A stretch of 51,349 bases of DNA. Source: a virus. The translations under genes were made by a program, and so were the position numbers. This document shows positions 1 through 51,349 of this stretch, piece after piece. The stretch lies in IMG/VR virus record IMGVR_UViG_3300028800_000130, positions 1 through 51,349 of that record, one strand, 5' to 3'. How positions within the stretch are numbered: position 1 is the stretch's first letter; every line of letters starts with the position of its first letter. Under the pieces are notes generated by a model. The model was not told the origin of the DNA. It searched no databases and saw only the letters and a list, made by a program, of their open reading frames with translations.

Positions 1-39
1 GGGTAGAACCCGAGAACCTTGAGACTCGCTCGCGAGAGG

Positions 40-267
40 TCAATCCACAATAGACCGACCACGATCCTTGTCGCTTTCGAGTTGACAGGACGTCCAGAAG
101 TCAGTAAATATTGACTTGCGGCGCCCCACAAGCGTCCGCTTCCCGGTCGTCTCGCGAACGATCGGAAGTTCCCGCGGGAAGATAGAGCCCGCCGCCGACG
201 CGACGATATGGGCATCGTCATAAGACCGAGCGTCGGCGGCAATCGGGCGCTCTTTCCAGCGTGTCAA
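40..267 (-). CDS. doubtful small ORF, 75 residues
   Basis: No family is recognised. The reading frame opens with a TTG that lies inside a palindromic operator site (262-278), and no ribosome-binding site is visible before it. Third-position GC is lower than in the neighbouring genes. A rightward promoter-like sequence (82-110) lies inside it on the other strand. It is basic at the start and ends in a charged tail. A GATAAT hexamer precedes the operator on the minus strand, so leftward transcription is possible. More likely it is a chance frame in a regulatory region; otherwise nothing else is seen in the first 260 bases. Confidence 0.22.
   Translation of the reverse strand: MTRWKERPIAADARSYDDAHIVASAAGSIFPRELPIVRETTGKRTLVGRRKSIFTDFWTSCQLESDKDRGRSIVD
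82..117 (+). promoter_or_regulatory. sigma70-like promoter overlapping an operator palindrome
   Basis: A TTGACA at 82-87 is followed by a 17-base spacer and TAAATA at 105-110. The -10 is embedded in AGTAAATATTGACTT (103-117), which matches the window-wide palindrome with one change. It would drive the CHAP and SGNH hydrolase genes after a leader of about 200 bases. Confidence 0.5.
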
Positions 268-278
268 AATTGACTTAT
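262..278 (+). promoter_or_regulatory. operator-like palindrome, core TCAAAATTGA (264-273)
   Basis: This is a member of the dispersed AGTCARNNYTGACTKAT family and lies about 55 bases before the likely start of the CHAP hydrolase gene. On the minus strand a GATAAT hexamer abuts it. Confidence 0.6.
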
Positions 279-332
279 TATCGTCGCTTCGCTAACGTCG
301 AGTCTCACGCAACAATTCTGGAGCTCGAAATC

Positions 333-812
333 TTGCGAAATGCGATCCGACTTTGCCTGGCCGCGGCCGGGATCTTCTTCGCCATCGGTCTGACCTCGGC
401 CTCTGCTTGCACCCAGCACGGGAGCCCGTGCGGCGCCGAGCCCAACGCCGTCGCCTCGCCCTTCGTCGCCACTTTTGGCGGCCAGACGCTTTCCGAGGCC
501 AAGCGCTTCATCGGTTCGGCCAATCCGACCGGCAGGATCGGGCCGTGGTGCGCCTGGTTCGTTTCCTTCGTGCTCGAGCGCACCGGCCACCGACCGCTGA
601 AAGATGGCAGGGCGAGTTCGGCGCTGGCCTACGGCCCGCACACCAGCAACCCGCAGCCCGGCGATCTCGTCGTCATGCGCGGTCACGTCGGCTTCTACGC
701 CGGCCGCAGCGCCGACGGAAACGTCCTTCTCACCTCCGGCAATTGGAATCGCCGCGTCGCCGACGGCGAAATCAGCCCCAGACAGGTCGTCGCCTATGTC
801 CAGGTTCTTTAA
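333..812 (+). CDS. exported CHAP/NlpC-P60-like peptidoglycan hydrolase
   Basis: This is a cysteine amidase or endopeptidase-type wall hydrolase. The N-terminus (RNAIRLCLAAAGIFF...TSASA) is a typical signal peptide when translation starts at the TTG at 333, which has a GGAG nine bases upstream. The frame extends up to a GTG at 261, but that start lies inside an operator palindrome and is less likely. A Trp-Cys-Ala-Trp-Phe motif supplies the presumed catalytic Cys, and PGDLVVMRGHVGFY supplies the catalytic His; both are characteristic of CHAP-like TIGR02594-type proteins. The mature domain is about 135 residues. The gene overlaps the next one by 17 bases. It may act in the periplasm or be virion-associated. 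The class is well supported, the exact role is not. Confidence 0.8.
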   Translation: MRNAIRLCLAAAGIFFAIGLTSASACTQHGSPCGAEPNAVASPFVATFGGQTLSEAKRFIGSANPTGRIGPWCAWFVSFVLERTGHRPLKDGRASSALAYGPHTSNPQPGDLVVMRGHVGFYAGRSADGNVLLTSGNWNRRVADGEISPRQVVAYVQVL

Positions 813-1266
813 GCGGGCCAAGCTCGCCTTTCTCGTCGCGTTGTTCTTCGTCATTGGCGTCGTGGCGGCCTTCGCCCGCGACGGCGCGATCGGCGATTCC
901 ATCGGTTTGGGGACGGGCAGGGCGCTCCACGTCGCGACTTTCGCGCGGGAGCGCATGTCCTCGTGCTGGATCCTTCGGCACAAAATGCCGAGCGGCTATT
1001 TCGACCACCTGGTCGTCTCGGCCGGCGTCAATGACGCGCCGGGCCGCTGCGTTTGGGCGATCGCCGCGCGACTGCACGCCGGCGTCGTCGTGTGGATCCG
1101 TCCGATCAATTCCGCCGGGCCGACCATCGACCAGGTGGCCAAGAAGTACGGTTTTCACGTCATCACCTATCGGGTGGGGCGCGATCATCTGCATCCCGCC
1201 TCCTACGCCGCGGTCGCCAAGACGGTTCGCCTGGTCTGGCGAGAAGGCTCTAGCTCTGCCCGCTGA
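796..1266 (+). CDS. exported SGNH/GDSL-family hydrolase
   Basis: The product has about 156 residues. It begins with a basic stretch and a hydrophobic segment ending AAFA, a good signal peptide. The SGNH blocks follow in order: GDSIGLG with the nucleophile Ser, SAGVND with the block-III Asn, and DHLHP with the C-terminal catalytic Asp-His. Family members remove acetyl or acyl groups from sugars, lipids or peptidoglycan; the substrate here is unknown. The ATG start lies inside the CHAP gene and the two are surely co-transcribed, suggesting a joint action on the cell envelope. The length is at the short end for the family. A longer open frame upstream is the shadow of the CHAP gene. Confidence 0.75.
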   Translation: MSRFFKRAKLAFLVALFFVIGVVAAFARDGAIGDSIGLGTGRALHVATFARERMSSCWILRHKMPSGYFDHLVVSAGVNDAPGRCVWAIAARLHAGVVVWIRPINSAGPTIDQVAKKYGFHVITYRVGRDHLHPASYAAVAKTVRLVWREGSSSAR

Positions 1267-1270
1267 AATC

Positions 1271-1287
1271 AGTTAGTATTGACTGAT
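1271..1287 (+). promoter_or_regulatory. operator-like palindrome before gene 1307
   Basis: AGTTAGTATTGACTGAT fits the family consensus with one change in the left half (TTA for TCA). It sits between the SGNH gene and the next start. Confidence 0.5.
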
Positions 1288-1306
1288 CTTTCATTGAGGA
1301 TGCCAA

Positions 1307-1612
1307 ATGGCCTGGAAACAGACGATCGTGACCGTTCCGGTGAACAGCTCGGGGCCTTTGATCGCGGCGAACCCCAAGCGATTCGGCCTGCGCTGGCAGA
1401 ATGTCGGCGCGAACCCCGCCACCGTCGCGCCAGGCATCGCCGCCGTTGTTTCGGGGCAGGGGAAGACCTATGCCGCGAGCGCGGGCGAGAACTTTCTGCC
1501 GCGCGAAGACACCCAGGACGCGTTCAGCGTGATTTCGCCGCTCGGCACGACTTTCGCCGTCTGGGAGAACGTCGAGAGCGGCGGCGCGCTGCCGGCCGGG
1601 TCTGGCGCCTGA
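1307..1612 (+). CDS. small hypothetical phage protein
   Basis: This is a 101-residue protein of unknown function, preceded by a GAGGA ribosome-binding site seven bases from the ATG. It is rich in beta-forming and small residues (MAWKQTIVTVPVNSSG at the start, then FGLRWQNVGANPATV), with no Cys, signal peptide or membrane segment. This composition is typical of small phage structural or decoration proteins, and operator palindromes lie on both sides so it is an independently regulated unit. Assignment as a virion protein is inference only. Confidence 0.7.
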   Translation: MAWKQTIVTVPVNSSGPLIAANPKRFGLRWQNVGANPATVAPGIAAVVSGQGKTYAASAGENFLPREDTQDAFSVISPLGTTFAVWENVESGGALPAGSGA

Positions 1613-1640
1613 TTGGCGCTAGACTTCGCCCCGATCATCT

Positions 1641-1657
1641 GTCAATATTGACTTACC
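1641..1657 (+). promoter_or_regulatory. operator-like palindrome, core TCAATATTGA (1642-1651), possible -10 overlap
   Basis: GTCAATATTGACTTA is a near-perfect family member. A TAGACT at 1619-1624 is 17 bases before CAATAT, so the palindrome centre could serve as a weak -10. Confidence 0.6.
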
Positions 1658-1685
1658 TATTCCGTCGTAAGGACACCCAGCTCAA

Positions 1686-2279
1686 ATGACGACCGCCGCC
1701 GACATCACGACCGCAACGACCGACGCGAATCTCGTTTCCGACGCCAACACCAAGGCCGCGTTGCTGGCGGTGATCGCGGTTCTGAGCGATCTCAACACCG
1801 CCGTTGCGGCCCACACCGTCAGCATCGCCGCCAATACGTCCGCGATCGCCAACAACCCCTATGTCTCGCGCAGCGAGGCGGGCGGCATTCTGCCGAACCT
1901 GCCGGCCAACAACCCGACCGCCGGCGCGACCGAGCTCGACCTGACGAACTACGTTTCGGTCCCCGGCCGCATTTCCGCCGCCGCGACCCAGAACGACCCG
2001 CTGATCAACTTCAACGGTCCGAGCTTCACGCTCGCGGCCGCGACCAGGGCCTCCGCCTACACCAACAACACGGGCCTTGCGGCCACCGGCGGCTCGGGCT
2101 CGGGTTACGCCTACCACGTCGTCGATCCGACCTTGCTGCCTCCGGGCATCACGATCGCCAGCAACGGCCACATCAGCGGCACGCCGACCGTCGACGGCAC
2201 CTTCTTCTTCGCCGTGACCCTGACCGACGACGCCGGCGACAGCGTGTCCGCCGCGTTCAAGATCGTCGTCAGCGGCTGA
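1686..2279 (+). CDS. Ig-like domain protein, probable virion decoration or fibre
   Basis: The product has 197 residues. The N-terminal 60 residues are Ala/Thr/Asn-rich and predicted helical, of a type that often trimerises in fibre proteins. The C-terminal half contains LPPGITIASNGHISGTP and then a beta-rich stretch ending FKIVVSG. This is the signature of the putative-Ig (He_PIG, cadherin-like) fold found in surface and phage proteins. An AAGGA lies about 12 bases before the ATG. Two hairpins follow the stop codon. A role in host surface binding or capsid decoration is inferred from the fold. Confidence 0.65.
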   Translation: MTTAADITTATTDANLVSDANTKAALLAVIAVLSDLNTAVAAHTVSIAANTSAIANNPYVSRSEAGGILPNLPANNPTAGATELDLTNYVSVPGRISAAATQNDPLINFNGPSFTLAAATRASAYTNNTGLAATGGSGSGYAYHVVDPTLLPPGITIASNGHISGTPTVDGTFFFAVTLTDDAGDSVSAAFKIVVSG

Positions 2280-2289
2280 TCTCAGTAGT

Positions 2290-2313
2290 TCCGTCGCTGC
2301 TTTAAGCGACGGA
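2290..2313 (+). terminator. hairpin after gene 1686, no clear U-tract
   Basis: TCCGTCGCT and AGCGACGGA form a perfect 9-bp stem with a 6-base loop. No run of T follows, so it could be a weak terminator or an RNA-stability hairpin. Confidence 0.45.
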
Positions 2314-2316
2314 TTG

Positions 2317-2357
2317 GGCCGACGCGGGGGTTTTGTCTCCTTTACTCCGCGTCGGCC
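2317..2357 (+). promoter_or_regulatory. second leader hairpin upstream of the Tad2-like gene
   Basis: GGCCGACGCGG (2317-2327) pairs with CCGCGTCGGCC (2347-2357), a perfect 11-bp stem with a 19-base loop containing GGTTTTGTCTCCTTT. It ends nine bases before the AGGAG of the next gene. It may be a terminator or a translation-control element. Confidence 0.4.
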
Positions 2358-2377
2358 TGTCTAACAGGAGAGAGCGA

Positions 2378-3010
2378 ATGGATTTCGGTGGCGCCCTGAA
2401 GGCCCTGCACGCTGGCGAATGCGTCGCCCGTGACGGCTGGAGCGGCAAGGGCATGTTCGTCTTCCGCGTGCCGCACACGACGATCACCGTCTCCAAATTG
2501 CCGCTGCTCGACATCTTCCCCGCCGGCACTCAGCTTTACTACCTCGCCCACACCATCATGCGGACCGCACAGGGCGATCTCGTCCCGTGGCTGGCTTCGC
2601 AGACCGACATCGAGGCCGGCGATTGGGAAGTCGTCGCCAAGCCGTCGGCGGGCGCCACGCCGACAAGCTCTGTTTCCGCCGCCGCGATCGACGCGGTCGT
2701 CGGCGCTACGGGAGCCACCGGCCCGGTAGGCACGGTCGGCCTCAAGGTCGCCAGCCCGACGCCGACGGCGGCTGAAGCGGCTGCCGCCGCCACGACCAGC
2801 GCCGCGCCGCAGGCCAAGCCGGTTCGCACCGCCTGGCTGATCCGTAAGAAGCCGGTTCCGAACATCTTCACGCCGGCCTGGTGGAACGGCGTCAGCTTCG
2901 TCGAGGATCCCGAGACGGCCAAGCCCTACAACAGCGTCAGCGAAGCGCAGGCCGACGCCTCCAAGATCGGCCAGCCGGTCGAAATCGCTCACCACGCGTT
3001 CAAGAGCTGA
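2378..3010 (+). CDS. DUF2829 / Tad2-like anti-Thoeris protein with C-terminal extension
   Basis: The first 90 or so residues match the DUF2829 family: MDFGGALKALHAGECVARDGW, then GKGMFVFRVP, a Pro/Leu-rich middle, VPWLASQTDIEAGDWEVV at the end. DUF2829 proteins include Tad2, which sequesters the cyclic ADP-ribose signal of the Thoeris defence system. Typical members are about 90 residues; this one has about 210, with an Ala/Thr-rich linker and a C-terminal domain (TAWLIRKKPVPNIFTPAWW onward). That module is not recognised. The start at 2378 has AGGAG eight bases upstream. A longer upstream frame is not credible because it crosses the leader hairpin. Function as an anti-defence protein is inferred; DUF2829 proteins also occur simply as conserved phage proteins. 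Confidence 0.75.
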   Translation: MDFGGALKALHAGECVARDGWSGKGMFVFRVPHTTITVSKLPLLDIFPAGTQLYYLAHTIMRTAQGDLVPWLASQTDIEAGDWEVVAKPSAGATPTSSVSAAAIDAVVGATGATGPVGTVGLKVASPTPTAAEAAAAATTSAAPQAKPVRTAWLIRKKPVPNIFTPAWWNGVSFVEDPETAKPYNSVSEAQADASKIGQPVEIAHHAFKS

Positions 3011-3014
3011 CCCG

Positions 3015-3341
3015 ATGTCGAATGACGGCTGGATTGGCTTTGATCTCGACGGAACGACCGCTCACTACGACGGGTGGGTCGACGAGGAGCATATCGGCGA
3101 ACCCGTCCCGGCGATCGTCGCTCTGATCAAGAAGCTGCGCGCCGAGGGCGAAGACGTTCGCATCTTCACCGCGCGCGTCGCCCACGGCTCCGAGATCGCC
3201 ATTCGCGCCATTCAGCGCTGGTGTCTCAAGCACATCGGCGAAGTGCTGCCGATCACCAACGTCAAAGACTTCAAGATGATCCGGCTCTACGACGACCGCG
3301 CGGTCCAAGTCGAGTTCAACACGGGGCGCATTATCCAATGA
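3015..3341 (+). CDS. HAD-superfamily phosphatase-like protein
   Basis: This is a 108-residue protein with the HAD nucleophile motif FDLDGT at residues 9-14, the IFTAR stretch resembling motif II (Thr), and a YDDRAVQVE segment resembling the acidic motif IV. Many phages carry such minimal HAD proteins, some acting on nucleotides or nucleic-acid ends. The cap region is minimal. The gene follows the Tad2-like gene by four bases and overlaps the next by ATGA, so the three form one translational unit. The substrate cannot be told from sequence. Confidence 0.75.
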   Translation: MSNDGWIGFDLDGTTAHYDGWVDEEHIGEPVPAIVALIKKLRAEGEDVRIFTARVAHGSEIAIRAIQRWCLKHIGEVLPITNVKDFKMIRLYDDRAVQVEFNTGRIIQ

Positions 3342-3862
3342 CGACGGTCGCGTATCGGTCTGGAATCATCGCCTCGGACTCGCGCGCGACTTACGGCAAC
3401 ATCATTTCGCCGGAGGCGGCCAAGAAGCTGATCGTCAGCCAGCGCCACGGCGTCGTCTACGGTTTCGCCGGCGCCTTCGCCAAGGCCAACGGGCAGATCC
3501 GGCGTCTGGAAAGCATGGAACGACTGCCGTGGCTCTCCGGCGAGACGTTCTGTCTCGAGGACCAGATCGAGAAGCCCGATCAATCGTCGACCGAGCTGCT
3601 CGTCGTTCACCACAATGGCCTGGTGATCGGCTTCGAGGACGGCCATTGGGTGCAGATCCACGGCGACTTCTATGCGTTGGGATCGGGCACGCCGGCGGCG
3701 CTGACCGCCATGCACATGGGCGCGAGCGCGATCGAGGCGGTCAAGATGGCCTCGCTGGTCGACAACAACACCGACGACCGCGTCGTTCACTTCGACATCA
3801 GAAATCTCGAGCCGCCGCGCTACAAGCCGCTGGCGCGAACGAGCAAGAAGCCCAAGAAGTGA
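3338..3862 (+). CDS. HslV/proteasome beta-like Ntn hydrolase
   Basis: The product has 174 residues, close to HslV in length. It begins MTTVAYRSGIIASDSRAT. After removal of Met the N-terminal Thr would be the nucleophile, followed by an Asp in the SDSRAT position (HslV GDGQAT) and a Lys pair near residue 30 corresponding to Lys33. GFAGAFAKA matches the conserved GFAGG segment of HslV. The C-terminus is basic. Phage-encoded proteasome-like proteins are known but their targets are not. No HslU-like unfoldase is present, so it may pair with a host ATPase or act alone. The stop lies one base from the converging leftward operon. Confidence 0.72.
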   Translation: MTTVAYRSGIIASDSRATYGNIISPEAAKKLIVSQRHGVVYGFAGAFAKANGQIRRLESMERLPWLSGETFCLEDQIEKPDQSSTELLVVHHNGLVIGFEDGHWVQIHGDFYALGSGTPAALTAMHMGASAIEAVKMASLVDNNTDDRVVHFDIRNLEPPRYKPLARTSKKPKK

Positions 3863-3863
3863 T

Positions 3864-4184
3864 CTAGCCGACCATATCGTCGGAGATCGCCTTATCCATC
3901 GTGCCGCCGTTGGCGTCGAGATACGCCTGAAACGAGGCGGTCAGCAGATCTTTCTTCGACAGGCCGCGCAACGCCGCCTCGATCGAGAAACGCCGGCGAA
4001 ACGACGATTCGACCTTGAAGCCGAGATCGACGAAATTGCGATAGCCGCCGTCGCTGGGCGTCGACAGATGATCCGGCGCCGCTTGCTCTTCGATCTTCGG
4101 CTTAGCTTCCAAGAGACTGCGCCGGCGATGCGGCGGCGGTCGAATGCCCCGCTCCGGGGCCGGCGGGTTTGGCTCGTCGGTCAC
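3864..4184 (-). CDS. ribbon-helix-helix partition protein (ParB/ParG-like)
   Basis: The product has 106 residues and starts with a GTG overlapping the ParA stop (GTGA). The N-terminal half is Pro-rich, basic and probably disordered. The C-terminal 50 residues show a short strand (NFVDLGFKV) followed by two helices (SSFRRRFSIEAALRGLS and KKDLLTASFQAYLD). This is the layout of ribbon-helix-helix centromere-binding proteins such as ParG. Together with the adjacent ParA this makes a type Ib-like partition pair. The DNA-binding site is not known; a 14-bp palindrome just before ParA is a candidate. The RHH call is by pattern and size, not by an obvious signature. Confidence 0.62.
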   Translation of the reverse strand: MTDEPNPPAPERGIRPPPHRRRSLLEAKPKIEEQAAPDHLSTPSDGGYRNFVDLGFKVESSFRRRFSIEAALRGLSKKDLLTASFQAYLDANGGTMDKAISDDMVG

Positions 4185-4831
4185 TTCTGGCCTCCTTCGA
4201 TGATCAGATTGAGCGTCTCGGAGATCTCCGCCGCCAGCGCGGCCGCGCGCGCGTTCAACGAAGGGAAGTTGGTCTCGGTGACGCCCATGCCGAAATTCTG
4301 CGCCTGCTGATAGCTGATCCGGCCGGGCAGGATCTCGCCGAACGTCTGAAAGCCGGCCGAGGCGATCAATTCCTTGGCCTCGTCGACGCTGATGGCGCTG
4401 TCGTAGGGGTTGTTGATGACGAAGCGGATCTTGCCGCGCTGGACGCCCTTGGCGCGCAGCTCGGTGGCGAAGGCGATCTGCGGCTCGAGATCGTCGAGGC
4501 TGACGCCGAGCGGGCAGATGACGAGATCGGCCGCCTTGGCGATCTCCAGCGAGCCGGTGTCGCTATCCGGCCGCCCGTCGAACACCATCAGATCGTAGAG
4601 ATCCTCCTGCGCCAGCGCGCTGCGAACGCTGGCGAAGGCTTCGGCGGCGATCTCCGGCTTGACGCCGGCCTTCATTCGGGTGGCCGCCCAATTGCTCGAG
4701 GTCTTTTGCTTGAGGTTGAAGTCGGCGATCTTCACCTTCCACTTCGCGCTGGCGAAGGAGACGGCGATCAGACGCGCGATCGTCGACTTCCCGACGCCGC
4801 CCTTCTGCGACAGGCAGGCGATCGTGTACAT
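4181..4831 (-). CDS. parA: ParA-type partition ATPase
   Basis: This is a 216-residue Walker-type ATPase with the deviant Walker A KGGVGKST at residues 10-17 and a VFDGRPD stretch as Walker B-like switch. The first Asp motif is ADFNLKQKT where classical ParA has a D-x-D-x-Q-x-S. It lacks an N-terminal helix-turn-helix, which fits the small type Ib ParA class. ParA polymers or gradients on the nucleoid move partner-bound DNA apart. It is followed with GTGA overlap by an RHH protein. A phage with this pair would persist as a low-copy plasmid prophage. A GGAG lies before the ATG. Alternatives are MinD/Soj-like orphan ATPases. Confidence 0.85.
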   Translation of the reverse strand: MYTIACLSQKGGVGKSTIARLIAVSFASAKWKVKIADFNLKQKTSSNWAATRMKAGVKPEIAAEAFASVRSALAQEDLYDLMVFDGRPDSDTGSLEIAKAADLVICPLGVSLDDLEPQIAFATELRAKGVQRGKIRFVINNPYDSAISVDEAKELIASAGFQTFGEILPGRISYQQAQNFGMGVTETNFPSLNARAAALAAEISETLNLIIEGGQK

Positions 4832-4848
4832 GGCCGCTCCGACTTTCC

Positions 4849-4862
4849 GACTTCGCGAAGTC
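4849..4862. promoter_or_regulatory. 14-bp perfect palindrome in the parA leader
   Basis: GACTTCGCGAAGTC is a perfect palindrome 18 bases upstream of the parA start. It is a candidate operator or centromere half for the RHH protein. Nearby at 4870-4881 there are two direct GTAGC copies spaced by three bases. Confidence 0.4.
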
Positions 4863-4902
4863 CCGGTGTAGCGACGTAGCTAACACGATTCGGCGAAGGC
4901 GC

Positions 4903-5028
4903 CTAGCCGGCGCAGAAAGCCGCAGCCTTAAGCAAGTGAGTGATTTTGAGCCCGATCAGCAGCCAGGCGAGAACGCCAAGGCCGACGAGAAGCCAGCCGA
5001 CCTTGGCGGGAGGAAGGGGACGCCTCAC
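4903..5028 (-). CDS. 41-residue membrane protein
   Basis: The frame starts with a GTG overlapping the stop of the kinase-like gene (GTGA), the same coupling used elsewhere in this operon. The peptide has a basic N-terminus (MRRPLPPAKVG), one long hydrophobic segment (WLLVGLGVLAWLLIGL) and a short tail with one Cys. It is a single-span membrane protein with the positive end presumably inside. It has no recognised family. The position inside the leftward operon and the tight coupling support it as a real gene. Confidence 0.55.
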   Translation of the reverse strand: MRRPLPPAKVGWLLVGLGVLAWLLIGLKITHLLKAAAFCAG

Positions 5029-5594
5029 GCGGCCGTCCGAATCGGACGATTGGCGCCGACGAGCTGCGGGACGCCGAATTGAAGCGCCCGTTCGATCGCC
5101 TTTTCGAGATCGCTGATCGAGCCGTCATTCCAGACGCGAAGATCGACGGCGGTCTGGTCGAACTGGTCGAAGTCATAAGGGGAGGGGCCGGCGCTGGAGC
5201 GCTTGACCTCGATCACCACGCCGCCCAAGGCGCGATAGAAGTGCCCCTGGCCGCGCCGAACGCCGTCGAAGCAATAGGAGCGCGTCGTTTCGAGCGCGCG
5301 GGTCGCCATGAAGGGCATGATGTCGGCGCCGAAGGTCGACTCGAGCGCCTTGCCGAGATCGCCGAGGATCTTCCGGTTCTGCCAGGTCTTATCGAGAATG
5401 TGGGTGTGTCGAGCCTTGCCCTCCTGCGTGTAGACGTCCTCGGGCTGAAGCTTCATCCAGCGCACTGCGAAATCGCGCAGCGGCTCGCCGTCATTGACCG
5501 CGACGACGCCGTATCGCTCCATCAAAATGCTCTGAAACTGGCTCTTGCCGGCGCCGGGATTGCCACAAAGCGCGATGATATGCGGGAGATTCAT
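5025..5594 (-). CDS. P-loop nucleoside monophosphate kinase-like protein
   Basis: The product has 189 residues with an N-terminal Walker A, GNPGAGKS, at residues 11-18. It is followed by a region with NDGEPLRDFAVRW, typical of dNMP kinases of phage (T4 gp1-like and DUF-type nucleotide kinases), and by YCFDGVRRGQ, where a substrate-binding Asp and Arg are expected. It probably phosphorylates deoxynucleoside monophosphates for replication, acting in the cytoplasm. An operator palindrome lies 11 bases before its start. The substrate is not predictable and other P-loop small-molecule kinases are possible. Confidence 0.72.
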   Translation of the reverse strand: MNLPHIIALCGNPGAGKSQFQSILMERYGVVAVNDGEPLRDFAVRWMKLQPEDVYTQEGKARHTHILDKTWQNRKILGDLGKALESTFGADIMPFMATRALETTRSYCFDGVRRGQGHFYRALGGVVIEVKRSSAGPSPYDFDQFDQTAVDLRVWNDGSISDLEKAIERALQFGVPQLVGANRPIRTAA

Positions 5595-5601
5595 GACACC
5601 T

Positions 5602-5618
5602 CAATCAGTTTTGACTTA
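5602..5618 (-). promoter_or_regulatory. operator-like palindrome, core TCAGTTTTGA (5605-5614)
   Basis: CAATCAGTTTTGACTTA is a family member placed directly before the leftward kinase-like gene. The asymmetric TTGACTTA arm points away from that gene, unlike the rightward sites. Confidence 0.6.
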
Positions 5619-5632
5619 CTTCGGAAGACAAA

Positions 5633-5830
5633 TTAAGAAACCAGCTTGTCCGGCTGGTCATTTCCTGCGGCGTTTTTGCGTTGCATAGCCTCGATCAGGC
5701 GCTTTTGACGCTCCAGTTCTTGTAAAAGCCGTCGATTCTCAGCCAAAAGATGCTCGTTCGACAGCACAGAATCGCCAAACTGCGTGAAAAAGTGTACGGG
5801 ATCGACGCGTCTTTCGCTCATGTTGTGCAA
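5633..5830 (-). CDS. small coiled-coil protein
   Basis: This is a 65-residue protein of unknown function. Residues 25-50 form a heptad-like amphipathic helix (LLAENRRLLQELERQKRL), predicted to be a coiled coil. An ATG at 5821 is an alternative start three codons later. It lies 31 bases after the helicase stop on the same strand, so it is probably translated from the same message. It has no membrane segment or known motif. Confidence 0.55.
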   Translation of the reverse strand: MHNMSERRVDPVHFFTQFGDSVLSNEHLLAENRRLLQELERQKRLIEAMQRKNAAGNDQPDKLVS

Positions 5831-5860
5831 TATAGCGAAAAATCGTTCCAGACTTACGTT

Positions 5861-7471
5861 TTACGCGAAAATCTCCCACGGGTGATCTCGATTTTCAGGC
5901 AAAATCCGCTCGACGAAGCCGGGCGTTGCCTCGACGATCGCCCGTTGCGTCTGAAAGTGCTCTTTGAGCTTCGAATTGAGATCGGCCGAGTAGATGGTGA
6001 TGAAGCAGACGTTCGGACCGCGCTTTTTCGAGCGCATGCCGCGCCCGATGCGCTGCCGCAGCGCCACCTCAGCCTTCCCGCCGCCGGCGAGCTGCACCAG
6101 GCTGACCGCCGGCACGTCAACGCCGACATCCAAGATCGTGGTGCCGATCAGAACGTCGATCAGACCCTTCGCCAGACGCGACAGCGCGCGCTTGCGCTCG
6201 GGTTGATCGTTGTCGCCCTGAATGAACTCGACCCGCAGCCCGGCCTCGCTCATTTTGCGCTGTAAGAGCTTGCCGTGCTCGGTCCGCTGCACCAGCGTCA
6301 TCACCGGCAGCTTCAGCCTCGCCGCGCGCCTGGCCTCGGCGACGATATCGCCGTGCATGAAGGGGTTTTCGAGATAGCCGAACTGATAGGCGCGCTGCCA
6401 CGGCGAGGTGCGATGCAGCTTGGGGTGGGGCTTGCTGACGTGAAACTTGAAGCTCGGCGTCGCCAGGATGCCGCGGTCGATCAGTAGCTTCTCCGACACC
6501 TGAATGAGGATCGGGCCGAACGCCGCCATCAGCCGCATGTTGTCTTCGGCGTCTGAACGCATGAACGGCGTCGCGGTCAGCGCGACCCGGATCGAGGCGT
6601 TCTTGCAGTGGCGCAGAATCCGATAGTAGGAATCGCCGCCGGCTTCGTGGGCTTCTTCGCCGATGACGACCTCGACGAGCTCCAACAGCTTGACGTGGCG
6701 CTCGTAGACCTTGGTCTTCTCCTCGAATTTCTCCTTGGCGAGCTTGAGGACGTCTTCGCGCTTCAGCGCCGCCGGCCGGGGCAGCCCCTTCTTGATCGCC
6801 TTCTCGTCGGCGGCGGCATGCGCCTTGACGATGGCGCGCGCCTCGGCGTTGAGATCGGGCTCCTCGAGCCGGGCGACGAAAGTCTGCACCATGCCGCAAT
6901 TGACGCCGCGGACCGGCTTCCAGACGCCGTCGCCGATGATTCCGACGTTCATGCCGGCCGATTTGAAGCCGTCGGCCATCTGGTAGAGCAGGATCCCGCG
7001 GGTCGTCAGGAACATCGTCATCCGGCGGTAGCGGGCGGCTATCAGCTTGGCGATTTTCGACTTACCGCCGCCGGTCGCCACCTGAATGATGCCGCGGCCG
7101 TGCTTTTCGACCTGGCGCAGCGCCTTGAGCTGAAAATCGTAGTCGGGATTGTCGTTGCCGAACTCGTCGACGATCGGGCTCTCCGGCCCGAGCGGCTCGG
7201 CGTGCGGCCGCATGATGATCTGGACGTTGTGACCGAGCCGAACAAGCTCCGAATGGACGAGATAGACGAAGCCGGCCGGGAAGGTGTCGTTCTTGCGGGT
7301 ATAGAAGCTGGAGCGGCCGTTCCAATGGGTCGTTCCCATGAATTCGGCGCCCTCGACTGTGTAGGAGAGCAGCTCCGCCACCTGGTCGACGACTGTCTTC
7401 GAGGCGCCAATCAACTTGGCGACCACGCAATTCGCCGCAAGCTTGAGGTTTTCGGATTTGGACAAAGCCAC
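5861..7471 (-). CDS. SF2 DNA helicase, UvsW-like
   Basis: The product has 536 residues and starts with GTG. An N-terminal domain (WNGRSSFYTRKNDTFPAG near 50-66) resembles the UvsW N-terminal domain. The helicase motifs follow in order: Walker A ATGGGKSK at 132-139, a DEAD-box variant EEAHE at 272-276, motif III TATPF at 299-303, and motif VI QRIGRGMR at 473-480. UvsW unwinds branched DNA and R-loops during T4 replication and repair, and this protein probably serves fork restart or origin control. Residues 205-262 form a charged helical insertion. It opens the leftward operon. A shared region with the rightward ParB operon holds an operator site. Confidence 0.85.
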   Translation of the reverse strand: MALSKSENLKLAANCVVAKLIGASKTVVDQVAELLSYTVEGAEFMGTTHWNGRSSFYTRKNDTFPAGFVYLVHSELVRLGHNVQIIMRPHAEPLGPESPIVDEFGNDNPDYDFQLKALRQVEKHGRGIIQVATGGGKSKIAKLIAARYRRMTMFLTTRGILLYQMADGFKSAGMNVGIIGDGVWKPVRGVNCGMVQTFVARLEEPDLNAEARAIVKAHAAADEKAIKKGLPRPAALKREDVLKLAKEKFEEKTKVYERHVKLLELVEVVIGEEAHEAGGDSYYRILRHCKNASIRVALTATPFMRSDAEDNMRLMAAFGPILIQVSEKLLIDRGILATPSFKFHVSKPHPKLHRTSPWQRAYQFGYLENPFMHGDIVAEARRAARLKLPVMTLVQRTEHGKLLQRKMSEAGLRVEFIQGDNDQPERKRALSRLAKGLIDVLIGTTILDVGVDVPAVSLVQLAGGGKAEVALRQRIGRGMRSKKRGPNVCFITIYSADLNSKLKEHFQTQRAIVEATPGFVERILPENRDHPWEIFA

Positions 7472-7499
7472 TTGCTATTTTGCTCGAGTGTGGTAAATC
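7472..7499 (+). promoter_or_regulatory. rightward promoter for the ParB operon
   Basis: TTGCTA (7472-7477) and TAAATC (7494-7499) are separated by 16 bases. The -10 runs into the operator core, and a GTG start with AGGA lies 34 bases further. Confidence 0.4.
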
Positions 7500-7512
7500 A
7501 ACATTGACTGAT
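7498..7512 (+). promoter_or_regulatory. operator-like palindrome in the divergent intergenic region
   Basis: TCAACATTGACTGAT lies between the leftward helicase and the rightward ParB-like gene. A single bound regulator here could control both operons. Confidence 0.6.
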
Positions 7513-7532
7513 GAAATAACACAGGATCATCT

Positions 7533-8225
7533 GTGACGAAAGCCCAATTTGCAGACCCGACGAGTCTGCTGCCGAACCCCTGGAACACGAATCGCATGTC
7601 GCCGGACAGCGAAGGGAAGCTCGACAATTCAATCCGACGGTTCGGCTGCTTCAAGCCGATCGTCGTCCGAGAGATCAGGGTCGACGACGAGGGTGTCGCA
7701 CTCGAGATCATCGGGGGCGAGCACCGGGCGCAATCCGCAGTCAGGGTCGGCCTCGATCGCGTCCCGATCATGAATCTCGGCCCGATCAGCGACAAGGAAG
7801 CGAAAGAGATTTCCCTCGCGGATAACGCCAGGTACGGCGCCGACGACACCCTCGAATTGGCGAAACTCCTCAAAGACCTTGGGGACCTCGACGAAATCCA
7901 ATCCTATCTCCCCTATGCCGACGCGGATCTCACATCGATTTTCTCAGCGTCAGATATAGCGCTCGACGAGCTGGAGCTCGACGACGCCTTCGAGGGAAAC
8001 AAGGAAAAAGAGCCCGAGCCTGAAATCCCCGCGATCAAGGCGGCGAAAACTCACACGATCATGCGTTTCAAGGTGCCGCTGAGCGACGCCGAGCGCATCA
8101 CCGAGATGGTCACGCGAATCCAGACCGCCCACGGCTACACCGCCGGCGACCAGCTCACCAACGCCGGCGACGCACTGGTTCATCTGCTTCTGACCTCCGA
8201 CCAGTCAGGCGCCGAGGATGATTAA
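7533..8225 (+). CDS. ParB/Srx-fold protein (first of two)
   Basis: The product has 230 residues, GTG start, with AGGA seven bases upstream. The N-terminal 100 residues match the ParB N-terminal domain: LLPNPWNTN, FKPIVVREI, GGEHRAQSA (the CTP-binding G-x-x-R box) and SLADNARYGADD. The C-terminal half is acidic and then amphipathic, without a helix-turn-helix, so it is not a classical centromere-binding ParB. In phages such proteins can bind or hydrolyse nucleotides and often sit beside DNA-modification genes. A second ParB-like gene follows after a small Cys-rich gene. Whether it relates to the ParA gene at 4181 is unclear, since that already has an RHH partner. Confidence 0.8.
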   Translation: MTKAQFADPTSLLPNPWNTNRMSPDSEGKLDNSIRRFGCFKPIVVREIRVDDEGVALEIIGGEHRAQSAVRVGLDRVPIMNLGPISDKEAKEISLADNARYGADDTLELAKLLKDLGDLDEIQSYLPYADADLTSIFSASDIALDELELDDAFEGNKEKEPEPEIPAIKAAKTHTIMRFKVPLSDAERITEMVTRIQTAHGYTAGDQLTNAGDALVHLLLTSDQSGAEDD

Positions 8226-8424
8226 GCGCCGGCCGCAACGAAAGAAGATCAAGCCGGCGATCGCGCCGCGCTTCGGCGACTGCGTCGAGTGCCGCTTCTA
8301 CAAGCCCGGAAACACTGCAAGCGGCTGCGCCGGCTGCACGGCCGGCGAGAATTTCGAGGCCACGGTCGAGGAGCTCGACCCCTACGCAGATCGTTTCCTA
8401 TCGCGCCGGAGCGACAATTCGTGA
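8218..8424 (+). CDS. small Cys-rich protein, probable zinc binder
   Basis: This is a 68-residue protein that overlaps both neighbours. Two Cys pairs, CVEC and CAGC, lie 13 residues apart in the middle, a layout typical of zinc ribbons. The N-terminus is strongly basic (RRPQRKKIKP). It may be an adaptor of the surrounding ParB-like proteins or contact DNA. No family is recognised; translational coupling supports that it is real. Confidence 0.6.
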   Translation: MIKRRPQRKKIKPAIAPRFGDCVECRFYKPGNTASGCAGCTAGENFEATVEELDPYADRFLSRRSDNS

Positions 8425-9101
8425 CCACGCCCAAACTCCCCAATGACGGCAAGATCGAGCTGTGGGACGTCGACAAACTCGTCCCCTACGAGAAGAACGC
8501 CAAGAAACACCCCGACGAGCAGATCGACGGTCTGATCAAGCTGATCCAGCAGTTCGGCTGGACGCAGCCGATCGTCGTTCAACGCGCGACCGGTTCGATC
8601 ATCATCGGCCACGGCCGGCGCCTGGCGGCCGTCAAGATGGGCCTCAAGAAGGTCCCGGTGAACGTCCTCGACGTCACCGACGAGCAGGCCCGCGCGCTGC
8701 GCCTGGCCGACAACCGCGCATCCTCGACCGAATACGACACCTCGCTGATCCAATCCGAAATCTTCGACCTGAAGGATCTCGGCTACGATCTCGACACGCT
8801 GAATTTCAGCGACAAGGAGCTAGAGTTTCTCGACGGCGGTCTCGACGAGATCGACGACAGCGCCTTTGTCGAGGACGTCTCGGCCGCGGTCGAAAAGCAG
8901 AAGGAAGACAACGCCGCCAAGCAGGAGCTTGTCGACCAGCAGGACGCGCCGCTCGCCAAGAGCTTCGGCTTCAAGCGCCTGACGATCGAGCAGGGCCGGC
9001 GCGTCAAAGCGTTCATGACCCGCGTCGAAATCGAGACCGGCAAGACTGGCGTTCACGCGCTCATGGCTCACTTCGATGGGCTCGGCGTTCCCGCGAAGTA
9101 A
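8421..9101 (+). CDS. ParB/Srx-fold protein (second)
   Basis: The product has 226 residues, GTG start at 8421 overlapping the previous gene by four bases. Upstream frame extension would run through the Cys-rich gene. The N-terminal 110 residues carry the ParB hallmarks: LVPYEKNAKKH, WTQPIVVQRATGSIIIGHG with G-H-G-R-R, and LRLADNRASS. The C-terminal region is charged and helical. It is a common phage ParB-like protein. It is a paralogue of the gene at 7533 with low similarity. The two may form a heteromer. The operon continues into an ABC ATPase and GNAT gene. Confidence 0.82.
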   Translation: MTTPKLPNDGKIELWDVDKLVPYEKNAKKHPDEQIDGLIKLIQQFGWTQPIVVQRATGSIIIGHGRRLAAVKMGLKKVPVNVLDVTDEQARALRLADNRASSTEYDTSLIQSEIFDLKDLGYDLDTLNFSDKELEFLDGGLDEIDDSAFVEDVSAAVEKQKEDNAAKQELVDQQDAPLAKSFGFKRLTIEQGRRVKAFMTRVEIETGKTGVHALMAHFDGLGVPAK

Positions 9102-9109
9102 TTGATAAA

Positions 9110-9124
9110 TCAAAGGTGATTGAT
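9110..9124 (+). promoter_or_regulatory. degenerate operator-like site overlapping a start codon
   Basis: TCAAAGGTGATTGAT fits the consensus except for one base. It covers the ribosome-binding site (AAGGTG) and ATG of the next gene. Confidence 0.35.
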
Positions 9125-9485
9125 GTCCGATGACGGCAAGATAGTCGCATTTCCGAAGAAGCCGGTCGCCGAGGACTCGTTTCGCATCAAGCCGGCTGAG
9201 AACCCGAACGCCGACGCCGTGCTGATCGCCACGCTCGAGGATGCGCTGGATCGCGCCAAGAAGGGCGAGATCACCGGCTGCGCGATGATCTCCTGGTATC
9301 CCGACGGGCCGGGCTTTCTGCGCTGGCTGTCCATGCCTGTTCACGAAAAGAACATCGATGTCGCGGCGTTTCGCTTCATGGGCGGTCTCAGCCTGCTGGA
9401 GGCCGATCTGAAGTGCATGGCGCACGAGCGCTATCTCACCTTCGAGGAAAGCGCGACGCCCGTTCATGAGGGCGAGCCGTCGTGA
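9123..9485 (+). CDS. hypothetical protein, 120 residues
   Basis: No family is recognised. The start at 9123 has AAGGTG close upstream. The N-terminus is charged, followed by MISWYPDGPGFLRWLSMPV and a helical C-terminus (FMGGLSLLEADLKCMAHERY), giving a compact alpha/beta protein with no export signal. The gene overlaps the ABC ATPase by four bases (GTGA), so it may be a partner of the ABC-GNAT pair. Some phages carry a comparable small protein beside ParB genes, but no relationship can be claimed. Confidence 0.7.
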   Translation: MSDDGKIVAFPKKPVAEDSFRIKPAENPNADAVLIATLEDALDRAKKGEITGCAMISWYPDGPGFLRWLSMPVHEKNIDVAAFRFMGGLSLLEADLKCMAHERYLTFEESATPVHEGEPS

Positions 9486-10216
9486 AATACGTCATCGACA
9501 AGCGCTTCACCACGTCCGTCGAGCGCACCCCGCGCGTCCTGGAGATCGCCGAGGGCTTCGGTCTCGGGCTCTCCGACAAGGAATTCGTCGTTTACGACCA
9601 CCTCGAGGTCGAGGTGAACCAGGGCGACGTCGTCTACATCACCGGCCAGTCGGGATCAGGCAAGTCGCTGCTCCTGAAGGAGCTCGCCCGCCAGATGCAG
9701 GCCGGCGGCCTTTCCGTCGCCGATCTCGACAAGATCGAGCTGCCGGAGAAGCCGACGATCGACGTTTTGGGCGCGACCACGACGGCGGCGGCCGACTTTC
9801 TCGCCAAGGCAGGCATTTCCGACGCATACCTCTACTTGCGAAAGCCTCTGCAACTCTCCGACGGTCAGCGCTATCGCCTTAAGCTCGCGATCCTGATGTC
9901 CGGCCCGGAGAAGGTCTGGGTGGCCGACGAATTCGGCGCAGTGCTCGACCGCATCACCGCGAAATGCGTGGCGTTTAATATTCAGAAGGTCGCCCGCGCG
10001 CTCGGAAAGACGCTGATCGTCGCAACCACGCACACCGATCTCGAGGCGGAGCTCGCCCCGAGCCTGATGGTGACGAAGCGCTTCCGCGAGAAGATCCAGG
10101 TCAAGAAGGCGGAGCGCGTCCCGCCGCCGTGCTCGCATGTCTATTCGCGGGCGATGGAGCAGCCCTATCCGCGCCGATGCGTCCACTGCGGCCTGCCGGA
10201 GGAGATCCGCGCGTGA
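9482..10216 (+). CDS. soluble ABC-family ATPase (ABC part of a split ABC-GNAT system)
   Basis: The product has 244 residues. It carries Walker A GQSGSGKS at 55-62, signature-like LSDGQRYRLKLA near 125-136 and Walker B VWVADEFGA, then a His-switch region (VATTHTD). It has no membrane segments. The C-terminal tail has four metal-ligand-like residues, C-x-H and C-x-x-C, in CSHVYSR...CVHCG. ABC ATPases fused to a GNAT domain are a recognised architecture (COG2401-type), and here the GNAT is encoded 240 bases downstream with an 82-residue gene between. I infer that the two proteins cooperate. It is not a transporter. Confidence 0.8.
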   Translation: MKYVIDKRFTTSVERTPRVLEIAEGFGLGLSDKEFVVYDHLEVEVNQGDVVYITGQSGSGKSLLLKELARQMQAGGLSVADLDKIELPEKPTIDVLGATTTAAADFLAKAGISDAYLYLRKPLQLSDGQRYRLKLAILMSGPEKVWVADEFGAVLDRITAKCVAFNIQKVARALGKTLIVATTHTDLEAELAPSLMVTKRFREKIQVKKAERVPPPCSHVYSRAMEQPYPRRCVHCGLPEEIRA

Positions 10217-10461
10217 AGACCATCCGTCTGCCGGGCTGCTGGCCCATCAAGATCGACGCGAGCCTGGCGCACTGGAGGCGCGAAGGAACCAAGCACGGTC
10301 CAAAGTCCATGCCGCGTATCATGGCGATACTTTGGTGCAAGCTCGATACGCTTTCGGGGAAGCCACATCCCGAGTGGAGCGGGCGCCGGCTGTGGCTCTA
10401 TTTTCGCGGCGGCTACGCTTTCTGCGCCGACTTCATCATCGATCGGCGAGGACTTTCGTGA
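10213..10461 (+). CDS. hypothetical protein between the ABC ATPase and GNAT genes
   Basis: This is an 82-residue protein with a GTG start overlapping the ATPase stop; the stop overlaps the GNAT start. It is basic and aromatic-rich (WPIKIDASLAHWRREG; LWLYFRGGYAFCADF). No family is recognised. The tight coupling at both ends argues it belongs to the same functional unit. A longer upstream frame is a shadow. Confidence 0.6.
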   Translation: MKTIRLPGCWPIKIDASLAHWRREGTKHGPKSMPRIMAILWCKLDTLSGKPHPEWSGRRLWLYFRGGYAFCADFIIDRRGLS

Positions 10462-11363
10462 CATTCGCAGGGAAGCTCACTGAGGGGCATTGCGAGTCGG
10501 GCGCTGTCGACACGCATTTCGATCGACGGACGCAACCCAGCGCTCGTTTCTCGCTGTTAGACGACATGATCGTCAGCAGGGGCGACAAGAGCGACTGGGA
10601 ACTGCTTCACGAGCTTCATTACAAGGCCGAGGGCCTACCGCTCGGCCCGCGCTACTGGAAGACGACCCTGCACGGCCAGACCATCGGCGTGATCGTCACC
10701 GGACTGCCGAAAGGGCTGCTCAAAGAGCGCCACATCGTCATGCCGAAGCTCAAGCCCAAAGGCGGCGACAACAAGCTGATCAACACGCAGCGCTACGTCT
10801 TCGTCAACGCCAATTTCCGGGTGATCGGCCGTTTCGTCTTCGACACGATGTACCGCGGCATCGGCTGCGGCTACCGGATGATGAACCTCGCCGCCCGCAT
10901 GGAGGACAACACCTACATGGAGATCCAGAGCTCCATGTCGAAGTTCAACCATTTCGGCCAGAAGGCGGGCTTCAAATTCGTCACCCCGCTAAACTCCAAC
11001 AAGTTCGAGGTCGGGATCCGCTTCTTTCGCGAGAATTTCAGCGCCAGCCCGCAGGATTTCGAGGCGATCGTCGCCGAGCTCGAGGGAAAGCCGCCGGCGG
11101 AGCGCGAAAAGCTGCTCGGCGCGTGCCGGGCCTTCTATTACCGCCACTCCCACATGGAAAAGACGGGCGTCAACAAGGACAAGGGCACTTCGCGCGTCGA
11201 CGCCATGAGCGAGCGGGATCTCATCCGGCGCCTTCAGCAGGTGACGCTCGCCAGTCCGATGTACGGCATCTTCAAGAACCCCGACAAAGGCCGGAAGCTT
11301 CCCGACGCGCTTCCGCTCACCGCCTTTGATCGCCAGGCCCCGAACGAACCGCTGATCCTATGA
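10458..11363 (+). CDS. GNAT-fold protein, partner of the ABC ATPase
   Basis: The product has 301 residues, GTG start at 10458. A conserved segment begins GDKSDWELLHELHYKAEGL, followed by PLGPRYWKT. The GNAT motif A-like part is FVNANFRVIGRFVFDTMYRG then GCGYRMMNLAA, where the Arg-Gly-x-Gly-x-Gly/Ala cofactor loop is expected. Motif B-like SSMSKFNHFGQKAGF follows. The C-terminal 120 residues are helical. The GNAT fold is used by acetyltransferases and by the Mu Mom DNA modification enzyme. With two ParB-like proteins and an ABC ATPase beside it, modification of phage DNA is a hypothesis; protein or RNA acetylation is an alternative. The frame start used here is coupled to the preceding stop. 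Confidence 0.72.
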   Translation: MTFAGKLTEGHCESGAVDTHFDRRTQPSARFSLLDDMIVSRGDKSDWELLHELHYKAEGLPLGPRYWKTTLHGQTIGVIVTGLPKGLLKERHIVMPKLKPKGGDNKLINTQRYVFVNANFRVIGRFVFDTMYRGIGCGYRMMNLAARMEDNTYMEIQSSMSKFNHFGQKAGFKFVTPLNSNKFEVGIRFFRENFSASPQDFEAIVAELEGKPPAEREKLLGACRAFYYRHSHMEKTGVNKDKGTSRVDAMSERDLIRRLQQVTLASPMYGIFKNPDKGRKLPDALPLTAFDRQAPNEPLIL

Positions 11364-11662
11364 GCGACCTCGACCACTTCGATCCCACCGACAAGCAGGC
11401 GGAGATCCTGCGCACCGTCTTCCGCTTCATGGACGCCGGCCAGATCCCCTCGGTCAACGAGCTGAAGGCGGCGCTCTCCTACGGGCCGGACGTCTCCAAG
11501 GCCGCGATCACCTGTTCGCTGCGCTACCTGCAAACCCACGGCGCCATCGAGCTGGTCTACGGGGAGAAGCATGGACCGATGCGTCCCGGAATGAAGGCTT
11601 ACGTAAAACCGACACCGGCAGCCTATAGGCGGTTCAGACCAACGCCGGAAGCGATCCTTTGA
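11360..11662 (+). CDS. winged helix-turn-helix protein, LexA-like N-terminal fold
   Basis: The product has 100 residues. It starts MSDLDHFDPTDKQAEILRTV, then IPSVNELKAAL and VSKAAITCSLRYLQTHGAIE. This pattern (T-x-x-Q-x-x-I-L, P-S-V-x-E-x-x-x-x-L, S-K-x-x-x, then a helix and a wing) is that of the LexA DNA-binding domain. There is no C-terminal peptidase or dimerisation domain, so it is a small monomeric or dimeric DNA-binding protein. It ends just before an unusual inverted repeat and an operator palindrome. It is the best in-window candidate for the regulator of the palindrome family, but this is inference from size and fold. Confidence 0.65.
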   Translation: MSDLDHFDPTDKQAEILRTVFRFMDAGQIPSVNELKAALSYGPDVSKAAITCSLRYLQTHGAIELVYGEKHGPMRPGMKAYVKPTPAAYRRFRPTPEAIL

Positions 11663-11670
11663 TGAATTAG

Positions 11671-11740
11671 GATCCGCTCTCTCAAATATTAAGAGTCTTA
11701 GAGTCTAAGAGAAGATATTATATATTTGAGAGAGCGGATC
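11671..11740. repeat. nested inverted repeat, 19-bp perfect outer arms
   Basis: GATCCGCTCTCTCAAATAT at 11671-11689 pairs with its exact complement at 11722-11740. The 32-base centre holds a second near-perfect palindrome, TCTTAGAGTCTAAGA (11696-11710). The central part is AT-rich in a GC-rich genome. It lies in a gap of about 120 bases. It has no U-tract after the arm. Confidence 0.75.
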
Positions 11741-11760
11741 GGATAACCACCGGATTAGAC

Positions 11761-11779
11761 AAGTCAGTCCTGACTGGAT
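11761..11779 (+). promoter_or_regulatory. operator-like palindrome before the terminase operon
   Basis: AAGTCAGTCCTGACTGGAT has core TCAGTCCTGA (11764-11773), an almost perfect inverted repeat. It precedes the small terminase start by six bases. Confidence 0.6.
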
Positions 11780-11785
11780 TTTGGT

Positions 11786-12496
11786 ATGAGTGAAGAAGAA
11801 ACGCCGCCGGAGATCCCGGCTCCGACCCCGACGCCGGAACCCTCCAACGAGGAGGACGCCGCGCTCGAGAAGGAGATCGAAGCCGCTCCGGAGGAGGAGA
11901 AGAAAATCTTCGTCGCCGGCATGGGCAAGACGACGCCGGCCGACCGGCAGTGGATCCGCGACGAGGTGGCGGAAGGCCGGATGAAGCCGTCGGCCTGCGC
12001 CGCCAAATATGGCGTGTCGGTCCAATACGTCTCCAAGCTGCTGCGCCAGGCCGGCATCACCTATGGCTCGCGCAAGAAGGAGCGCGAGGAGGCCGAAAAG
12101 GCTGCGATCGCCGCCAAGGAGGCGGAGGCCAAGGCGACCTTCGCCGACCGGCGCCTGCGCTTCATCGAAGAGCACAAAATGTCGGCCTACGCGCAGCTCC
12201 GCGCGGCTTTCCAGATGGAAGGTCAGCGCCAGAAGCGATGGCGCGATGGGCTGCTCGCCGGCGGGGCGCCGCCAACGCCAAAGGACGCCAACGCGTCGGC
12301 GCGCACAATGGCCGTGCTCGACGAGCGCATCCGGATCCTGCTCGGCATCGACGAGATCATCGACGAGAAGGAGCTGCCGCAGATCGACGTCCGCTACATG
12401 GGCGACGAGGAGATCATTGCGGCCCGCAAGGGCGCCCAGAGCACCGATGAAACACTACCAACCCTAGACAACAACATCATCGAGGAGTCGCCGTGA
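11786..12496 (+). CDS. terS: terminase small subunit-like protein
   Basis: The product has 236 residues. It begins with an acidic Pro-rich tail (EEETPPEIPAPTPTPEPS), then a helix-turn-helix-like segment at about 75-105 (SACAAKYGVSVQYVSKLLRQAG), then a long charged helix and a C-terminal acidic tail. A DNA-binding small subunit directly before the large terminase is the expected order; it overlaps that gene by four bases. Its role is to recognise the packaging site and position the motor. Identity rests on position and HTH rather than on a distinctive family motif. Confidence 0.65.
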   Translation: MSEEETPPEIPAPTPTPEPSNEEDAALEKEIEAAPEEEKKIFVAGMGKTTPADRQWIRDEVAEGRMKPSACAAKYGVSVQYVSKLLRQAGITYGSRKKEREEAEKAAIAAKEAEAKATFADRRLRFIEEHKMSAYAQLRAAFQMEGQRQKRWRDGLLAGGAPPTPKDANASARTMAVLDERIRILLGIDEIIDEKELPQIDVRYMGDEEIIAARKGAQSTDETLPTLDNNIIEESP

Positions 12497-13809
12497 CAGC
12501 CCTTTCCGTTCGATCGGCTACGGCGCCGGTCGGACCACTTCGCGCCAACGCCAAGAAGCTCTTTGTCCACAAAGGGCAGGCGATGGTTCTCAACGATCGC
12601 CGGCGCTTTCGCGTCATCGTCGCCGGCCGCCGCTGGGGAAAGACCGCCTGCGCGCGCACCGCGATCATCATCGCCGCCCGGCAGCCCAAGAAGCTGATCT
12701 GGTACGTTGCGCCGACCTACCGCATGGCCCGCGGCATCATGTGGCGCGAGCTGCTGGACGCCATCCCGCGCGAGCTGATCGCCAAGATCAACGAAACGCT
12801 GATGACCATCCACCTGGTCAACGGCACGATCATCGAGTGCAAGGGCGCCGACAAGCCGGACACGTTGCGCGGCACCGCGCTCGACCTGGTCGTGATCGAC
12901 GAGGCGCAGGATATTCGCCCCGACACCTGGTATCTGGTGCTTCGCGCAACGCTGGCCTCGACCGGCGGAGACGCGATCATCATCGGCACGCCGAAGAGCT
13001 TCAACTGGCTCTACGACGTCTACATGCTCGGCCAGCGCGGCGACAATTACTTCGACGACAAGGAGAAGGTCTGGCGCGTCAACCCGTGGAAGAGCTGGCA
13101 GTTCCCGACCATCACCTCGCCCTTCATCCCGCCCGAGGAAATCGAGGCGGCCAAGGGCGATATGGACGAGAAGTCGTTCCGGCAGGAGTTCGAAGCCTCC
13201 TTCGAGACGATGTCGGGCCGCGTCTATCACGCGTTCGACCGTAAGATCCACCTGGGGAACTACCCCTTCAATCCCAAGCTGCCGATCTGGGTCGGCCAGG
13301 ACTTCAACATCGATCCGATGACCTCGGTCATCATGCAGCCGCAGCCAAACGGCGAGATCTGGATCGTCGGCGAAGTCGTGATGTTCGGCTCCAACACGCA
13401 GGAGACCGCGGACAAGCTCGGCGAGAAGTTCTTCCGCAACATGCGGCAGACGACGATCTATCCCGATCCGGCGGGTCAGCAGCGCAGCCATTCGCGCGGC
13501 GAGTCGGATCTCGACATCCTGCGCGACGCCGGCTTCACCCGGCTCAAATATCGTCGCAAGGCGCCGAGGGTCTCGGACCGCATCAACGCCGTCAACCGCA
13601 TGTTCCGGGCCGCCGACGGCTCTATTCGGATGCGGATCGACAACACCTGCAAGCACACGATCACGGCTTTCGAACAGGTCATCTACAAGCCCGGCACCCG
13701 CGAGGTGGACAAGACGATGAACATCGAGCACGCGGCGGACGCCGTCGGCTATTGCATCGATCTTGAATTCCCCGTGCGGAAGGTGGAAATTGCCGGGTAT
13801 TCTCGTTGA
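12493..13809 (+). CDS. terL: terminase large subunit
   Basis: The product has 438 residues. Walker A is GRRWGKT at 45-51, Walker B LVVIDEAQD with the catalytic Glu, and the C-terminal nuclease has GQDFNIDPM, PDPAG and HAADAVGY with the expected Asp residues. It packages DNA into proheads, using ATP hydrolysis and cutting the concatemer. The GTG start at 12493 has GAGGAG upstream and overlaps the small subunit. An uninterrupted, full-length gene. Confidence 0.95.
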   Translation: MTALSVRSATAPVGPLRANAKKLFVHKGQAMVLNDRRRFRVIVAGRRWGKTACARTAIIIAARQPKKLIWYVAPTYRMARGIMWRELLDAIPRELIAKINETLMTIHLVNGTIIECKGADKPDTLRGTALDLVVIDEAQDIRPDTWYLVLRATLASTGGDAIIIGTPKSFNWLYDVYMLGQRGDNYFDDKEKVWRVNPWKSWQFPTITSPFIPPEEIEAAKGDMDEKSFRQEFEASFETMSGRVYHAFDRKIHLGNYPFNPKLPIWVGQDFNIDPMTSVIMQPQPNGEIWIVGEVVMFGSNTQETADKLGEKFFRNMRQTTIYPDPAGQQRSHSRGESDLDILRDAGFTRLKYRRKAPRVSDRINAVNRMFRAADGSIRMRIDNTCKHTITAFEQVIYKPGTREVDKTMNIEHAADAVGYCIDLEFPVRKVEIAGYSR

Positions 13810-13820
13810 CCTTGCGCGAC

Positions 13821-13837
13821 AGTCAAAATTGATTTAT
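13821..13837 (+). promoter_or_regulatory. operator-like palindrome before the portal gene
   Basis: AGTCAAAATTGATTTAT has core TCAAAATTGA (13823-13832). It lies 27 bases before the portal GTG start and just after the terminase stop. Confidence 0.6.
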
Positions 13838-13863
13838 CTTGCGCGGGAATTAGAGAGCCCCTA

Positions 13864-15660
13864 GTGCTGAATATCGTCGGTTACGACCAAAAGACACTTC
13901 AGGATTTTCTTGCGCGGCGCCACCCCGATTACAATCGGCTGCACCCGCACTGGACTTTCTGTGAGGAGACCTACGAGGGCGGCCGCCACTGGTTTCGCGG
14001 CAACATCTTCCGCTACGTCAAGGAAGGCGACAAGGAATACGACGACCGCGTCGCCCGCGCCTACCGTTTCAACCACACCCGCGAAGTGGTTGATCTTATT
14101 CAGAAATACATCTTCAAGAGCCCCGTCGCCCGCAATTGGGACGACGCGCCCGACTACGTCAAGCAGTTCTGGCGCAAATCGACGCTCGCCAACCTGACCA
14201 TCGAACAGTTCATGAAGATGGTCTCGACCGCTTCGTCGAACTTCGGCCGCGTCTGGGTCTTCGTCGACTCGAACAAGAAGGACACCGTCCTCACCAAGGC
14301 CGACGAGCAGGAGCAGGGCGCCCGCTGCTACGCCTACATCGTCAAGCCGCAGGACATGCTCGACATCGGCTTCGAGGATGACGGCGATCTGATGTGGGCG
14401 CTGGTGCGCGAGCGCGTGCGTGACGACGCCGACCCGATCACCTCGAGCGGGATCGTCAAGTTCCGCTACCGGCTGTGGACGCGCGACGCCTGGTATCTCT
14501 TCGAGATCACCGACAACGCGGATCTGAGGCCCGACGGCACCACGGCGCCGCAGACCTCTTTCAATCAGATGCCGCCGGTCGCCAACAACATCCAGCAGCT
14601 CGAACTGCCGGGCGTTCTGCCGTTCGTTCTGGCCGCCGAGAAGGGCAGCAAGGTCGTCGTCCGGCTCGTTGATTTCGGCGAGGTCACGATCGGCCGCGTG
14701 CCGTGTTTCCCGGTCGACAACGTCATCGGCGATCACAAGTATTCCTCGCCGGCGCTCACCGCCGACATCGCCTATCTCGATCGCGCGGTCGCCAACTATC
14801 TCTCGAACCTCGACGCGATCATCCAGGATCAGACCTTCTCGCAGCTCACCATGCCGGCGCAGAACGTTCTGCCGGGCGACGACAAGTACGAAGCGATCCG
14901 CGAAATGGGGACGAAGCGGATCTTCCTCTACGACGGGGAGAGCGGCGCCGAGCCGAAATACATCAGCCCCGACGTCAAGCAGGCTGAAGTCATCGTCACG
15001 GTGGTCAATAAGATCATCAACGAGATCTACCACTCGATCGGCATGGGCGGCGAGCGCACCAAGCAGGACAATTCCGTCGGCATCGACAATTCCTCGGGCG
15101 TCGCCAAGGCTTACGACTTCGAACGGCTCAACAGCCTGCTGACCACCAAGTCGGCCTCGCTGGAGAACGCCGAGAACGCGCTGATCGGCCTGTTGGCCGC
15201 CTGGAACGGCGATCCCAAGTTCGACCCGACTGTCGATGAGGTCGACGACGACGGCGACAACGGCCTGGTCGCCTACGCCGACACTTTCGACGTTCGCTCC
15301 CTCTACGACGAGTTCACCGTCGCCGAGCGCCTGGCGCTGGTCGACGCGCCGCAGAGCGTCCGCCAGGAGCAGATGAAGCAGGTCGTCGACAAGCTCTTCC
15401 CGGCGCTTAAGGCCGATCTCAAGAAGAAGATGCAGGAGGAGATCGAGAACAACTGGCCGATCTCCGAAGCCGACAAACAGCAGATTCAGGGCGTCATTAG
15501 TGGCGACCCGAGCGCCAAATTCCCCGCCAAGCTGATCGCCACTCACACGCCGAACGGCGCCGGCGGATCGCCCAAGGGCGGGGCAGGGAAGAGCAATCCC
15601 GCCAACAAGAATCCCTCGACCGCGAAGCGCCAAGGACAGGTGACGAGCGAGACGAAGTAA
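13864..15660 (+). CDS. portal protein (DUF4055-like)
   Basis: The product has 598 residues, GTG start, with the N-terminal pattern of DUF4055-type portals: HWTFCEETYEGGRHWF, then a long region with RAYRFNHTREVVDLIQ and a middle beta region (IVKPQDMLDIGFED). The C-terminal 100 residues are acidic then Lys-rich. It forms the dodecameric entry ring at one capsid vertex, to which terminase docks. It directly follows the terminase. Its length and order fit the family. A 616-residue open frame on the opposite strand is a GC shadow. Confidence 0.88.
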   Translation: MLNIVGYDQKTLQDFLARRHPDYNRLHPHWTFCEETYEGGRHWFRGNIFRYVKEGDKEYDDRVARAYRFNHTREVVDLIQKYIFKSPVARNWDDAPDYVKQFWRKSTLANLTIEQFMKMVSTASSNFGRVWVFVDSNKKDTVLTKADEQEQGARCYAYIVKPQDMLDIGFEDDGDLMWALVRERVRDDADPITSSGIVKFRYRLWTRDAWYLFEITDNADLRPDGTTAPQTSFNQMPPVANNIQQLELPGVLPFVLAAEKGSKVVVRLVDFGEVTIGRVPCFPVDNVIGDHKYSSPALTADIAYLDRAVANYLSNLDAIIQDQTFSQLTMPAQNVLPGDDKYEAIREMGTKRIFLYDGESGAEPKYISPDVKQAEVIVTVVNKIINEIYHSIGMGGERTKQDNSVGIDNSSGVAKAYDFERLNSLLTTKSASLENAENALIGLLAAWNGDPKFDPTVDEVDDDGDNGLVAYADTFDVRSLYDEFTVAERLALVDAPQSVRQEQMKQVVDKLFPALKADLKKKMQEEIENNWPISEADKQQIQGVISGDPSAKFPAKLIATHTPNGAGGSPKGGAGKSNPANKNPSTAKRQGQVTSETK

Positions 15661-15741
15661 CGGAACAGCGCCGTCGCGCTGTCGAGCCAAGAGAACGGCT
15701 CGTGACACCAAAGGCCAAGAGAACGGCCCGAAGGACTAGAA

Positions 15742-16617
15742 ATGAAGTATCGGATCAACAAATACCTGGCCACCCCGGTTTACGACGCTGAAGACGGCAC
15801 GGGTGGCGGCGATGACGCCGCAGCCGCGAAGGCCGCCGCAGACAAGGCTGCCGCTGAAAAGGCCGCGGCTGAGAAAGCTGCGGGCGAGAAGTCGGCCGCC
15901 GAAAAGGCCGCGGCTGAGAAAGCTGCCGCCGAGGCCGGCAACAAGACGGGTCTCTCCGACGAAGCGGCCAAGCTGCTCAAGGAGAACATGGCCAAGAAGG
16001 AAGAGCTCGCCGCGCTCAAGGCGAAGCTCAAGGAATTCGACGGCATCGACGTCGCCGCGGTGAAGCAGATGCTCGCCAACAAGGCGGAGGAAGAGAAGAA
16101 GGCCGCCGAAGCCAAGGGCGACTTCGAGCGCGTCAAGACGATGATGGCTGAAGAGCACCAGAAGGCGCTCAAAACCGTCGCCGCCGAGGCCGCCGCGGTC
16201 AAGGAGGAGAACACCAAGCTCTCTTCGATGATCAACGAGCTGACCATCGGTCAGTCGTTCGCCGGCTCGGAATTCGTCACCAAGCAGCTCGTGCTGCCGA
16301 TCCCGAAGGCGCGCACGATCTACGGCTCGAACTTCGAGATCGAGGACGGCCAGGTTGTGGCCTACGACAAGCCGAAGGGCGCTCCCGAGCGCACCAAGCT
16401 GGTCGACGCCACCGGCAAGCCGCTGCCCTTCGAGTCCGCGATCGAGCGGATCGTCAAAGCCGACCCGGATCACGCCAGTCTGCTGAAGTCGACGCTCGCC
16501 GCCGGCGCGCGTTCGAAGACCAACGGCAATCTGCGCGGCGACGAGAACCCGGCCGCCAAGGGCCTCACCGGCCAAGCTCGCATCAAGGCGATCTTGGACG
16601 CTCAAGGCAAAAAGTGA
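15742..16617 (+). CDS. scaffold-like protein with Ala/Lys/Glu helix
   Basis: The product has 291 residues. The N-terminus has a short beta stretch (MKYRINKYLATPVYDAED), followed by a highly repetitive KAAAEKAA-type helix (about residues 25-70) and a long charged helix to residue 165. A beta-rich domain with FEIEDGQVVAYDKPKG and a C-terminal tail (GLTGQARIKAILDAQGKK) follow. The position between portal and major capsid, and this composition, are typical of scaffolding proteins (DUF6651-type in several phages). An AAGGA lies before the ATG. Confidence 0.75.
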   Translation: MKYRINKYLATPVYDAEDGTGGGDDAAAAKAAADKAAAEKAAAEKAAGEKSAAEKAAAEKAAAEAGNKTGLSDEAAKLLKENMAKKEELAALKAKLKEFDGIDVAAVKQMLANKAEEEKKAAEAKGDFERVKTMMAEEHQKALKTVAAEAAAVKEENTKLSSMINELTIGQSFAGSEFVTKQLVLPIPKARTIYGSNFEIEDGQVVAYDKPKGAPERTKLVDATGKPLPFESAIERIVKADPDHASLLKSTLAAGARSKTNGNLRGDENPAAKGLTGQARIKAILDAQGKK

Positions 16618-16621
16618 TCTG

Positions 16622-16659
16622 AAATACCGAAACGGCAAGAATTCGCGGTTTCGGTATTT
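16622..16659 (+). terminator. 12-bp hairpin after the scaffold gene
   Basis: AAATACCGAAAC pairs perfectly with GTTTCGGTATTT, with a 14-base loop. The right arm ends in TATTTGACA and merges into the -35 of the capsid promoter, so termination and new initiation abut. Confidence 0.55.
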
Positions 16660-16707
16660 GACAAACCGGCTTCTCGCGGTATCATATGGTCAATCAGTTT
16701 TGACTTG
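16658..16707 (+). promoter_or_regulatory. strong promoter plus operator for the major capsid gene
   Basis: TTGACA (16658-16663), a 16-base spacer and TATCAT (16680-16685) form a near-consensus promoter. Operator AATCAGTTTTGACTTG (16692-16707, core TCAGTTTTGA 16694-16703) sits at the expected start point, so a bound regulator would block initiation. Confidence 0.7.
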
Positions 16708-16759
16708 TCTCGGTTGAGACGAAAAACCAGCTTCCGCGAGAAGCTATTTGGAGTGAAAA

Positions 16760-17662
16760 ATGCCTCTTCTGGTTGCTGAAGCCGCCAAGCTCTCGCTCGA
16801 ACAGCTCGAGCGCGGCGTCATCGAGGAGATCATCGACAAGGACGAAATGTTCGCGATGGTGCCCTTCATGTACGTCGAGGGCAAGGCTTACGTCTACAAT
16901 CGCGAGAATACGCTGACCGAGGCCGACTTCCTGTCGCCTTACGATCCGGTCAACGAAGGCGGCGCGACCTTCACCGAGGTCACGACCACGCTGAAGATCA
17001 TGGCCGGCGACGTCGACATGGACAAGTTCCTGTTGGCGACCCAGAGCGACCACAACTCGCAGCTCGCCATTCAGCTCGCCTCCAAGGCCAAGGGTCTCGG
17101 CCGCGCTTTCCGGCGCGCGCTGGTTCAGGGTTCCTCGAGCGTGAACGCCAAGTCGTTCGACGGCGTGGCTTCGCTCTGCGACAATTCGCAGGTGATTCTG
17201 GCCGACACCAACGGCGCCGCGCTGACGCTGGCGATGCTCGACGAGCTCAAGGAGCTGGTCAAGCTCGGCGCCGACGCGCTGGTCATGCGCCGCTCCACCT
17301 GGCGCGCGATTCGCGCTCTGCTGCGCTCGTTCAACGGCAACCACGCCGAAACGGTCATGATCGAGAACTTCGGTCAGCCGATCCACGCGTATGACGGCAC
17401 CCCCGTCCTGCTGAACGACTACATCCCGAACAACGAGACTTGCGGCTCCAACAACGCCACGACCTCGATCTACGCCATTCGCTTCAACGAGGCGGACGGT
17501 TTCCATGCGATCTACGGCGGCCCGTCCGCCGGCATTCAGGTCGAGAACATCGGCACGATTCAGAACAAGGACGCCGTTCGCTACCGCATGAAGTGGTACG
17601 TCGGCACCGCGCTGAAGAGCACGCTGTCTCTGGCTCGCTTGGCCGGCATCACCAACGTTTAA
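16760..17662 (+). CDS. major capsid protein, HK97-like
   Basis: The product has 300 residues, initiated by ATG behind TTTGGAG. The N-terminus (MPLLVAEAAKLSLEQLERGV) is helical. The N-arm and E-loop-like regions are followed by a long spine-helix segment (SDHNSQLAIQLASKAKG) and the A-domain with GADALVMRRSTWRAIRALL and a final beta-strand region. This layout is that of gp5-like HK97-fold capsids in phages with similarly sized proteins. It is flanked by its own promoter and a terminator, consistent with high expression. No pro-domain for cleavage is obvious. Confidence 0.85.
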   Translation: MPLLVAEAAKLSLEQLERGVIEEIIDKDEMFAMVPFMYVEGKAYVYNRENTLTEADFLSPYDPVNEGGATFTEVTTTLKIMAGDVDMDKFLLATQSDHNSQLAIQLASKAKGLGRAFRRALVQGSSSVNAKSFDGVASLCDNSQVILADTNGAALTLAMLDELKELVKLGADALVMRRSTWRAIRALLRSFNGNHAETVMIENFGQPIHAYDGTPVLLNDYIPNNETCGSNNATTSIYAIRFNEADGFHAIYGGPSAGIQVENIGTIQNKDAVRYRMKWYVGTALKSTLSLARLAGITNV

Positions 17663-17673
17663 TCTTGGCTTAC

Positions 17674-17690
17674 AGTCAGGATTGATCTAT
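17674..17690 (+). promoter_or_regulatory. operator-like palindrome after the capsid gene
   Basis: CAGTCAGGATTGATCTA with core TCAGGATTGA (17676-17685) sits just before a strong terminator hairpin, unusual among the set. Confidence 0.55.
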
Positions 17691-17694
17691 CTTC

Positions 17695-17717
17695 GGGCGG
17701 GAGCAATCCCGCCCTTT
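17695..17717 (+). terminator. rho-independent terminator after the capsid gene
   Basis: GGGCGGG and CCCGCCC form a 7-bp GC stem around AGCAAT, followed by TTT. It probably attenuates transcription from the strong capsid promoter into the following genes. Confidence 0.7.
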
Positions 17718-17754
17718 GTCGTATGGGCCGAGAGAAATCAACTTGGAGAATTCA

Positions 17755-18369
17755 GTGTCTAATCTTCGTCGCGCCGGTCTCAGTGACCTTGGCCAGACTA
17801 GGGAACCGGCGGTCGTGACCGGCCAGCCGCGGGTTCATCGCCCGCCGATCCCGGTTCCGGATGTTCGCGATGGCCGCGGCTCTCGACGTGTTCGCATCAT
17901 GCAGAAGGGATGGGAGACCTTCACCGGCAATTTCGGCGGCGTCGACTTTATCGACGGCGTGACGACCGATCTGATCTCGGAAGCGTTCGCCGACCGCGTC
18001 TGCACCCAGATTCGCGCGGTGGACGCCGACACCGGCGCCTCTATCGGCCCGCAACAGCGAATGATCGACGCCAAGACGGTCAAGATGCCGGTCGCCGAGC
18101 GTCTCAAGCCAGCTCCGACCACCAAGGAAGAGCAGCTCGAGGCTGACGCGGCCGCGGTCGAACAGGCGGCTGAGACGCAGACGAAGCAGGAGCGGGTGGT
18201 CTACACCTATGACCAGCTCGCCAAGATCGTCGATCGCAAGGGCATTCAGGGCCTTCGCGACATCGCCGCGCCCTATGGCGTGCGAGCTCGCGCCATCCCG
18301 GATCTGATCACCAACATCCTCAACGCGCAGGCCGAAGCTCAAGGTCTCGGCCCGGTCGTCAAGGCGTAA
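17755..18369 (+). CDS. head protein of unknown function with SAP-like C-terminus
   Basis: The product has 204 residues. The GTG at 17755 has GGAG seven bases upstream, better than the TTG at 17716 which lies in the terminator. The N-terminus is Arg/Pro-rich and flexible, the middle has a beta-type segment (GWETFTGNFGGVDFIDG), and the C-terminal 45 residues (YTYDQLAKIVDRKGIQGLRD...ALPDL-type) resemble a SAP/HeH two-helix DNA-binding fold. It may be a minor head or DNA-packing protein. No firm family match. Confidence 0.65.
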   Translation: MSNLRRAGLSDLGQTREPAVVTGQPRVHRPPIPVPDVRDGRGSRRVRIMQKGWETFTGNFGGVDFIDGVTTDLISEAFADRVCTQIRAVDADTGASIGPQQRMIDAKTVKMPVAERLKPAPTTKEEQLEADAAAVEQAAETQTKQERVVYTYDQLAKIVDRKGIQGLRDIAAPYGVRARAIPDLITNILNAQAEAQGLGPVVKA

Positions 18370-18375
18370 TCTGCC

Positions 18376-19245
18376 ATGAACCAATTCCCCGCCGGCACTG
18401 ACGTCACCGTCACGATTCCCTTCGTCGATCGGAACGGCGCCGCATTGCCGGCGGCGGGAATGGCCCTTTCCTATACGGTGCTCGACGAGCTGGAGAACGT
18501 CGTTCAGACGTCGACCGATCTGCCGGCGCCGCAGACCTCGGACACCGGCGTCACGGTCACGATCCCGCGGACCGCCAATCAGCTCGCCGGGCCGGCGCCG
18601 AACATCAGCGACGGCGTGGCGACCGGCAATCCGATCATCACGGTCGACGGCCTGCGCGAAATTCAGCTCACGATGACGACCGCCGCCGGCCAGTTCGTCA
18701 CCAAGATCCAATATCTGCTGAAGGCGTCCGACGCGGCGCTGGTGCTGCTACAGAACAGCTTCCAGACCTACAATCTGTCGCTGCTGACGGCTTCGCGGCT
18801 GGTCAATCTTCAGTCCTGGCCGGACGCAGCCGAGGGCGATCGCATCAACGCGTTGATCCAAGCTTGGCTGCGCATGACCAAGCTCGGCTATTTCGTGCGC
18901 TGGCCGCGCGATCCCGACGCCCAGAACTACCTGAATTGGTTTGACAGCCGCAACGAAATCATCATCCCGCGTCTGTGGACGGTGATGACCACGCAGCGCT
19001 GGTACAACTATTACCCCGAGAACTTCCGCCAGGCTATGCGCGACGCGCAGGTGCTCGATGCGGATTTCCTGCTGACCAACGACGTCTATCAGCAGCGCCG
19101 CGACGCCGGCATCATTCGCGAGCGGGTCGGCGAATCCGACATTCAATTCCGCAACGTCAAGCCGCTCAATCTGGGACTGTCGAAGGCGGCTCTCGCGCGC
19201 CTGCAAGGCTACGTCGACACCAAATACACCATCACCCGGAGCTGA
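18376..19245 (+). CDS. head-tail connector candidate with N-terminal Ig-like domain
   Basis: The product has 289 residues. The first 115 residues are beta-rich and Ig-like (AGTDVTVTIPFVDRNGAAL; TVTIPRTANQLAG), ending in a beta-strand run. The rest is helical with WPDAAEGDRINALIQAWLRM and a Trp-rich stretch (RWPRDPDAQNYLNWF). Its place between capsid and tail-joining genes makes an adaptor or connector role likely. No specific family is recognised. Confidence 0.55.
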   Translation: MNQFPAGTDVTVTIPFVDRNGAALPAAGMALSYTVLDELENVVQTSTDLPAPQTSDTGVTVTIPRTANQLAGPAPNISDGVATGNPIITVDGLREIQLTMTTAAGQFVTKIQYLLKASDAALVLLQNSFQTYNLSLLTASRLVNLQSWPDAAEGDRINALIQAWLRMTKLGYFVRWPRDPDAQNYLNWFDSRNEIIIPRLWTVMTTQRWYNYYPENFRQAMRDAQVLDADFLLTNDVYQQRRDAGIIRERVGESDIQFRNVKPLNLGLSKAALARLQGYVDTKYTITRS

Positions 19246-19247
19246 TC

Positions 19248-19595
19248 GTGTTCGTCCCCAACACGACCGGCATCCTGACCCTCTTCATCGGTCACGACAA
19301 ATACGGGCAGGAGGTTTACGCCGCCTCCGGCGTCAAGGCGGCTTGCGGGATCGTCAAGCTGGAACCAATCGTTCAGAAGACGCCCATTCGCTCGACCGGT
19401 TCAGCGTCTCGCGGCGAGGCTGACGAACTCGTCGAGCCGGCGATGATCCTCTTCCCCGCCAATTCACCGATCAACGTGCTGTCAAAATTCCAGATCCTCG
19501 GCGCGACGCTGCGCTGCATTTCCGTGCAGCCGCGGATCAACATCGGCGGCGAGGTCGATCACCTGGAATGCACCTTCGAAGCGGGGTCGAGCTGA
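19248..19595 (+). CDS. head-tail joining (stopper-like) protein
   Basis: The product has 115 residues, GTG start two bases after the preceding stop. It is a beta-rich protein with the pattern FVPNTTGILTLFIGHDK and a C-terminal beta run (GGEVDHLECTFEAG). It lies before an HK97 gp10-like gene and overlaps it. Size and order fit the stopper or head-completion class. A longer upstream frame is a shadow. Confidence 0.6.
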   Translation: MFVPNTTGILTLFIGHDKYGQEVYAASGVKAACGIVKLEPIVQKTPIRSTGSASRGEADELVEPAMILFPANSPINVLSKFQILGATLRCISVQPRINIGGEVDHLECTFEAGSS

Positions 19596-20044
19596 TGGGC
19601 ATGAAGCTCTATGGCGCCGATGATCTGCGCGCCTCGCTGCGCAACATCGCCACGAAGGTCCCGGAGAACGGCCGCAAGGTCATGCACCGCGCCGCCGACA
19701 AGATCGTCGAGCGGGCGCAGCTCTTCTGTCCGGTCGACCTCGGCAATCTCGAGGAGTCGATCCACAAAGAGGTCAAATACGAGCAGCGCGGCCGCTTGGC
19801 GATCGACATCGTCGCCGGCGGCCTGGTCGGCGGCGTCGATGTGGACGCCTACGCCTCGGAAATCGACGAGAACTATGAGTCGATGCGCCCCGGACCGGGG
19901 ACGATCGCCAAGCGCGACGCCAATCCTGGCGTCTACGTCGGCGAGCATTTCATTGACCGCGCGGTCGAAGAGCAGGCGCCCAAGCTCGAGGCGGCTCTGA
20001 TCGAGGTCACGGCGCAAACGATGGCGGAGGAGGGTGGAGAATGA
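19595..20044 (+). CDS. HK97 gp10-like tail-completion protein
   Basis: The product has 149 residues. It begins with GADDLRASLRNIATKVPENG, followed by a helix (MHRAADKIVERAQLFCPVD) and the DLGNLEESIH segment typical of gp10-family head-tail joining proteins. The C-terminus is helical. It overlaps neighbours at TGATG and ATGA. It probably joins the head-tail connector or assembles on the tail end. Identity is good. Confidence 0.75.
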   Translation: MGMKLYGADDLRASLRNIATKVPENGRKVMHRAADKIVERAQLFCPVDLGNLEESIHKEVKYEQRGRLAIDIVAGGLVGGVDVDAYASEIDENYESMRPGPGTIAKRDANPGVYVGEHFIDRAVEEQAPKLEAALIEVTAQTMAEEGGE

Positions 20045-20448
20045 ACCTCGACTGCATCGCCGAGGTTCTGATCGAAGCCAATCTGGCGACGGCGCTCGGC
20101 ACCGACATCTTCGAGCATCATATTCCAGAGACGTGTTCGCAGGGTATTCTGCTGAAGATGCCGATGGATGGCATCCCGGTGAACCACTACATCCCCGGCT
20201 TCTTCAAGGGGCGATTTCAGGCGATCCTGCGCTCCAAGGATCACGCCTATGGCGACGCCAATTCGTTGCTGATCAACAAGGCGCTGACCTTCTACCAGCG
20301 CGTCTTCACCGATTCGACCTCGGGCGCGACACTGATGCGCGTCCTTCAGTGCTTCCCTTCGACCTTGCCAATCGTCTACCCGCGCTCGGCTGGCAACGAG
20401 TACGAATGGGCGTGCAACTTCGTCATTCATTACATCATGTCGAGTTAA
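20041..20448 (+). CDS. tail terminator-like protein
   Basis: The product has 135 residues with a central beta-rich core (PVNHYIPGFFKGRFQAILRS). Its order (after gp10-like, before major tail protein) and size match tail terminators, which cap tail-tube growth and bind the head. The family similarity is weak. An operator and a promoter follow the stop closely. Confidence 0.6.
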   Translation: MNLDCIAEVLIEANLATALGTDIFEHHIPETCSQGILLKMPMDGIPVNHYIPGFFKGRFQAILRSKDHAYGDANSLLINKALTFYQRVFTDSTSGATLMRVLQCFPSTLPIVYPRSAGNEYEWACNFVIHYIMSS

Positions 20449-20504
20449 ATCAGTTTTGACTTCTTTGGCCCCTTACGGCATAATCGAGGCTAAGTCAGTT
20501 CTGA
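20448..20504 (+). promoter_or_regulatory. promoter with two operators before the major tail gene
   Basis: The first palindrome (core TCAGTTTTGA, 20450-20459) contains TTGACT (20456-20461). After a 17-base spacer comes CATAAT (20479-20484). The second palindrome (core TCAGTTCTGA, 20495-20504) lies at the expected start point. Two sites thus bracket one promoter. Confidence 0.65.
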
Positions 20505-20531
20505 CTGCACAATTCGAAGGAAAGCATCACC

Positions 20532-21386
20532 GTGTCCAACACGAACAACGTCAAGCTCGGCGTGTGCCGGATCTTTTTCGGCGGTCAGGATCTTGGCTTC
20601 ACTCAGGGCGGCGTCGACGTCGAAGTGAAGACCGACACCCATCAGGTGATGGTCGACCAATACGGCAAGTCCGTCATCAACGAGATCATCCTGGGCCGCA
20701 CCGTCTCGGTGAAGGTCCCGCTCGCCGAGACGACCCTCGACAACCTGGTCCAGATCATGCCGGGCGCCTCGATCGTCGAGACCGGCGGCGTCAAGGCTTC
20801 GGGCACCGTCACCTTCACCGCGGCCGCGACTGCGGGCGACAAGGTCACGATCAACGGCGTCGACTTCACCGCGGCGGCCGTGCCGGCCGGCGCCAATCAG
20901 TTCGCCCTCGGCACTTCGGCGCCGACTGCTGCGGCCGCGCTCGCCGCGGCTGTCAATGCGATCGACGACCCGAACGTTCCGGTTGTGGCCACCGCCGCCG
21001 CTGGCGTCGTTACGCTGACCGCGAACGACTACGACAGCTCGTTCTACTCCTACAACGCGGTCACGCTCGCCAAGACGGGCACCTCGGCCACTGTCTCGGG
21101 CGCTAACCTGTCCGGCGGCGTCATCGCCAGCAAGGCCAAGGTCGTCGTCCCGACCGGCGTCGGCACCTCGCTGCTCGCGATCGCCAAGCCGCTCGTCCTG
21201 CATCCGCAGGTCAACGCCGACACCAACCGCAGCGAGGACTTCGTCATTCCGCTGGCGGCGACCGCCGGCGGCCTGAAGTTCGCCTACCAGCTCGACAAGG
21301 AACGCATCTACGATGTGTCCTTCATGGGCTACCCGGATCCGATCACCGGCGACCTGTTCATCGTGGGAGACGAGACGGCCTCTTAA
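20532..21386 (+). CDS. major tail (tube) protein
   Basis: The product has 284 residues, GTG start. The N-terminus (KLGVCRIFFGGQDLGFTQ; DVEVKTDTHQVMVDQYGKS) is typical of tube proteins of the lambda V or phi-type fold. A beta-rich insertion of about 120 residues (KVTINGVDFTAAAV, ANDYDSSFYSYNAVTL) follows, perhaps surface-exposed, and the tail-tube fold resumes with KPLVLHPQVNADTNRSEDF. It stacks into the tail tube. Its own promoter fits a high-copy product. Confidence 0.78.
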   Translation: MSNTNNVKLGVCRIFFGGQDLGFTQGGVDVEVKTDTHQVMVDQYGKSVINEIILGRTVSVKVPLAETTLDNLVQIMPGASIVETGGVKASGTVTFTAAATAGDKVTINGVDFTAAAVPAGANQFALGTSAPTAAAALAAAVNAIDDPNVPVVATAAAGVVTLTANDYDSSFYSYNAVTLAKTGTSATVSGANLSGGVIASKAKVVVPTGVGTSLLAIAKPLVLHPQVNADTNRSEDFVIPLAATAGGLKFAYQLDKERIYDVSFMGYPDPITGDLFIVGDETAS

Positions 21387-21410
21387 TCTCTTGTCTTTGG
21401 ACGGAGAATA

Positions 21411-21427
21411 AGTCAATATTGACTGGC
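21411..21427 (+). promoter_or_regulatory. operator-like palindrome before the tail chaperone genes
   Basis: AGTCAATATTGACT is a perfect 14-bp palindrome, core 21413-21422. GAGAATA immediately precedes it and could be a -10. Confidence 0.6.
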
Positions 21428-21473
21428 GCGGTCTCGGCTGCGCCAGTTTCGTTTTGAAGGACAGACGACACCT

Positions 21474-21899
21474 ATGGCTACCAAAGGCACGAAGTATCTC
21501 GACCTGGACGAGGTCGATAGCGAGACCCCGGAATTCGTCATCAAGCTCGGCGGCAAGGAGCATCAGCTCACCCCGATCTCGCTGCGGGATTGGATCGCCA
21601 ACACCAAGATGATGCAGAACATTCGTGGCGCCGACGGCGACATTGAGGCCGAGGCCGACATCATCATCGGCATGATCACGCGGTCGTTCAAGACGCTCGA
21701 ACCCGAGATCCTGAAGACGATGCCGCTCTTCAAGCTCAACAAGATCCTCGCGTTCGCGCGCGCCAACAACGGCGAAGACGACGCCGACAAGGAGGTCGCG
21801 GCGGAAGCCGAGGCGAACCCTACGGCCGCGCCGGCGGCCGAAGCTCTGCCGGCGACGTCGTCTCCGCAATCGACTTCGGCTTCCTCTTCTGCCGCGTGA
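21474..21899 (+). CDS. tail assembly chaperone (gpG-like)
   Basis: The product has 141 residues. The N-terminal 100 residues contain EFVIKLGGKEHQLTPISL and helices ending in FARANNGEDD; the rest is an Ala/Ser/Pro-rich tail (AAPAAEALPATSSPQSTSA). Tail assembly chaperones bind the tape measure and major tail protein. The position immediately before the tape measure gene fits. The stop overlaps the following gene (GTGA). The -1 reading frame near its end may be used for a fusion with that gene. Confidence 0.7.
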   Translation: MATKGTKYLDLDEVDSETPEFVIKLGGKEHQLTPISLRDWIANTKMMQNIRGADGDIEAEADIIIGMITRSFKTLEPEILKTMPLFKLNKILAFARANNGEDDADKEVAAEAEANPTAAPAAEALPATSSPQSTSASSSAA

Positions 21900-22201
21900 T
21901 GCGGTTCTACGGAATGTCGGACCAGGCGCTCTTCGAAATGCCGGCCCGACGTTTCTGGCTCCTGCATCGCAGCATCGACCGCATCGCCGCGGAAGAGACG
22001 GTTAGGTCCGCGCAAGTCGCGGCGGCCGCGCAGAACGGCGAGAGTTTCACCCAATTCGTCGCGGATCTCCGCACGCAAATGGGGGACGTGGTGAAAATCG
22101 ATCGAGCGGCCAAGGCCATGACCGCGGAACTCGATCGACAGGGTTTGGCGACGCTGAAGGCACTGAAGCCGGTGGGGTCGTCGGTGTCGATGGAAGTGTA
22201 G
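21896..22201 (+). CDS. second tail assembly chaperone (gpT-like)
   Basis: The product has 101 residues from GTG 21896, or 100 from ATG 21899. The sequence (MRFYGMSDQALFEMPARRFW) is helical and has the layout of chaperone gpT-like partners made by frameshift in many phages. The frame is -1 relative to the gpG-like gene and remains open upstream with a good-looking peptide (SAIDFGFLFCRV). It may therefore be made as an extension of gpG. It is followed by the tape measure gene five bases later. Confidence 0.6.
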   Translation: MMRFYGMSDQALFEMPARRFWLLHRSIDRIAAEETVRSAQVAAAAQNGESFTQFVADLRTQMGDVVKIDRAAKAMTAELDRQGLATLKALKPVGSSVSMEV

Positions 22202-22205
22202 GGAA

Positions 22206-25200
22206 ATGGCGCTCCGCGTAGAACTCGATCTGGATGACGGCGGTTTCGTCGAAGGGATGCGAGTCGCGGAGCGCTCGATCGACAGCTTCGAGTCCAAGGT
22301 CAAAAGCAACACCGGATCAGTCAAGAACCTGGAGGGCGCGCATCGCAGCCTGCTCTCCACCCTTCGCGACGTCACCGTCGTTCTCGGTCTGACCCATCAG
22401 GCGATGGGTATGATCGACTCGGTCAGCACCTCTTGGGTGCGCAAGATCGTCGAGGTCAACGCCGAATTCGAACGCATGATCACCATCATGCGCTCGCTCT
22501 CGACCGAACAGAATTCGGTCCAGAAGGCGGCCGACTCCGTCAGCCACCTGCGCGAAATGGCCAAAGACGCGCCCTTCGCGCTGACCGCCATCCATGACGC
22601 CTTCATTCGGCTGAACGCGGCCGGTCTCGAGCCGATGAAGGGCAGTCTGCAAGGGCTGCTCGACGCCGTCTCGGCCTTCGGCGGCGGCGACAGCGAACTC
22701 GGTCGCGCCGCGCTGGCCTTCCAGGAAATGGCCGGCAAGGGCGTTGTGCAGATGAAAGAGCTGCGCAACCAATTGATGATGGCCGTGCCGAGCGCGGCCC
22801 GACTGCTGGCGCGCGCCACCGGCGAGTCCTACTCGGAAATGATGGCGGACATCCACACCGGCACCGTGGACGCCAAATCGACCATTCAGGCTTTGGAGCT
22901 CGAGTTCGAGCGCGCCTTCGGCGGCGCCGCGCAGCGTCAGATGGAGACCTTCAACGGCCAGATCGGTCGAATGAAGGTGCTGCTTCAGGACATTGCGATC
23001 AACAACGTCGGCAAGCCGTTCGGCGCCGATGGCGAGCCGAACAAGAATGGCTTCTTCGAAACGATGAAGCAACAGATGGAGGACTTCAACGATCTCCTCA
23101 AAGGCGGCGCAAACGGCCACGGCGTCGCGCAGGGTCTCGGCAATATGCTGGGCGACGCGCTGACGACCTTTGTGCGCGATATGCGCGGAGCGCTGGAGCT
23201 GCTCGTCGAGTTTCGTTCCGAGATCGAGGCCGCCGGCGAAGCGCTGGCGATCGGTTTCGGGGTCTCGATCGTTCGCGGCATCTTTAACAGCCTTGGCTCG
23301 GCGTTCGAAAGCATGGGCGCTCGCGTCAAGGCGATGCGAACGGAGTACGCAACCTTCCAGGCGACGGTGCAGGCCAACAGCGCCGCGCGCCAATGGGCAA
23401 ACATGCAAGGTCTCTATGCGGCCGAGGCCACCGCGGCGGAGAGCGTTGCGAAGGCGACGGCGATCGCGGCGGCGTCAGACGCGACGGCTAAAGAGGCGAT
23501 TCGACTATCGAATCTGGCGCAGGATCTTGCCAGCCGCGGTCTGATGAGCGCCGAACAGGCGATTGCCAAGGCCGAGACGGCGACCGCCGCGGTCGCCGCG
23601 GCCGCTCGTGAAGCCGAGACGCTCGCTGCCGCCAAGAGCTCGTTTTCTGAGGCCGCAGCCGCGTCCAGCGCCGGCGCCGCGCTTGAGGGCGCGAGCATGC
23701 TTGGGTCGGGCGGCAAGAACATGCTCGCCATGTTGCCGCTATTGGCCGAGGGGCTCGGCATGGTGGCGACCGGCGCGTTGATTCTTGGCCCGGCGATCGC
23801 CTTCGTCGTCGACTATTTCGACCTTTTCAACACCAAGGCCAAGGACGCCTGGCAGAACCTTGAGCGCTACGGCGCCGCTTCGCGCGAAGCCGCGGAGGGT
23901 GGCAAGGCGTTTCTTCAATCAGAGCAAGAGAAGCTTCGCGCCATGGAGGCGGATCGCGCCTCGCGTCTGGCGGCTGAAGGCGCTCTGGGCAACGCCAACG
24001 CCGCCGGCGCCGGATCAGATCCCGAGCTCGAGGGGCAGCGCGCTCGCGTCGCCAGCCTCCTGAAGGAATATCAGGACTGGCAGAAAGAGGGCATGCAGAA
24101 CGACGCCAGTCGTGGCGCTTCGTCGGCTATGAAGATCATTGAGGACCAGCTTCGCGAGCTTCAGGTCGGCTACAATCAGGCGTCCGACGCGGCGGCGAAG
24201 GTCTTCGACGGCAATCTCAAGAACATCAATTCCGAGCACAAGTCCGCCGCCCTCGCCACAGCCGACTATCAGGAGCAACAGAAGAACCGCGCGCTAGGCT
24301 ATTACGACGAGCAGATCGCCAAGATTGAGCAGGCGAAGACTGCCGCGGAGGACTGGCTGAAGAAGGGCGACGAATTCAACAAGATGGTCGCCCTGACCTT
24401 CCTGTCACAGCTCGACGAGCGGGAAAAAGCCGCCAAAGCTGCGCGCGAGCAGGAGGCCAATCAGCACATGGGCCTTCAGCTCAATCAGAAGATCCTGCCG
24501 GATGACAAGCTCCTCGAGAAGGCGTCGGACGAGATCCAGAAGCTTTACGCTCAGATCGACGGCTACAAGGCCGGGATCGAGGGCTCCGACGCGGCCGCCG
24601 AACAGCTCTATCAGACCTGGCTGCGGCTAGGGAAAGCCGGCGACGAGCACGTCCAGGCCGTCGCCGAAGCGCTGGAGAAGATGAAGGCGCTCAAGGAAGA
24701 GGCCGACGACTACAACAAGATCATTTCCGGCGGCCACAAGCTGATGAAGGATCTTCAGGACGCGATCGACAAGGATCGCGACAAGATCTTCGAGGACAAA
24801 TACGGCAAGGCGTCGGATCTCGAGAAGATCCAGGCGAAGATCGCCGCCGGCGAATATGCCGGCTACGGCGGCTCGAGCGCGGAATCGCAGCGGCTTGTCG
24901 CCATGCGCGAACGTCTCGACGAGACGACGAGCGCAGCGGCGCGCGCCGGCGCGGCGTTGCAGGTCGCGCTCGGCCCGACGCTGACCGAAAGCGTTCTGAA
25001 CCTTAATCAGGCGCTCGGCGGCACCTCCAATGCGCTGCTGTCGATCGTCAATGGGACGACGAAGCCGGGCGGCTTGTTCTCGCCGCAGCTCCCCGTCGCG
25101 TCGCTCAACGGCTCGATCATGGCCGGCGCGGCGCCGGGCGCCGATTGGGCCTCGGGCATCAATTTCGGCAAAGCGCGTCCAAACTCGGCGCAGACCAGCC

Positions 25201-27065
25201 CGAACGATCCGCTACAAGACGACGTCAAGTCGGCGCTGCACGCGATGCAGCAGATGTTTGGCGCCTTCACGATCACCTCGACGACCGAGGGCGGTCACGT
25301 TTGGGATTCGCAGCACTACAAGGATAAAGCGGTCGACATCGCCACCAACGGCATGAGCGATCAGCAATATAGGGCGCTGATCGCCGACGCGATTGTGGCC
25401 GGCTTCCGCGGCATCGGTATTTCCGACTCCCATCTGCACGTCGACATGCGGGACACGCCCGGCGGGCGTCCGGTCGCCTTTGCTGACGGCGGCACGCAGT
25501 CGCGCGCCGGTCTGGACATCGCGCAGTGGAATGAACTCATCGCGGGGATCAAGAACGCGGCTGAAGCGTTGCGGCCGAACGGGCAAGCCACTTCTGACGC
25601 GTCCGCACAAAAGCAAGCAGAGCTTAAGATCACTGAAGCTCAGCTTGTTAAGGCTAACGCCGACAAGGCTATGAGCGATCTGCTCGACAAGGCGAATGAA
25701 GGCGCCGACATCAAGAAGCTGATCCTTGATGGCGAGGGCACTTGGACCGCCAAAGTCACCGAGGCGATTCGCGAGAACGGCGCCAAGTCTTCGATCGGCT
25801 CGAACGATCCGAACGACCCGCGTTGGAAGTACCTGCTCGACGCGGCTCAGAAATACGACGCTGCGATCAAGCAGGTCGCTGATCGCAAGAGCGCGATCAC
25901 TGACGCCGACACCTCGGCCAAGAGCATGCTGCAAAAGCTCACCGACGGTCGCGACGGCCTGGCGAACGCGTTCGTCAAGCTCGCGCACGGCGCCGACGCG
26001 GCCTCCGACAGCCTGCTAAAGGTCAAGGAAGAGGGTCAGCGCAACGTCGATCGCGCGACCAAGGCTTACGGCGCCAACTCGCCGGAGGCGGCGACTGCCC
26101 AACAGCAGGCGGCGCAGGCTTACGCCGACGCGCAGAACCTCGACATCGCCAAGGCGGCCGAAGCGGCTCAGAAGAAGACCCAGACGCTCCGCGAAGCGAC
26201 GATGACGCAGGAGCAAGTCGAGGTCGATAAGTACAATCGCCTCGCGCAGGAATATCAGAAGGATCTCGCCAATTTCACCGGCACCGAGCAGCAGAAGGCG
26301 CAGCTCGCCAAGATCTTCAACGACAATCTGGCGGCCGAATGGGCTGCGTTGCAGGCGAAGACGCCTTTTGCCAAGCAGATGCAGGATTGGGCGGACCTAA
26401 CCAAGAATCTTCAGCAAGCCACCTCCGGCTTCATGAACACCGCGGTCGACGATCTCACTCAGCAGCTCACGACCGGCCAAGCCAATTGGTCGAGCTTCGC
26501 CAACTCGATCTTGAAGGATCTGACTCAGATCGCTCTCAAGGCGAGCATCGGCGGTCTGTTCAACGCGACCGGCATGTCGTCGCTTCTGGGCGGCGGCGCC
26601 GGCAAGCTTGGTGGTGGCGGCGGCTCGAAGGGCGGGCCGATGCAGCTTGGCGGCGGTGGCAGCAAGCTCGGCGGCCTCGGCGCGCTGGTCGGCATTCATC
26701 ACACCGGCGGCATGGTCGGCGCGGCGCACGCGCATCGCTTCGTCGCGCTCGGCGAAATGCTGAAGACTTTCGGCTCGGCGCCGCGCTTCCACACCGGCGG
26801 CGTCATCGGCGCCGACGAAGTGCCGATCATCGCGCGCAAGGGCGAGGGCGTCTTCACGCCGGAGCAAATGCGCAACATGGGCGGCCGCAGCGGAAACGTG
26901 ACGCTCCACAACAACGTCACCGTGAACGCCAACGGCGGCACCACCGAGCAGAACGCGGATCTTGCCAAGCAGATTGGCGACCACGTCGAGCGCATCGCCC
27001 GATCGACGGTCGTCGACGAGATCCGGACGCAGATGCGGCCGGGCAACATGCTCTTCGCCTCGTAA
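22206..27065 (+). CDS. tape measure protein with internal M15-type peptidase
   Basis: The product has 1619 residues. The N-terminal region carries the tape-measure domain pattern (WVRKIVEVNAEFERMITIM, AFQEMAGKGVVQMKELRNQ), followed by long Ala/Glu/Gln helices. A hydrophobic patch lies at about 505-540 (LLAEGLGMVATGALILGPA). Residues about 1020-1090 form a zinc-peptidase-like module: SxH...AxD (S1035, H1037, D1044) and HLHVD (H1076, H1078, D1080), characteristic of M15 D,D-carboxypeptidase/endopeptidases. This domain may open peptidoglycan during DNA entry. The C-terminus is Gly-rich. It spans the tail length. Confidence 0.92.
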   Translation: MALRVELDLDDGGFVEGMRVAERSIDSFESKVKSNTGSVKNLEGAHRSLLSTLRDVTVVLGLTHQAMGMIDSVSTSWVRKIVEVNAEFERMITIMRSLSTEQNSVQKAADSVSHLREMAKDAPFALTAIHDAFIRLNAAGLEPMKGSLQGLLDAVSAFGGGDSELGRAALAFQEMAGKGVVQMKELRNQLMMAVPSAARLLARATGESYSEMMADIHTGTVDAKSTIQALELEFERAFGGAAQRQMETFNGQIGRMKVLLQDIAINNVGKPFGADGEPNKNGFFETMKQQMEDFNDLLKGGANGHGVAQGLGNMLGDALTTFVRDMRGALELLVEFRSEIEAAGEALAIGFGVSIVRGIFNSLGSAFESMGARVKAMRTEYATFQATVQANSAARQWANMQGLYAAEATAAESVAKATAIAAASDATAKEAIRLSNLAQDLASRGLMSAEQAIAKAETATAAVAAAAREAETLAAAKSSFSEAAAASSAGAALEGASMLGSGGKNMLAMLPLLAEGLGMVATGALILGPAIAFVVDYFDLFNTKAKDAWQNLERYGAASREAAEGGKAFLQSEQEKLRAMEADRASRLAAEGALGNANAAGAGSDPELEGQRARVASLLKEYQDWQKEGMQNDASRGASSAMKIIEDQLRELQVGYNQASDAAAKVFDGNLKNINSEHKSAALATADYQEQQKNRALGYYDEQIAKIEQAKTAAEDWLKKGDEFNKMVALTFLSQLDEREKAAKAAREQEANQHMGLQLNQKILPDDKLLEKASDEIQKLYAQIDGYKAGIEGSDAAAEQLYQTWLRLGKAGDEHVQAVAEALEKMKALKEEADDYNKIISGGHKLMKDLQDAIDKDRDKIFEDKYGKASDLEKIQAKIAAGEYAGYGGSSAESQRLVAMRERLDETTSAAARAGAALQVALGPTLTESVLNLNQALGGTSNALLSIVNGTTKPGGLFSPQLPVASLNGSIMAGAAPGADWASGINFGKARPNSAQTSPNDPLQDDVKSALHAMQQMFGAFTITSTTEGGHVWDSQHYKDKAVDIATNGMSDQQYRALIADAIVAGFRGIGISDSHLHVDMRDTPGGRPVAFADGGTQSRAGLDIAQWNELIAGIKNAAEALRPNGQATSDASAQKQAELKITEAQLVKANADKAMSDLLDKANEGADIKKLILDGEGTWTAKVTEAIRENGAKSSIGSNDPNDPRWKYLLDAAQKYDAAIKQVADRKSAITDADTSAKSMLQKLTDGRDGLANAFVKLAHGADAASDSLLKVKEEGQRNVDRATKAYGANSPEAATAQQQAAQAYADAQNLDIAKAAEAAQKKTQTLREATMTQEQVEVDKYNRLAQEYQKDLANFTGTEQQKAQLAKIFNDNLAAEWAALQAKTPFAKQMQDWADLTKNLQQATSGFMNTAVDDLTQQLTTGQANWSSFANSILKDLTQIALKASIGGLFNATGMSSLLGGGAGKLGGGGGSKGGPMQLGGGGSKLGGLGALVGIHHTGGMVGAAHAHRFVALGEMLKTFGSAPRFHTGGVIGADEVPIIARKGEGVFTPEQMRNMGGRSGNVTLHNNVTVNANGGTTEQNADLAKQIGDHVERIARSTVVDEIRTQMRPGNMLFAS

Positions 27066-27074
27066 GGACCCAAG

Positions 27075-27431
27075 ATGGCCCTCAACACGTTCAATCCGGA
27101 TCCGCCGCCCTCGCCGGGCACCGATCTCAAGCGGAAGCCGAAGCTGCTCAAGGCAGACTTCGGCGACGGCTACACGCAGGCGGCCGCCGACGGCATCAAC
27201 TGGATCAAAGGCACGCTGACGCTGACGTGGGACAACCTGACGCTCAGTCAGGCGGTCGCGATCGACAACTTCTTCATCGCGCAGGGCGGCTACATTCCGT
27301 TCTACTACACGCCGTCGGATGATACGGCCCCGATGAAATGGACCTGTGAAGATTGGTCCGTGAAGCGAGGGCAGGGCGGCATTCGGACGATCACGGCGAC
27401 GCTGACCCAGAATTTCAGCACCTTAACTTGA
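27075..27431 (+). CDS. minor tail protein M-like
   Basis: The product has 118 residues, ATG start behind AAGGA. LLKADFGDGYTQAAADGINW and the aromatic beta pattern (GGYIPFYYTPSDD, PMKWTCEDWSVKRG) match lambda gpM-family minor tail proteins (Phage_min_tail). It helps form the tail tip around the end of the tape measure. It follows that gene by nine bases. Confidence 0.82.
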   Translation: MALNTFNPDPPPSPGTDLKRKPKLLKADFGDGYTQAAADGINWIKGTLTLTWDNLTLSQAVAIDNFFIAQGGYIPFYYTPSDDTAPMKWTCEDWSVKRGQGGIRTITATLTQNFSTLT

Positions 27432-27448
27432 AGTCAATATTGACTTAT
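27431..27448 (+). promoter_or_regulatory. operator-like palindrome, overlaps the gpM-like stop
   Basis: AAGTCAATATTGACTTAT, core TCAATATTGA (27434-27443), is a perfect palindrome immediately after the stop codon. TTATATG follows. Confidence 0.6.
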
Positions 27449-27479
27449 TATATGTTGAGGAGCAGAGCAGAGATCCGAC

Positions 27480-28187
27480 ATGGCCGCCTTATCCGAAACG
27501 ATTCAGTCGCCGGCGCCCGGCGAGCTCGTGACCATGTTTCAACTGGACACGAGCTCGATCGGCGGGCCGATCCAGCATTTCTGCCCGGCTAACGAGAACA
27601 ACGCCGGCGTGACCTTCAACGGCGTCTATTACACGCCGGCCGACGTCTCCTATTCCGGCTTCGAAATGACCGGGACGGGCGGGCAGGCGACGCCGAAGCT
27701 CAAGCTCGCCAACACCAACGGCGTCTTTCAGGCGATGGTAAACACCTTCGGCGACCTGGTCGGCTGCTCGCTGATCCGGATTCGCACCTTCGCCCAATAT
27801 CTCGACGGCGCCGCGGAGGCCGACCCGACCGCCTTCTTCGGCCCCGACATCTTCCGCGTCGAGCGCAAGACGAGCGAGAACCCGATTTTCATCGAATGGG
27901 AGCTGTCGTCGTCGCTCGACAATCAGGGCGCGATGATCCCGAAGCGCATGGTGATCCGCGACACCTGCACCTGGCGCTATCGCTCTTGGAACGTGAGCAA
28001 GAGCGCCTTCGACTACTCGAAGGCGCAGTGCCCGTACACCGGCGCGATCCTGAACGACATGGATCAGACGACGACGGATCCGACGCAGGACGGCTGCGGC
28101 CGGACCGTCAATAGCTGCAAGCTCCGGTTCGGCGCCAGCAATCCGCTGCCGTTTGGCGGCTTCCCCGGCGTGGCGAGGTTCCAATGA
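27480..28187 (+). CDS. minor tail protein L-like, with cluster cysteines
   Basis: The product has 235 residues. The N-terminus (LVTMFQLDTSSIGGPIQHFC) and C-terminus (DGCGRTVNSCKLRFGASN, LPFGGFPG) match the lambda gpL family. Four Cys, in CTWRYR, CPYTG, GCG and SCKLRFG, are placed where gpL members bind an iron-sulphur cluster. It forms part of the tail tip hub. Overlaps the K-like gene by ATGA. Confidence 0.85.
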   Translation: MAALSETIQSPAPGELVTMFQLDTSSIGGPIQHFCPANENNAGVTFNGVYYTPADVSYSGFEMTGTGGQATPKLKLANTNGVFQAMVNTFGDLVGCSLIRIRTFAQYLDGAAEADPTAFFGPDIFRVERKTSENPIFIEWELSSSLDNQGAMIPKRMVIRDTCTWRYRSWNVSKSAFDYSKAQCPYTGAILNDMDQTTTDPTQDGCGRTVNSCKLRFGASNPLPFGGFPGVARFQ

Positions 28188-28963
28188 GCTTCGCCCTGAC
28201 GCGCGCCAATATCGACGACATCAACGCGCACGCGTTGCGGGATTACCCGAAAGAGGCGTGCGGCCTCATTGTCGACGGCGCCTATCTGCCTTGCTTCAAC
28301 TACGCCGCCGATCCGGCGGCCGACTTCGTGATCGCGCCCGAGATCCAGGTCAAGATTCGGTCGCAGGGCAAGAAGATCGACGCGGTCGTTCATTCGCACC
28401 CCAATGGGCCGCTCTTCCCCTCTGAGCAGGACATGCGCGGCCAGCTCTCGACCGCGCTTCCGTGGGTGCTCGTCGCCACCGACGGCGTGCGCGTCTCGCC
28501 GCCCGAGATTTGGGGCGACGGGGTCGAAGTCGCCCCGATCATCGGGCGATCGTTCATGCACGGGATTCGCGATTGCTACGCGCTTGCGCGCGACGTGTAT
28601 CGCTTGGGACGCGACAAGCTTGCAGTGCAAGGGATCGACTGGCCGCTCGAGCCTGTGAGCTTCCCTGACTACCCTCGCGCTGACGGCTGGTGGGGCGACG
28701 CCAAGAAGCTCGGCCAGACGCTCTACGTCGACAATTTCCGCAAGGCCGGCTTCGTCGAAATCCCGCGCGAGCACGCCCGCCCCGGCGACGGCTTCCTGAT
28801 GCGAATCAAGAGCCTGACGCTCAACCACTGCGGCGTTCTGACCTCCGACGGCATGATTATTCATCACCTGCCGGGGCGGCTCTCGCTGCGCACGCCGGCC
28901 GGCATCTGGGCGCGCGCCGCCGAAATCTGGGTTCGCTATCAGGGGCCGGGCGATGCTTCGTAA
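28184..28963 (+). CDS. tail tip protein K-like: JAB/MPN plus NlpC/P60
   Basis: The product has 259 residues in two domains. The first has a JAMM metal motif, HSHPNGPLFPSEQD, at about 67-80 preceded by EACGLIV. The second is NlpC/P60-like with GIRDCYALARD (Cys) and NHCGVLTSDG plus IIHHLPGRLS (His). This arrangement is that of lambda gpK. The peptidase acts on the cell wall during injection. It overlaps its neighbours, in the fixed L-K-I-J order. Confidence 0.88.
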   Translation: MSFALTRANIDDINAHALRDYPKEACGLIVDGAYLPCFNYAADPAADFVIAPEIQVKIRSQGKKIDAVVHSHPNGPLFPSEQDMRGQLSTALPWVLVATDGVRVSPPEIWGDGVEVAPIIGRSFMHGIRDCYALARDVYRLGRDKLAVQGIDWPLEPVSFPDYPRADGWWGDAKKLGQTLYVDNFRKAGFVEIPREHARPGDGFLMRIKSLTLNHCGVLTSDGMIIHHLPGRLSLRTPAGIWARAAEIWVRYQGPGDAS

Positions 28964-29669
28964 GGTCTATCTTCACGGCCGGCTGGCCGAGGTATTCGGT
29001 TCAGAGTTTCGCTTCGACGTCGAGACGGCGGGCGAGGCCATTCGCGCGCTCAACGCCAACTTCCGGCGCTTCGCCGAGGAGCTGCGCGAAGGCGCCTATC
29101 GGGTCGTTCGCGGCGATCCGGAGACCGGCGTCGACATCGACGAGAAGGATCTGAACAGCTTCCGGCTCGGCGCCGCCGATCTCCACATCGTTCCCTATAT
29201 CCTCGGCTCGAAGAACAGCCACGCCGGCGGCACGCTGAAGATCATCCTCGGCGTGGCGCTGATCGGCACGGCGCTCTTCTTCTCCGGCGGCACGTTGTCG
29301 GCCCCGATCGGCAGCGGCCTCTTCGGCTCGTTCACCTACGGCAACGTCGCAATGGTCGGCGTGGCGCTGGCGCTGGCCGGCGTCGCGACGCTTCTCGCCC
29401 CGAAGCGCCAGGACCCTTACCAGCAGTCGTCCTTCATCTTGAACGGCCCGAGCAATTCCTACGCGCAGGGCAACCCTGTGCCGCTGATCTACGGCGAGGT
29501 CATCACCGGTTCGCAGATTATTTCTGGCGCGCTCGACATCGAGAATATCCCCGTCAATTGGGATCCGACCAACGGCAACACCAACATCGACACCTACGAT
29601 CCGGAGACAGGGCAGGGCGTCGTTAGCGGCAATCCAACCGAATACACTCAGCCCTCCGGAAACACCTGA
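28953..29669 (+). CDS. tail tip assembly protein I-like
   Basis: The product has 238 residues. The N-terminus (RKVYLHGRLAEVFGSEFRFD) and the GAADLHIVPYILGSK segment match the lambda gpI family. Two hydrophobic segments (about residues 93-120) form the membrane-like part, and the last 60 residues are Gly/Asn/Thr-rich (VPLIYGEVITGSQIISG). It is needed for J assembly and may enter the host. It starts within the K gene and its stop overlaps the J start. Confidence 0.82.
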   Translation: MLRKVYLHGRLAEVFGSEFRFDVETAGEAIRALNANFRRFAEELREGAYRVVRGDPETGVDIDEKDLNSFRLGAADLHIVPYILGSKNSHAGGTLKIILGVALIGTALFFSGGTLSAPIGSGLFGSFTYGNVAMVGVALALAGVATLLAPKRQDPYQQSSFILNGPSNSYAQGNPVPLIYGEVITGSQIISGALDIENIPVNWDPTNGNTNIDTYDPETGQGVVSGNPTEYTQPSGNT

Positions 29670-32600
29670 TGGACTTTCCTCTCCAAATCGCCGGCTCAAA
29701 GGGCGGAACGATGGCGCTCACTTCGGGCGGCTCGTCGAAAGGCAGCGGCTCGCAGGGCGTCGAGTCGAACAACACGCTGCGCTCGGCCGCCTTCGCGCGC
29801 ATCGTCGAGCTTCTTGGCGAGGGCGAGATCGAAGGTCTCGTCAACGGCGGCGTCTCGATCTATTTCAACCAGACGCCCGTCGTGAACGCCAACGGCACCG
29901 TGAACTTCCGCGGTGTGCAGTGGGAGAGCCGCGTCGGGCTGCCCGATCAGACGGGCCTGCCGGGCAACGCGACGGCCGAAAACGAGATCTCCGTCGGCGT
30001 TCAGGTGCAATACAGCGTCTCGCCGACCGCGGTGACGATCGTTGACCCCGACGTAAGCTCTGCGCGCGTCATCGTGCGCGTCCCGGCGCTCTATAACGAG
30101 GACAGCAACGGCAACATCAAACCGACGAGCGTTTCGTGGGTCGTCGAGGTGCAGTCGAACGGCGACGCCAACTGGACCGTCATGGAGACGGTCAATATCT
30201 CGAATCAGAAATGCACGAGCCCTTACCAGCATCAGAGCTCCTTCACGCTGCCGGTTGGCGGCGCGCCCTGGAACCTGCGCGTGCGTCGCCTCACGGCGGA
30301 CTCGTCCAACATCAATCTCCAGAATTCGACCTATTGGGACTCGTACACGACCGTCGTCGCCGGCGACTTCACCTATCCCAACTCGGCCGTGGTTGGCCTG
30401 ACGATCGACTCGGAACTGTTCGGCGCCAGCTCGATCCCGTCGCGCTCCTTCCACGTCAAGGGGCGCAAGATCCACGTCCCGTCCAACTACGATCCGGTGG
30501 CGCGAACCTATAGCGGCATCTGGGACGGCACGTTCAAGGTCGCCTATTCGAACAATCCGGCTTGGGTGTTTTACGATCTGCTGATCGACGACCGCGCCGG
30601 CATCGGCGAGTTCATCGACGCGACCAAGATCGACAAGTGGTCGCTCTACACGATCGCTCAATATTGCGATCAGCTCGTCCCCGACGGCTCCGGCGGCCAG
30701 GAGCCGCGCTACACCTTCAACGGCGTGCTCAACAGCCGCGAGGAAGCCTATAAGGCGCTTCAGAACATCACTGCATGCTGGCGCGGCATGGCCTATTGGT
30801 CGCTCGGCCAGGTCTTCGCGACCGCCGACATGCCGGAGGATCCGGTCAAGCTGGTCTCTCCGGCCAACGTGATCGACGGTCACTTCAACTATTCCGGCAC
30901 CGCGCTGAAGACGCGTCACTCCGTCGCGATGGTGCGATGGAGCAATCCGATCCTCTTCTACGGGCCGGACGTCGAGGTCGTCGTCAACGACAAGCAGCTT
31001 CAGCAATACGGCTGGCGCGAGTCGAACGTCACGGCGATGGGCTGCACCAGCCGCGGCCAGGCTCATCGCATGGGGCGTTGGCTGCTCGACACCGAGCAGA
31101 ATTCGACCGAGACGGTCGAGTACACGGCCTCGTGGGATCACATCGACATCCGCCCCGGCAACGTCATCGCCATCGCAGATCCAGCCAAGGCGCAGGTGAG
31201 GCTGGGCGGCCGTATTCAGGCCATCGAATCACAGTCAATATTGACTTTAGATCAGCCGTTCCCGCCGGTCGCCGGGCAGAGCTACAACCTGATGGTCGAG
31301 CTGCCGGACGGAACGATCGGATCGCAGCCGATCGCCAGCTTCAGCGGCGACGATAAGACGGTCACGCTCGCGAACGACCTGTCGCAGGCGCCGCTCGTCG
31401 GCGCCATGTGGGTCATCACCGGCACCGACGTCGCGCCGCGCCAGTATCGCGTGATCTCGATCCAGGAGACCGACAAGCACCTCTTCAAGGTGACGGCCGT
31501 CTTCTACGATCCGACGAAATACGCTCGAGTCGAGGAGTTCGTCGACCTCGCGCCGATCCAGTATTCGCGCCCGAAGTCGACGATCCTGCCGCCGGCCAAT
31601 TTCCAGGTGCAGGAGAGCGTCTATTTCCAGAACGGCGTTGCTGCGAACCGACTGAGCTTCTCTTGGTCGCCCTCCGACGATTTTCTCGCCAGCCACTACC
31701 TCATTACCGGCACCAGCCCGAACGGCGGCGGAGTGATCACGATCGGCCAGAGCCAGGTGACGAGCCTGGACGCCGACGGCATTCAGCTCGGCGATTGGAC
31801 CTTCAACATCCAGTCGGTCGGCTACGACGGCCGCGTCTCGACCAATGTCCCGCTCGAATACACGGTGCAGGGCTGGGCTGCGACGCCGCCGCCCTACGTC
31901 AGCATGCTGGAGGTCTTCAACGGCGGCAGCAATCCGCGCTTCAACGGTCGCGACTGTCACATCTCCTGGGAGAACAACTTCCCCGGATCGACCAACGAGG
32001 TCGGGCAGGGCACGGCCGGCGCCGGCAACGTCAACCCCTTCTATCGCTGCAACATCGTCTCGATCCTCGACGCCAGCACCTCGACCGTGCTGCGAATCGA
32101 GACCGTCTACACCAACGACTACGTCTATACCTACGACAAGAACGTCGCCGACAATGTCGCCTACAATCGTGGGCCGCAGCGCTCGTTCATCGTCAGCGTC
32201 GCCGTCCAGGACACGCTGGGCCGCCAGTCGGCGGACGTCACGCTCGCTGTCGACAATCCGGTCCCCGACATCATCTTCCCTACGGTCACGTCAGGCGCGC
32301 AGGCGCTCTACGTCACCTACGTCAATCCGTCGGACCCGGACTTCGTCGGCTGCTTCATCTGGGCCTCGACCGATCCGGGCTTCGACCCGCTCTCGACGAC
32401 GCCGGCCTATCAAGGTCCGAACAATCTGGTCGCCATCCCTGGCGATCTCGGGACGACCTATTACGTCCGCATCACCGGCTACGATCAGTTCGGCACCGAC
32501 AACCTCAATATCTCGCCGCCATTCGCGGTGATCGTGGGCGGCTACACGCCCGACACGACGCCGCCCGCCGTTCCGACCGATCTGACGCTGTCGAGCAGCA

Positions 32601-34153
32601 CCGTGACGCTGTCGACTGGCGAGGTGCAGGAGACCCTGGTCGCAGTCTGGGATCCCTCGCCGTCGTCGAACTTCGCCTATTTCGACGTGGCGATCCAAGA
32701 CGGGTCTGGATCCTTCATCAGCTATCAGACCTCGCTCGACACCTTCTCCTGGCCGAACCTGATCCCCGGCCACACCTATACGGTGAAGGTGCGCGCCTGG
32801 TCGCAGACGGCGTTCGCGTCGGGCTTCTGCGCGCCACTCTCGATCACCATGCCGGCCAAGACGACCGGTCCGGGCAACATCACCGGGCTGACCGCCGCGG
32901 CGTCGCTCAAGAGCGTCTATCTCCAGTGGACCAATCCGGCCGATCGCGATCTCGACCACATCGAGATTTGGATCAGCGCGGACAATGTTCTGGCCGACGC
33001 TGCGCTCGCCGGCACCTCTTACGGCACAGCGTTCACGCAAGCTGGCCTCACGACGGGCGTGGTGCGCTATTATTGGGTGCGCCCTGTCAACACGTCGGGC
33101 ATCGCCGGCGCTTATGCAGGCCCTGTTTCTGTGACGCCTGGCGCGGTCGCAAACGGCGACATCGCCGCGGGCTCGATCACCGCCGACCGCATCGTCGCCG
33201 GCACGATCACTGGCGATCTCCTCAACATTCACACCTCGCTGCCGGCGACCATCACCATCGGCACGAGTGGCGTGGAGATCGGCGACCCGGCGGCGCTCAT
33301 CAACGACAACAACACGACGCAGATCCAGCCTGGCCTGATCAACATCAGCGGTTCGACGACGCTCGCCTCGTGGCGAAACGGGACTGATGCGACCAAGATC
33401 GAGGGCGGCTCGATCGCAGCAAACACGATCGCGGCGAACGCGCTCAACATCGGGCTGCGCGGGATCACGATCTCTGGCCTGATCTTCAGCTTCAATACCT
33501 CGACCAGCGTCCTGTCGTGGACCGCCGGCACGATTCAATACGTCAACGACGCCGGCGCGCTGACGACGGTTTCAGTCGCCGCCGGCAGCGTCACCTACAC
33601 CGGCACGTCGATCTACGTCTGGTGGGTGAAGGACGCCACGACGCTGTCGAACGGCAGCGCCGCGACCTCGAGCGTCAACGCGATCAACTTCGCCAGCTAC
33701 AGCGCGCTGGCGGGCCTGGTCGTCAGCTATGGCCAGACGATCATCGACGGCTCGAGCATCGTCACCGGCTCGATCAAGGCGGCGCAGATCGCCGCCGGCT
33801 CGATCTCGGCCGATCGCATCGCCGCGGGCTCGCTGACCGCCACGCAAATTGAAGCGGGCAGCATTACCGGCGATCGCTTGGTCGCCGGGACCATCACGGC
33901 GACGCAGATCGCGGCCAACACGATCACGGCGTCTCAGATCGCGGCCAACACGATCACGGCGTCTCAGATCGCCGCGGACACCATCACGTCGACCCAGATC
34001 GCAGCCGGCGCCATCACGGCCGACAGGCTCGACGTCACCACGCTTTCGGCGATCTCCGCGAACATCGGAAACGTAACGGCCGGAACCATTCAGAGCACGG
34101 ACGGGAAGATGGTTATCGATCTGACCGACGGCATCATCTACTTCAACGCGTGA
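29669..34153 (+). CDS. host-specificity tail tip protein J-like
   Basis: The product has 1494 residues. The N-terminal hub part is typical of gpJ (NNTLRSAAFARIVELLGEGE; GLVNGGVSIYFNQTPV; ALQNITACWRGMAYW). It is followed by FN3-like beta repeats (PPANFQVQESVYF, DTTPPAVPTDLTLSSS) and a C-terminal helical repeat region with units like ITASQIAANT and AGSITADRIAAG. Receptor binding by the distal part is expected. An operator palindrome lies within the coding sequence at 31233-31249. Intact. Confidence 0.93.
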   Translation: MDFPLQIAGSKGGTMALTSGGSSKGSGSQGVESNNTLRSAAFARIVELLGEGEIEGLVNGGVSIYFNQTPVVNANGTVNFRGVQWESRVGLPDQTGLPGNATAENEISVGVQVQYSVSPTAVTIVDPDVSSARVIVRVPALYNEDSNGNIKPTSVSWVVEVQSNGDANWTVMETVNISNQKCTSPYQHQSSFTLPVGGAPWNLRVRRLTADSSNINLQNSTYWDSYTTVVAGDFTYPNSAVVGLTIDSELFGASSIPSRSFHVKGRKIHVPSNYDPVARTYSGIWDGTFKVAYSNNPAWVFYDLLIDDRAGIGEFIDATKIDKWSLYTIAQYCDQLVPDGSGGQEPRYTFNGVLNSREEAYKALQNITACWRGMAYWSLGQVFATADMPEDPVKLVSPANVIDGHFNYSGTALKTRHSVAMVRWSNPILFYGPDVEVVVNDKQLQQYGWRESNVTAMGCTSRGQAHRMGRWLLDTEQNSTETVEYTASWDHIDIRPGNVIAIADPAKAQVRLGGRIQAIESQSILTLDQPFPPVAGQSYNLMVELPDGTIGSQPIASFSGDDKTVTLANDLSQAPLVGAMWVITGTDVAPRQYRVISIQETDKHLFKVTAVFYDPTKYARVEEFVDLAPIQYSRPKSTILPPANFQVQESVYFQNGVAANRLSFSWSPSDDFLASHYLITGTSPNGGGVITIGQSQVTSLDADGIQLGDWTFNIQSVGYDGRVSTNVPLEYTVQGWAATPPPYVSMLEVFNGGSNPRFNGRDCHISWENNFPGSTNEVGQGTAGAGNVNPFYRCNIVSILDASTSTVLRIETVYTNDYVYTYDKNVADNVAYNRGPQRSFIVSVAVQDTLGRQSADVTLAVDNPVPDIIFPTVTSGAQALYVTYVNPSDPDFVGCFIWASTDPGFDPLSTTPAYQGPNNLVAIPGDLGTTYYVRITGYDQFGTDNLNISPPFAVIVGGYTPDTTPPAVPTDLTLSSSTVTLSTGEVQETLVAVWDPSPSSNFAYFDVAIQDGSGSFISYQTSLDTFSWPNLIPGHTYTVKVRAWSQTAFASGFCAPLSITMPAKTTGPGNITGLTAAASLKSVYLQWTNPADRDLDHIEIWISADNVLADAALAGTSYGTAFTQAGLTTGVVRYYWVRPVNTSGIAGAYAGPVSVTPGAVANGDIAAGSITADRIVAGTITGDLLNIHTSLPATITIGTSGVEIGDPAALINDNNTTQIQPGLINISGSTTLASWRNGTDATKIEGGSIAANTIAANALNIGLRGITISGLIFSFNTSTSVLSWTAGTIQYVNDAGALTTVSVAAGSVTYTGTSIYVWWVKDATTLSNGSAATSSVNAINFASYSALAGLVVSYGQTIIDGSSIVTGSIKAAQIAAGSISADRIAAGSLTATQIEAGSITGDRLVAGTITATQIAANTITASQIAANTITASQIAADTITSTQIAAGAITADRLDVTTLSAISANIGNVTAGTIQSTDGKMVIDLTDGIIYFNA
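31233..31249 (+). promoter_or_regulatory. operator-like palindrome inside the J-like gene
   Basis: AGTCAATATTGACTT (core TCAATATTGA, 31235-31244) encodes QSILTL in frame. A perfect palindrome inside a coding sequence argues for selection of DNA binding. Confidence 0.6.
33905..33964 (+). repeat. two tandem 30-bp direct repeats in the J-like gene
   Basis: Copies at 33905-33934 and 33935-33964 are identical. They encode QIAANTITAS units in a run of degenerate 10-residue repeats continuing to about 34030, prone to length change. Confidence 0.85.
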
Positions 34154-34156
34154 TCC

Positions 34157-35020
34157 ATGGCCAGCAACGTCATCAAAGCCGGCGTCTTCTCCGACGGCGG
34201 CCATCGCATTCGGATCGTCGCGCCCGGCTATAACGCCGACCCCGCGCCGACCGATACGTCCAAGATCATCTTCGACTCGGATTGGCCCGACATTCTGATG
34301 ACGGCGCCGGGCTACTACGGCTCGACCGGACTTTCGACGAGCGCAAACACGACGATCTCATTCGGAGCTCTGCCGTTCACGCCGATCGGATTTACCGGAA
34401 TTCCGGTCGCCGCGATGCCGGACAGCTACGTCAATCCGCCACCCTACAACATCATGTCGCCGCAGCTATGGTCGGCACTGGCGAACGCCTATCAATTGGC
34501 TTCAGCTTCTCCGACGGCCTCGAACATCACTCTGACGCAGACGCGCATCGGCGCGACGGGTCTATGGGTCGTCTATCTTGCCGATCCGAATCCGGCCGCA
34601 GGCTCGCGCGTCGGCACAACCTGGATGAAGTGGAGCGCCAACGGTCCCGTCGTGACTAAGGCTGGTCGGTCGATCAGCTCGTCCAACGTTTGGGACTATT
34701 TGATCCCGCCGAGCTCGTTGGGTGTGATTTTCGGTCAACCTCTTATCGCCGGCACCGTGACGAGTTTGCCGTATTACGCCACCTGGACGGGGCACTACGG
34801 CGCCGGCGGCGGAACGTACACAGCCAAAGACTACGTCCTAACGATCCCGCATAATCTTGGCTATATTCCATTTGTTGTTGTCGCGCAATATGTCGATTTT
34901 CGCGTCGCTACAAATACACCTGCGACTGCTTATATCGATGCGAACAATCTTTACCTTTATGCTCAAATATCAAACGTTCAGCCTATCTCCTACTACATTC
35001 TGAGAGGGCGGTGGTATTGA
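34157..35020 (+). CDS. tail tip/fibre accessory protein
   Basis: The product has 287 residues, beta-rich with many Tyr, Thr, Pro and Ser. It begins with an Ala/Val start and the segment GHRIRIVAPGYNADPAP. TWTGHYGAGGGTYTAKDY and PYYATW are further recognisable stretches. The family is unknown. Its place right after the tip gene points to a tip or fibre component with possible host-range function. It shares an overall style with the next gene. Confidence 0.65.
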   Translation: MASNVIKAGVFSDGGHRIRIVAPGYNADPAPTDTSKIIFDSDWPDILMTAPGYYGSTGLSTSANTTISFGALPFTPIGFTGIPVAAMPDSYVNPPPYNIMSPQLWSALANAYQLASASPTASNITLTQTRIGATGLWVVYLADPNPAAGSRVGTTWMKWSANGPVVTKAGRSISSSNVWDYLIPPSSLGVIFGQPLIAGTVTSLPYYATWTGHYGAGGGTYTAKDYVLTIPHNLGYIPFVVVAQYVDFRVATNTPATAYIDANNLYLYAQISNVQPISYYILRGRWY

Positions 35021-35515
35021 ATGACAACTCAGTTTTACATTAATCCTGGCGCGAGTAAGTTTCGATCAACGAAGGCGGGAGACAGCGCGATTTCGCCGAG
35101 CAATTCGGCGGACGTCATTTTCGACGCGTTTGGGCCGCGATATGGCGGCGTGATTCTTAACGGCAACGTTCCGTGGTCCTCATTCGCTGGCCCGGTCGGC
35201 TTCACGTTGCCGGCAAACGCCAAATCTGCGAACTATTATTACTGGCAGCTCAATTACGCCTCGGCCTTTTCCTATATTCCGCTGATCTACGTTTCGTATC
35301 AGAACTCATCTGGCGCTTGGGGATCGACCTATAATTCAGGAACAATCAGTTATTACACCAGTGGCGGCATTCAATATCCGCAGGGGACGTCGGCGCAGGC
35401 GGGTTTCTTCTCTACGACGACCTATCTGTTCCTCTATATTCAGGTGGTCGCGTTCGTTAATTCAACGAGCTGGACGCCGCCGACCCATTATTCTTATCGC
35501 GTCTACGGACTTTGA
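35021..35515 (+). CDS. small beta-rich tail accessory protein
   Basis: The product has 164 residues, ATG start two bases after the preceding stop. It is beta-rich with Tyr and Ser (YINPGASKFRSTKAG; NYASAFSYIPLIYVSYQ). No family is recognised. It may be a paralogue of the upstream protein's C-terminal region. AT content is higher than the surroundings in parts, and codon use less GC-biased, a hint of separate ancestry. Confidence 0.6.
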   Translation: MTTQFYINPGASKFRSTKAGDSAISPSNSADVIFDAFGPRYGGVILNGNVPWSSFAGPVGFTLPANAKSANYYYWQLNYASAFSYIPLIYVSYQNSSGAWGSTYNSGTISYYTSGGIQYPQGTSAQAGFFSTTTYLFLYIQVVAFVNSTSWTPPTHYSYRVYGL

Positions 35516-35531
35516 CTACTGAGGACTCACG

Positions 35532-35876
35532 ATGGCAAGCTACTCCACAGGAACGATCTCGCTCATCTGCAACACCTGCTCGATCGAGGGCGCGGGGACG
35601 GCGTTTCTCGCCAACGCCAAGGTCGGGCAATTCGTCTCGGTTCCCGGCTTGGCGCAAATCTTCAAGATCAAGGCTGTGAATAGCGACACCTCGCTCACCG
35701 TGTTCGAGACGATCGCCGGCCCGACGGGCAACAAGCTGAGTGGGCTCGCCTATGCGATCGCTACCGACTTCACCCCGGTTCTCGGCATGCCGATGCCCGG
35801 TCCGCATCACCTGAATGCGCAGGCGTTGGTCAATCGCAGCGTCAAGATTCTCGATCGGGAAATGCCACTTCCCTGA
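35532..35876 (+). CDS. fibre-associated protein, shared N-terminal domain
   Basis: The product has 114 residues. GTISLICNTCSIEGAGTAF... and VSVPGLAQIFKIKAVNSD align with the start of the next gene (GTVNVTNGSPTVVGTGTSW and EGVWYKIQSVDSDGQITL), so both carry one beta domain, perhaps an attachment domain. The C-terminus is short. An AGGA precedes the ATG. Function unknown. Confidence 0.6.
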   Translation: MASYSTGTISLICNTCSIEGAGTAFLANAKVGQFVSVPGLAQIFKIKAVNSDTSLTVFETIAGPTGNKLSGLAYAIATDFTPVLGMPMPGPHHLNAQALVNRSVKILDREMPLP

Positions 35877-35884
35877 TTTTGACC

Positions 35885-35912
35885 TAGAATATCTGTCAGT
35901 TTTGACTTATCC
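35885..35912 (+). promoter_or_regulatory. possible -10 with operator before gene 35936
   Basis: TAGAAT (35885-35890) is followed five bases later by core TCAGTTTTGA (35896-35905). No good -35 is visible. Confidence 0.55.
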
Positions 35913-35935
35913 TGACGGAAGCAGGAAGGACGCAA

Positions 35936-36598
35936 ATGGGTCAGTACAGCCTCGGCACCGTCAACGTCACGAATGGATCTCCGACGGTCGTCGGCACGGG
36001 CACCTCTTGGTCGGCGAACCTCGCGGCGAACAACCTGTTCGAGATCCAGGGGGAGGGCGTCTGGTACAAGATCCAGAGCGTCGACTCTGACGGTCAGATC
36101 ACGCTCGCGACCAACTACGTCGGCACGACCAAGACGGCGCAGAAGTACGTCGTCCAGCGCGACTTCACGCCGACCAATCACTTCCCGACGCCGGCCGCTG
36201 GCGACGTCGACACGGGCAGCCTGATCGCTCAGACGCTGCTTCAGATCGACGCCGCACTCACCGCTCTCTCGCCGATTTCCGCCATTCTTCAGGGAGACGT
36301 CATTCTCTCGGGGATCCTGACGATCTCCGCAGCGTCTAGCGGCGGCGCGATCGATGGCGTCACCATCGGCGCCGCGACGCCAGAGCCCGGCACCTTCACC
36401 GATTTGACCGCCACAGCCGTTCTCATGCCGCCGCGCTACACGGTCGCCGCACTGCCGGCCGGCGTCGTCAGCGCAATTGCATTCGCCACGAACGGACGAA
36501 AGACAGGCGAAACCGCGGGCAACGGCACCGGCGTTCTCGTCGTCTATTCGAACGGCGCCTGGCGCCGACTCTCAGACGATTCGGCCGTCGCCGCGTAG
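35936..36598 (+). CDS. fibre-associated protein, shared N-terminal domain (second)
   Basis: The product has 220 residues. The first 80 residues are the domain shared with the gene at 35532. The middle has ALTALSPISAILQGDVIL and a Gly/Ser/Thr-rich stretch; the C-terminus is MPPRYTVAALPAGVVSAIAF... ending RRLSDDSAVAA, which resembles the C-terminal trimer-like part of tail fibres. ATG behind AGGAAGGA. Likely a fibre or tail-base adaptor; inference only. Confidence 0.6.
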   Translation: MGQYSLGTVNVTNGSPTVVGTGTSWSANLAANNLFEIQGEGVWYKIQSVDSDGQITLATNYVGTTKTAQKYVVQRDFTPTNHFPTPAAGDVDTGSLIAQTLLQIDAALTALSPISAILQGDVILSGILTISAASSGGAIDGVTIGAATPEPGTFTDLTATAVLMPPRYTVAALPAGVVSAIAFATNGRKTGETAGNGTGVLVVYSNGAWRRLSDDSAVAA

Positions 36599-36624
36599 GG
36601 GTTCCCCTTTTCACGTTTGGCTGG

Positions 36625-36648
36625 TATCATCAATCAACGTTGACTTAC
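36625..36648 (+). promoter_or_regulatory. -10 with operator before the lysis cassette
   Basis: TATCAT (36625-36630) lies three bases before core TCAACGTTGA (36634-36643). It precedes the holin-like gene by about 50 bases, so lysis genes would be directly controlled. Confidence 0.6.
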
Positions 36649-36682
36649 ACTTCGACACGTTCGAAGAGGATTGGAGCCGGTC

Positions 36683-36946
36683 GTGTCGGATGGTCCGTCG
36701 GAAGAAACGCAGATCGCTGTGCTCGGCGAGCAGATGAAGGCGCTGACTGCGGCCTTCACTGAGCATCGCCAGCAATATCAGAAAGACCAAGAGTCGAACA
36801 CGAAGGCTCTCAAGGAGCTTAAGTCGGCTCTCGACATGGCGCGCGGCGGTTATTTTGTCCTCGCAGTGCTTGGCGCCGTCCTCGTCTACTTCACCGGAAT
36901 TTTCGGCAAAGCCATTTCCGCCCTATCTCATTGGAACACCGCATGA
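36683..36946 (+). CDS. holin-like membrane protein with coiled coil
   Basis: The product has 87 residues from GTG 36683, with GGAG upstream. The first 55 residues form a charged coiled coil (TAAFTEHRQQYQKDQESNTK) and the C-terminal third a single membrane segment (GYFVLAVLGAVLVYFTGIF). This layout and the position directly before an endolysin suggest a holin or antiholin. Overlaps the endolysin start (ATGA). Confidence 0.65.
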   Translation: MSDGPSEETQIAVLGEQMKALTAAFTEHRQQYQKDQESNTKALKELKSALDMARGGYFVLAVLGAVLVYFTGIFGKAISALSHWNTA

Positions 36947-37521
36947 TCAATCGCGATCAGTTCTTTCCCTCTATTCGCGCGTCGCTGTTCAACAACAACA
37001 TCAGCCAAAGCCAGGTCGACGGGGCCAATTCGATCCTCGACGCGTGGGAGCATTGGGTTCCCAACATCGACATTCGCTTCGTCTGCTACAGCCTGGCGAC
37101 GGCCTATCACGAGACGGCCGCGACCATGCAGCCGATCGACGAATACGGCCACGGCCGCGGGCATGCCTACGGCGCGCCGGCAGGCCCCTGGCATCAGGCG
37201 TATTTCGGCCGCGGCGACGTCCAGCTCACCTGGGAAGCCAATTACGCGCACGCGACCAAGCGGCTGCGCGAGCTCGCCGTGATCGGGCCTGACGACGACC
37301 TCGAGCGCGACCCTGATCTGGCGAAGCGCCCCGACATCGCCGCGGCGATCATGATCTTCGGCATGATCGAAGGCTGGTTCACCGGCGCCAAGCTCGGGAA
37401 CTACTTCAGCACCGCGACCGACGACCCGGTCGGCGCCCGCCGCATCATCAACGGCCAGGACTGCGCCGAGAAGATCGCCGACTATCACGACGCCTTCCTT
37501 GACGCTGTGCAGGCTCCCTAA
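36943..37521 (+). CDS. endolysin, GH19 chitinase-like lysozyme
   Basis: The product has 192 residues. YHETAATMQPIDEYG holds the presumed catalytic Glu and the substrate-binding run; YFGRGDVQLTWEANYAHA is typical of GH19. The enzyme cleaves beta-1,4 bonds in peptidoglycan. No signal peptide, so it relies on the holin. Start at ATG 36943 overlaps the holin stop; the TTG at 36931 is less likely. Confidence 0.88.
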   Translation: MINRDQFFPSIRASLFNNNISQSQVDGANSILDAWEHWVPNIDIRFVCYSLATAYHETAATMQPIDEYGHGRGHAYGAPAGPWHQAYFGRGDVQLTWEANYAHATKRLRELAVIGPDDDLERDPDLAKRPDIAAAIMIFGMIEGWFTGAKLGNYFSTATDDPVGARRIINGQDCAEKIADYHDAFLDAVQAP

Positions 37522-37892
37522 TGGATCCGACGCAGCCGGCCGCGACGCTCCCCGTCGAGGACAACTGGAAGTACCGCCGGCGCGTGCTCTTTCTGAGCCT
37601 CTCCTGGATCGGCGTCGTCATGTCGGCGATCCTGATCCGCGGCGTCGACAATGCCCTTTACGACCAGGCGTTCATCGCCCTAGCCGGCTCCGGCGCGACG
37701 TTGCTGACCGCCTACATCTTCGGCGCGGTCTGGGACGATCACAATCGTCGCAGCGCCTACGGCTCGAGCTACGGCGGCGACTACCCCTATTCGGGCGCGC
37801 CGGCCACGACCTGGCGTCGCCCCGCATCCTCGCCTCCGCTCAACGTGGAAGCTCCGCCCGCGGCTGAGAAGCCGCAGCCCCCGCCCATGTGA
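37521..37892 (+). CDS. second holin-like membrane protein
   Basis: The product has 123 residues with two membrane segments (VLFLSLSWIGVVMSAILI and AFIALAGSGATLLTAYIFGAV). The C-terminal tail is Pro-rich. It lies between endolysin and spanins. It probably is the holin or an antiholin partner of the coiled-coil protein at 36683. Overlaps the endolysin stop (TAATG). Confidence 0.65.
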   Translation: MDPTQPAATLPVEDNWKYRRRVLFLSLSWIGVVMSAILIRGVDNALYDQAFIALAGSGATLLTAYIFGAVWDDHNRRSAYGSSYGGDYPYSGAPATTWRRPASSPPLNVEAPPAAEKPQPPPM

Positions 37893-37899
37893 GGTTTCA

Positions 37900-38394
37900 A
37901 TGTCCGCTCTTCTGGCCGCGATTTGGCCTTCCAAGCTCGTCGACCGGCTCATCGTGATTTTCGCCGTCGCGTTCGTCGTGATTATGGTCGTCGTCGCGGG
38001 CTATCTGCACTTCGAGAACACGCAGAAGCGGCTCGTCAAAGCCGCCGAGACGGCCGCCAAGGCGCAAGTCGTCGAGCAGGTGCAGGAGAAGTCGGCCGAG
38101 CTTCAGCGCCAGAACGCCCGCGTGCAGGCCGGCGCCATCGTCGAGCTTCAGCAGACTTCGAGCGCCGCCGCTTCAGAGGCCGAAGACGTCCAGGCGCAGA
38201 TCCAAAGCATCACCGAGCCGAAGGCGCCGTCCCAGCCCGCGCCGACCCCGACCCCGTCTCAGCAGAAAGAGGACACCCATGTCGCTGCCCCGGATCCTGA
38301 ACTCGTTAAAGCGATTGACGCCATCAATCGCGACAATGACGCTGTTGACGGCATGCTCGAATCCGCCAGCCGCTCCGCCCGTCGTAAGCGCTGA
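37900..38394 (+). CDS. inner-membrane spanin, Rz-like
   Basis: The product has 164 residues: one N-terminal membrane segment (LIVIFAVAFVVIMVVVAGYL), then a long Gln/Glu/Ala helix (KAAETAAKAQVVEQVQEKS; ARVQAGAIVELQQTSSAAA) that would span the periplasm. The C-terminal part is disordered and contains the start of the overlapping lipoprotein in another frame. Spanins fuse inner and outer membranes at lysis. Confidence 0.78.
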   Translation: MSALLAAIWPSKLVDRLIVIFAVAFVVIMVVVAGYLHFENTQKRLVKAAETAAKAQVVEQVQEKSAELQRQNARVQAGAIVELQQTSSAAASEAEDVQAQIQSITEPKAPSQPAPTPTPSQQKEDTHVAAPDPELVKAIDAINRDNDAVDGMLESASRSARRKR

Positions 38395-38614
38395 GCCTAT
38401 CCCGGTCGTCCAGCCGGCGCGCCCGGCGCCGGTGAAGCTCACGCGGATCCATTGGGGTCTCTGCGGCACCATGGCTTGCATCTCGATCGGCGACGAGAAA
38501 GCAGACCTTCAGAACCGCGTGCGGATCGTGCGCTGGATGAAGCAGATGAACGCCGTCGTCGACTATTACGAGAGCGTCACGACGCCGGCCCAGGGCGCCA
38601 ATTCGTCAAAGTAA
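38279..38614 (+). CDS. outer-membrane spanin lipoprotein, Rz1-like
   Basis: The product has 111 residues. It starts inside the inner spanin gene in another frame. The signal peptide ends in the lipobox LLTAC, so the mature protein is lipidated at the Cys. A Pro-rich stretch (NPPAAPPVVSAEPIPVVQP) follows, typical of Rz1. The nested order Rz/Rz1 supports both. The C-terminal 70 residues extend beyond typical Rz1 length with a possibly folded tail. Confidence 0.8.
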   Translation: MSLPRILNSLKRLTPSIATMTLLTACSNPPAAPPVVSAEPIPVVQPARPAPVKLTRIHWGLCGTMACISIGDEKADLQNRVRIVRWMKQMNAVVDYYESVTTPAQGANSSK

Positions 38615-38617
38615 ATC

Positions 38618-38634
38618 AGTCAACGCTGATTGAT
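38618..38634 (+). promoter_or_regulatory. operator-like palindrome with downstream TATATT
   Basis: Core TCAACGCTGA at 38620-38629 is followed by TGATTCTTGC and TATATT (38641-38646), so here the candidate -10 is downstream of the palindrome. Confidence 0.5.
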
Positions 38635-38695
38635 TCTTGCTATATTCAATGGGATCGCTCCCAAGGGCGATCTGTCACGCCATGAAGAGAGCCTC

Positions 38696-40573
38696 ATGAG
38701 TTTTGAATCCGTCCCGAAAATGGGTGAATTCCTCGCCGCCTATAACGACGCCGACGGCTTTCCCACCATCGCAGACGTCGCCAAGAAGCTGGGGCTTTCT
38801 AGAAAGTCGGTCATCAATCGGGCGGCGACGCATCGCCAGCTCCTCTCTGGCGGCATGAGCCTGCCGAAGATCATCACCCGGCCGCGTGAGAAGGTCGAGC
38901 AGGAGGCGGTGGAAGCCGAGCCGGAGCTTACGCCGCAAGATCACGCCATGGCGCGCGCCAAGCGTCTCAGCGCCGAGATCACAGCGCTGCTTCAGCGCTC
39001 GAACTATCCCGTCATCAACCCCGAAGCGATCATTGTCGATAGCTATCTGTCTGAGCGCTACGATCGCGACTCGGGCGCTTACGAGCTTGTCGAGGGCACG
39101 CCGCGCACCTGGATCTCGGACACGCTTAGGGTCGCGCCGATCAAGGATTGCCGCAATCGCAAGTTCCTCTTCAGCGGCGCACAGAACGACGCGCCGATTC
39201 ATGAGGGGTTCTGGCAGAATCTCCAGGCTTACGCCACGGCGATCGGCGCCGAGATCGTCGTCGGTCCCTGGACCTATGAGACGCAATGGTGGAGCGAGAA
39301 CAACCCGATCTCGCGCTCCTACGCCAACGAGCTGACGCCTCATCTGTGCTTCGGTCAGTTCGCCGTCGGCGACAACTTCGTGTTCTGCGGCGAAATGAAC
39401 ACGCTGCCGACCGCCGCGGAGCCGCTCTCGGATCTCAAGACCTACAGTCGCGGGCGATGGGCCGTCTTCCCGCACGCCAAGCTCCAGCTTCTCAGCATTC
39501 CCTCGACCGATCCGGCGGTGCAGGCGCATCAGGTCATGACGACCGGCGCCGTCACGAAGCCCAAGGTGATCGCCCGCAAGGCCGGCTCGAAGTCGATCTT
39601 TCATCACGTCATCGGCGCGACGTTGGTCGAGTTCGACGTAGACGGCGATATCTTCTGCAGGCAGATCAACGCCAGCGAGGATGGCAGCTTCTACGACCTC
39701 AACGTCCTGGTGAAAGACGGCGAAGTCTTCACCGATCAGCGCGTTCGCGCCATCGTCTACGGCGATCTTCACTTCGCCAAGCTGAATCCGGTCAACGCCC
39801 GCGGCTCATTCGGCGTCGACATTCGGGACGGCTCCAGCGTTCCCGGCTCAATGCTCGAAGTGCTGGGGCCTGAAGAGATCATCATCCACGACGGTCATGA
39901 TCAGGAGAAGGGCAACCATCACACGATCGGCGACGGCCATTTCAGCTTCCGCATGGCGCTGCGCGGCCGCACTTCGGTCAAGGACGAGGTTACGGGGCTC
40001 GGCAGCTTCTATCGCCGGCTCTGGGATCGTCTGCCAGGCGTCAAGATCGTCGCCGTCGAATCGAACCACGATCTCGCGCTCAATCGCTACATCAAGGAAG
40101 GCCGCTACCGGAACGACGGCGTCAACGTGAAATTCGGGCTCGAGCTCGAACACGCCATGATCGAGAACGAAGAAAAGGTCGCAGCCGCGCTCGACGCCTA
40201 CAAGGAATTGCCGAAATTCTCGCTGCTCGAATGGGCCATGCGGAAGATCTTCGGCCGCGCGCTCGATCACGTTCATTGGGCCTACGACGGCTATTCCTAT
40301 CTGGTCGACGACATCGAGTGCGGCCATCACGGCTTCCGCGGCGCCAACGGCGCGCAGGGCTCTGTGCGCGGCTACGCGCAGATGGGTCGCAAAATGTCGA
40401 TCGGCGACAAACACGTCCCGGCGATCTTCAACGGCGTCTATTGCGCCGGCGCGCAGGAGCTGCGCCACCTCTACAACGTCGGCCCGTCAGGCTGGGCTGT
40501 CGCAAACATCGTTCATTACCCCAACGGCAAGCGCGCGATCATCACGCTACAGAACGGAAAATGGCGAGCTTGA
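38696..40573 (+). CDS. metallophosphoesterase with N-terminal HTH, T5 A1-like
   Basis: The product has 625 residues from ATG 38696. The N-terminus has an HTH (TIADVAKKLGLSRKSVINRA). The C-terminal half has the calcineurin-type metal motifs: YGDLHFAK (GDxH), HDGHDQEKGNHH, ESNHDLALNRY (NHD), GHHGFRGANG and GDKHVP. T5 A1 protein and its relatives share this plan and are tied to degrading host DNA and DNA transfer; I recall this rather than having searched it. It may be a DNase or nucleotidase. A 50-base upstream extension of the frame holds the operator. Confidence 0.72.
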   Translation: MSFESVPKMGEFLAAYNDADGFPTIADVAKKLGLSRKSVINRAATHRQLLSGGMSLPKIITRPREKVEQEAVEAEPELTPQDHAMARAKRLSAEITALLQRSNYPVINPEAIIVDSYLSERYDRDSGAYELVEGTPRTWISDTLRVAPIKDCRNRKFLFSGAQNDAPIHEGFWQNLQAYATAIGAEIVVGPWTYETQWWSENNPISRSYANELTPHLCFGQFAVGDNFVFCGEMNTLPTAAEPLSDLKTYSRGRWAVFPHAKLQLLSIPSTDPAVQAHQVMTTGAVTKPKVIARKAGSKSIFHHVIGATLVEFDVDGDIFCRQINASEDGSFYDLNVLVKDGEVFTDQRVRAIVYGDLHFAKLNPVNARGSFGVDIRDGSSVPGSMLEVLGPEEIIIHDGHDQEKGNHHTIGDGHFSFRMALRGRTSVKDEVTGLGSFYRRLWDRLPGVKIVAVESNHDLALNRYIKEGRYRNDGVNVKFGLELEHAMIENEEKVAAALDAYKELPKFSLLEWAMRKIFGRALDHVHWAYDGYSYLVDDIECGHHGFRGANGAQGSVRGYAQMGRKMSIGDKHVPAIFNGVYCAGAQELRHLYNVGPSGWAVANIVHYPNGKRAIITLQNGKWRA

Positions 40574-40578
40574 GAATA

Positions 40579-40595
40579 AGTCAGGATTGATTTAT
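40579..40595 (+). promoter_or_regulatory. operator-like palindrome before the collagen-like fibre
   Basis: AGTCAGGATTGATTTAT, core TCAGGATTGA at 40581-40590, with GAGAATA immediately upstream. Confidence 0.6.
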
Positions 40596-40619
40596 TCTTG
40601 GCGTCAAGGATGGTGAGTA

Positions 40620-42683
40620 ATGGCCGGTGTAATTGTTCAAGTTCTCGGCGCGACTGGACCCACGGGTTCGACGGGTCCAACGGGGCCTGCCGGCGGCTCG
40701 ACGAACTGGCGCGACGCTTGGGTTACGGCCGCGGCCTACGTCGTCAACGACGCCGTCAGCGACGCCGGCACGAGCTATATCTGCATTTCCCCTCACACCT
40801 CTGGCGCTTCAACCGAACCGGGCGTCGGCGCGAGCTGGACGACTTACTGGAAGGTCATCGCCGCCAAGGGATCGACTGGTCCTAGCGGCGCGTCGGGACC
40901 GACCGGCGCGACCGGACCGATTGGACCGACCGGAACTCAAGGCCCCACAGGTCCGACCGGCTCCATGGGCGCTTCCGGTCCGACCGGAGCAACCGGCGTT
41001 ACTGGTCCGATCGGCGTAACGGGTCCGATCGGCGTTACTGGACCGTCTGGCGTCGCAGGTCCCACGGGAGCCACAGGCGCGACCGGATCAACTGGCCCAA
41101 CGGGCGTTGGGGCTACCGGTCCCATCGGCGTCACCGGCCCGACCGGTCCCATCGGCGCTACTGGTGCGACCGGACCGACTGGCATTGGCGCAACAGGCGC
41201 AACAGGCCCGACCGGTGTCGGCGCAACTGGCGTCACCGGACCGGTCGGTGCGACAGGCCCGACCGGCGTCGATGGCGCAACGGGTCCGACTGGCCCTACC
41301 GGAGCCACGGGGCCTGCCGGCGGTTCGACCAATTGGCGCGACTTCTGGGCGACCGCCACCGCTTACGTCGTCAACGATGCGGTTAGCGACGGCGGGTCGG
41401 GCTATATTTGCCGCGTCGCCCACACATCAGGCGCTTCGACTGAGCCCGGCGTTGGCGCGAGCTGGACGACCTATTGGGCATTGCTCGCTCAACAAGGCGA
41501 TGCAGGGCCGACTGGTGCCACGGGCGCCACGGGCGCCACAGGCCCGGCAGGCGGCTCGACGCATTGGCTTGCCGGCTGGTCGTCGGGCGCGAGCTACGTC
41601 GTCGACGACGCCGTCAGCGACAACGGCTCGAGTTACATCTGTACTTCGGCGCATACGTCCGCGGCGGGCACCGAGCCCGGCGTTGGAGCAACTTGGACAA
41701 GCGTCTGGGCGCTGATTGCGCAAGTCGGCGCTACCGGAGCCACGGGCGCAACTGGCGCTGTCGGTCCTACGGGCGCCACAGGCCCTGCTGGAGCAACCGG
41801 TGCGACCGGCGCGGGGGTCACGGGAGCTACCGGGCCTGTCGGCGTAACCGGTCCGTCTGGCCCGGCAGGAGCGACGGGTCCTACTGGATCTGTCGGCGCA
41901 ACGGGTCCAACTGGCGTCGGTGCGAGCGGTGCTACAGGCCCCGCTGGAGCGACGGGTGCAAGCGGCGCCACTGGTGCGACTGGCCCCTCGGGTCTCGCGA
42001 TCACCTGGCGCACCGCTTGGGCGACCGCGACTACTTACGCCGTGAACGACGCCGTCTCGGATGGCGGCTCGAGCTATATCTGCAAGACTGCGCACACTTC
42101 GGGCGCGACGAGCGAGCCGGGGATCGGCGCGAGCTGGGCGACCTATTGGTCGCCGATGGCGCAAGTCGGCGCCACGGGTCCTAGCGGCGCTTCGGGAGCG
42201 ACCGGCCCCACCGGCGTCGGTGCGGCTGGCGCTACCGGTCCTTCAGGAGCCACAGGCCCCGTTGGAGCCACCGGTCCTGTCGGCGCGACTGGACCGACAG
42301 GTTCAACTGGCGCGACTGGTCCCACTGGAGCAACCGGCGCGACCGGCCCGAATTTCACGGCGACCGCGACGATCGCCGTCGGCTTCACGCTCACGCCGTA
42401 CTCGCTCGGGACGATGAGCGGCACCGTCACTCCATCGGCGGCGAACAGCAACTACCAATATGGAACCAACAACGGCGCCTTTACGCTCGCCGCGCCCGCG
42501 GCTGACTGCGCCATCGACATTCTAATCACCAACGGCGCGTCGGCTGGCTCGATCACCTTCTCGGGGTTCACTGTCGGCTCTTCGGTCGGCAGTGGGCTGA
42601 CGACGACCAACGCGAACAAGTTCTTGATCTCGATTCGTCGCGTCAACAGCATTTCGACCTACAGCATCTACGCGCTGCAATGA
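40620..42683 (+). CDS. collagen-like tail fibre with four repeated Trp-rich modules
   Basis: The product has 687 residues. Long Gly-x-y runs ([13 protein letters not shown]-like) are interrupted by four copies of a module of about 55 residues, near residues 22-80, 235-290, 310-365 and 460-515. They share WRDx[28 protein letters not shown] and GASWTTYW, a pattern resembling chitin/carbohydrate-binding (CBM5/12-like) domains. The C-terminal 110 residues are beta-rich ([29 protein letters not shown]). It is a trimeric, glycan-binding fibre by inference. Confidence 0.78.
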
Positions 42684-43723
42684 TCGCCCAGCAGCGCCAC
42701 ACCCCCTTCGTCGTGCCGCCGGGGTTGCTTGCTGCGTGCGAGCTTGCGACGCGCGGGATCGTTCCCGCGACGCGCGCTCAAGCGCGTCTGTCGATCGCCC
42801 CAGCGCGCCCGCAGCACTATCTGCTCGCGCGACGTCGCAACGGGAATGTCGCGTGGTGCGGCTTCTTTCGCACGCGTGCGCAGTCCGAGCGCTTCGTCAA
42901 AGCTCTCACGTCAGGGGAGCTTTCGCTTCATCCCGCTCTCTGGGATCTACCGACGCCGTCGTGGGCGCCAGGCATCGGTGGCGACGTCGCCTACGAGTTC
43001 TCGACGACCGTCACGGCGACCGGAGCAGGCAGCACGACGGCTTCGGCCGGCACTTATAAGGCCGATCTTGAGGCGTGGGGCGCCGGCGGCTCGGGTGGCT
43101 CCACCGTCAGCAACGGCGTCGCCTGCGGCGCCGGCGCCGGCGGCTATGCTGGAAGTTTCGGGATCGCCGTAACAGGTGGATCGGCAATATACTGGAGTGT
43201 TGGGGTCGGCGGCACAGGTGTTACTGGCGGCCCCACCAACGGCAACGCTGGTGGCTCTAGTTGGATTAACGCCGGATCAAACAGCTCTCCGGGGTCCTCG
43301 TCAACAGGCGCTGCCGCAAGTGGCGGTAGCGGCGGCCAAGCAGGTTTCAACGCTCATGCCGGCACCGCCGGCAGCGGGACCGTGGGTAGCATCGGTTATA
43401 CGGGTGGCAGCGGTGGTGGCGCAGTCGGTGGCGCCGCCGGTGGTGGTGGTGGTGGAGCTGGTAGCGGCGGCAACGGTACCACCGGCGTCTCTGGTAGTGG
43501 CACCACTAATGGTGGCGGCGGCGCTGGCGGCTCCCCCGATGGCGGTTCGGGCAGCGCTGGAATTACTGGTACCACGGCTGCGGGAACGCAGCCGGGCGGC
43601 GGCAGCGGTGCTGCCCTTGGCACCGGCAGTAATCACTCCGGCAACGGCGGCAACGGCATGGCTCGCTATACCTTCTACATCTCGCCCGTGGTGTGGACTA
43701 ATCTAGCAATGTTGGGAATGTGA
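42680..43723 (+). CDS. glycine-rich adhesin, polyglycine-II type
   Basis: The product has 347 residues. The first 110 residues are basic and globular ([20 protein letters not shown]), then a Trp-rich start ([15 protein letters not shown]) and a Gly/Ala/Ser-rich region (about 130-330) full of GGG, GSGG and GTG units. The end is [11 protein letters not shown]. Such regions form polyglycine-II sheets in phage tip adhesins (S16 gp38-like). It overlaps the fibre stop (ATGA), so it likely caps the collagen-like fibre. Confidence 0.72.
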
Positions 43724-43724
43724 A

Positions 43725-44282
43725 ATGCAGCAGATCGGCTATAGCCTCGTCGACGCCAAGGGCAACGAACTTCAAGCTTTCGGTGACATCGCGGGTCAGT
43801 TCCCCAGCCCGCCCGACGTCATCAGACTGTCGAACGGCGACTTCGTTCATTGCGCGACGCTCGGCGAAGTCTTCAGCGACGGCAGCAAACTCGTGCTGCG
43901 CCAGCTCGTCGACAGCAAACCGGCGCCGTGGTTCGCCTCGACGAGCGCCACGATCAATTTCGACGGCGCGCAAGTCGTCAAGACGATCATCTATTCGACG
44001 ACGCCGGACTACACGGCTGTCGCCTCGACGATCGGCGTCGAGTGCAAGCGGCGCATCTATGAGATCGCCTCGGACACCGCTCAGACGAACCTGATCGGCA
44101 ATGCGATTGCCGGAACGCTCAGCGATGCGGACATGACGACCTACAAGGACGCCGTCGCCTGGATCGCCGCGATGATCGCGGTCTGTCGCTCGTTGATCTC
44201 GACGGCCGACGCGACTTTCGCCGACGACGCGCATTGGCCGACGCCGTCGGACGCCGTCGTCACGCTCGCTTCGAAGTTCTAG
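43725..44282 (+). CDS. tail fibre-associated protein
   Basis: The product has 185 residues. The N-terminal half (GYSLVDAKGNELQAFGDI) is beta-like, and the second half is helical with RRIYEIASDTAQTNLIGN and MTTYKDAVAWIAAMIAVC, a pattern common to tail fibre assembly or attachment proteins. It lies directly after the adhesin. No specific family is certain. Confidence 0.55.
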   Translation: MQQIGYSLVDAKGNELQAFGDIAGQFPSPPDVIRLSNGDFVHCATLGEVFSDGSKLVLRQLVDSKPAPWFASTSATINFDGAQVVKTIIYSTTPDYTAVASTIGVECKRRIYEIASDTAQTNLIGNAIAGTLSDADMTTYKDAVAWIAAMIAVCRSLISTADATFADDAHWPTPSDAVVTLASKF

Positions 44283-44284
44283 CG

Positions 44285-44929
44285 ATGGCTGCAAGTCACT
44301 ACGAGATCGCTCTGCTCGCCGGCGACGCCTATAAACGGGCGTCGCATTTCGTCCCCGGCCATCCCGCGCTTATCAGTCCGATCGACCGAGAGATCGTCGT
44401 GGCGGTTCCAGGCACGCATCCGACCCAGCTCGCCGACTGGCTGTGCGATCTCGACGCCAGGCCGAAGCCGTTCGCACAGATCGGTTTCTGTCATAAGGGG
44501 TTCGGCTCGGCGGCGGTCGATCTTTGGAATATTCTTGATCTCAAGCTGCCGCGGCATGGGCAGCGGATCGTCTACACCGGCCATTCGCTCGGCGGGGCGA
44601 TCGCGCTGGATCTCGCCGGCCTGCATGCGGCGTCAGGCCGATCGCCATGTCGCGTCATAACCTTCGGCGCTCCGCGTGTCGCGTTCCGGCTCAATCACGC
44701 TCTCATTGCCTTGATAGGGCAGGCGCTCGAGGCGATTCAGTACGAGCGGCATGGCGACATTGTCCCCGGCGTTCCCTGGCCGCCTTTCTTCACCCATCCC
44801 GCCAAGCGCATCAAGATCGGCGAGGCGGTGCGAGGACTAGAAGGCGTCGATCCGCTCGTGAACCACGAGATCGCCCGCTATATCGCCGACATCGCAAATC
44901 TCGCGCATCCCTCTCTGCGCGCGCTATAA
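44285..44929 (+). CDS. class 3 lipase-like alpha/beta hydrolase
   Basis: The product has 214 residues. YTGHSLGGAIALDLAG has the nucleophile elbow G-H-S-L-G (Ser 101). Later RHGDIVPGVPWP gives the Asp, and NHEIARY the His. This is the class 3 lipase triad order. No signal peptide is present. Lipases are rare in phage genomes; it might be delivered in the virion or act on host lipids late in infection. The start ATG 44285 follows the previous stop closely. Confidence 0.78.
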   Translation: MAASHYEIALLAGDAYKRASHFVPGHPALISPIDREIVVAVPGTHPTQLADWLCDLDARPKPFAQIGFCHKGFGSAAVDLWNILDLKLPRHGQRIVYTGHSLGGAIALDLAGLHAASGRSPCRVITFGAPRVAFRLNHALIALIGQALEAIQYERHGDIVPGVPWPPFFTHPAKRIKIGEAVRGLEGVDPLVNHEIARYIADIANLAHPSLRAL

Positions 44930-44950
44930 CATCAGTCAGCATTGATTGAT
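44925..44950 (+). promoter_or_regulatory. -10 with operator before the glycosyltransferase gene
   Basis: TATAAC (44925-44930) is followed by core TCAGCATTGA (44936-44945). The gene start is 18 bases after the site. Confidence 0.6.
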
Positions 44951-44967
44951 GAAAGGGTCCGGCGCCC

Positions 44968-46047
44968 ATGCGCTTCCATGTCGTTGCTCTTCCGCACACC
45001 CATCTGACGCCCGAGTTCTCGTCCTGCGCTTACACGATGAAGGTGATTGGCTTTTGCAGGATGATGAAGAAGCGGGGACACCAGGTCTTCCTCTACGCGG
45101 GCGAAAAGAACACCGCGCCGTGCGACGAGCATGTCGTCTGCATCGACGAAGTGGCGCGCATGACGGCGGTCGGCTACAAGCACTATACCGAGGCGAGCTT
45201 CGATCCGAATTCGTCGCATTGGAAGCGCTTCAACGAAAGCGCGATCTACGAGATCGGCAAGCGCAAGCAGCCGAAGGATTTCATCTGCGTCATCGGCGGC
45301 TGGGCGCACAAGCCGATCGCCGACGCTTTCCCGGATTTGATGACCGTCGAGTTCGGCGTCGGCTACGGCGGCACGTTCTCCAAATATCGCGTCTTCGAGA
45401 GCTACGCCTGGATGCATACTTGCTATGGCGCGGCGTCTATGGGCCAACCGCACGCGATCGACGGCAATTGGTGGGATGAGGTCATTCCAGGCTATCTGGA
45501 TCCGAATGATTTCCCCTATCGGGGCACTCATCGCCGCGGCAACGACTACGCGCTCTATGTTGGCCGCATGATCGATCGCAAGGGCTACGATATTGCCATG
45601 GAGGTCTGTCAGAAAGTCGGCAAGCGGCTTGTGTTGGCGGGACCGGGGCTTTCATCGCTCGGAGGCTATGGCGAATATGTCGGCGTGGTTGGGCCTGAAG
45701 AGCGCGGACGATTGATGGCCGGGGCGACTGCGCTCTTTGTACCTACAAAATACATCGAGCCCTTCGGCAACGTCGCGATCGAAGCAATGGCATGCGGCAC
45801 GCCGGTCATCACGACCGATTGGGGCGCGTTCACTGAGACGGTAATCGATGGCGTGACCGGCTTTCGCTGCCGGAACTTCGAAGAATTTATCAATGCGTTA
45901 GCTCAAGCGTCTAAGCTGGATCATCGAAAGATTCGACGCCACGTTGCGCAGAACTACGCGCTCGATGTGATCGGCGCAAAATACGAGTCCTATTTCGAAC
46001 GCCTTCTGACCCTCTGGGACAAGGGCTGGTATCAGCTCGAGGCGTGA
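44968..46047 (+). CDS. GT4-type glycosyltransferase
   Basis: The product has 359 residues with an N-terminal GT-B-like domain (MRFHVVALPHTHLTP; CAYTMKVIGFC) and a C-terminal half holding EPFGNVAIEAMACGTPVI, the E-x7-E motif of GT4. A donor site (DYALYVGRMIDRKGYDIA) precedes it. It probably transfers a sugar from a nucleotide sugar; target could be phage DNA, virion protein or host surface. No membrane segment. It is isolated between fibre and replication modules. Confidence 0.82.
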   Translation: MRFHVVALPHTHLTPEFSSCAYTMKVIGFCRMMKKRGHQVFLYAGEKNTAPCDEHVVCIDEVARMTAVGYKHYTEASFDPNSSHWKRFNESAIYEIGKRKQPKDFICVIGGWAHKPIADAFPDLMTVEFGVGYGGTFSKYRVFESYAWMHTCYGAASMGQPHAIDGNWWDEVIPGYLDPNDFPYRGTHRRGNDYALYVGRMIDRKGYDIAMEVCQKVGKRLVLAGPGLSSLGGYGEYVGVVGPEERGRLMAGATALFVPTKYIEPFGNVAIEAMACGTPVITTDWGAFTETVIDGVTGFRCRNFEEFINALAQASKLDHRKIRRHVAQNYALDVIGAKYESYFERLLTLWDKGWYQLEA

Positions 46048-46066
46048 GGAATCTTTTTCAAAGTCA

Positions 46067-46099
46067 AGAGTAGATCATTTTTGATTTATGTTCTACTCT
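46067..46099 (+). promoter_or_regulatory. hairpin with operator in its loop, before phoH-like gene
   Basis: AGAGTAGA (46067-46074) and TCTACTCT (46092-46099) form a perfect 8-bp inverted repeat. The loop is exactly the operator-like TCATTTTTGATTTAT (46075-46089). Confidence 0.5.
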
Positions 46100-46139
46100 C
46101 ATAGGCAAAGAGAGACCTGCTTGAAGTGAGGTCGTGCAA

Positions 46140-46928
46140 ATGGGTTCTTCCAGGTCGCGTGCTGGCAATCGAAACGTCAGACGCGAGCGTAAACGTCACA
46201 ATCACGACAAGCTCATTCAAGCAGCACTGGAAGATTTCACTACACCGCCGACCAAACCGACCCGCATTATACTTAAGCCGCTGACGGATAAGCAGCGGCA
46301 ATACGACAAGTCGATTCGCGCCAATGTGGTCACGTTCGGCACCGGTCCGGCCGGCACCGGCAAGACGTGGTACGCGGCGATGATGTTCGCCGACATGATC
46401 AAGCAGGAGCAGATCAAGCGGCTGATCATCACGCGGCCGGCGGTCGAAGCAGGGGAGAGCCTCGGCTTCCTGCCTGGCGAGCTCGACGAGAAGTTCGATC
46501 CATATTTCAGGCCGGTGCGCGAAGCTCTCCAGGAGTCTTTCGGCAGCAGCCACCTCGAATATCTGGTCAAGGCCGGCGTCATCGAAGCGCGGCCGCTCGG
46601 CTTGATCCGCGGCGCGACCTGGAAGGATTGCGCCGTGATCTTCGACGAGGCCCAGAACGCCACCAAGACGCAGATGAAGATGTTCCTCACCCGCATCGGC
46701 GAGAACTGCAAGGTCGTCGTCAACGGCGACATTCAGCAGCGCGACATCGCCGGCGTGTGCGGGCTCGAGGACGCCATCAAGCGTCTCAGCGGCGTCGAGG
46801 GCGCGCGCCACATTCACTTCGAGAAGGCCGACATCGTTCGCTCGGGTTTCTGCCAAGCCGTGGTTGAGGCATACGACGATAAGGTCGAAGAGGATCGCGC
46901 GGGACTCGAGCGCGCTCTGAGCGCTTAA
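46140..46928 (+). CDS. PhoH-like ATPase
   Basis: The product has 262 residues. A basic N-terminus is followed by Walker A GPAGTGKT at about 69-76, LIITRPAVEAGESLGFLPG (typical PhoH), and Walker B IFDEAQNATKTQMKMFL. VNGDIQQRDIAG is the sensor region. PhoH-family proteins are RNA helicase-like ATPases and frequent in phages; role uncertain. The ATG at 46140 has AGTGAGG upstream, better than the GTG at 46134. Confidence 0.85.
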   Translation: MGSSRSRAGNRNVRRERKRHNHDKLIQAALEDFTTPPTKPTRIILKPLTDKQRQYDKSIRANVVTFGTGPAGTGKTWYAAMMFADMIKQEQIKRLIITRPAVEAGESLGFLPGELDEKFDPYFRPVREALQESFGSSHLEYLVKAGVIEARPLGLIRGATWKDCAVIFDEAQNATKTQMKMFLTRIGENCKVVVNGDIQQRDIAGVCGLEDAIKRLSGVEGARHIHFEKADIVRSGFCQAVVEAYDDKVEEDRAGLERALSA

Positions 46929-46938
46929 CCGTCGATGG

Positions 46939-46944
46939 AAACGC
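46939..46944 (+). promoter_or_regulatory. TATAAT box before gene 46957
   Basis: A perfect TATAAT lies 12 bases before the ATG in CGCTATAATAAGCGC. No -35 consensus or palindrome copy is seen, so this may be a stand-alone, unregulated start. Confidence 0.4.
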
Positions 46945-46956
46945 TATAATAAGCGC

Positions 46957-47652
46957 ATGACAGAAACGACTTACGACGGGATCATCGGGATGGATCGCGC
47001 TCTCGACGAGTGCGACGCCCTGATGTTCAGGATCCGCAGGGAGTGGGTGAGCTACGAGGGCGCGCTCTATCGAACCAAGTGGTTCGACTATCGCTACCTG
47101 CACCCTGTCAAGGCCACCTACCTCTACGCGGACGCGTTTAAGACGGCCTATCGTCGTCTCTATCGCGAGACGATCGACTATCGCGCGGCCGACGCGATCA
47201 AGCCGCTCAAGAAGGACGATCTGTTCGAATGCCCGCCGGCGCTGATCTCGAGCGTGTGGCGCGGCCGGCAGCACGCCGATGCTCTCGGCGTGCCCTACAA
47301 CCTCTACACCCAATGGGCGATCGAGGCGTGTCTGCGGTTCTGGAATCGCAATCACCTGCCGCGGCCGCAGCAGCTCTATTCGGGTCACGTCTGCGAGTTC
47401 GTCGAGAAGAAGTGGGAAGACCACCAGCGCGGTTCGTTGAACGCCGGCTCGCATTTCAGCTTTCAGGCGCAGAACTACGCCGGCACGCCGACGCAGATCG
47501 CTCATCACGAATGGCTCTTCGAGCAGGCGGGCAAGCGCGAGAACATGCTGTCGTCGCTGATCGCCATGTTCAAGCGCGGCCTTCTGCCGCTCGACAAGAT
47601 CAAAGATCGCTTCGGCGAGGGCGTCTCGCAACGCGTGTTCGAAGCAGCGTAA
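46957..47652 (+). CDS. hypothetical protein in the replication module
   Basis: The product has 231 residues of unknown function. It is rich in Arg, Tyr and Trp (MFRIRREWVSYEGALYRTKW; YLYADAFKTAYRRLYRE). The C-terminal part is helical (ENMLSSLIAMFKRGLLPLDKI). It has a few conserved-looking aromatic motifs but no recognised active site. It lies between PhoH and the Hfq-like gene; a DNA- or RNA-binding role is plausible from composition. Confidence 0.65.
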   Translation: MTETTYDGIIGMDRALDECDALMFRIRREWVSYEGALYRTKWFDYRYLHPVKATYLYADAFKTAYRRLYRETIDYRAADAIKPLKKDDLFECPPALISSVWRGRQHADALGVPYNLYTQWAIEACLRFWNRNHLPRPQQLYSGHVCEFVEKKWEDHQRGSLNAGSHFSFQAQNYAGTPTQIAHHEWLFEQAGKRENMLSSLIAMFKRGLLPLDKIKDRFGEGVSQRVFEAA

Positions 47653-47670
47653 GACCCGCGTTTCTCGCGC

Positions 47671-47695
47671 TATAAATTACTCAGTCACAACAGAG
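47671..47695 (+). promoter_or_regulatory. TATAAA box with degenerate operator before hfq-like gene
   Basis: TATAAA (47671-47676) is followed by TCAGTCACAACAGAG, which keeps only the left half of the family palindrome. Confidence 0.35.
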
Positions 47696-47703
47696 AGTTA
47701 TCC

Positions 47704-47976
47704 ATGTCCCAGCCGCAGGTGTTCAAGGCTCGCGAAGTATTCAAGCGCGATCGGCTCAAGATCAAACCGCCGAAGCCCAAGAGCTGGTCGCACGACGACG
47801 ATCTCGCGGAGGCAAAGGGCAAGAGCGTCTCGCTCTTTTTGCTAAATCGGGAGGAGCCGATCAACGGCGTTCTTCTTGAGGCGGACAAGTTCGCCCTTAA
47901 GCTTGTCTCGGATAATCAGTCAATATTGACTTTCTACAAGCACGCAATCGAGTCTTACGGCATCGCGTCGGAGTAG
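47704..47976 (+). CDS. Hfq-like Sm-fold protein
   Basis: The product has 90 residues. The C-terminal 50 residues resemble Hfq: GKSVSLFLLNREEPINGVLLEAD is the Sm1 region and FYKHAIESYG the Sm2 region, with the YKHAI core of Hfq. Typical Hfq has the Sm fold at the N-terminus and a variable tail; here a basic, Pro/Lys-rich stretch of 35 residues precedes it. It may bind RNA and act with or against host Hfq. The operator core at 47920-47929 overlaps codons for NQSILTF. Class assignment is by motif only. Confidence 0.72.
   Translation: MSQPQVFKAREVFKRDRLKIKPPKPKSWSHDDDLAEAKGKSVSLFLLNREEPINGVLLEADKFALKLVSDNQSILTFYKHAIESYGIASE
47918..47934 (+). promoter_or_regulatory. operator-like palindrome inside the Hfq-like gene
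   Basis: AGTCAATATTGACTTT (core TCAATATTGA, 47920-47929) precedes the helicase start by about 50 bases and is fully inside the coding sequence. TAATCA precedes it. Confidence 0.6.
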
Positions 47977-47979
47977 CCC

Positions 47980-49326
47980 GTGACAGCGGCGACAGCGCCC
48001 GAGGCGACGGAGGAGGCTCCGGAGCCCGGCTACGATTTCGGCGAGAGCATCCAGTCGAAGATTGTCGCGCTCCTTCTGCGCGACACGTCCTTCGCAACGC
48101 GCACCGCCGGCCTGATCAAGCCCGAATATTTCGAGAGCGAGGTCAGCGCCTCGCTGGTCGCGGTCGGGCTCGATCACTTTCAGCGATACAAGGAAGCGCC
48201 CGGCACCTCGATCGCGCATGTCGTCAAGCGCGCCTTCGAAGGGAAGAAGATCCGATCGGATCTGCTCCCCGAGGTGAAGGACTATCTCCGGACCGTTGTG
48301 ACGACCCCGATCGGCGATCGGGAAATGATCATCGACGAGATCGCCAACTTCGCCCGCAATCGGGCGGTCGAGCGCGCGATCCTCGAGTCAGCGGAGCTCG
48401 TCGGCAAGAAGGACTACGCCAAGATCCAGAAGCTCATGTCTGAGGCGCTCGCCGTCGGGGCAGGGCAGGAGGGCGCGAGTTACGACTATTGGGCGGAGAT
48501 CGAGAACCGCACTCAGGAACGCAAAGAGCTGATGTCCGGCGCCAGGAAGCGCGACGGCATCCCGACCGGCATCGAGGATTTCGATAAGCTTCTCTATCAC
48601 CATGGCTGGGGCCGCAAAGAGCTCTCCGTGATGATGGGGCCGCCCAAGGGCGGCAAGTCGATGTCGCTTGGCGACTTCGGCAAGATGGCGTCGCTCGCCG
48701 GCAAGAACGTCATCTATTTCTCCTGCGAAGTGTCGGCCAAGATCATCGCCGACCGCGTCGACGCCAGCGTTTCCGACATGCTGATCAAGCTCGTCGGCAC
48801 GACGCCCTACGCCGTCGAGGCGGCCGTCAAAGCGGCGCGCGCCAAGTCCGGCGTCTACGCGATCGAAGAATACGCTTCCGGCTCGCTCAAGCCGTCAGAG
48901 ATTCGTCGCGTCCTCGATCGCTATCGCGCCCGCGGCGTTCTCTTCGACCTGATCGTCGTCGACTACGGCGACATCATGGCTCCCGAGTTTCGCTCGAAGG
49001 AAGAGCGCGAGAACCTCCGCACGATCTTCGTCGATCTGCGCGGCATCGCCTTCGACTACAACGCCGCGGTCCTGACCGCCACGCAGACCAATCGCGACGG
49101 CGCCAAAGCCTCAGTCGCGAAGATGACCGACGTCGCTGAGGACTTCAACAAGGTTCGCACCGCCGACGTGGTCATTTCGATCAACTCGACCGAACCAGAA
49201 CGTCTGGCTGGCGAATGCCGCCTCTACTTCGCCGCGAGTCGCAACACCGAGGATGGCTACATCCTCCGTATCAAGTGCGATCGCGGAAAAATGCAGTTCC
49301 TTAAAGGGGTTATCGGGAAGGAGTAG
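47980..49326 (+). CDS. DnaB-type replicative helicase
   Basis: The product has 448 residues, GTG start with CGGAG upstream. The N-terminal 180 residues are helical as in DnaB-like primase-binding domains. Walker A is GPPKGGKS near 221-228 and Walker B LIVVDYGD, followed by ATQTNRDG. It should unwind phage DNA at the fork and partner the primase encoded downstream. It is shorter than DnaB and of RecA-like fold. A genuine phage replicative helicase by order. Confidence 0.85.
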   Translation: MTAATAPEATEEAPEPGYDFGESIQSKIVALLLRDTSFATRTAGLIKPEYFESEVSASLVAVGLDHFQRYKEAPGTSIAHVVKRAFEGKKIRSDLLPEVKDYLRTVVTTPIGDREMIIDEIANFARNRAVERAILESAELVGKKDYAKIQKLMSEALAVGAGQEGASYDYWAEIENRTQERKELMSGARKRDGIPTGIEDFDKLLYHHGWGRKELSVMMGPPKGGKSMSLGDFGKMASLAGKNVIYFSCEVSAKIIADRVDASVSDMLIKLVGTTPYAVEAAVKAARAKSGVYAIEEYASGSLKPSEIRRVLDRYRARGVLFDLIVVDYGDIMAPEFRSKEERENLRTIFVDLRGIAFDYNAAVLTATQTNRDGAKASVAKMTDVAEDFNKVRTADVVISINSTEPERLAGECRLYFAASRNTEDGYILRIKCDRGKMQFLKGVIGKE

Positions 49327-49330
49327 CGAC

Positions 49331-49534
49331 ATGGATTGTGTGGAATACGTAAGGAATCTGAACCGCGAAATTGCCGACAAGGAGAGCGAGCTTCACTTTG
49401 AACGGCGCAATTGGCGCCGCGCGATGCGCGCTGTTCCGGTCGAGGTCGTCTCACCGGAGGTCGACGACTATCTCGACGCCGTCGAGCGCCGGCTCGATCG
49501 TCAGCGGCGTATGGCCTTCTTCGAAATGGCGTGA
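49331..49534 (+). CDS. small hypothetical protein between helicase and primase
   Basis: The product has 67 residues, starting at ATG 49331 four bases after the helicase stop. It is strongly charged and helical (EYVRNLNREIADKESELHF; DYLDAVERRLDRQRRM). No family is seen; perhaps a small adaptor of helicase or primase. It ends two bases before the primase start. Confidence 0.5.
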   Translation: MDCVEYVRNLNREIADKESELHFERRNWRRAMRAVPVEVVSPEVDDYLDAVERRLDRQRRMAFFEMA

Positions 49535-49536
49535 CG

Positions 49537-50613
49537 ATGACCGACACGCAGGAGCTGTCGGAGACGCTCGATCTTGAGAACTATCTCGAGAACGAGGGCA
49601 TCACCTTCAAGGTCGGCCGCGGTCACAGTGGTCGCCAGCTCAATCTCCAGGAATGCCCTAAGTGCGGCCGGCGCAAGTGGCGCGTCTATCTCAACGCCGA
49701 TACCGGGCTTGGCAATTGCTTCTCCTGCGGCATCGGCTTCAACAAGATGTCCTTCATCCACTACCATCTCGGCGAGCCGAAATGGAGTGAGGTGTTCGAC
49801 CATGTGAAGGCGGCGCTGCGCGATCAGGGCTGGCGCCCGAAGCGCATGACGACCGCCGCGGTTGAAGACGAGAAGGCCAAGCTCCCGCCGTCATTCCCGC
49901 TGCCAACGCCTGCAGGCGAGAATCTCCTCTATCTCGAACAGCGCGGCGTCAACGGCGAGCTCGCCAAGCATTTCCATCTGCGCTTCTGCAACGAGGGCTG
50001 GTGGAACTTCAAGAAGGAAGACGGCTCGACCGGCGGCCAGAAGTTCGACATGCGGATCATCATACCGGTCTACGATCTCGACGGCGAGTTCGTCACCTTT
50101 CAGGGGCGCGACATCACCGGGACAGCCGAGAACAAATACCTCTTCCCCAAGGGTCTGCCCGGCACCGGCCGCTACCTGCTCAATGGTCGCAACGCCATCG
50201 GCGTGAAGCGCGTCTGCATAGGGGAGGGCGCCTTCGACGTCATCGCCACCAAAGCGGCCTTCGACGAAGAGGTCGATCTGCGCGGCGTCGCGTGCGTCGG
50301 CACCTTCGGCAAGCACCTATCGGCCGGCGATCCGACGGGCAATGATCAGGTCGGCCGCTTCCTCCGCCTGAAACGGATGGGCCTCGAAGAAGCGACCTTC
50401 ATGTGGGACGGCGAATCCGAAGCCTTGGTCGCGGCCCTAGCCGGCGCGAAGCTCCTGACGCGAATTGGGATCAAGTCGAGGATCGCTCTGCTCCCCAGGG
50501 ACAAGGACCCCAACGAAGTGGGCGGCGCCGTGGTGCGACAGGCGTATCGCGACGCCACGCTCTACACCCCGGCGCTTGAGGTTAAGTGGCGGCTTCGCAA
50601 TCCCTACGCGTAA
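49537..50613 (+). CDS. DNA primase with zinc ribbon and Toprim
   Basis: The product has 358 residues from ATG 49537. The N-terminus has a Cys4 zinc ribbon (CPKCG and CFSCG). The Toprim core has VCIGEGAFDVIA (Glu) and further acidic residues at the DKDPNEVG stretch. It synthesises RNA primers. Fits T7/T3-like or bacterial primase with reduced C-terminus. Longer upstream frame overlaps the small gene and is not used. Confidence 0.85.
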   Translation: MTDTQELSETLDLENYLENEGITFKVGRGHSGRQLNLQECPKCGRRKWRVYLNADTGLGNCFSCGIGFNKMSFIHYHLGEPKWSEVFDHVKAALRDQGWRPKRMTTAAVEDEKAKLPPSFPLPTPAGENLLYLEQRGVNGELAKHFHLRFCNEGWWNFKKEDGSTGGQKFDMRIIIPVYDLDGEFVTFQGRDITGTAENKYLFPKGLPGTGRYLLNGRNAIGVKRVCIGEGAFDVIATKAAFDEEVDLRGVACVGTFGKHLSAGDPTGNDQVGRFLRLKRMGLEEATFMWDGESEALVAALAGAKLLTRIGIKSRIALLPRDKDPNEVGGAVVRQAYRDATLYTPALEVKWRLRNPYA

Positions 50614-50629
50614 CCCGCGCATCGCTCGC

Positions 50630-50649
50630 TATAATCAATGCTGACTGAT
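50630..50649 (+). promoter_or_regulatory. -10 TATAAT overlapping operator
   Basis: TATAAT (50630-50635) overlaps core TCAATGCTGA (50635-50644), the tightest promoter-operator overlap in the window, before the WGR-like gene. Confidence 0.6.
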
Positions 50650-50674
50650 TTTCAGCAGCGAGGCAGCGACGTCC

Positions 50675-51208
50675 GTGAGCGACAAATTTCCACACCCGAT
50701 GGTCGTGAAGCAGACCTATCTGAGGCATTCAGGCGGGACGAAGGACTATCGCGTCACCGAATTTCATGTGCCGAAGACCGGCCGGTCCGTCGTCATCTTC
50801 GAGTGGGGCAAGGTTTTCGGCAAGAGCAGGCACCAATCGGCGACCGAGAAGCATTGGAGTTCCTCGGCAACCAAGGCCGTCAGCGACAAGATCAGATCGA
50901 AGCTTAAGCGTGGCTACGATTATTATCCGGACGCCGCGTCTGCGATCACGGAAGAGGCAATTCTCGGTAGGTCTCCGCTCGAAAGCAAGTTCGCGCAATA
51001 CATGCAGCGGCTCGAAGAGGGCGACTCGAGCGAGGTCATGCAGAGCCCGCTCGAGTTCCTCTACAACATGAAGGAAGATCAGGACGTCGTCTCGGACCAC
51101 GTCCTCGGCGCGCTGATGGAAGTAGACGAGCCGCCGGCCAAGCCGGCGCCGAAGGTCGAGACGCTGGCGGACAAGGTCAAGCGCAACGCCGATTGGGGCC
51201 TCTTTTGA
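50675..51208 (+). CDS. WGR-like domain protein
   Basis: The product has 177 residues from GTG 50675. The first 80 residues end in VIFEWGKVFGKSRHQSATE... and a final KLKRGYDYY, a pattern like the WGR domain (W-G-x-V-G, then helix and K-x-x-K-G-Y). WGR domains bind nucleic acids in PARPs and unrelated proteins. The C-terminal part is acidic and helical with no recognised domain. No catalytic PARP is present. The function is unknown; DNA-end or nucleic-acid binding is a guess. Confidence 0.5.
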   Translation: MSDKFPHPMVVKQTYLRHSGGTKDYRVTEFHVPKTGRSVVIFEWGKVFGKSRHQSATEKHWSSSATKAVSDKIRSKLKRGYDYYPDAASAITEEAILGRSPLESKFAQYMQRLEEGDSSEVMQSPLEFLYNMKEDQDVVSDHVLGALMEVDEPPAKPAPKVETLADKVKRNADWGLF

Positions 51209-51339
51209 CGCCCATCGACCCCGGCAGGCTCGGCCAGATCGCGCGCGAGATGGGCCTAGCCTTCAATCAGCACATTTCGACGATCTGGCTGTACGATACT
51301 TACGTACTCGCGGTCTTAGGGCCGGGCGGAACCGCATAA
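51205..51339 (+). CDS. 44-residue ORF at the window end
   Basis: A TTG start overlaps the previous stop (TTGA). The peptide is MTPIDPGRLGQIAREMGLAF followed by a hydrophobic stretch with Trp and Tyr (HISTIWLYDTYVLAVLGPG). The frame ends ten bases before the end of the window. The coupling supports it, but it is short and unconfirmed. Confidence 0.4.
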   Translation: MTPIDPGRLGQIAREMGLAFNQHISTIWLYDTYVLAVLGPGGTA

Positions 51340-51349
51340 ATCGACCAGG

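Follow-up and report, generated by a model that had tools for sequence, protein, structure and literature searches.

Where their systems are understood, soluble ABC ATPases of the type considered here work on DNA, as do ParB proteins; GNAT proteins acetylate proteins or small molecules more often than DNA. The prediction of a combined GNAT and ABC system reportedly originated with Iyer 2013. The system of this kind in Tenacibaculum phage pT24 is predicted to acylate a DNA base, as a prediction only (PMC7824862), and pT24 is matched by the profile of a family of fused ABC-GNAT proteins, phrog_11143 (annotated as MK0520/COG2401-like). ParB proteins also occur beside DNA-modifying enzymes. The base modifier CmoX, whose activity is experimentally shown, has a ParB neighbor, and the role of ParB in phage DNA-modification loci is stated to be unproven (PMC12783734). 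ParB genes likewise neighbor Mom in phages Appa and Shade.

The window, a stretch of viral DNA of 51,349 nucleotides, carries a split ABC and GNAT pair in an operon at positions 7533 to 11662, which holds ParB1, a four-cysteine protein, ParB2, an ABC ATPase, a GNAT-fold protein, and a winged-helix (wHTH) protein, head to tail on the plus strand. ParB1 (7533 to 8225; GTG start, 230 aa) has the ParB-like N-terminal fold (Pfam ParB_N, 2.7e-10) and belongs to phrog_723 (1.7e-52). The small four-cysteine protein of zinc-knuckle type (8218 to 8424; 68 aa; C-x2-C-x10-C-x2-C) is followed by ParB2 (8421 to 9101; GTG start, 226 aa; ParB_N, 8.6e-9; phrog_930, 4.7e-65). The soluble ABC ATPase (9482 to 10216; 244 aa; ABC_tran, 1.6e-12; ABC half of phrog_11143, 4e-19) and the GNAT-fold, acyltransferase-like protein (10458 to 11363; GTG start, 301 aa; phrog_886, 2.9e-117), a putative DNA-base acyltransferase, are each preceded by a lineage-specific gene with no assigned function, encoding 120 aa (9123 to 9485; no Pfam match) and 82 aa (10213 to 10461; no family match), respectively. 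The former is present at 13 of 85 loci and the latter at 5 of 85. Genes from ParB1 through the wHTH gene overlap by 4 to 8 bp at six of their seven junctions, the sole exception being ParB2 and the 120-aa gene, which are 21 bp apart, and the tightly coupled rightward operon proposed in the sequence-only reading is thus real. The wHTH gene (11360 to 11662; 100 aa), which encodes a winged-helix-like DNA-binding protein with a weak LexA_DNA_bind match (0.0038), overlaps the GNAT gene and is therefore counted as the last gene of the operon; it follows the GNAT gene at every locus compared. Both flanks are conserved in position. A divergent UvsW-like helicase gene (5861 to 7471, minus strand; phrog_16, 2.7e-76) is the constant left neighbor, and on the right, also on the plus strand, lie a terminase small subunit-like DNA-binding protein (TerS; 11786 to 12496; phrog_867 DNA binding domain, 5.9e-8) and then the terminase large subunit (TerL; 12493 to 13809; phrog_2, 5.1e-47).

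Profile comparison identifies the split ABC and GNAT pair as the domain-by-domain counterpart of the ABC-GNAT fusion family. In hhalign, the split ABC aligns with the fused-family ABC at an E value of 2.9e-24 and the split GNAT with the fused-family GNAT at a probability of 93% (E value of 2.8e-7), which bears out the earlier proposal of a split version of this family. The two domains are encoded by separate genes here, and other split forms exist. The Walker A, signature (LSDGQ), Walker B, and H-loop motifs of the ABC ATPase are intact and near-invariant among 48 relatives, and its structure model has a pLDDT of 87.7. A PADLOC mad3 match of this protein reflects generic ABC similarity. The C-terminal Cys/His cluster pointed out in the sequence-only reading is real but private to the window, being found in 1 of 95 ABC proteins searched, and we dropped this zinc cluster as a family feature. 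Outside the SSU5-like group described below, a ParB gene lies directly upstream of the fused or split ABC-GNAT at 38 of 74 loci, and one more locus has a ParB gene elsewhere. Fused ABC-GNAT genes often have a formyltransferase gene downstream, and a formyltransferase or aspartate decarboxylase gene adjoins fused relatives; no formyltransferase was found within the window.

Co-occurrence of the module genes was counted with TerL as the anchor at 75 loci of related phages for which enough sequence was available. The module is present at all 75, with split ABC and GNAT genes at 71 and a fused ABC-GNAT gene at 4, a strong outcome for the co-occurrence of ParB, ABC, and GNAT genes, the lack of which the sequence-only reading had set against its own proposal. 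The fused gene occupies the same slot, between ParB2 and the wHTH gene, and its products at SSU5-like loci score 395 to 410 bits against the fused-family profile versus 52 to 65 bits against the split ABC profile. At one position of the locus, split and fused forms substitute for one another. The order of helicase (minus strand), ParB, ParB, ABC, GNAT, and wHTH genes is the same in SSU5, Cyrano, nickie, and RHph_X66, with variable small genes in between, and TerS and TerL are seen after the module in RHph_X66 and nickie. The window represents a distant, alphaproteobacterial-type member of this group, with a GNAT protein 62% identical to that of RHph_X66 and approximately 43% identical to that of SSU5. 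The module is a fixed part of these approximately 110-kb SSU5-like phages and phage-plasmids. This large clade includes 905 plasmid records, chiefly from Klebsiella, Escherichia, and Acinetobacter, whose annotations list the module proteins as "ABC transporter" or "hypothetical protein." The module adjoins TerS and TerL at every SSU5-like locus as well as in Gordonia phage NHagos, and it lies upstream of TerL in Javan141. Elsewhere it is far from the terminase genes, following tail-fiber genes in Komp_PAO1_1, beside an exonuclease gene in Jace, and in the replication region of P12024S. Both the terminase adjacency and the fixed presence in approximately 110-kb SSU5-like phage-plasmids had been missed in the earlier reading.

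The GNAT protein has no match in Pfam, whereas Acetyltransf_7 is found in the GNAT half of all 31 fused members. Its AlphaFold (AF2) model nevertheless adopts a GNAT fold (mean pLDDT of 85.7), and H54-Y55 and R133-G134 are invariant among its relatives. PDB sequence searches with the single sequence or a profile returned no relevant match, and PADLOC places the protein in no known defense system. The best PDB matches of the fold are generic GNATs, mostly protein or amine acetyltransferases. The likeness to Mom suggested in the sequence-only reading extends to the GNAT fold and an HY motif common to both, but not to family membership, which we rejected at an hhalign probability of 2.7% in direct comparison and 4.4% via the fused family. 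In the viral library, the first-ranked fold match is to Mom of Salmonella phage FSL SP-031 (E value of 4.8e-5), but Mom ranks only 35th among the PDB fold matches (Mu Mom, 8bv8; E value of 1.4e-3). The Mom model PF25680 yields no match to the GNAT protein at an E value below 1, whereas it scores Mu Mom itself at 2.4e-75. Mu Mom carries RNSES with S124 (S124A is called inactive in PDB 8bv8), and the place of this loop in the GNAT protein is taken by YRGIGCG, as judged by eye without a reliable alignment.

Both ParB proteins score above the Pfam ParB_N cutoff and match the ParB part of ParB-methyltransferases. The match of ParB2 to phrog_498 (DNA methyltransferase, ParB part) reaches 3.1e-38, and the N-terminal part of PADLOC MTase_II also matches ParB2 (5.5e-29). 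Among 90 ParB1 relatives, the G-x-x-R motif with its P-motif arginine is at least 95% conserved, and the DN motif is also kept. Against the partition ParB model TIGR00180, the two proteins score 31.9 and 42.5 bits, below the curated cutoff of 58.45 bits. The small Cys-pair protein noticed earlier proved to be widely conserved, with a C-x2-C...C-x2-C open reading frame between the two ParB genes at 92 of 115 distinct loci versus 3 of 115 on the minus strand.

Our best reading, held with moderate confidence from these sequence and fold comparisons, is that the operon encodes a ParB-ABC-GNAT DNA-modification module that uses ATP and guidance by ParB to acylate bases of the phage DNA at a late stage of infection, ahead of packaging. 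We infer DNA as the target because the ABC ATPase is constantly paired with the GNAT protein and because the ParB proteins are related to the ParB part of DNA methyltransferases. The two ParB-like proteins, whose kind is paired with or fused to DNA methyltransferases in phages, would engage and select DNA; the soluble ABC ATPase would dimerize on it and distort or open the duplex at the expense of ATP; and the GNAT protein would transfer an acyl group, with acyl-CoA as the presumed donor, to an exocyclic amino group on a base. The zinc-knuckle and wHTH proteins may have accessory or regulatory roles. Action of the module is probably late, which would place the mark on the DNA ahead of packaging by the adjacent terminase, and marked phage DNA may then escape restriction when it enters the next host. 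Counting against modification, one that serves only for protection is not usually kept by every member of a phage group. We consider it very unlikely that the lytic cycle of the approximately 110-kb phage-plasmids strictly requires an undescribed acylated base, set by an ATP-driven, ParB-targeted, multisubunit machine, because the adjacent terminase reads the mark (modification-gated packaging). Serratia phage eta was discarded as a modified-base precedent, since no modified bases are reported in the paper that describes it (PMC3918226).

Obligatory retention and the terminase adjacency at every SSU5-like locus, in NHagos, and in Javan141 would also suit a packaging or DNA-maturation factor, with ParB and ABC proteins condensing, selecting, or preparing concatemers and the GNAT protein acetylating terminase or another packaging protein. 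We regard this as unlikely, given the distance of the module from terminase in Komp_PAO1_1, Jace, and P12024S and the fact that most tailed phages package without such a module. It is likewise unlikely that the GNAT protein instead modifies a host protein during takeover, such as RNA polymerase or a defense protein, under regulation by the ABC and ParB proteins: the fold matches are mostly protein or amine acetyltransferases, and RNA polymerase is a known target of phage GNATs (Rac, cited in PMC7824862), but genes for takeover tend to be early and to have a patchy distribution, whereas the module is universal and lies beside late genes, and its steady pairing with an ABC ATPase and methyltransferase-type ParB proteins points to DNA.

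Modification of a nucleotide or small molecule rather than polymeric DNA, as an anti-defense or precursor step, has in its favor a dNMP-kinase-like gene at 5025 to 5594, the formyltransferase or aspartate decarboxylase beside fused relatives, and NTP binding by ParB-fold proteins (PMC12704722). The window, however, lacks a formyltransferase, and the DNA-directed action of soluble ABC ATPases and ParB proteins, where understood, makes this explanation highly improbable. The least probable is plasmid partition, in which the two ParB proteins would segregate the phage-plasmid and the remaining genes would be unrelated passengers. The relatives are indeed approximately 110-kb phage-plasmids, and a ParA-like gene is present at 4181 to 4831, but both ParB proteins fall short of the TIGR00180 cutoff and have ABC and GNAT genes, not ParA, in their operon. 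The ABC and GNAT genes equal the ParB genes in constancy, and phages that are not plasmids repeat the ParB-ABC-GNAT order.

If the module modifies DNA as we propose, it would add a base chemistry, account in part for the host range of these phages and phage-plasmids, and offer a first handle on the role of ParB in phage DNA modification, described as unknown (PMC12783734). Because split and fused ABC-GNAT swap naturally, the modification prediction could be tested in a single strain pair.

Compared with known systems, the locus shares both domains, their order, and an upstream ParB gene with the fused ABC-GNAT family but differs in having two genes, two ParB proteins, a zinc-knuckle protein, no formyltransferase, and a GNAT too diverged for Pfam. 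With Mu Mom, it shares the GNAT fold, the HY motif closing the first helix, and, in some Mom phages, ParB neighbors; the Mom loci inspected have no ABC partner, whereas the GNAT here is paired with one and carries a canonical R-G-x-G CoA-loop motif. As in the phage ParB-methyltransferases (phrog_498) and CmoX loci, ParB proteins of the same class lie beside or are fused to the DNA-modifying enzyme, but those systems use a SAM enzyme, whereas the catalytic partner here would be ABC plus GNAT. The split ABC-GNAT module appears to be a variant of a family predicted to acylate DNA bases.

The region spanning 7533-11363 carries seven rightward genes that overlap by 4 to 8 bp, with a single exception of a 21-bp gap, and an eighth gene of the operon, wHTH-like, overlaps the seventh. 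The coupled cassette proposed in a sequence-only reading is thus real: the ParB and ABC identities are firm, and the GNAT, which lacks a Pfam match, is identified by its membership in phrog_886 (2.9e-117) and by an AlphaFold model built from an alignment of 50 relatives (pLDDT, 85.7) that matches solved GNATs in fold comparison (best E, 1.7e-5). The PHROGs label of phrog_886 (“ABC transporter ATP-binding subunit”) is wrong. The ABC protein keeps all of its motifs intact and models as an ordinary nucleotide-binding domain (pLDDT, 87.7). The Cys/His cluster noted earlier at the ABC C terminus is present but private to the window and not a family feature.

The window is a standalone 51,349-base IMG/VR virus record and probably represents about half a genome, since its relatives are mostly 105-120 kb in size. 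Its late region is standard, with TerL, portal, major head protein, tape measure, and central tail fiber. Left of the module lie, all on the minus strand, a UvsW-like helicase (5861-7471) that in SSU5-like phages is invariably divergent from ParB1, a dNMP-kinase-like gene (5025-5594; phrog_139, 1.6e-14), and a ParA-like gene (4181-4831; phrog_164, 1.2e-28) apart from both ParBs. The helicase weakly resembles a restriction helicase of phosphorothioation systems (TIGR04095, 1.1e-17, far under the cut-off). Base hypermodification can be accompanied by dNMP-type kinases, and the one here is close to the module.

Viral and bacterial-genome loci of sufficient length keep the gene order helicase(-)/ParB-ParB-ABC-GNAT-wHTH-TerS-TerL. 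The same cassette occurs in SSU5, RHph_X66, nickie, and Cyrano and in 905 plasmid records, those listed being mostly near 110 kb. Median identities to the window in the remoter set are 61% for ABC, 62% for TerL, 54% for ParB1, and 48% for GNAT. These loci were collected with GNAT as the query and are blind to its absence, so we repeated the search from TerL, counting 75 loci with enough upstream sequence. Co-occurrence across phages, which the sequence-only reading had named as a check, was borne out: GNAT is present in 71 of the 75 in split form, and the remaining four have, at that position, a gene for one fused ABC-GNAT protein. Where the upstream sequence is long, two ParBs are always present (50/50 loci). 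Against the fused-family profile, the four fused proteins reach 395-410 bits, versus 52-65 bits against the split ABC, and the two that were scanned match phrog_11143 at about 1e-105. Here one form has naturally taken the place of the other, and no other evidence speaks more strongly for ABC and GNAT working as a unit. One 215,656-base contig (IMGVR_UViG_3300046694_000296) has two TerL regions (L285 and L291) about 105 kb apart and may represent two related phage genomes that were joined during assembly or naturally.

A small four-Cys protein lies between the ParBs in 92 of 115 distinct loci, versus 3 of 115 when the opposite strand is scanned, and is a conserved, easily missed component; SSU5 and Cyrano lack it, and their ParBs abut. 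Mu Mom is accompanied by Com, a small CxxC...CxxC protein, but the two are alike only in pattern, and Pfam gave no Com match.

ParB association extends beyond this clade. In non-SSU5-like phages, 38 of the 74 loci for which upstream sequence is available have a ParB directly upstream of ABC-GNAT, fused or split (a set including some near-duplicates, with only one further ParB found). NHagos, Jace, and Javan141 share the same gene order, with ParB_N confirmed for Javan141. Among actinobacterial phages, a ParB lies directly upstream of Mom in Appa (locus L140:4469-5621) and upstream with one small gene (~75 codons) between in Shade (locus L150:3145-4561); none is annotated beside Mom in phiSHEF2, PM87, or vB_CECAV_044. 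The proven cytosine modifier CmoX has a ParB neighbor (PMC12783734). Both ParBs of the window match the ParB portion of ParB-methyltransferases and do not reach the partition-ParB cut-off. Proteins of the ParB fold bind nucleotides (CTP, ATP, or GTP); in one survey, the GTP-binding one is fused to an acetyltransferase (PMC12704722).

The fused family has further neighbors. A formyltransferase-like protein occurs in 23 of its loci, directly 3' of the fused gene in those read, and PF00551 was confirmed for five. Many fused systems have a Formyl_trans_N-type gene directly after ParB-ABC-GNAT, with a conserved HSHDFIGRKT-like motif (loci L156, L159, L162-L167, L170-L176, L177, L179, L180, L182, and L184), which suggests a formyl step in this subtype. 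Jace instead has an aspartate decarboxylase directly after its ABC-GNAT gene (locus L236:5972-6397; PF02261, 2e-33), perhaps a source of beta-alanine or a CoA-related donor.

We regard the genes, their integrity and fold, their obligatory linkage, and the exchange with the fused form as established. The module is a putative DNA modifier, a reading well supported by context. Its main rival is that the module serves packaging, because the terminase is a constant neighbor; relatives whose module lies far from the terminase weaken that explanation. As a kind, a GNAT and ABC DNA modifier is already predicted in print: the fused family includes phage pT24, named for a GNAT and ABC system predicted, after an earlier paper, to acylate a DNA base (PMC7824862). 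This analysis adds two things: a split, terminase-linked form with two ParBs and a zinc-knuckle protein, fixed in a clade of phage-plasmids, and the natural exchange of that form with the fused one; no earlier notice of them turned up in the literature searched, of which coverage was partial.

Profile comparison links split to fused ABC (E, 2.9e-24) and split to fused GNAT (93%; E, 2.8e-7), single-template values from shallow alignments to be read beside the Mom control (2.7%; E, 0.017). The motif W-x-x-[FL]-x3-H-Y is common to split and fused forms, and the HY pair ending the first helix occurs in both and in Mom, a lead that may point to, rather than prove, shared chemistry. The comparison with Mom drawn earlier holds for the fold, a Mom being the top viral match of the GNAT model (E, 4.8e-5), but not at the profile level, and the demonstrated kinship with Mom is one of fold, not of family.
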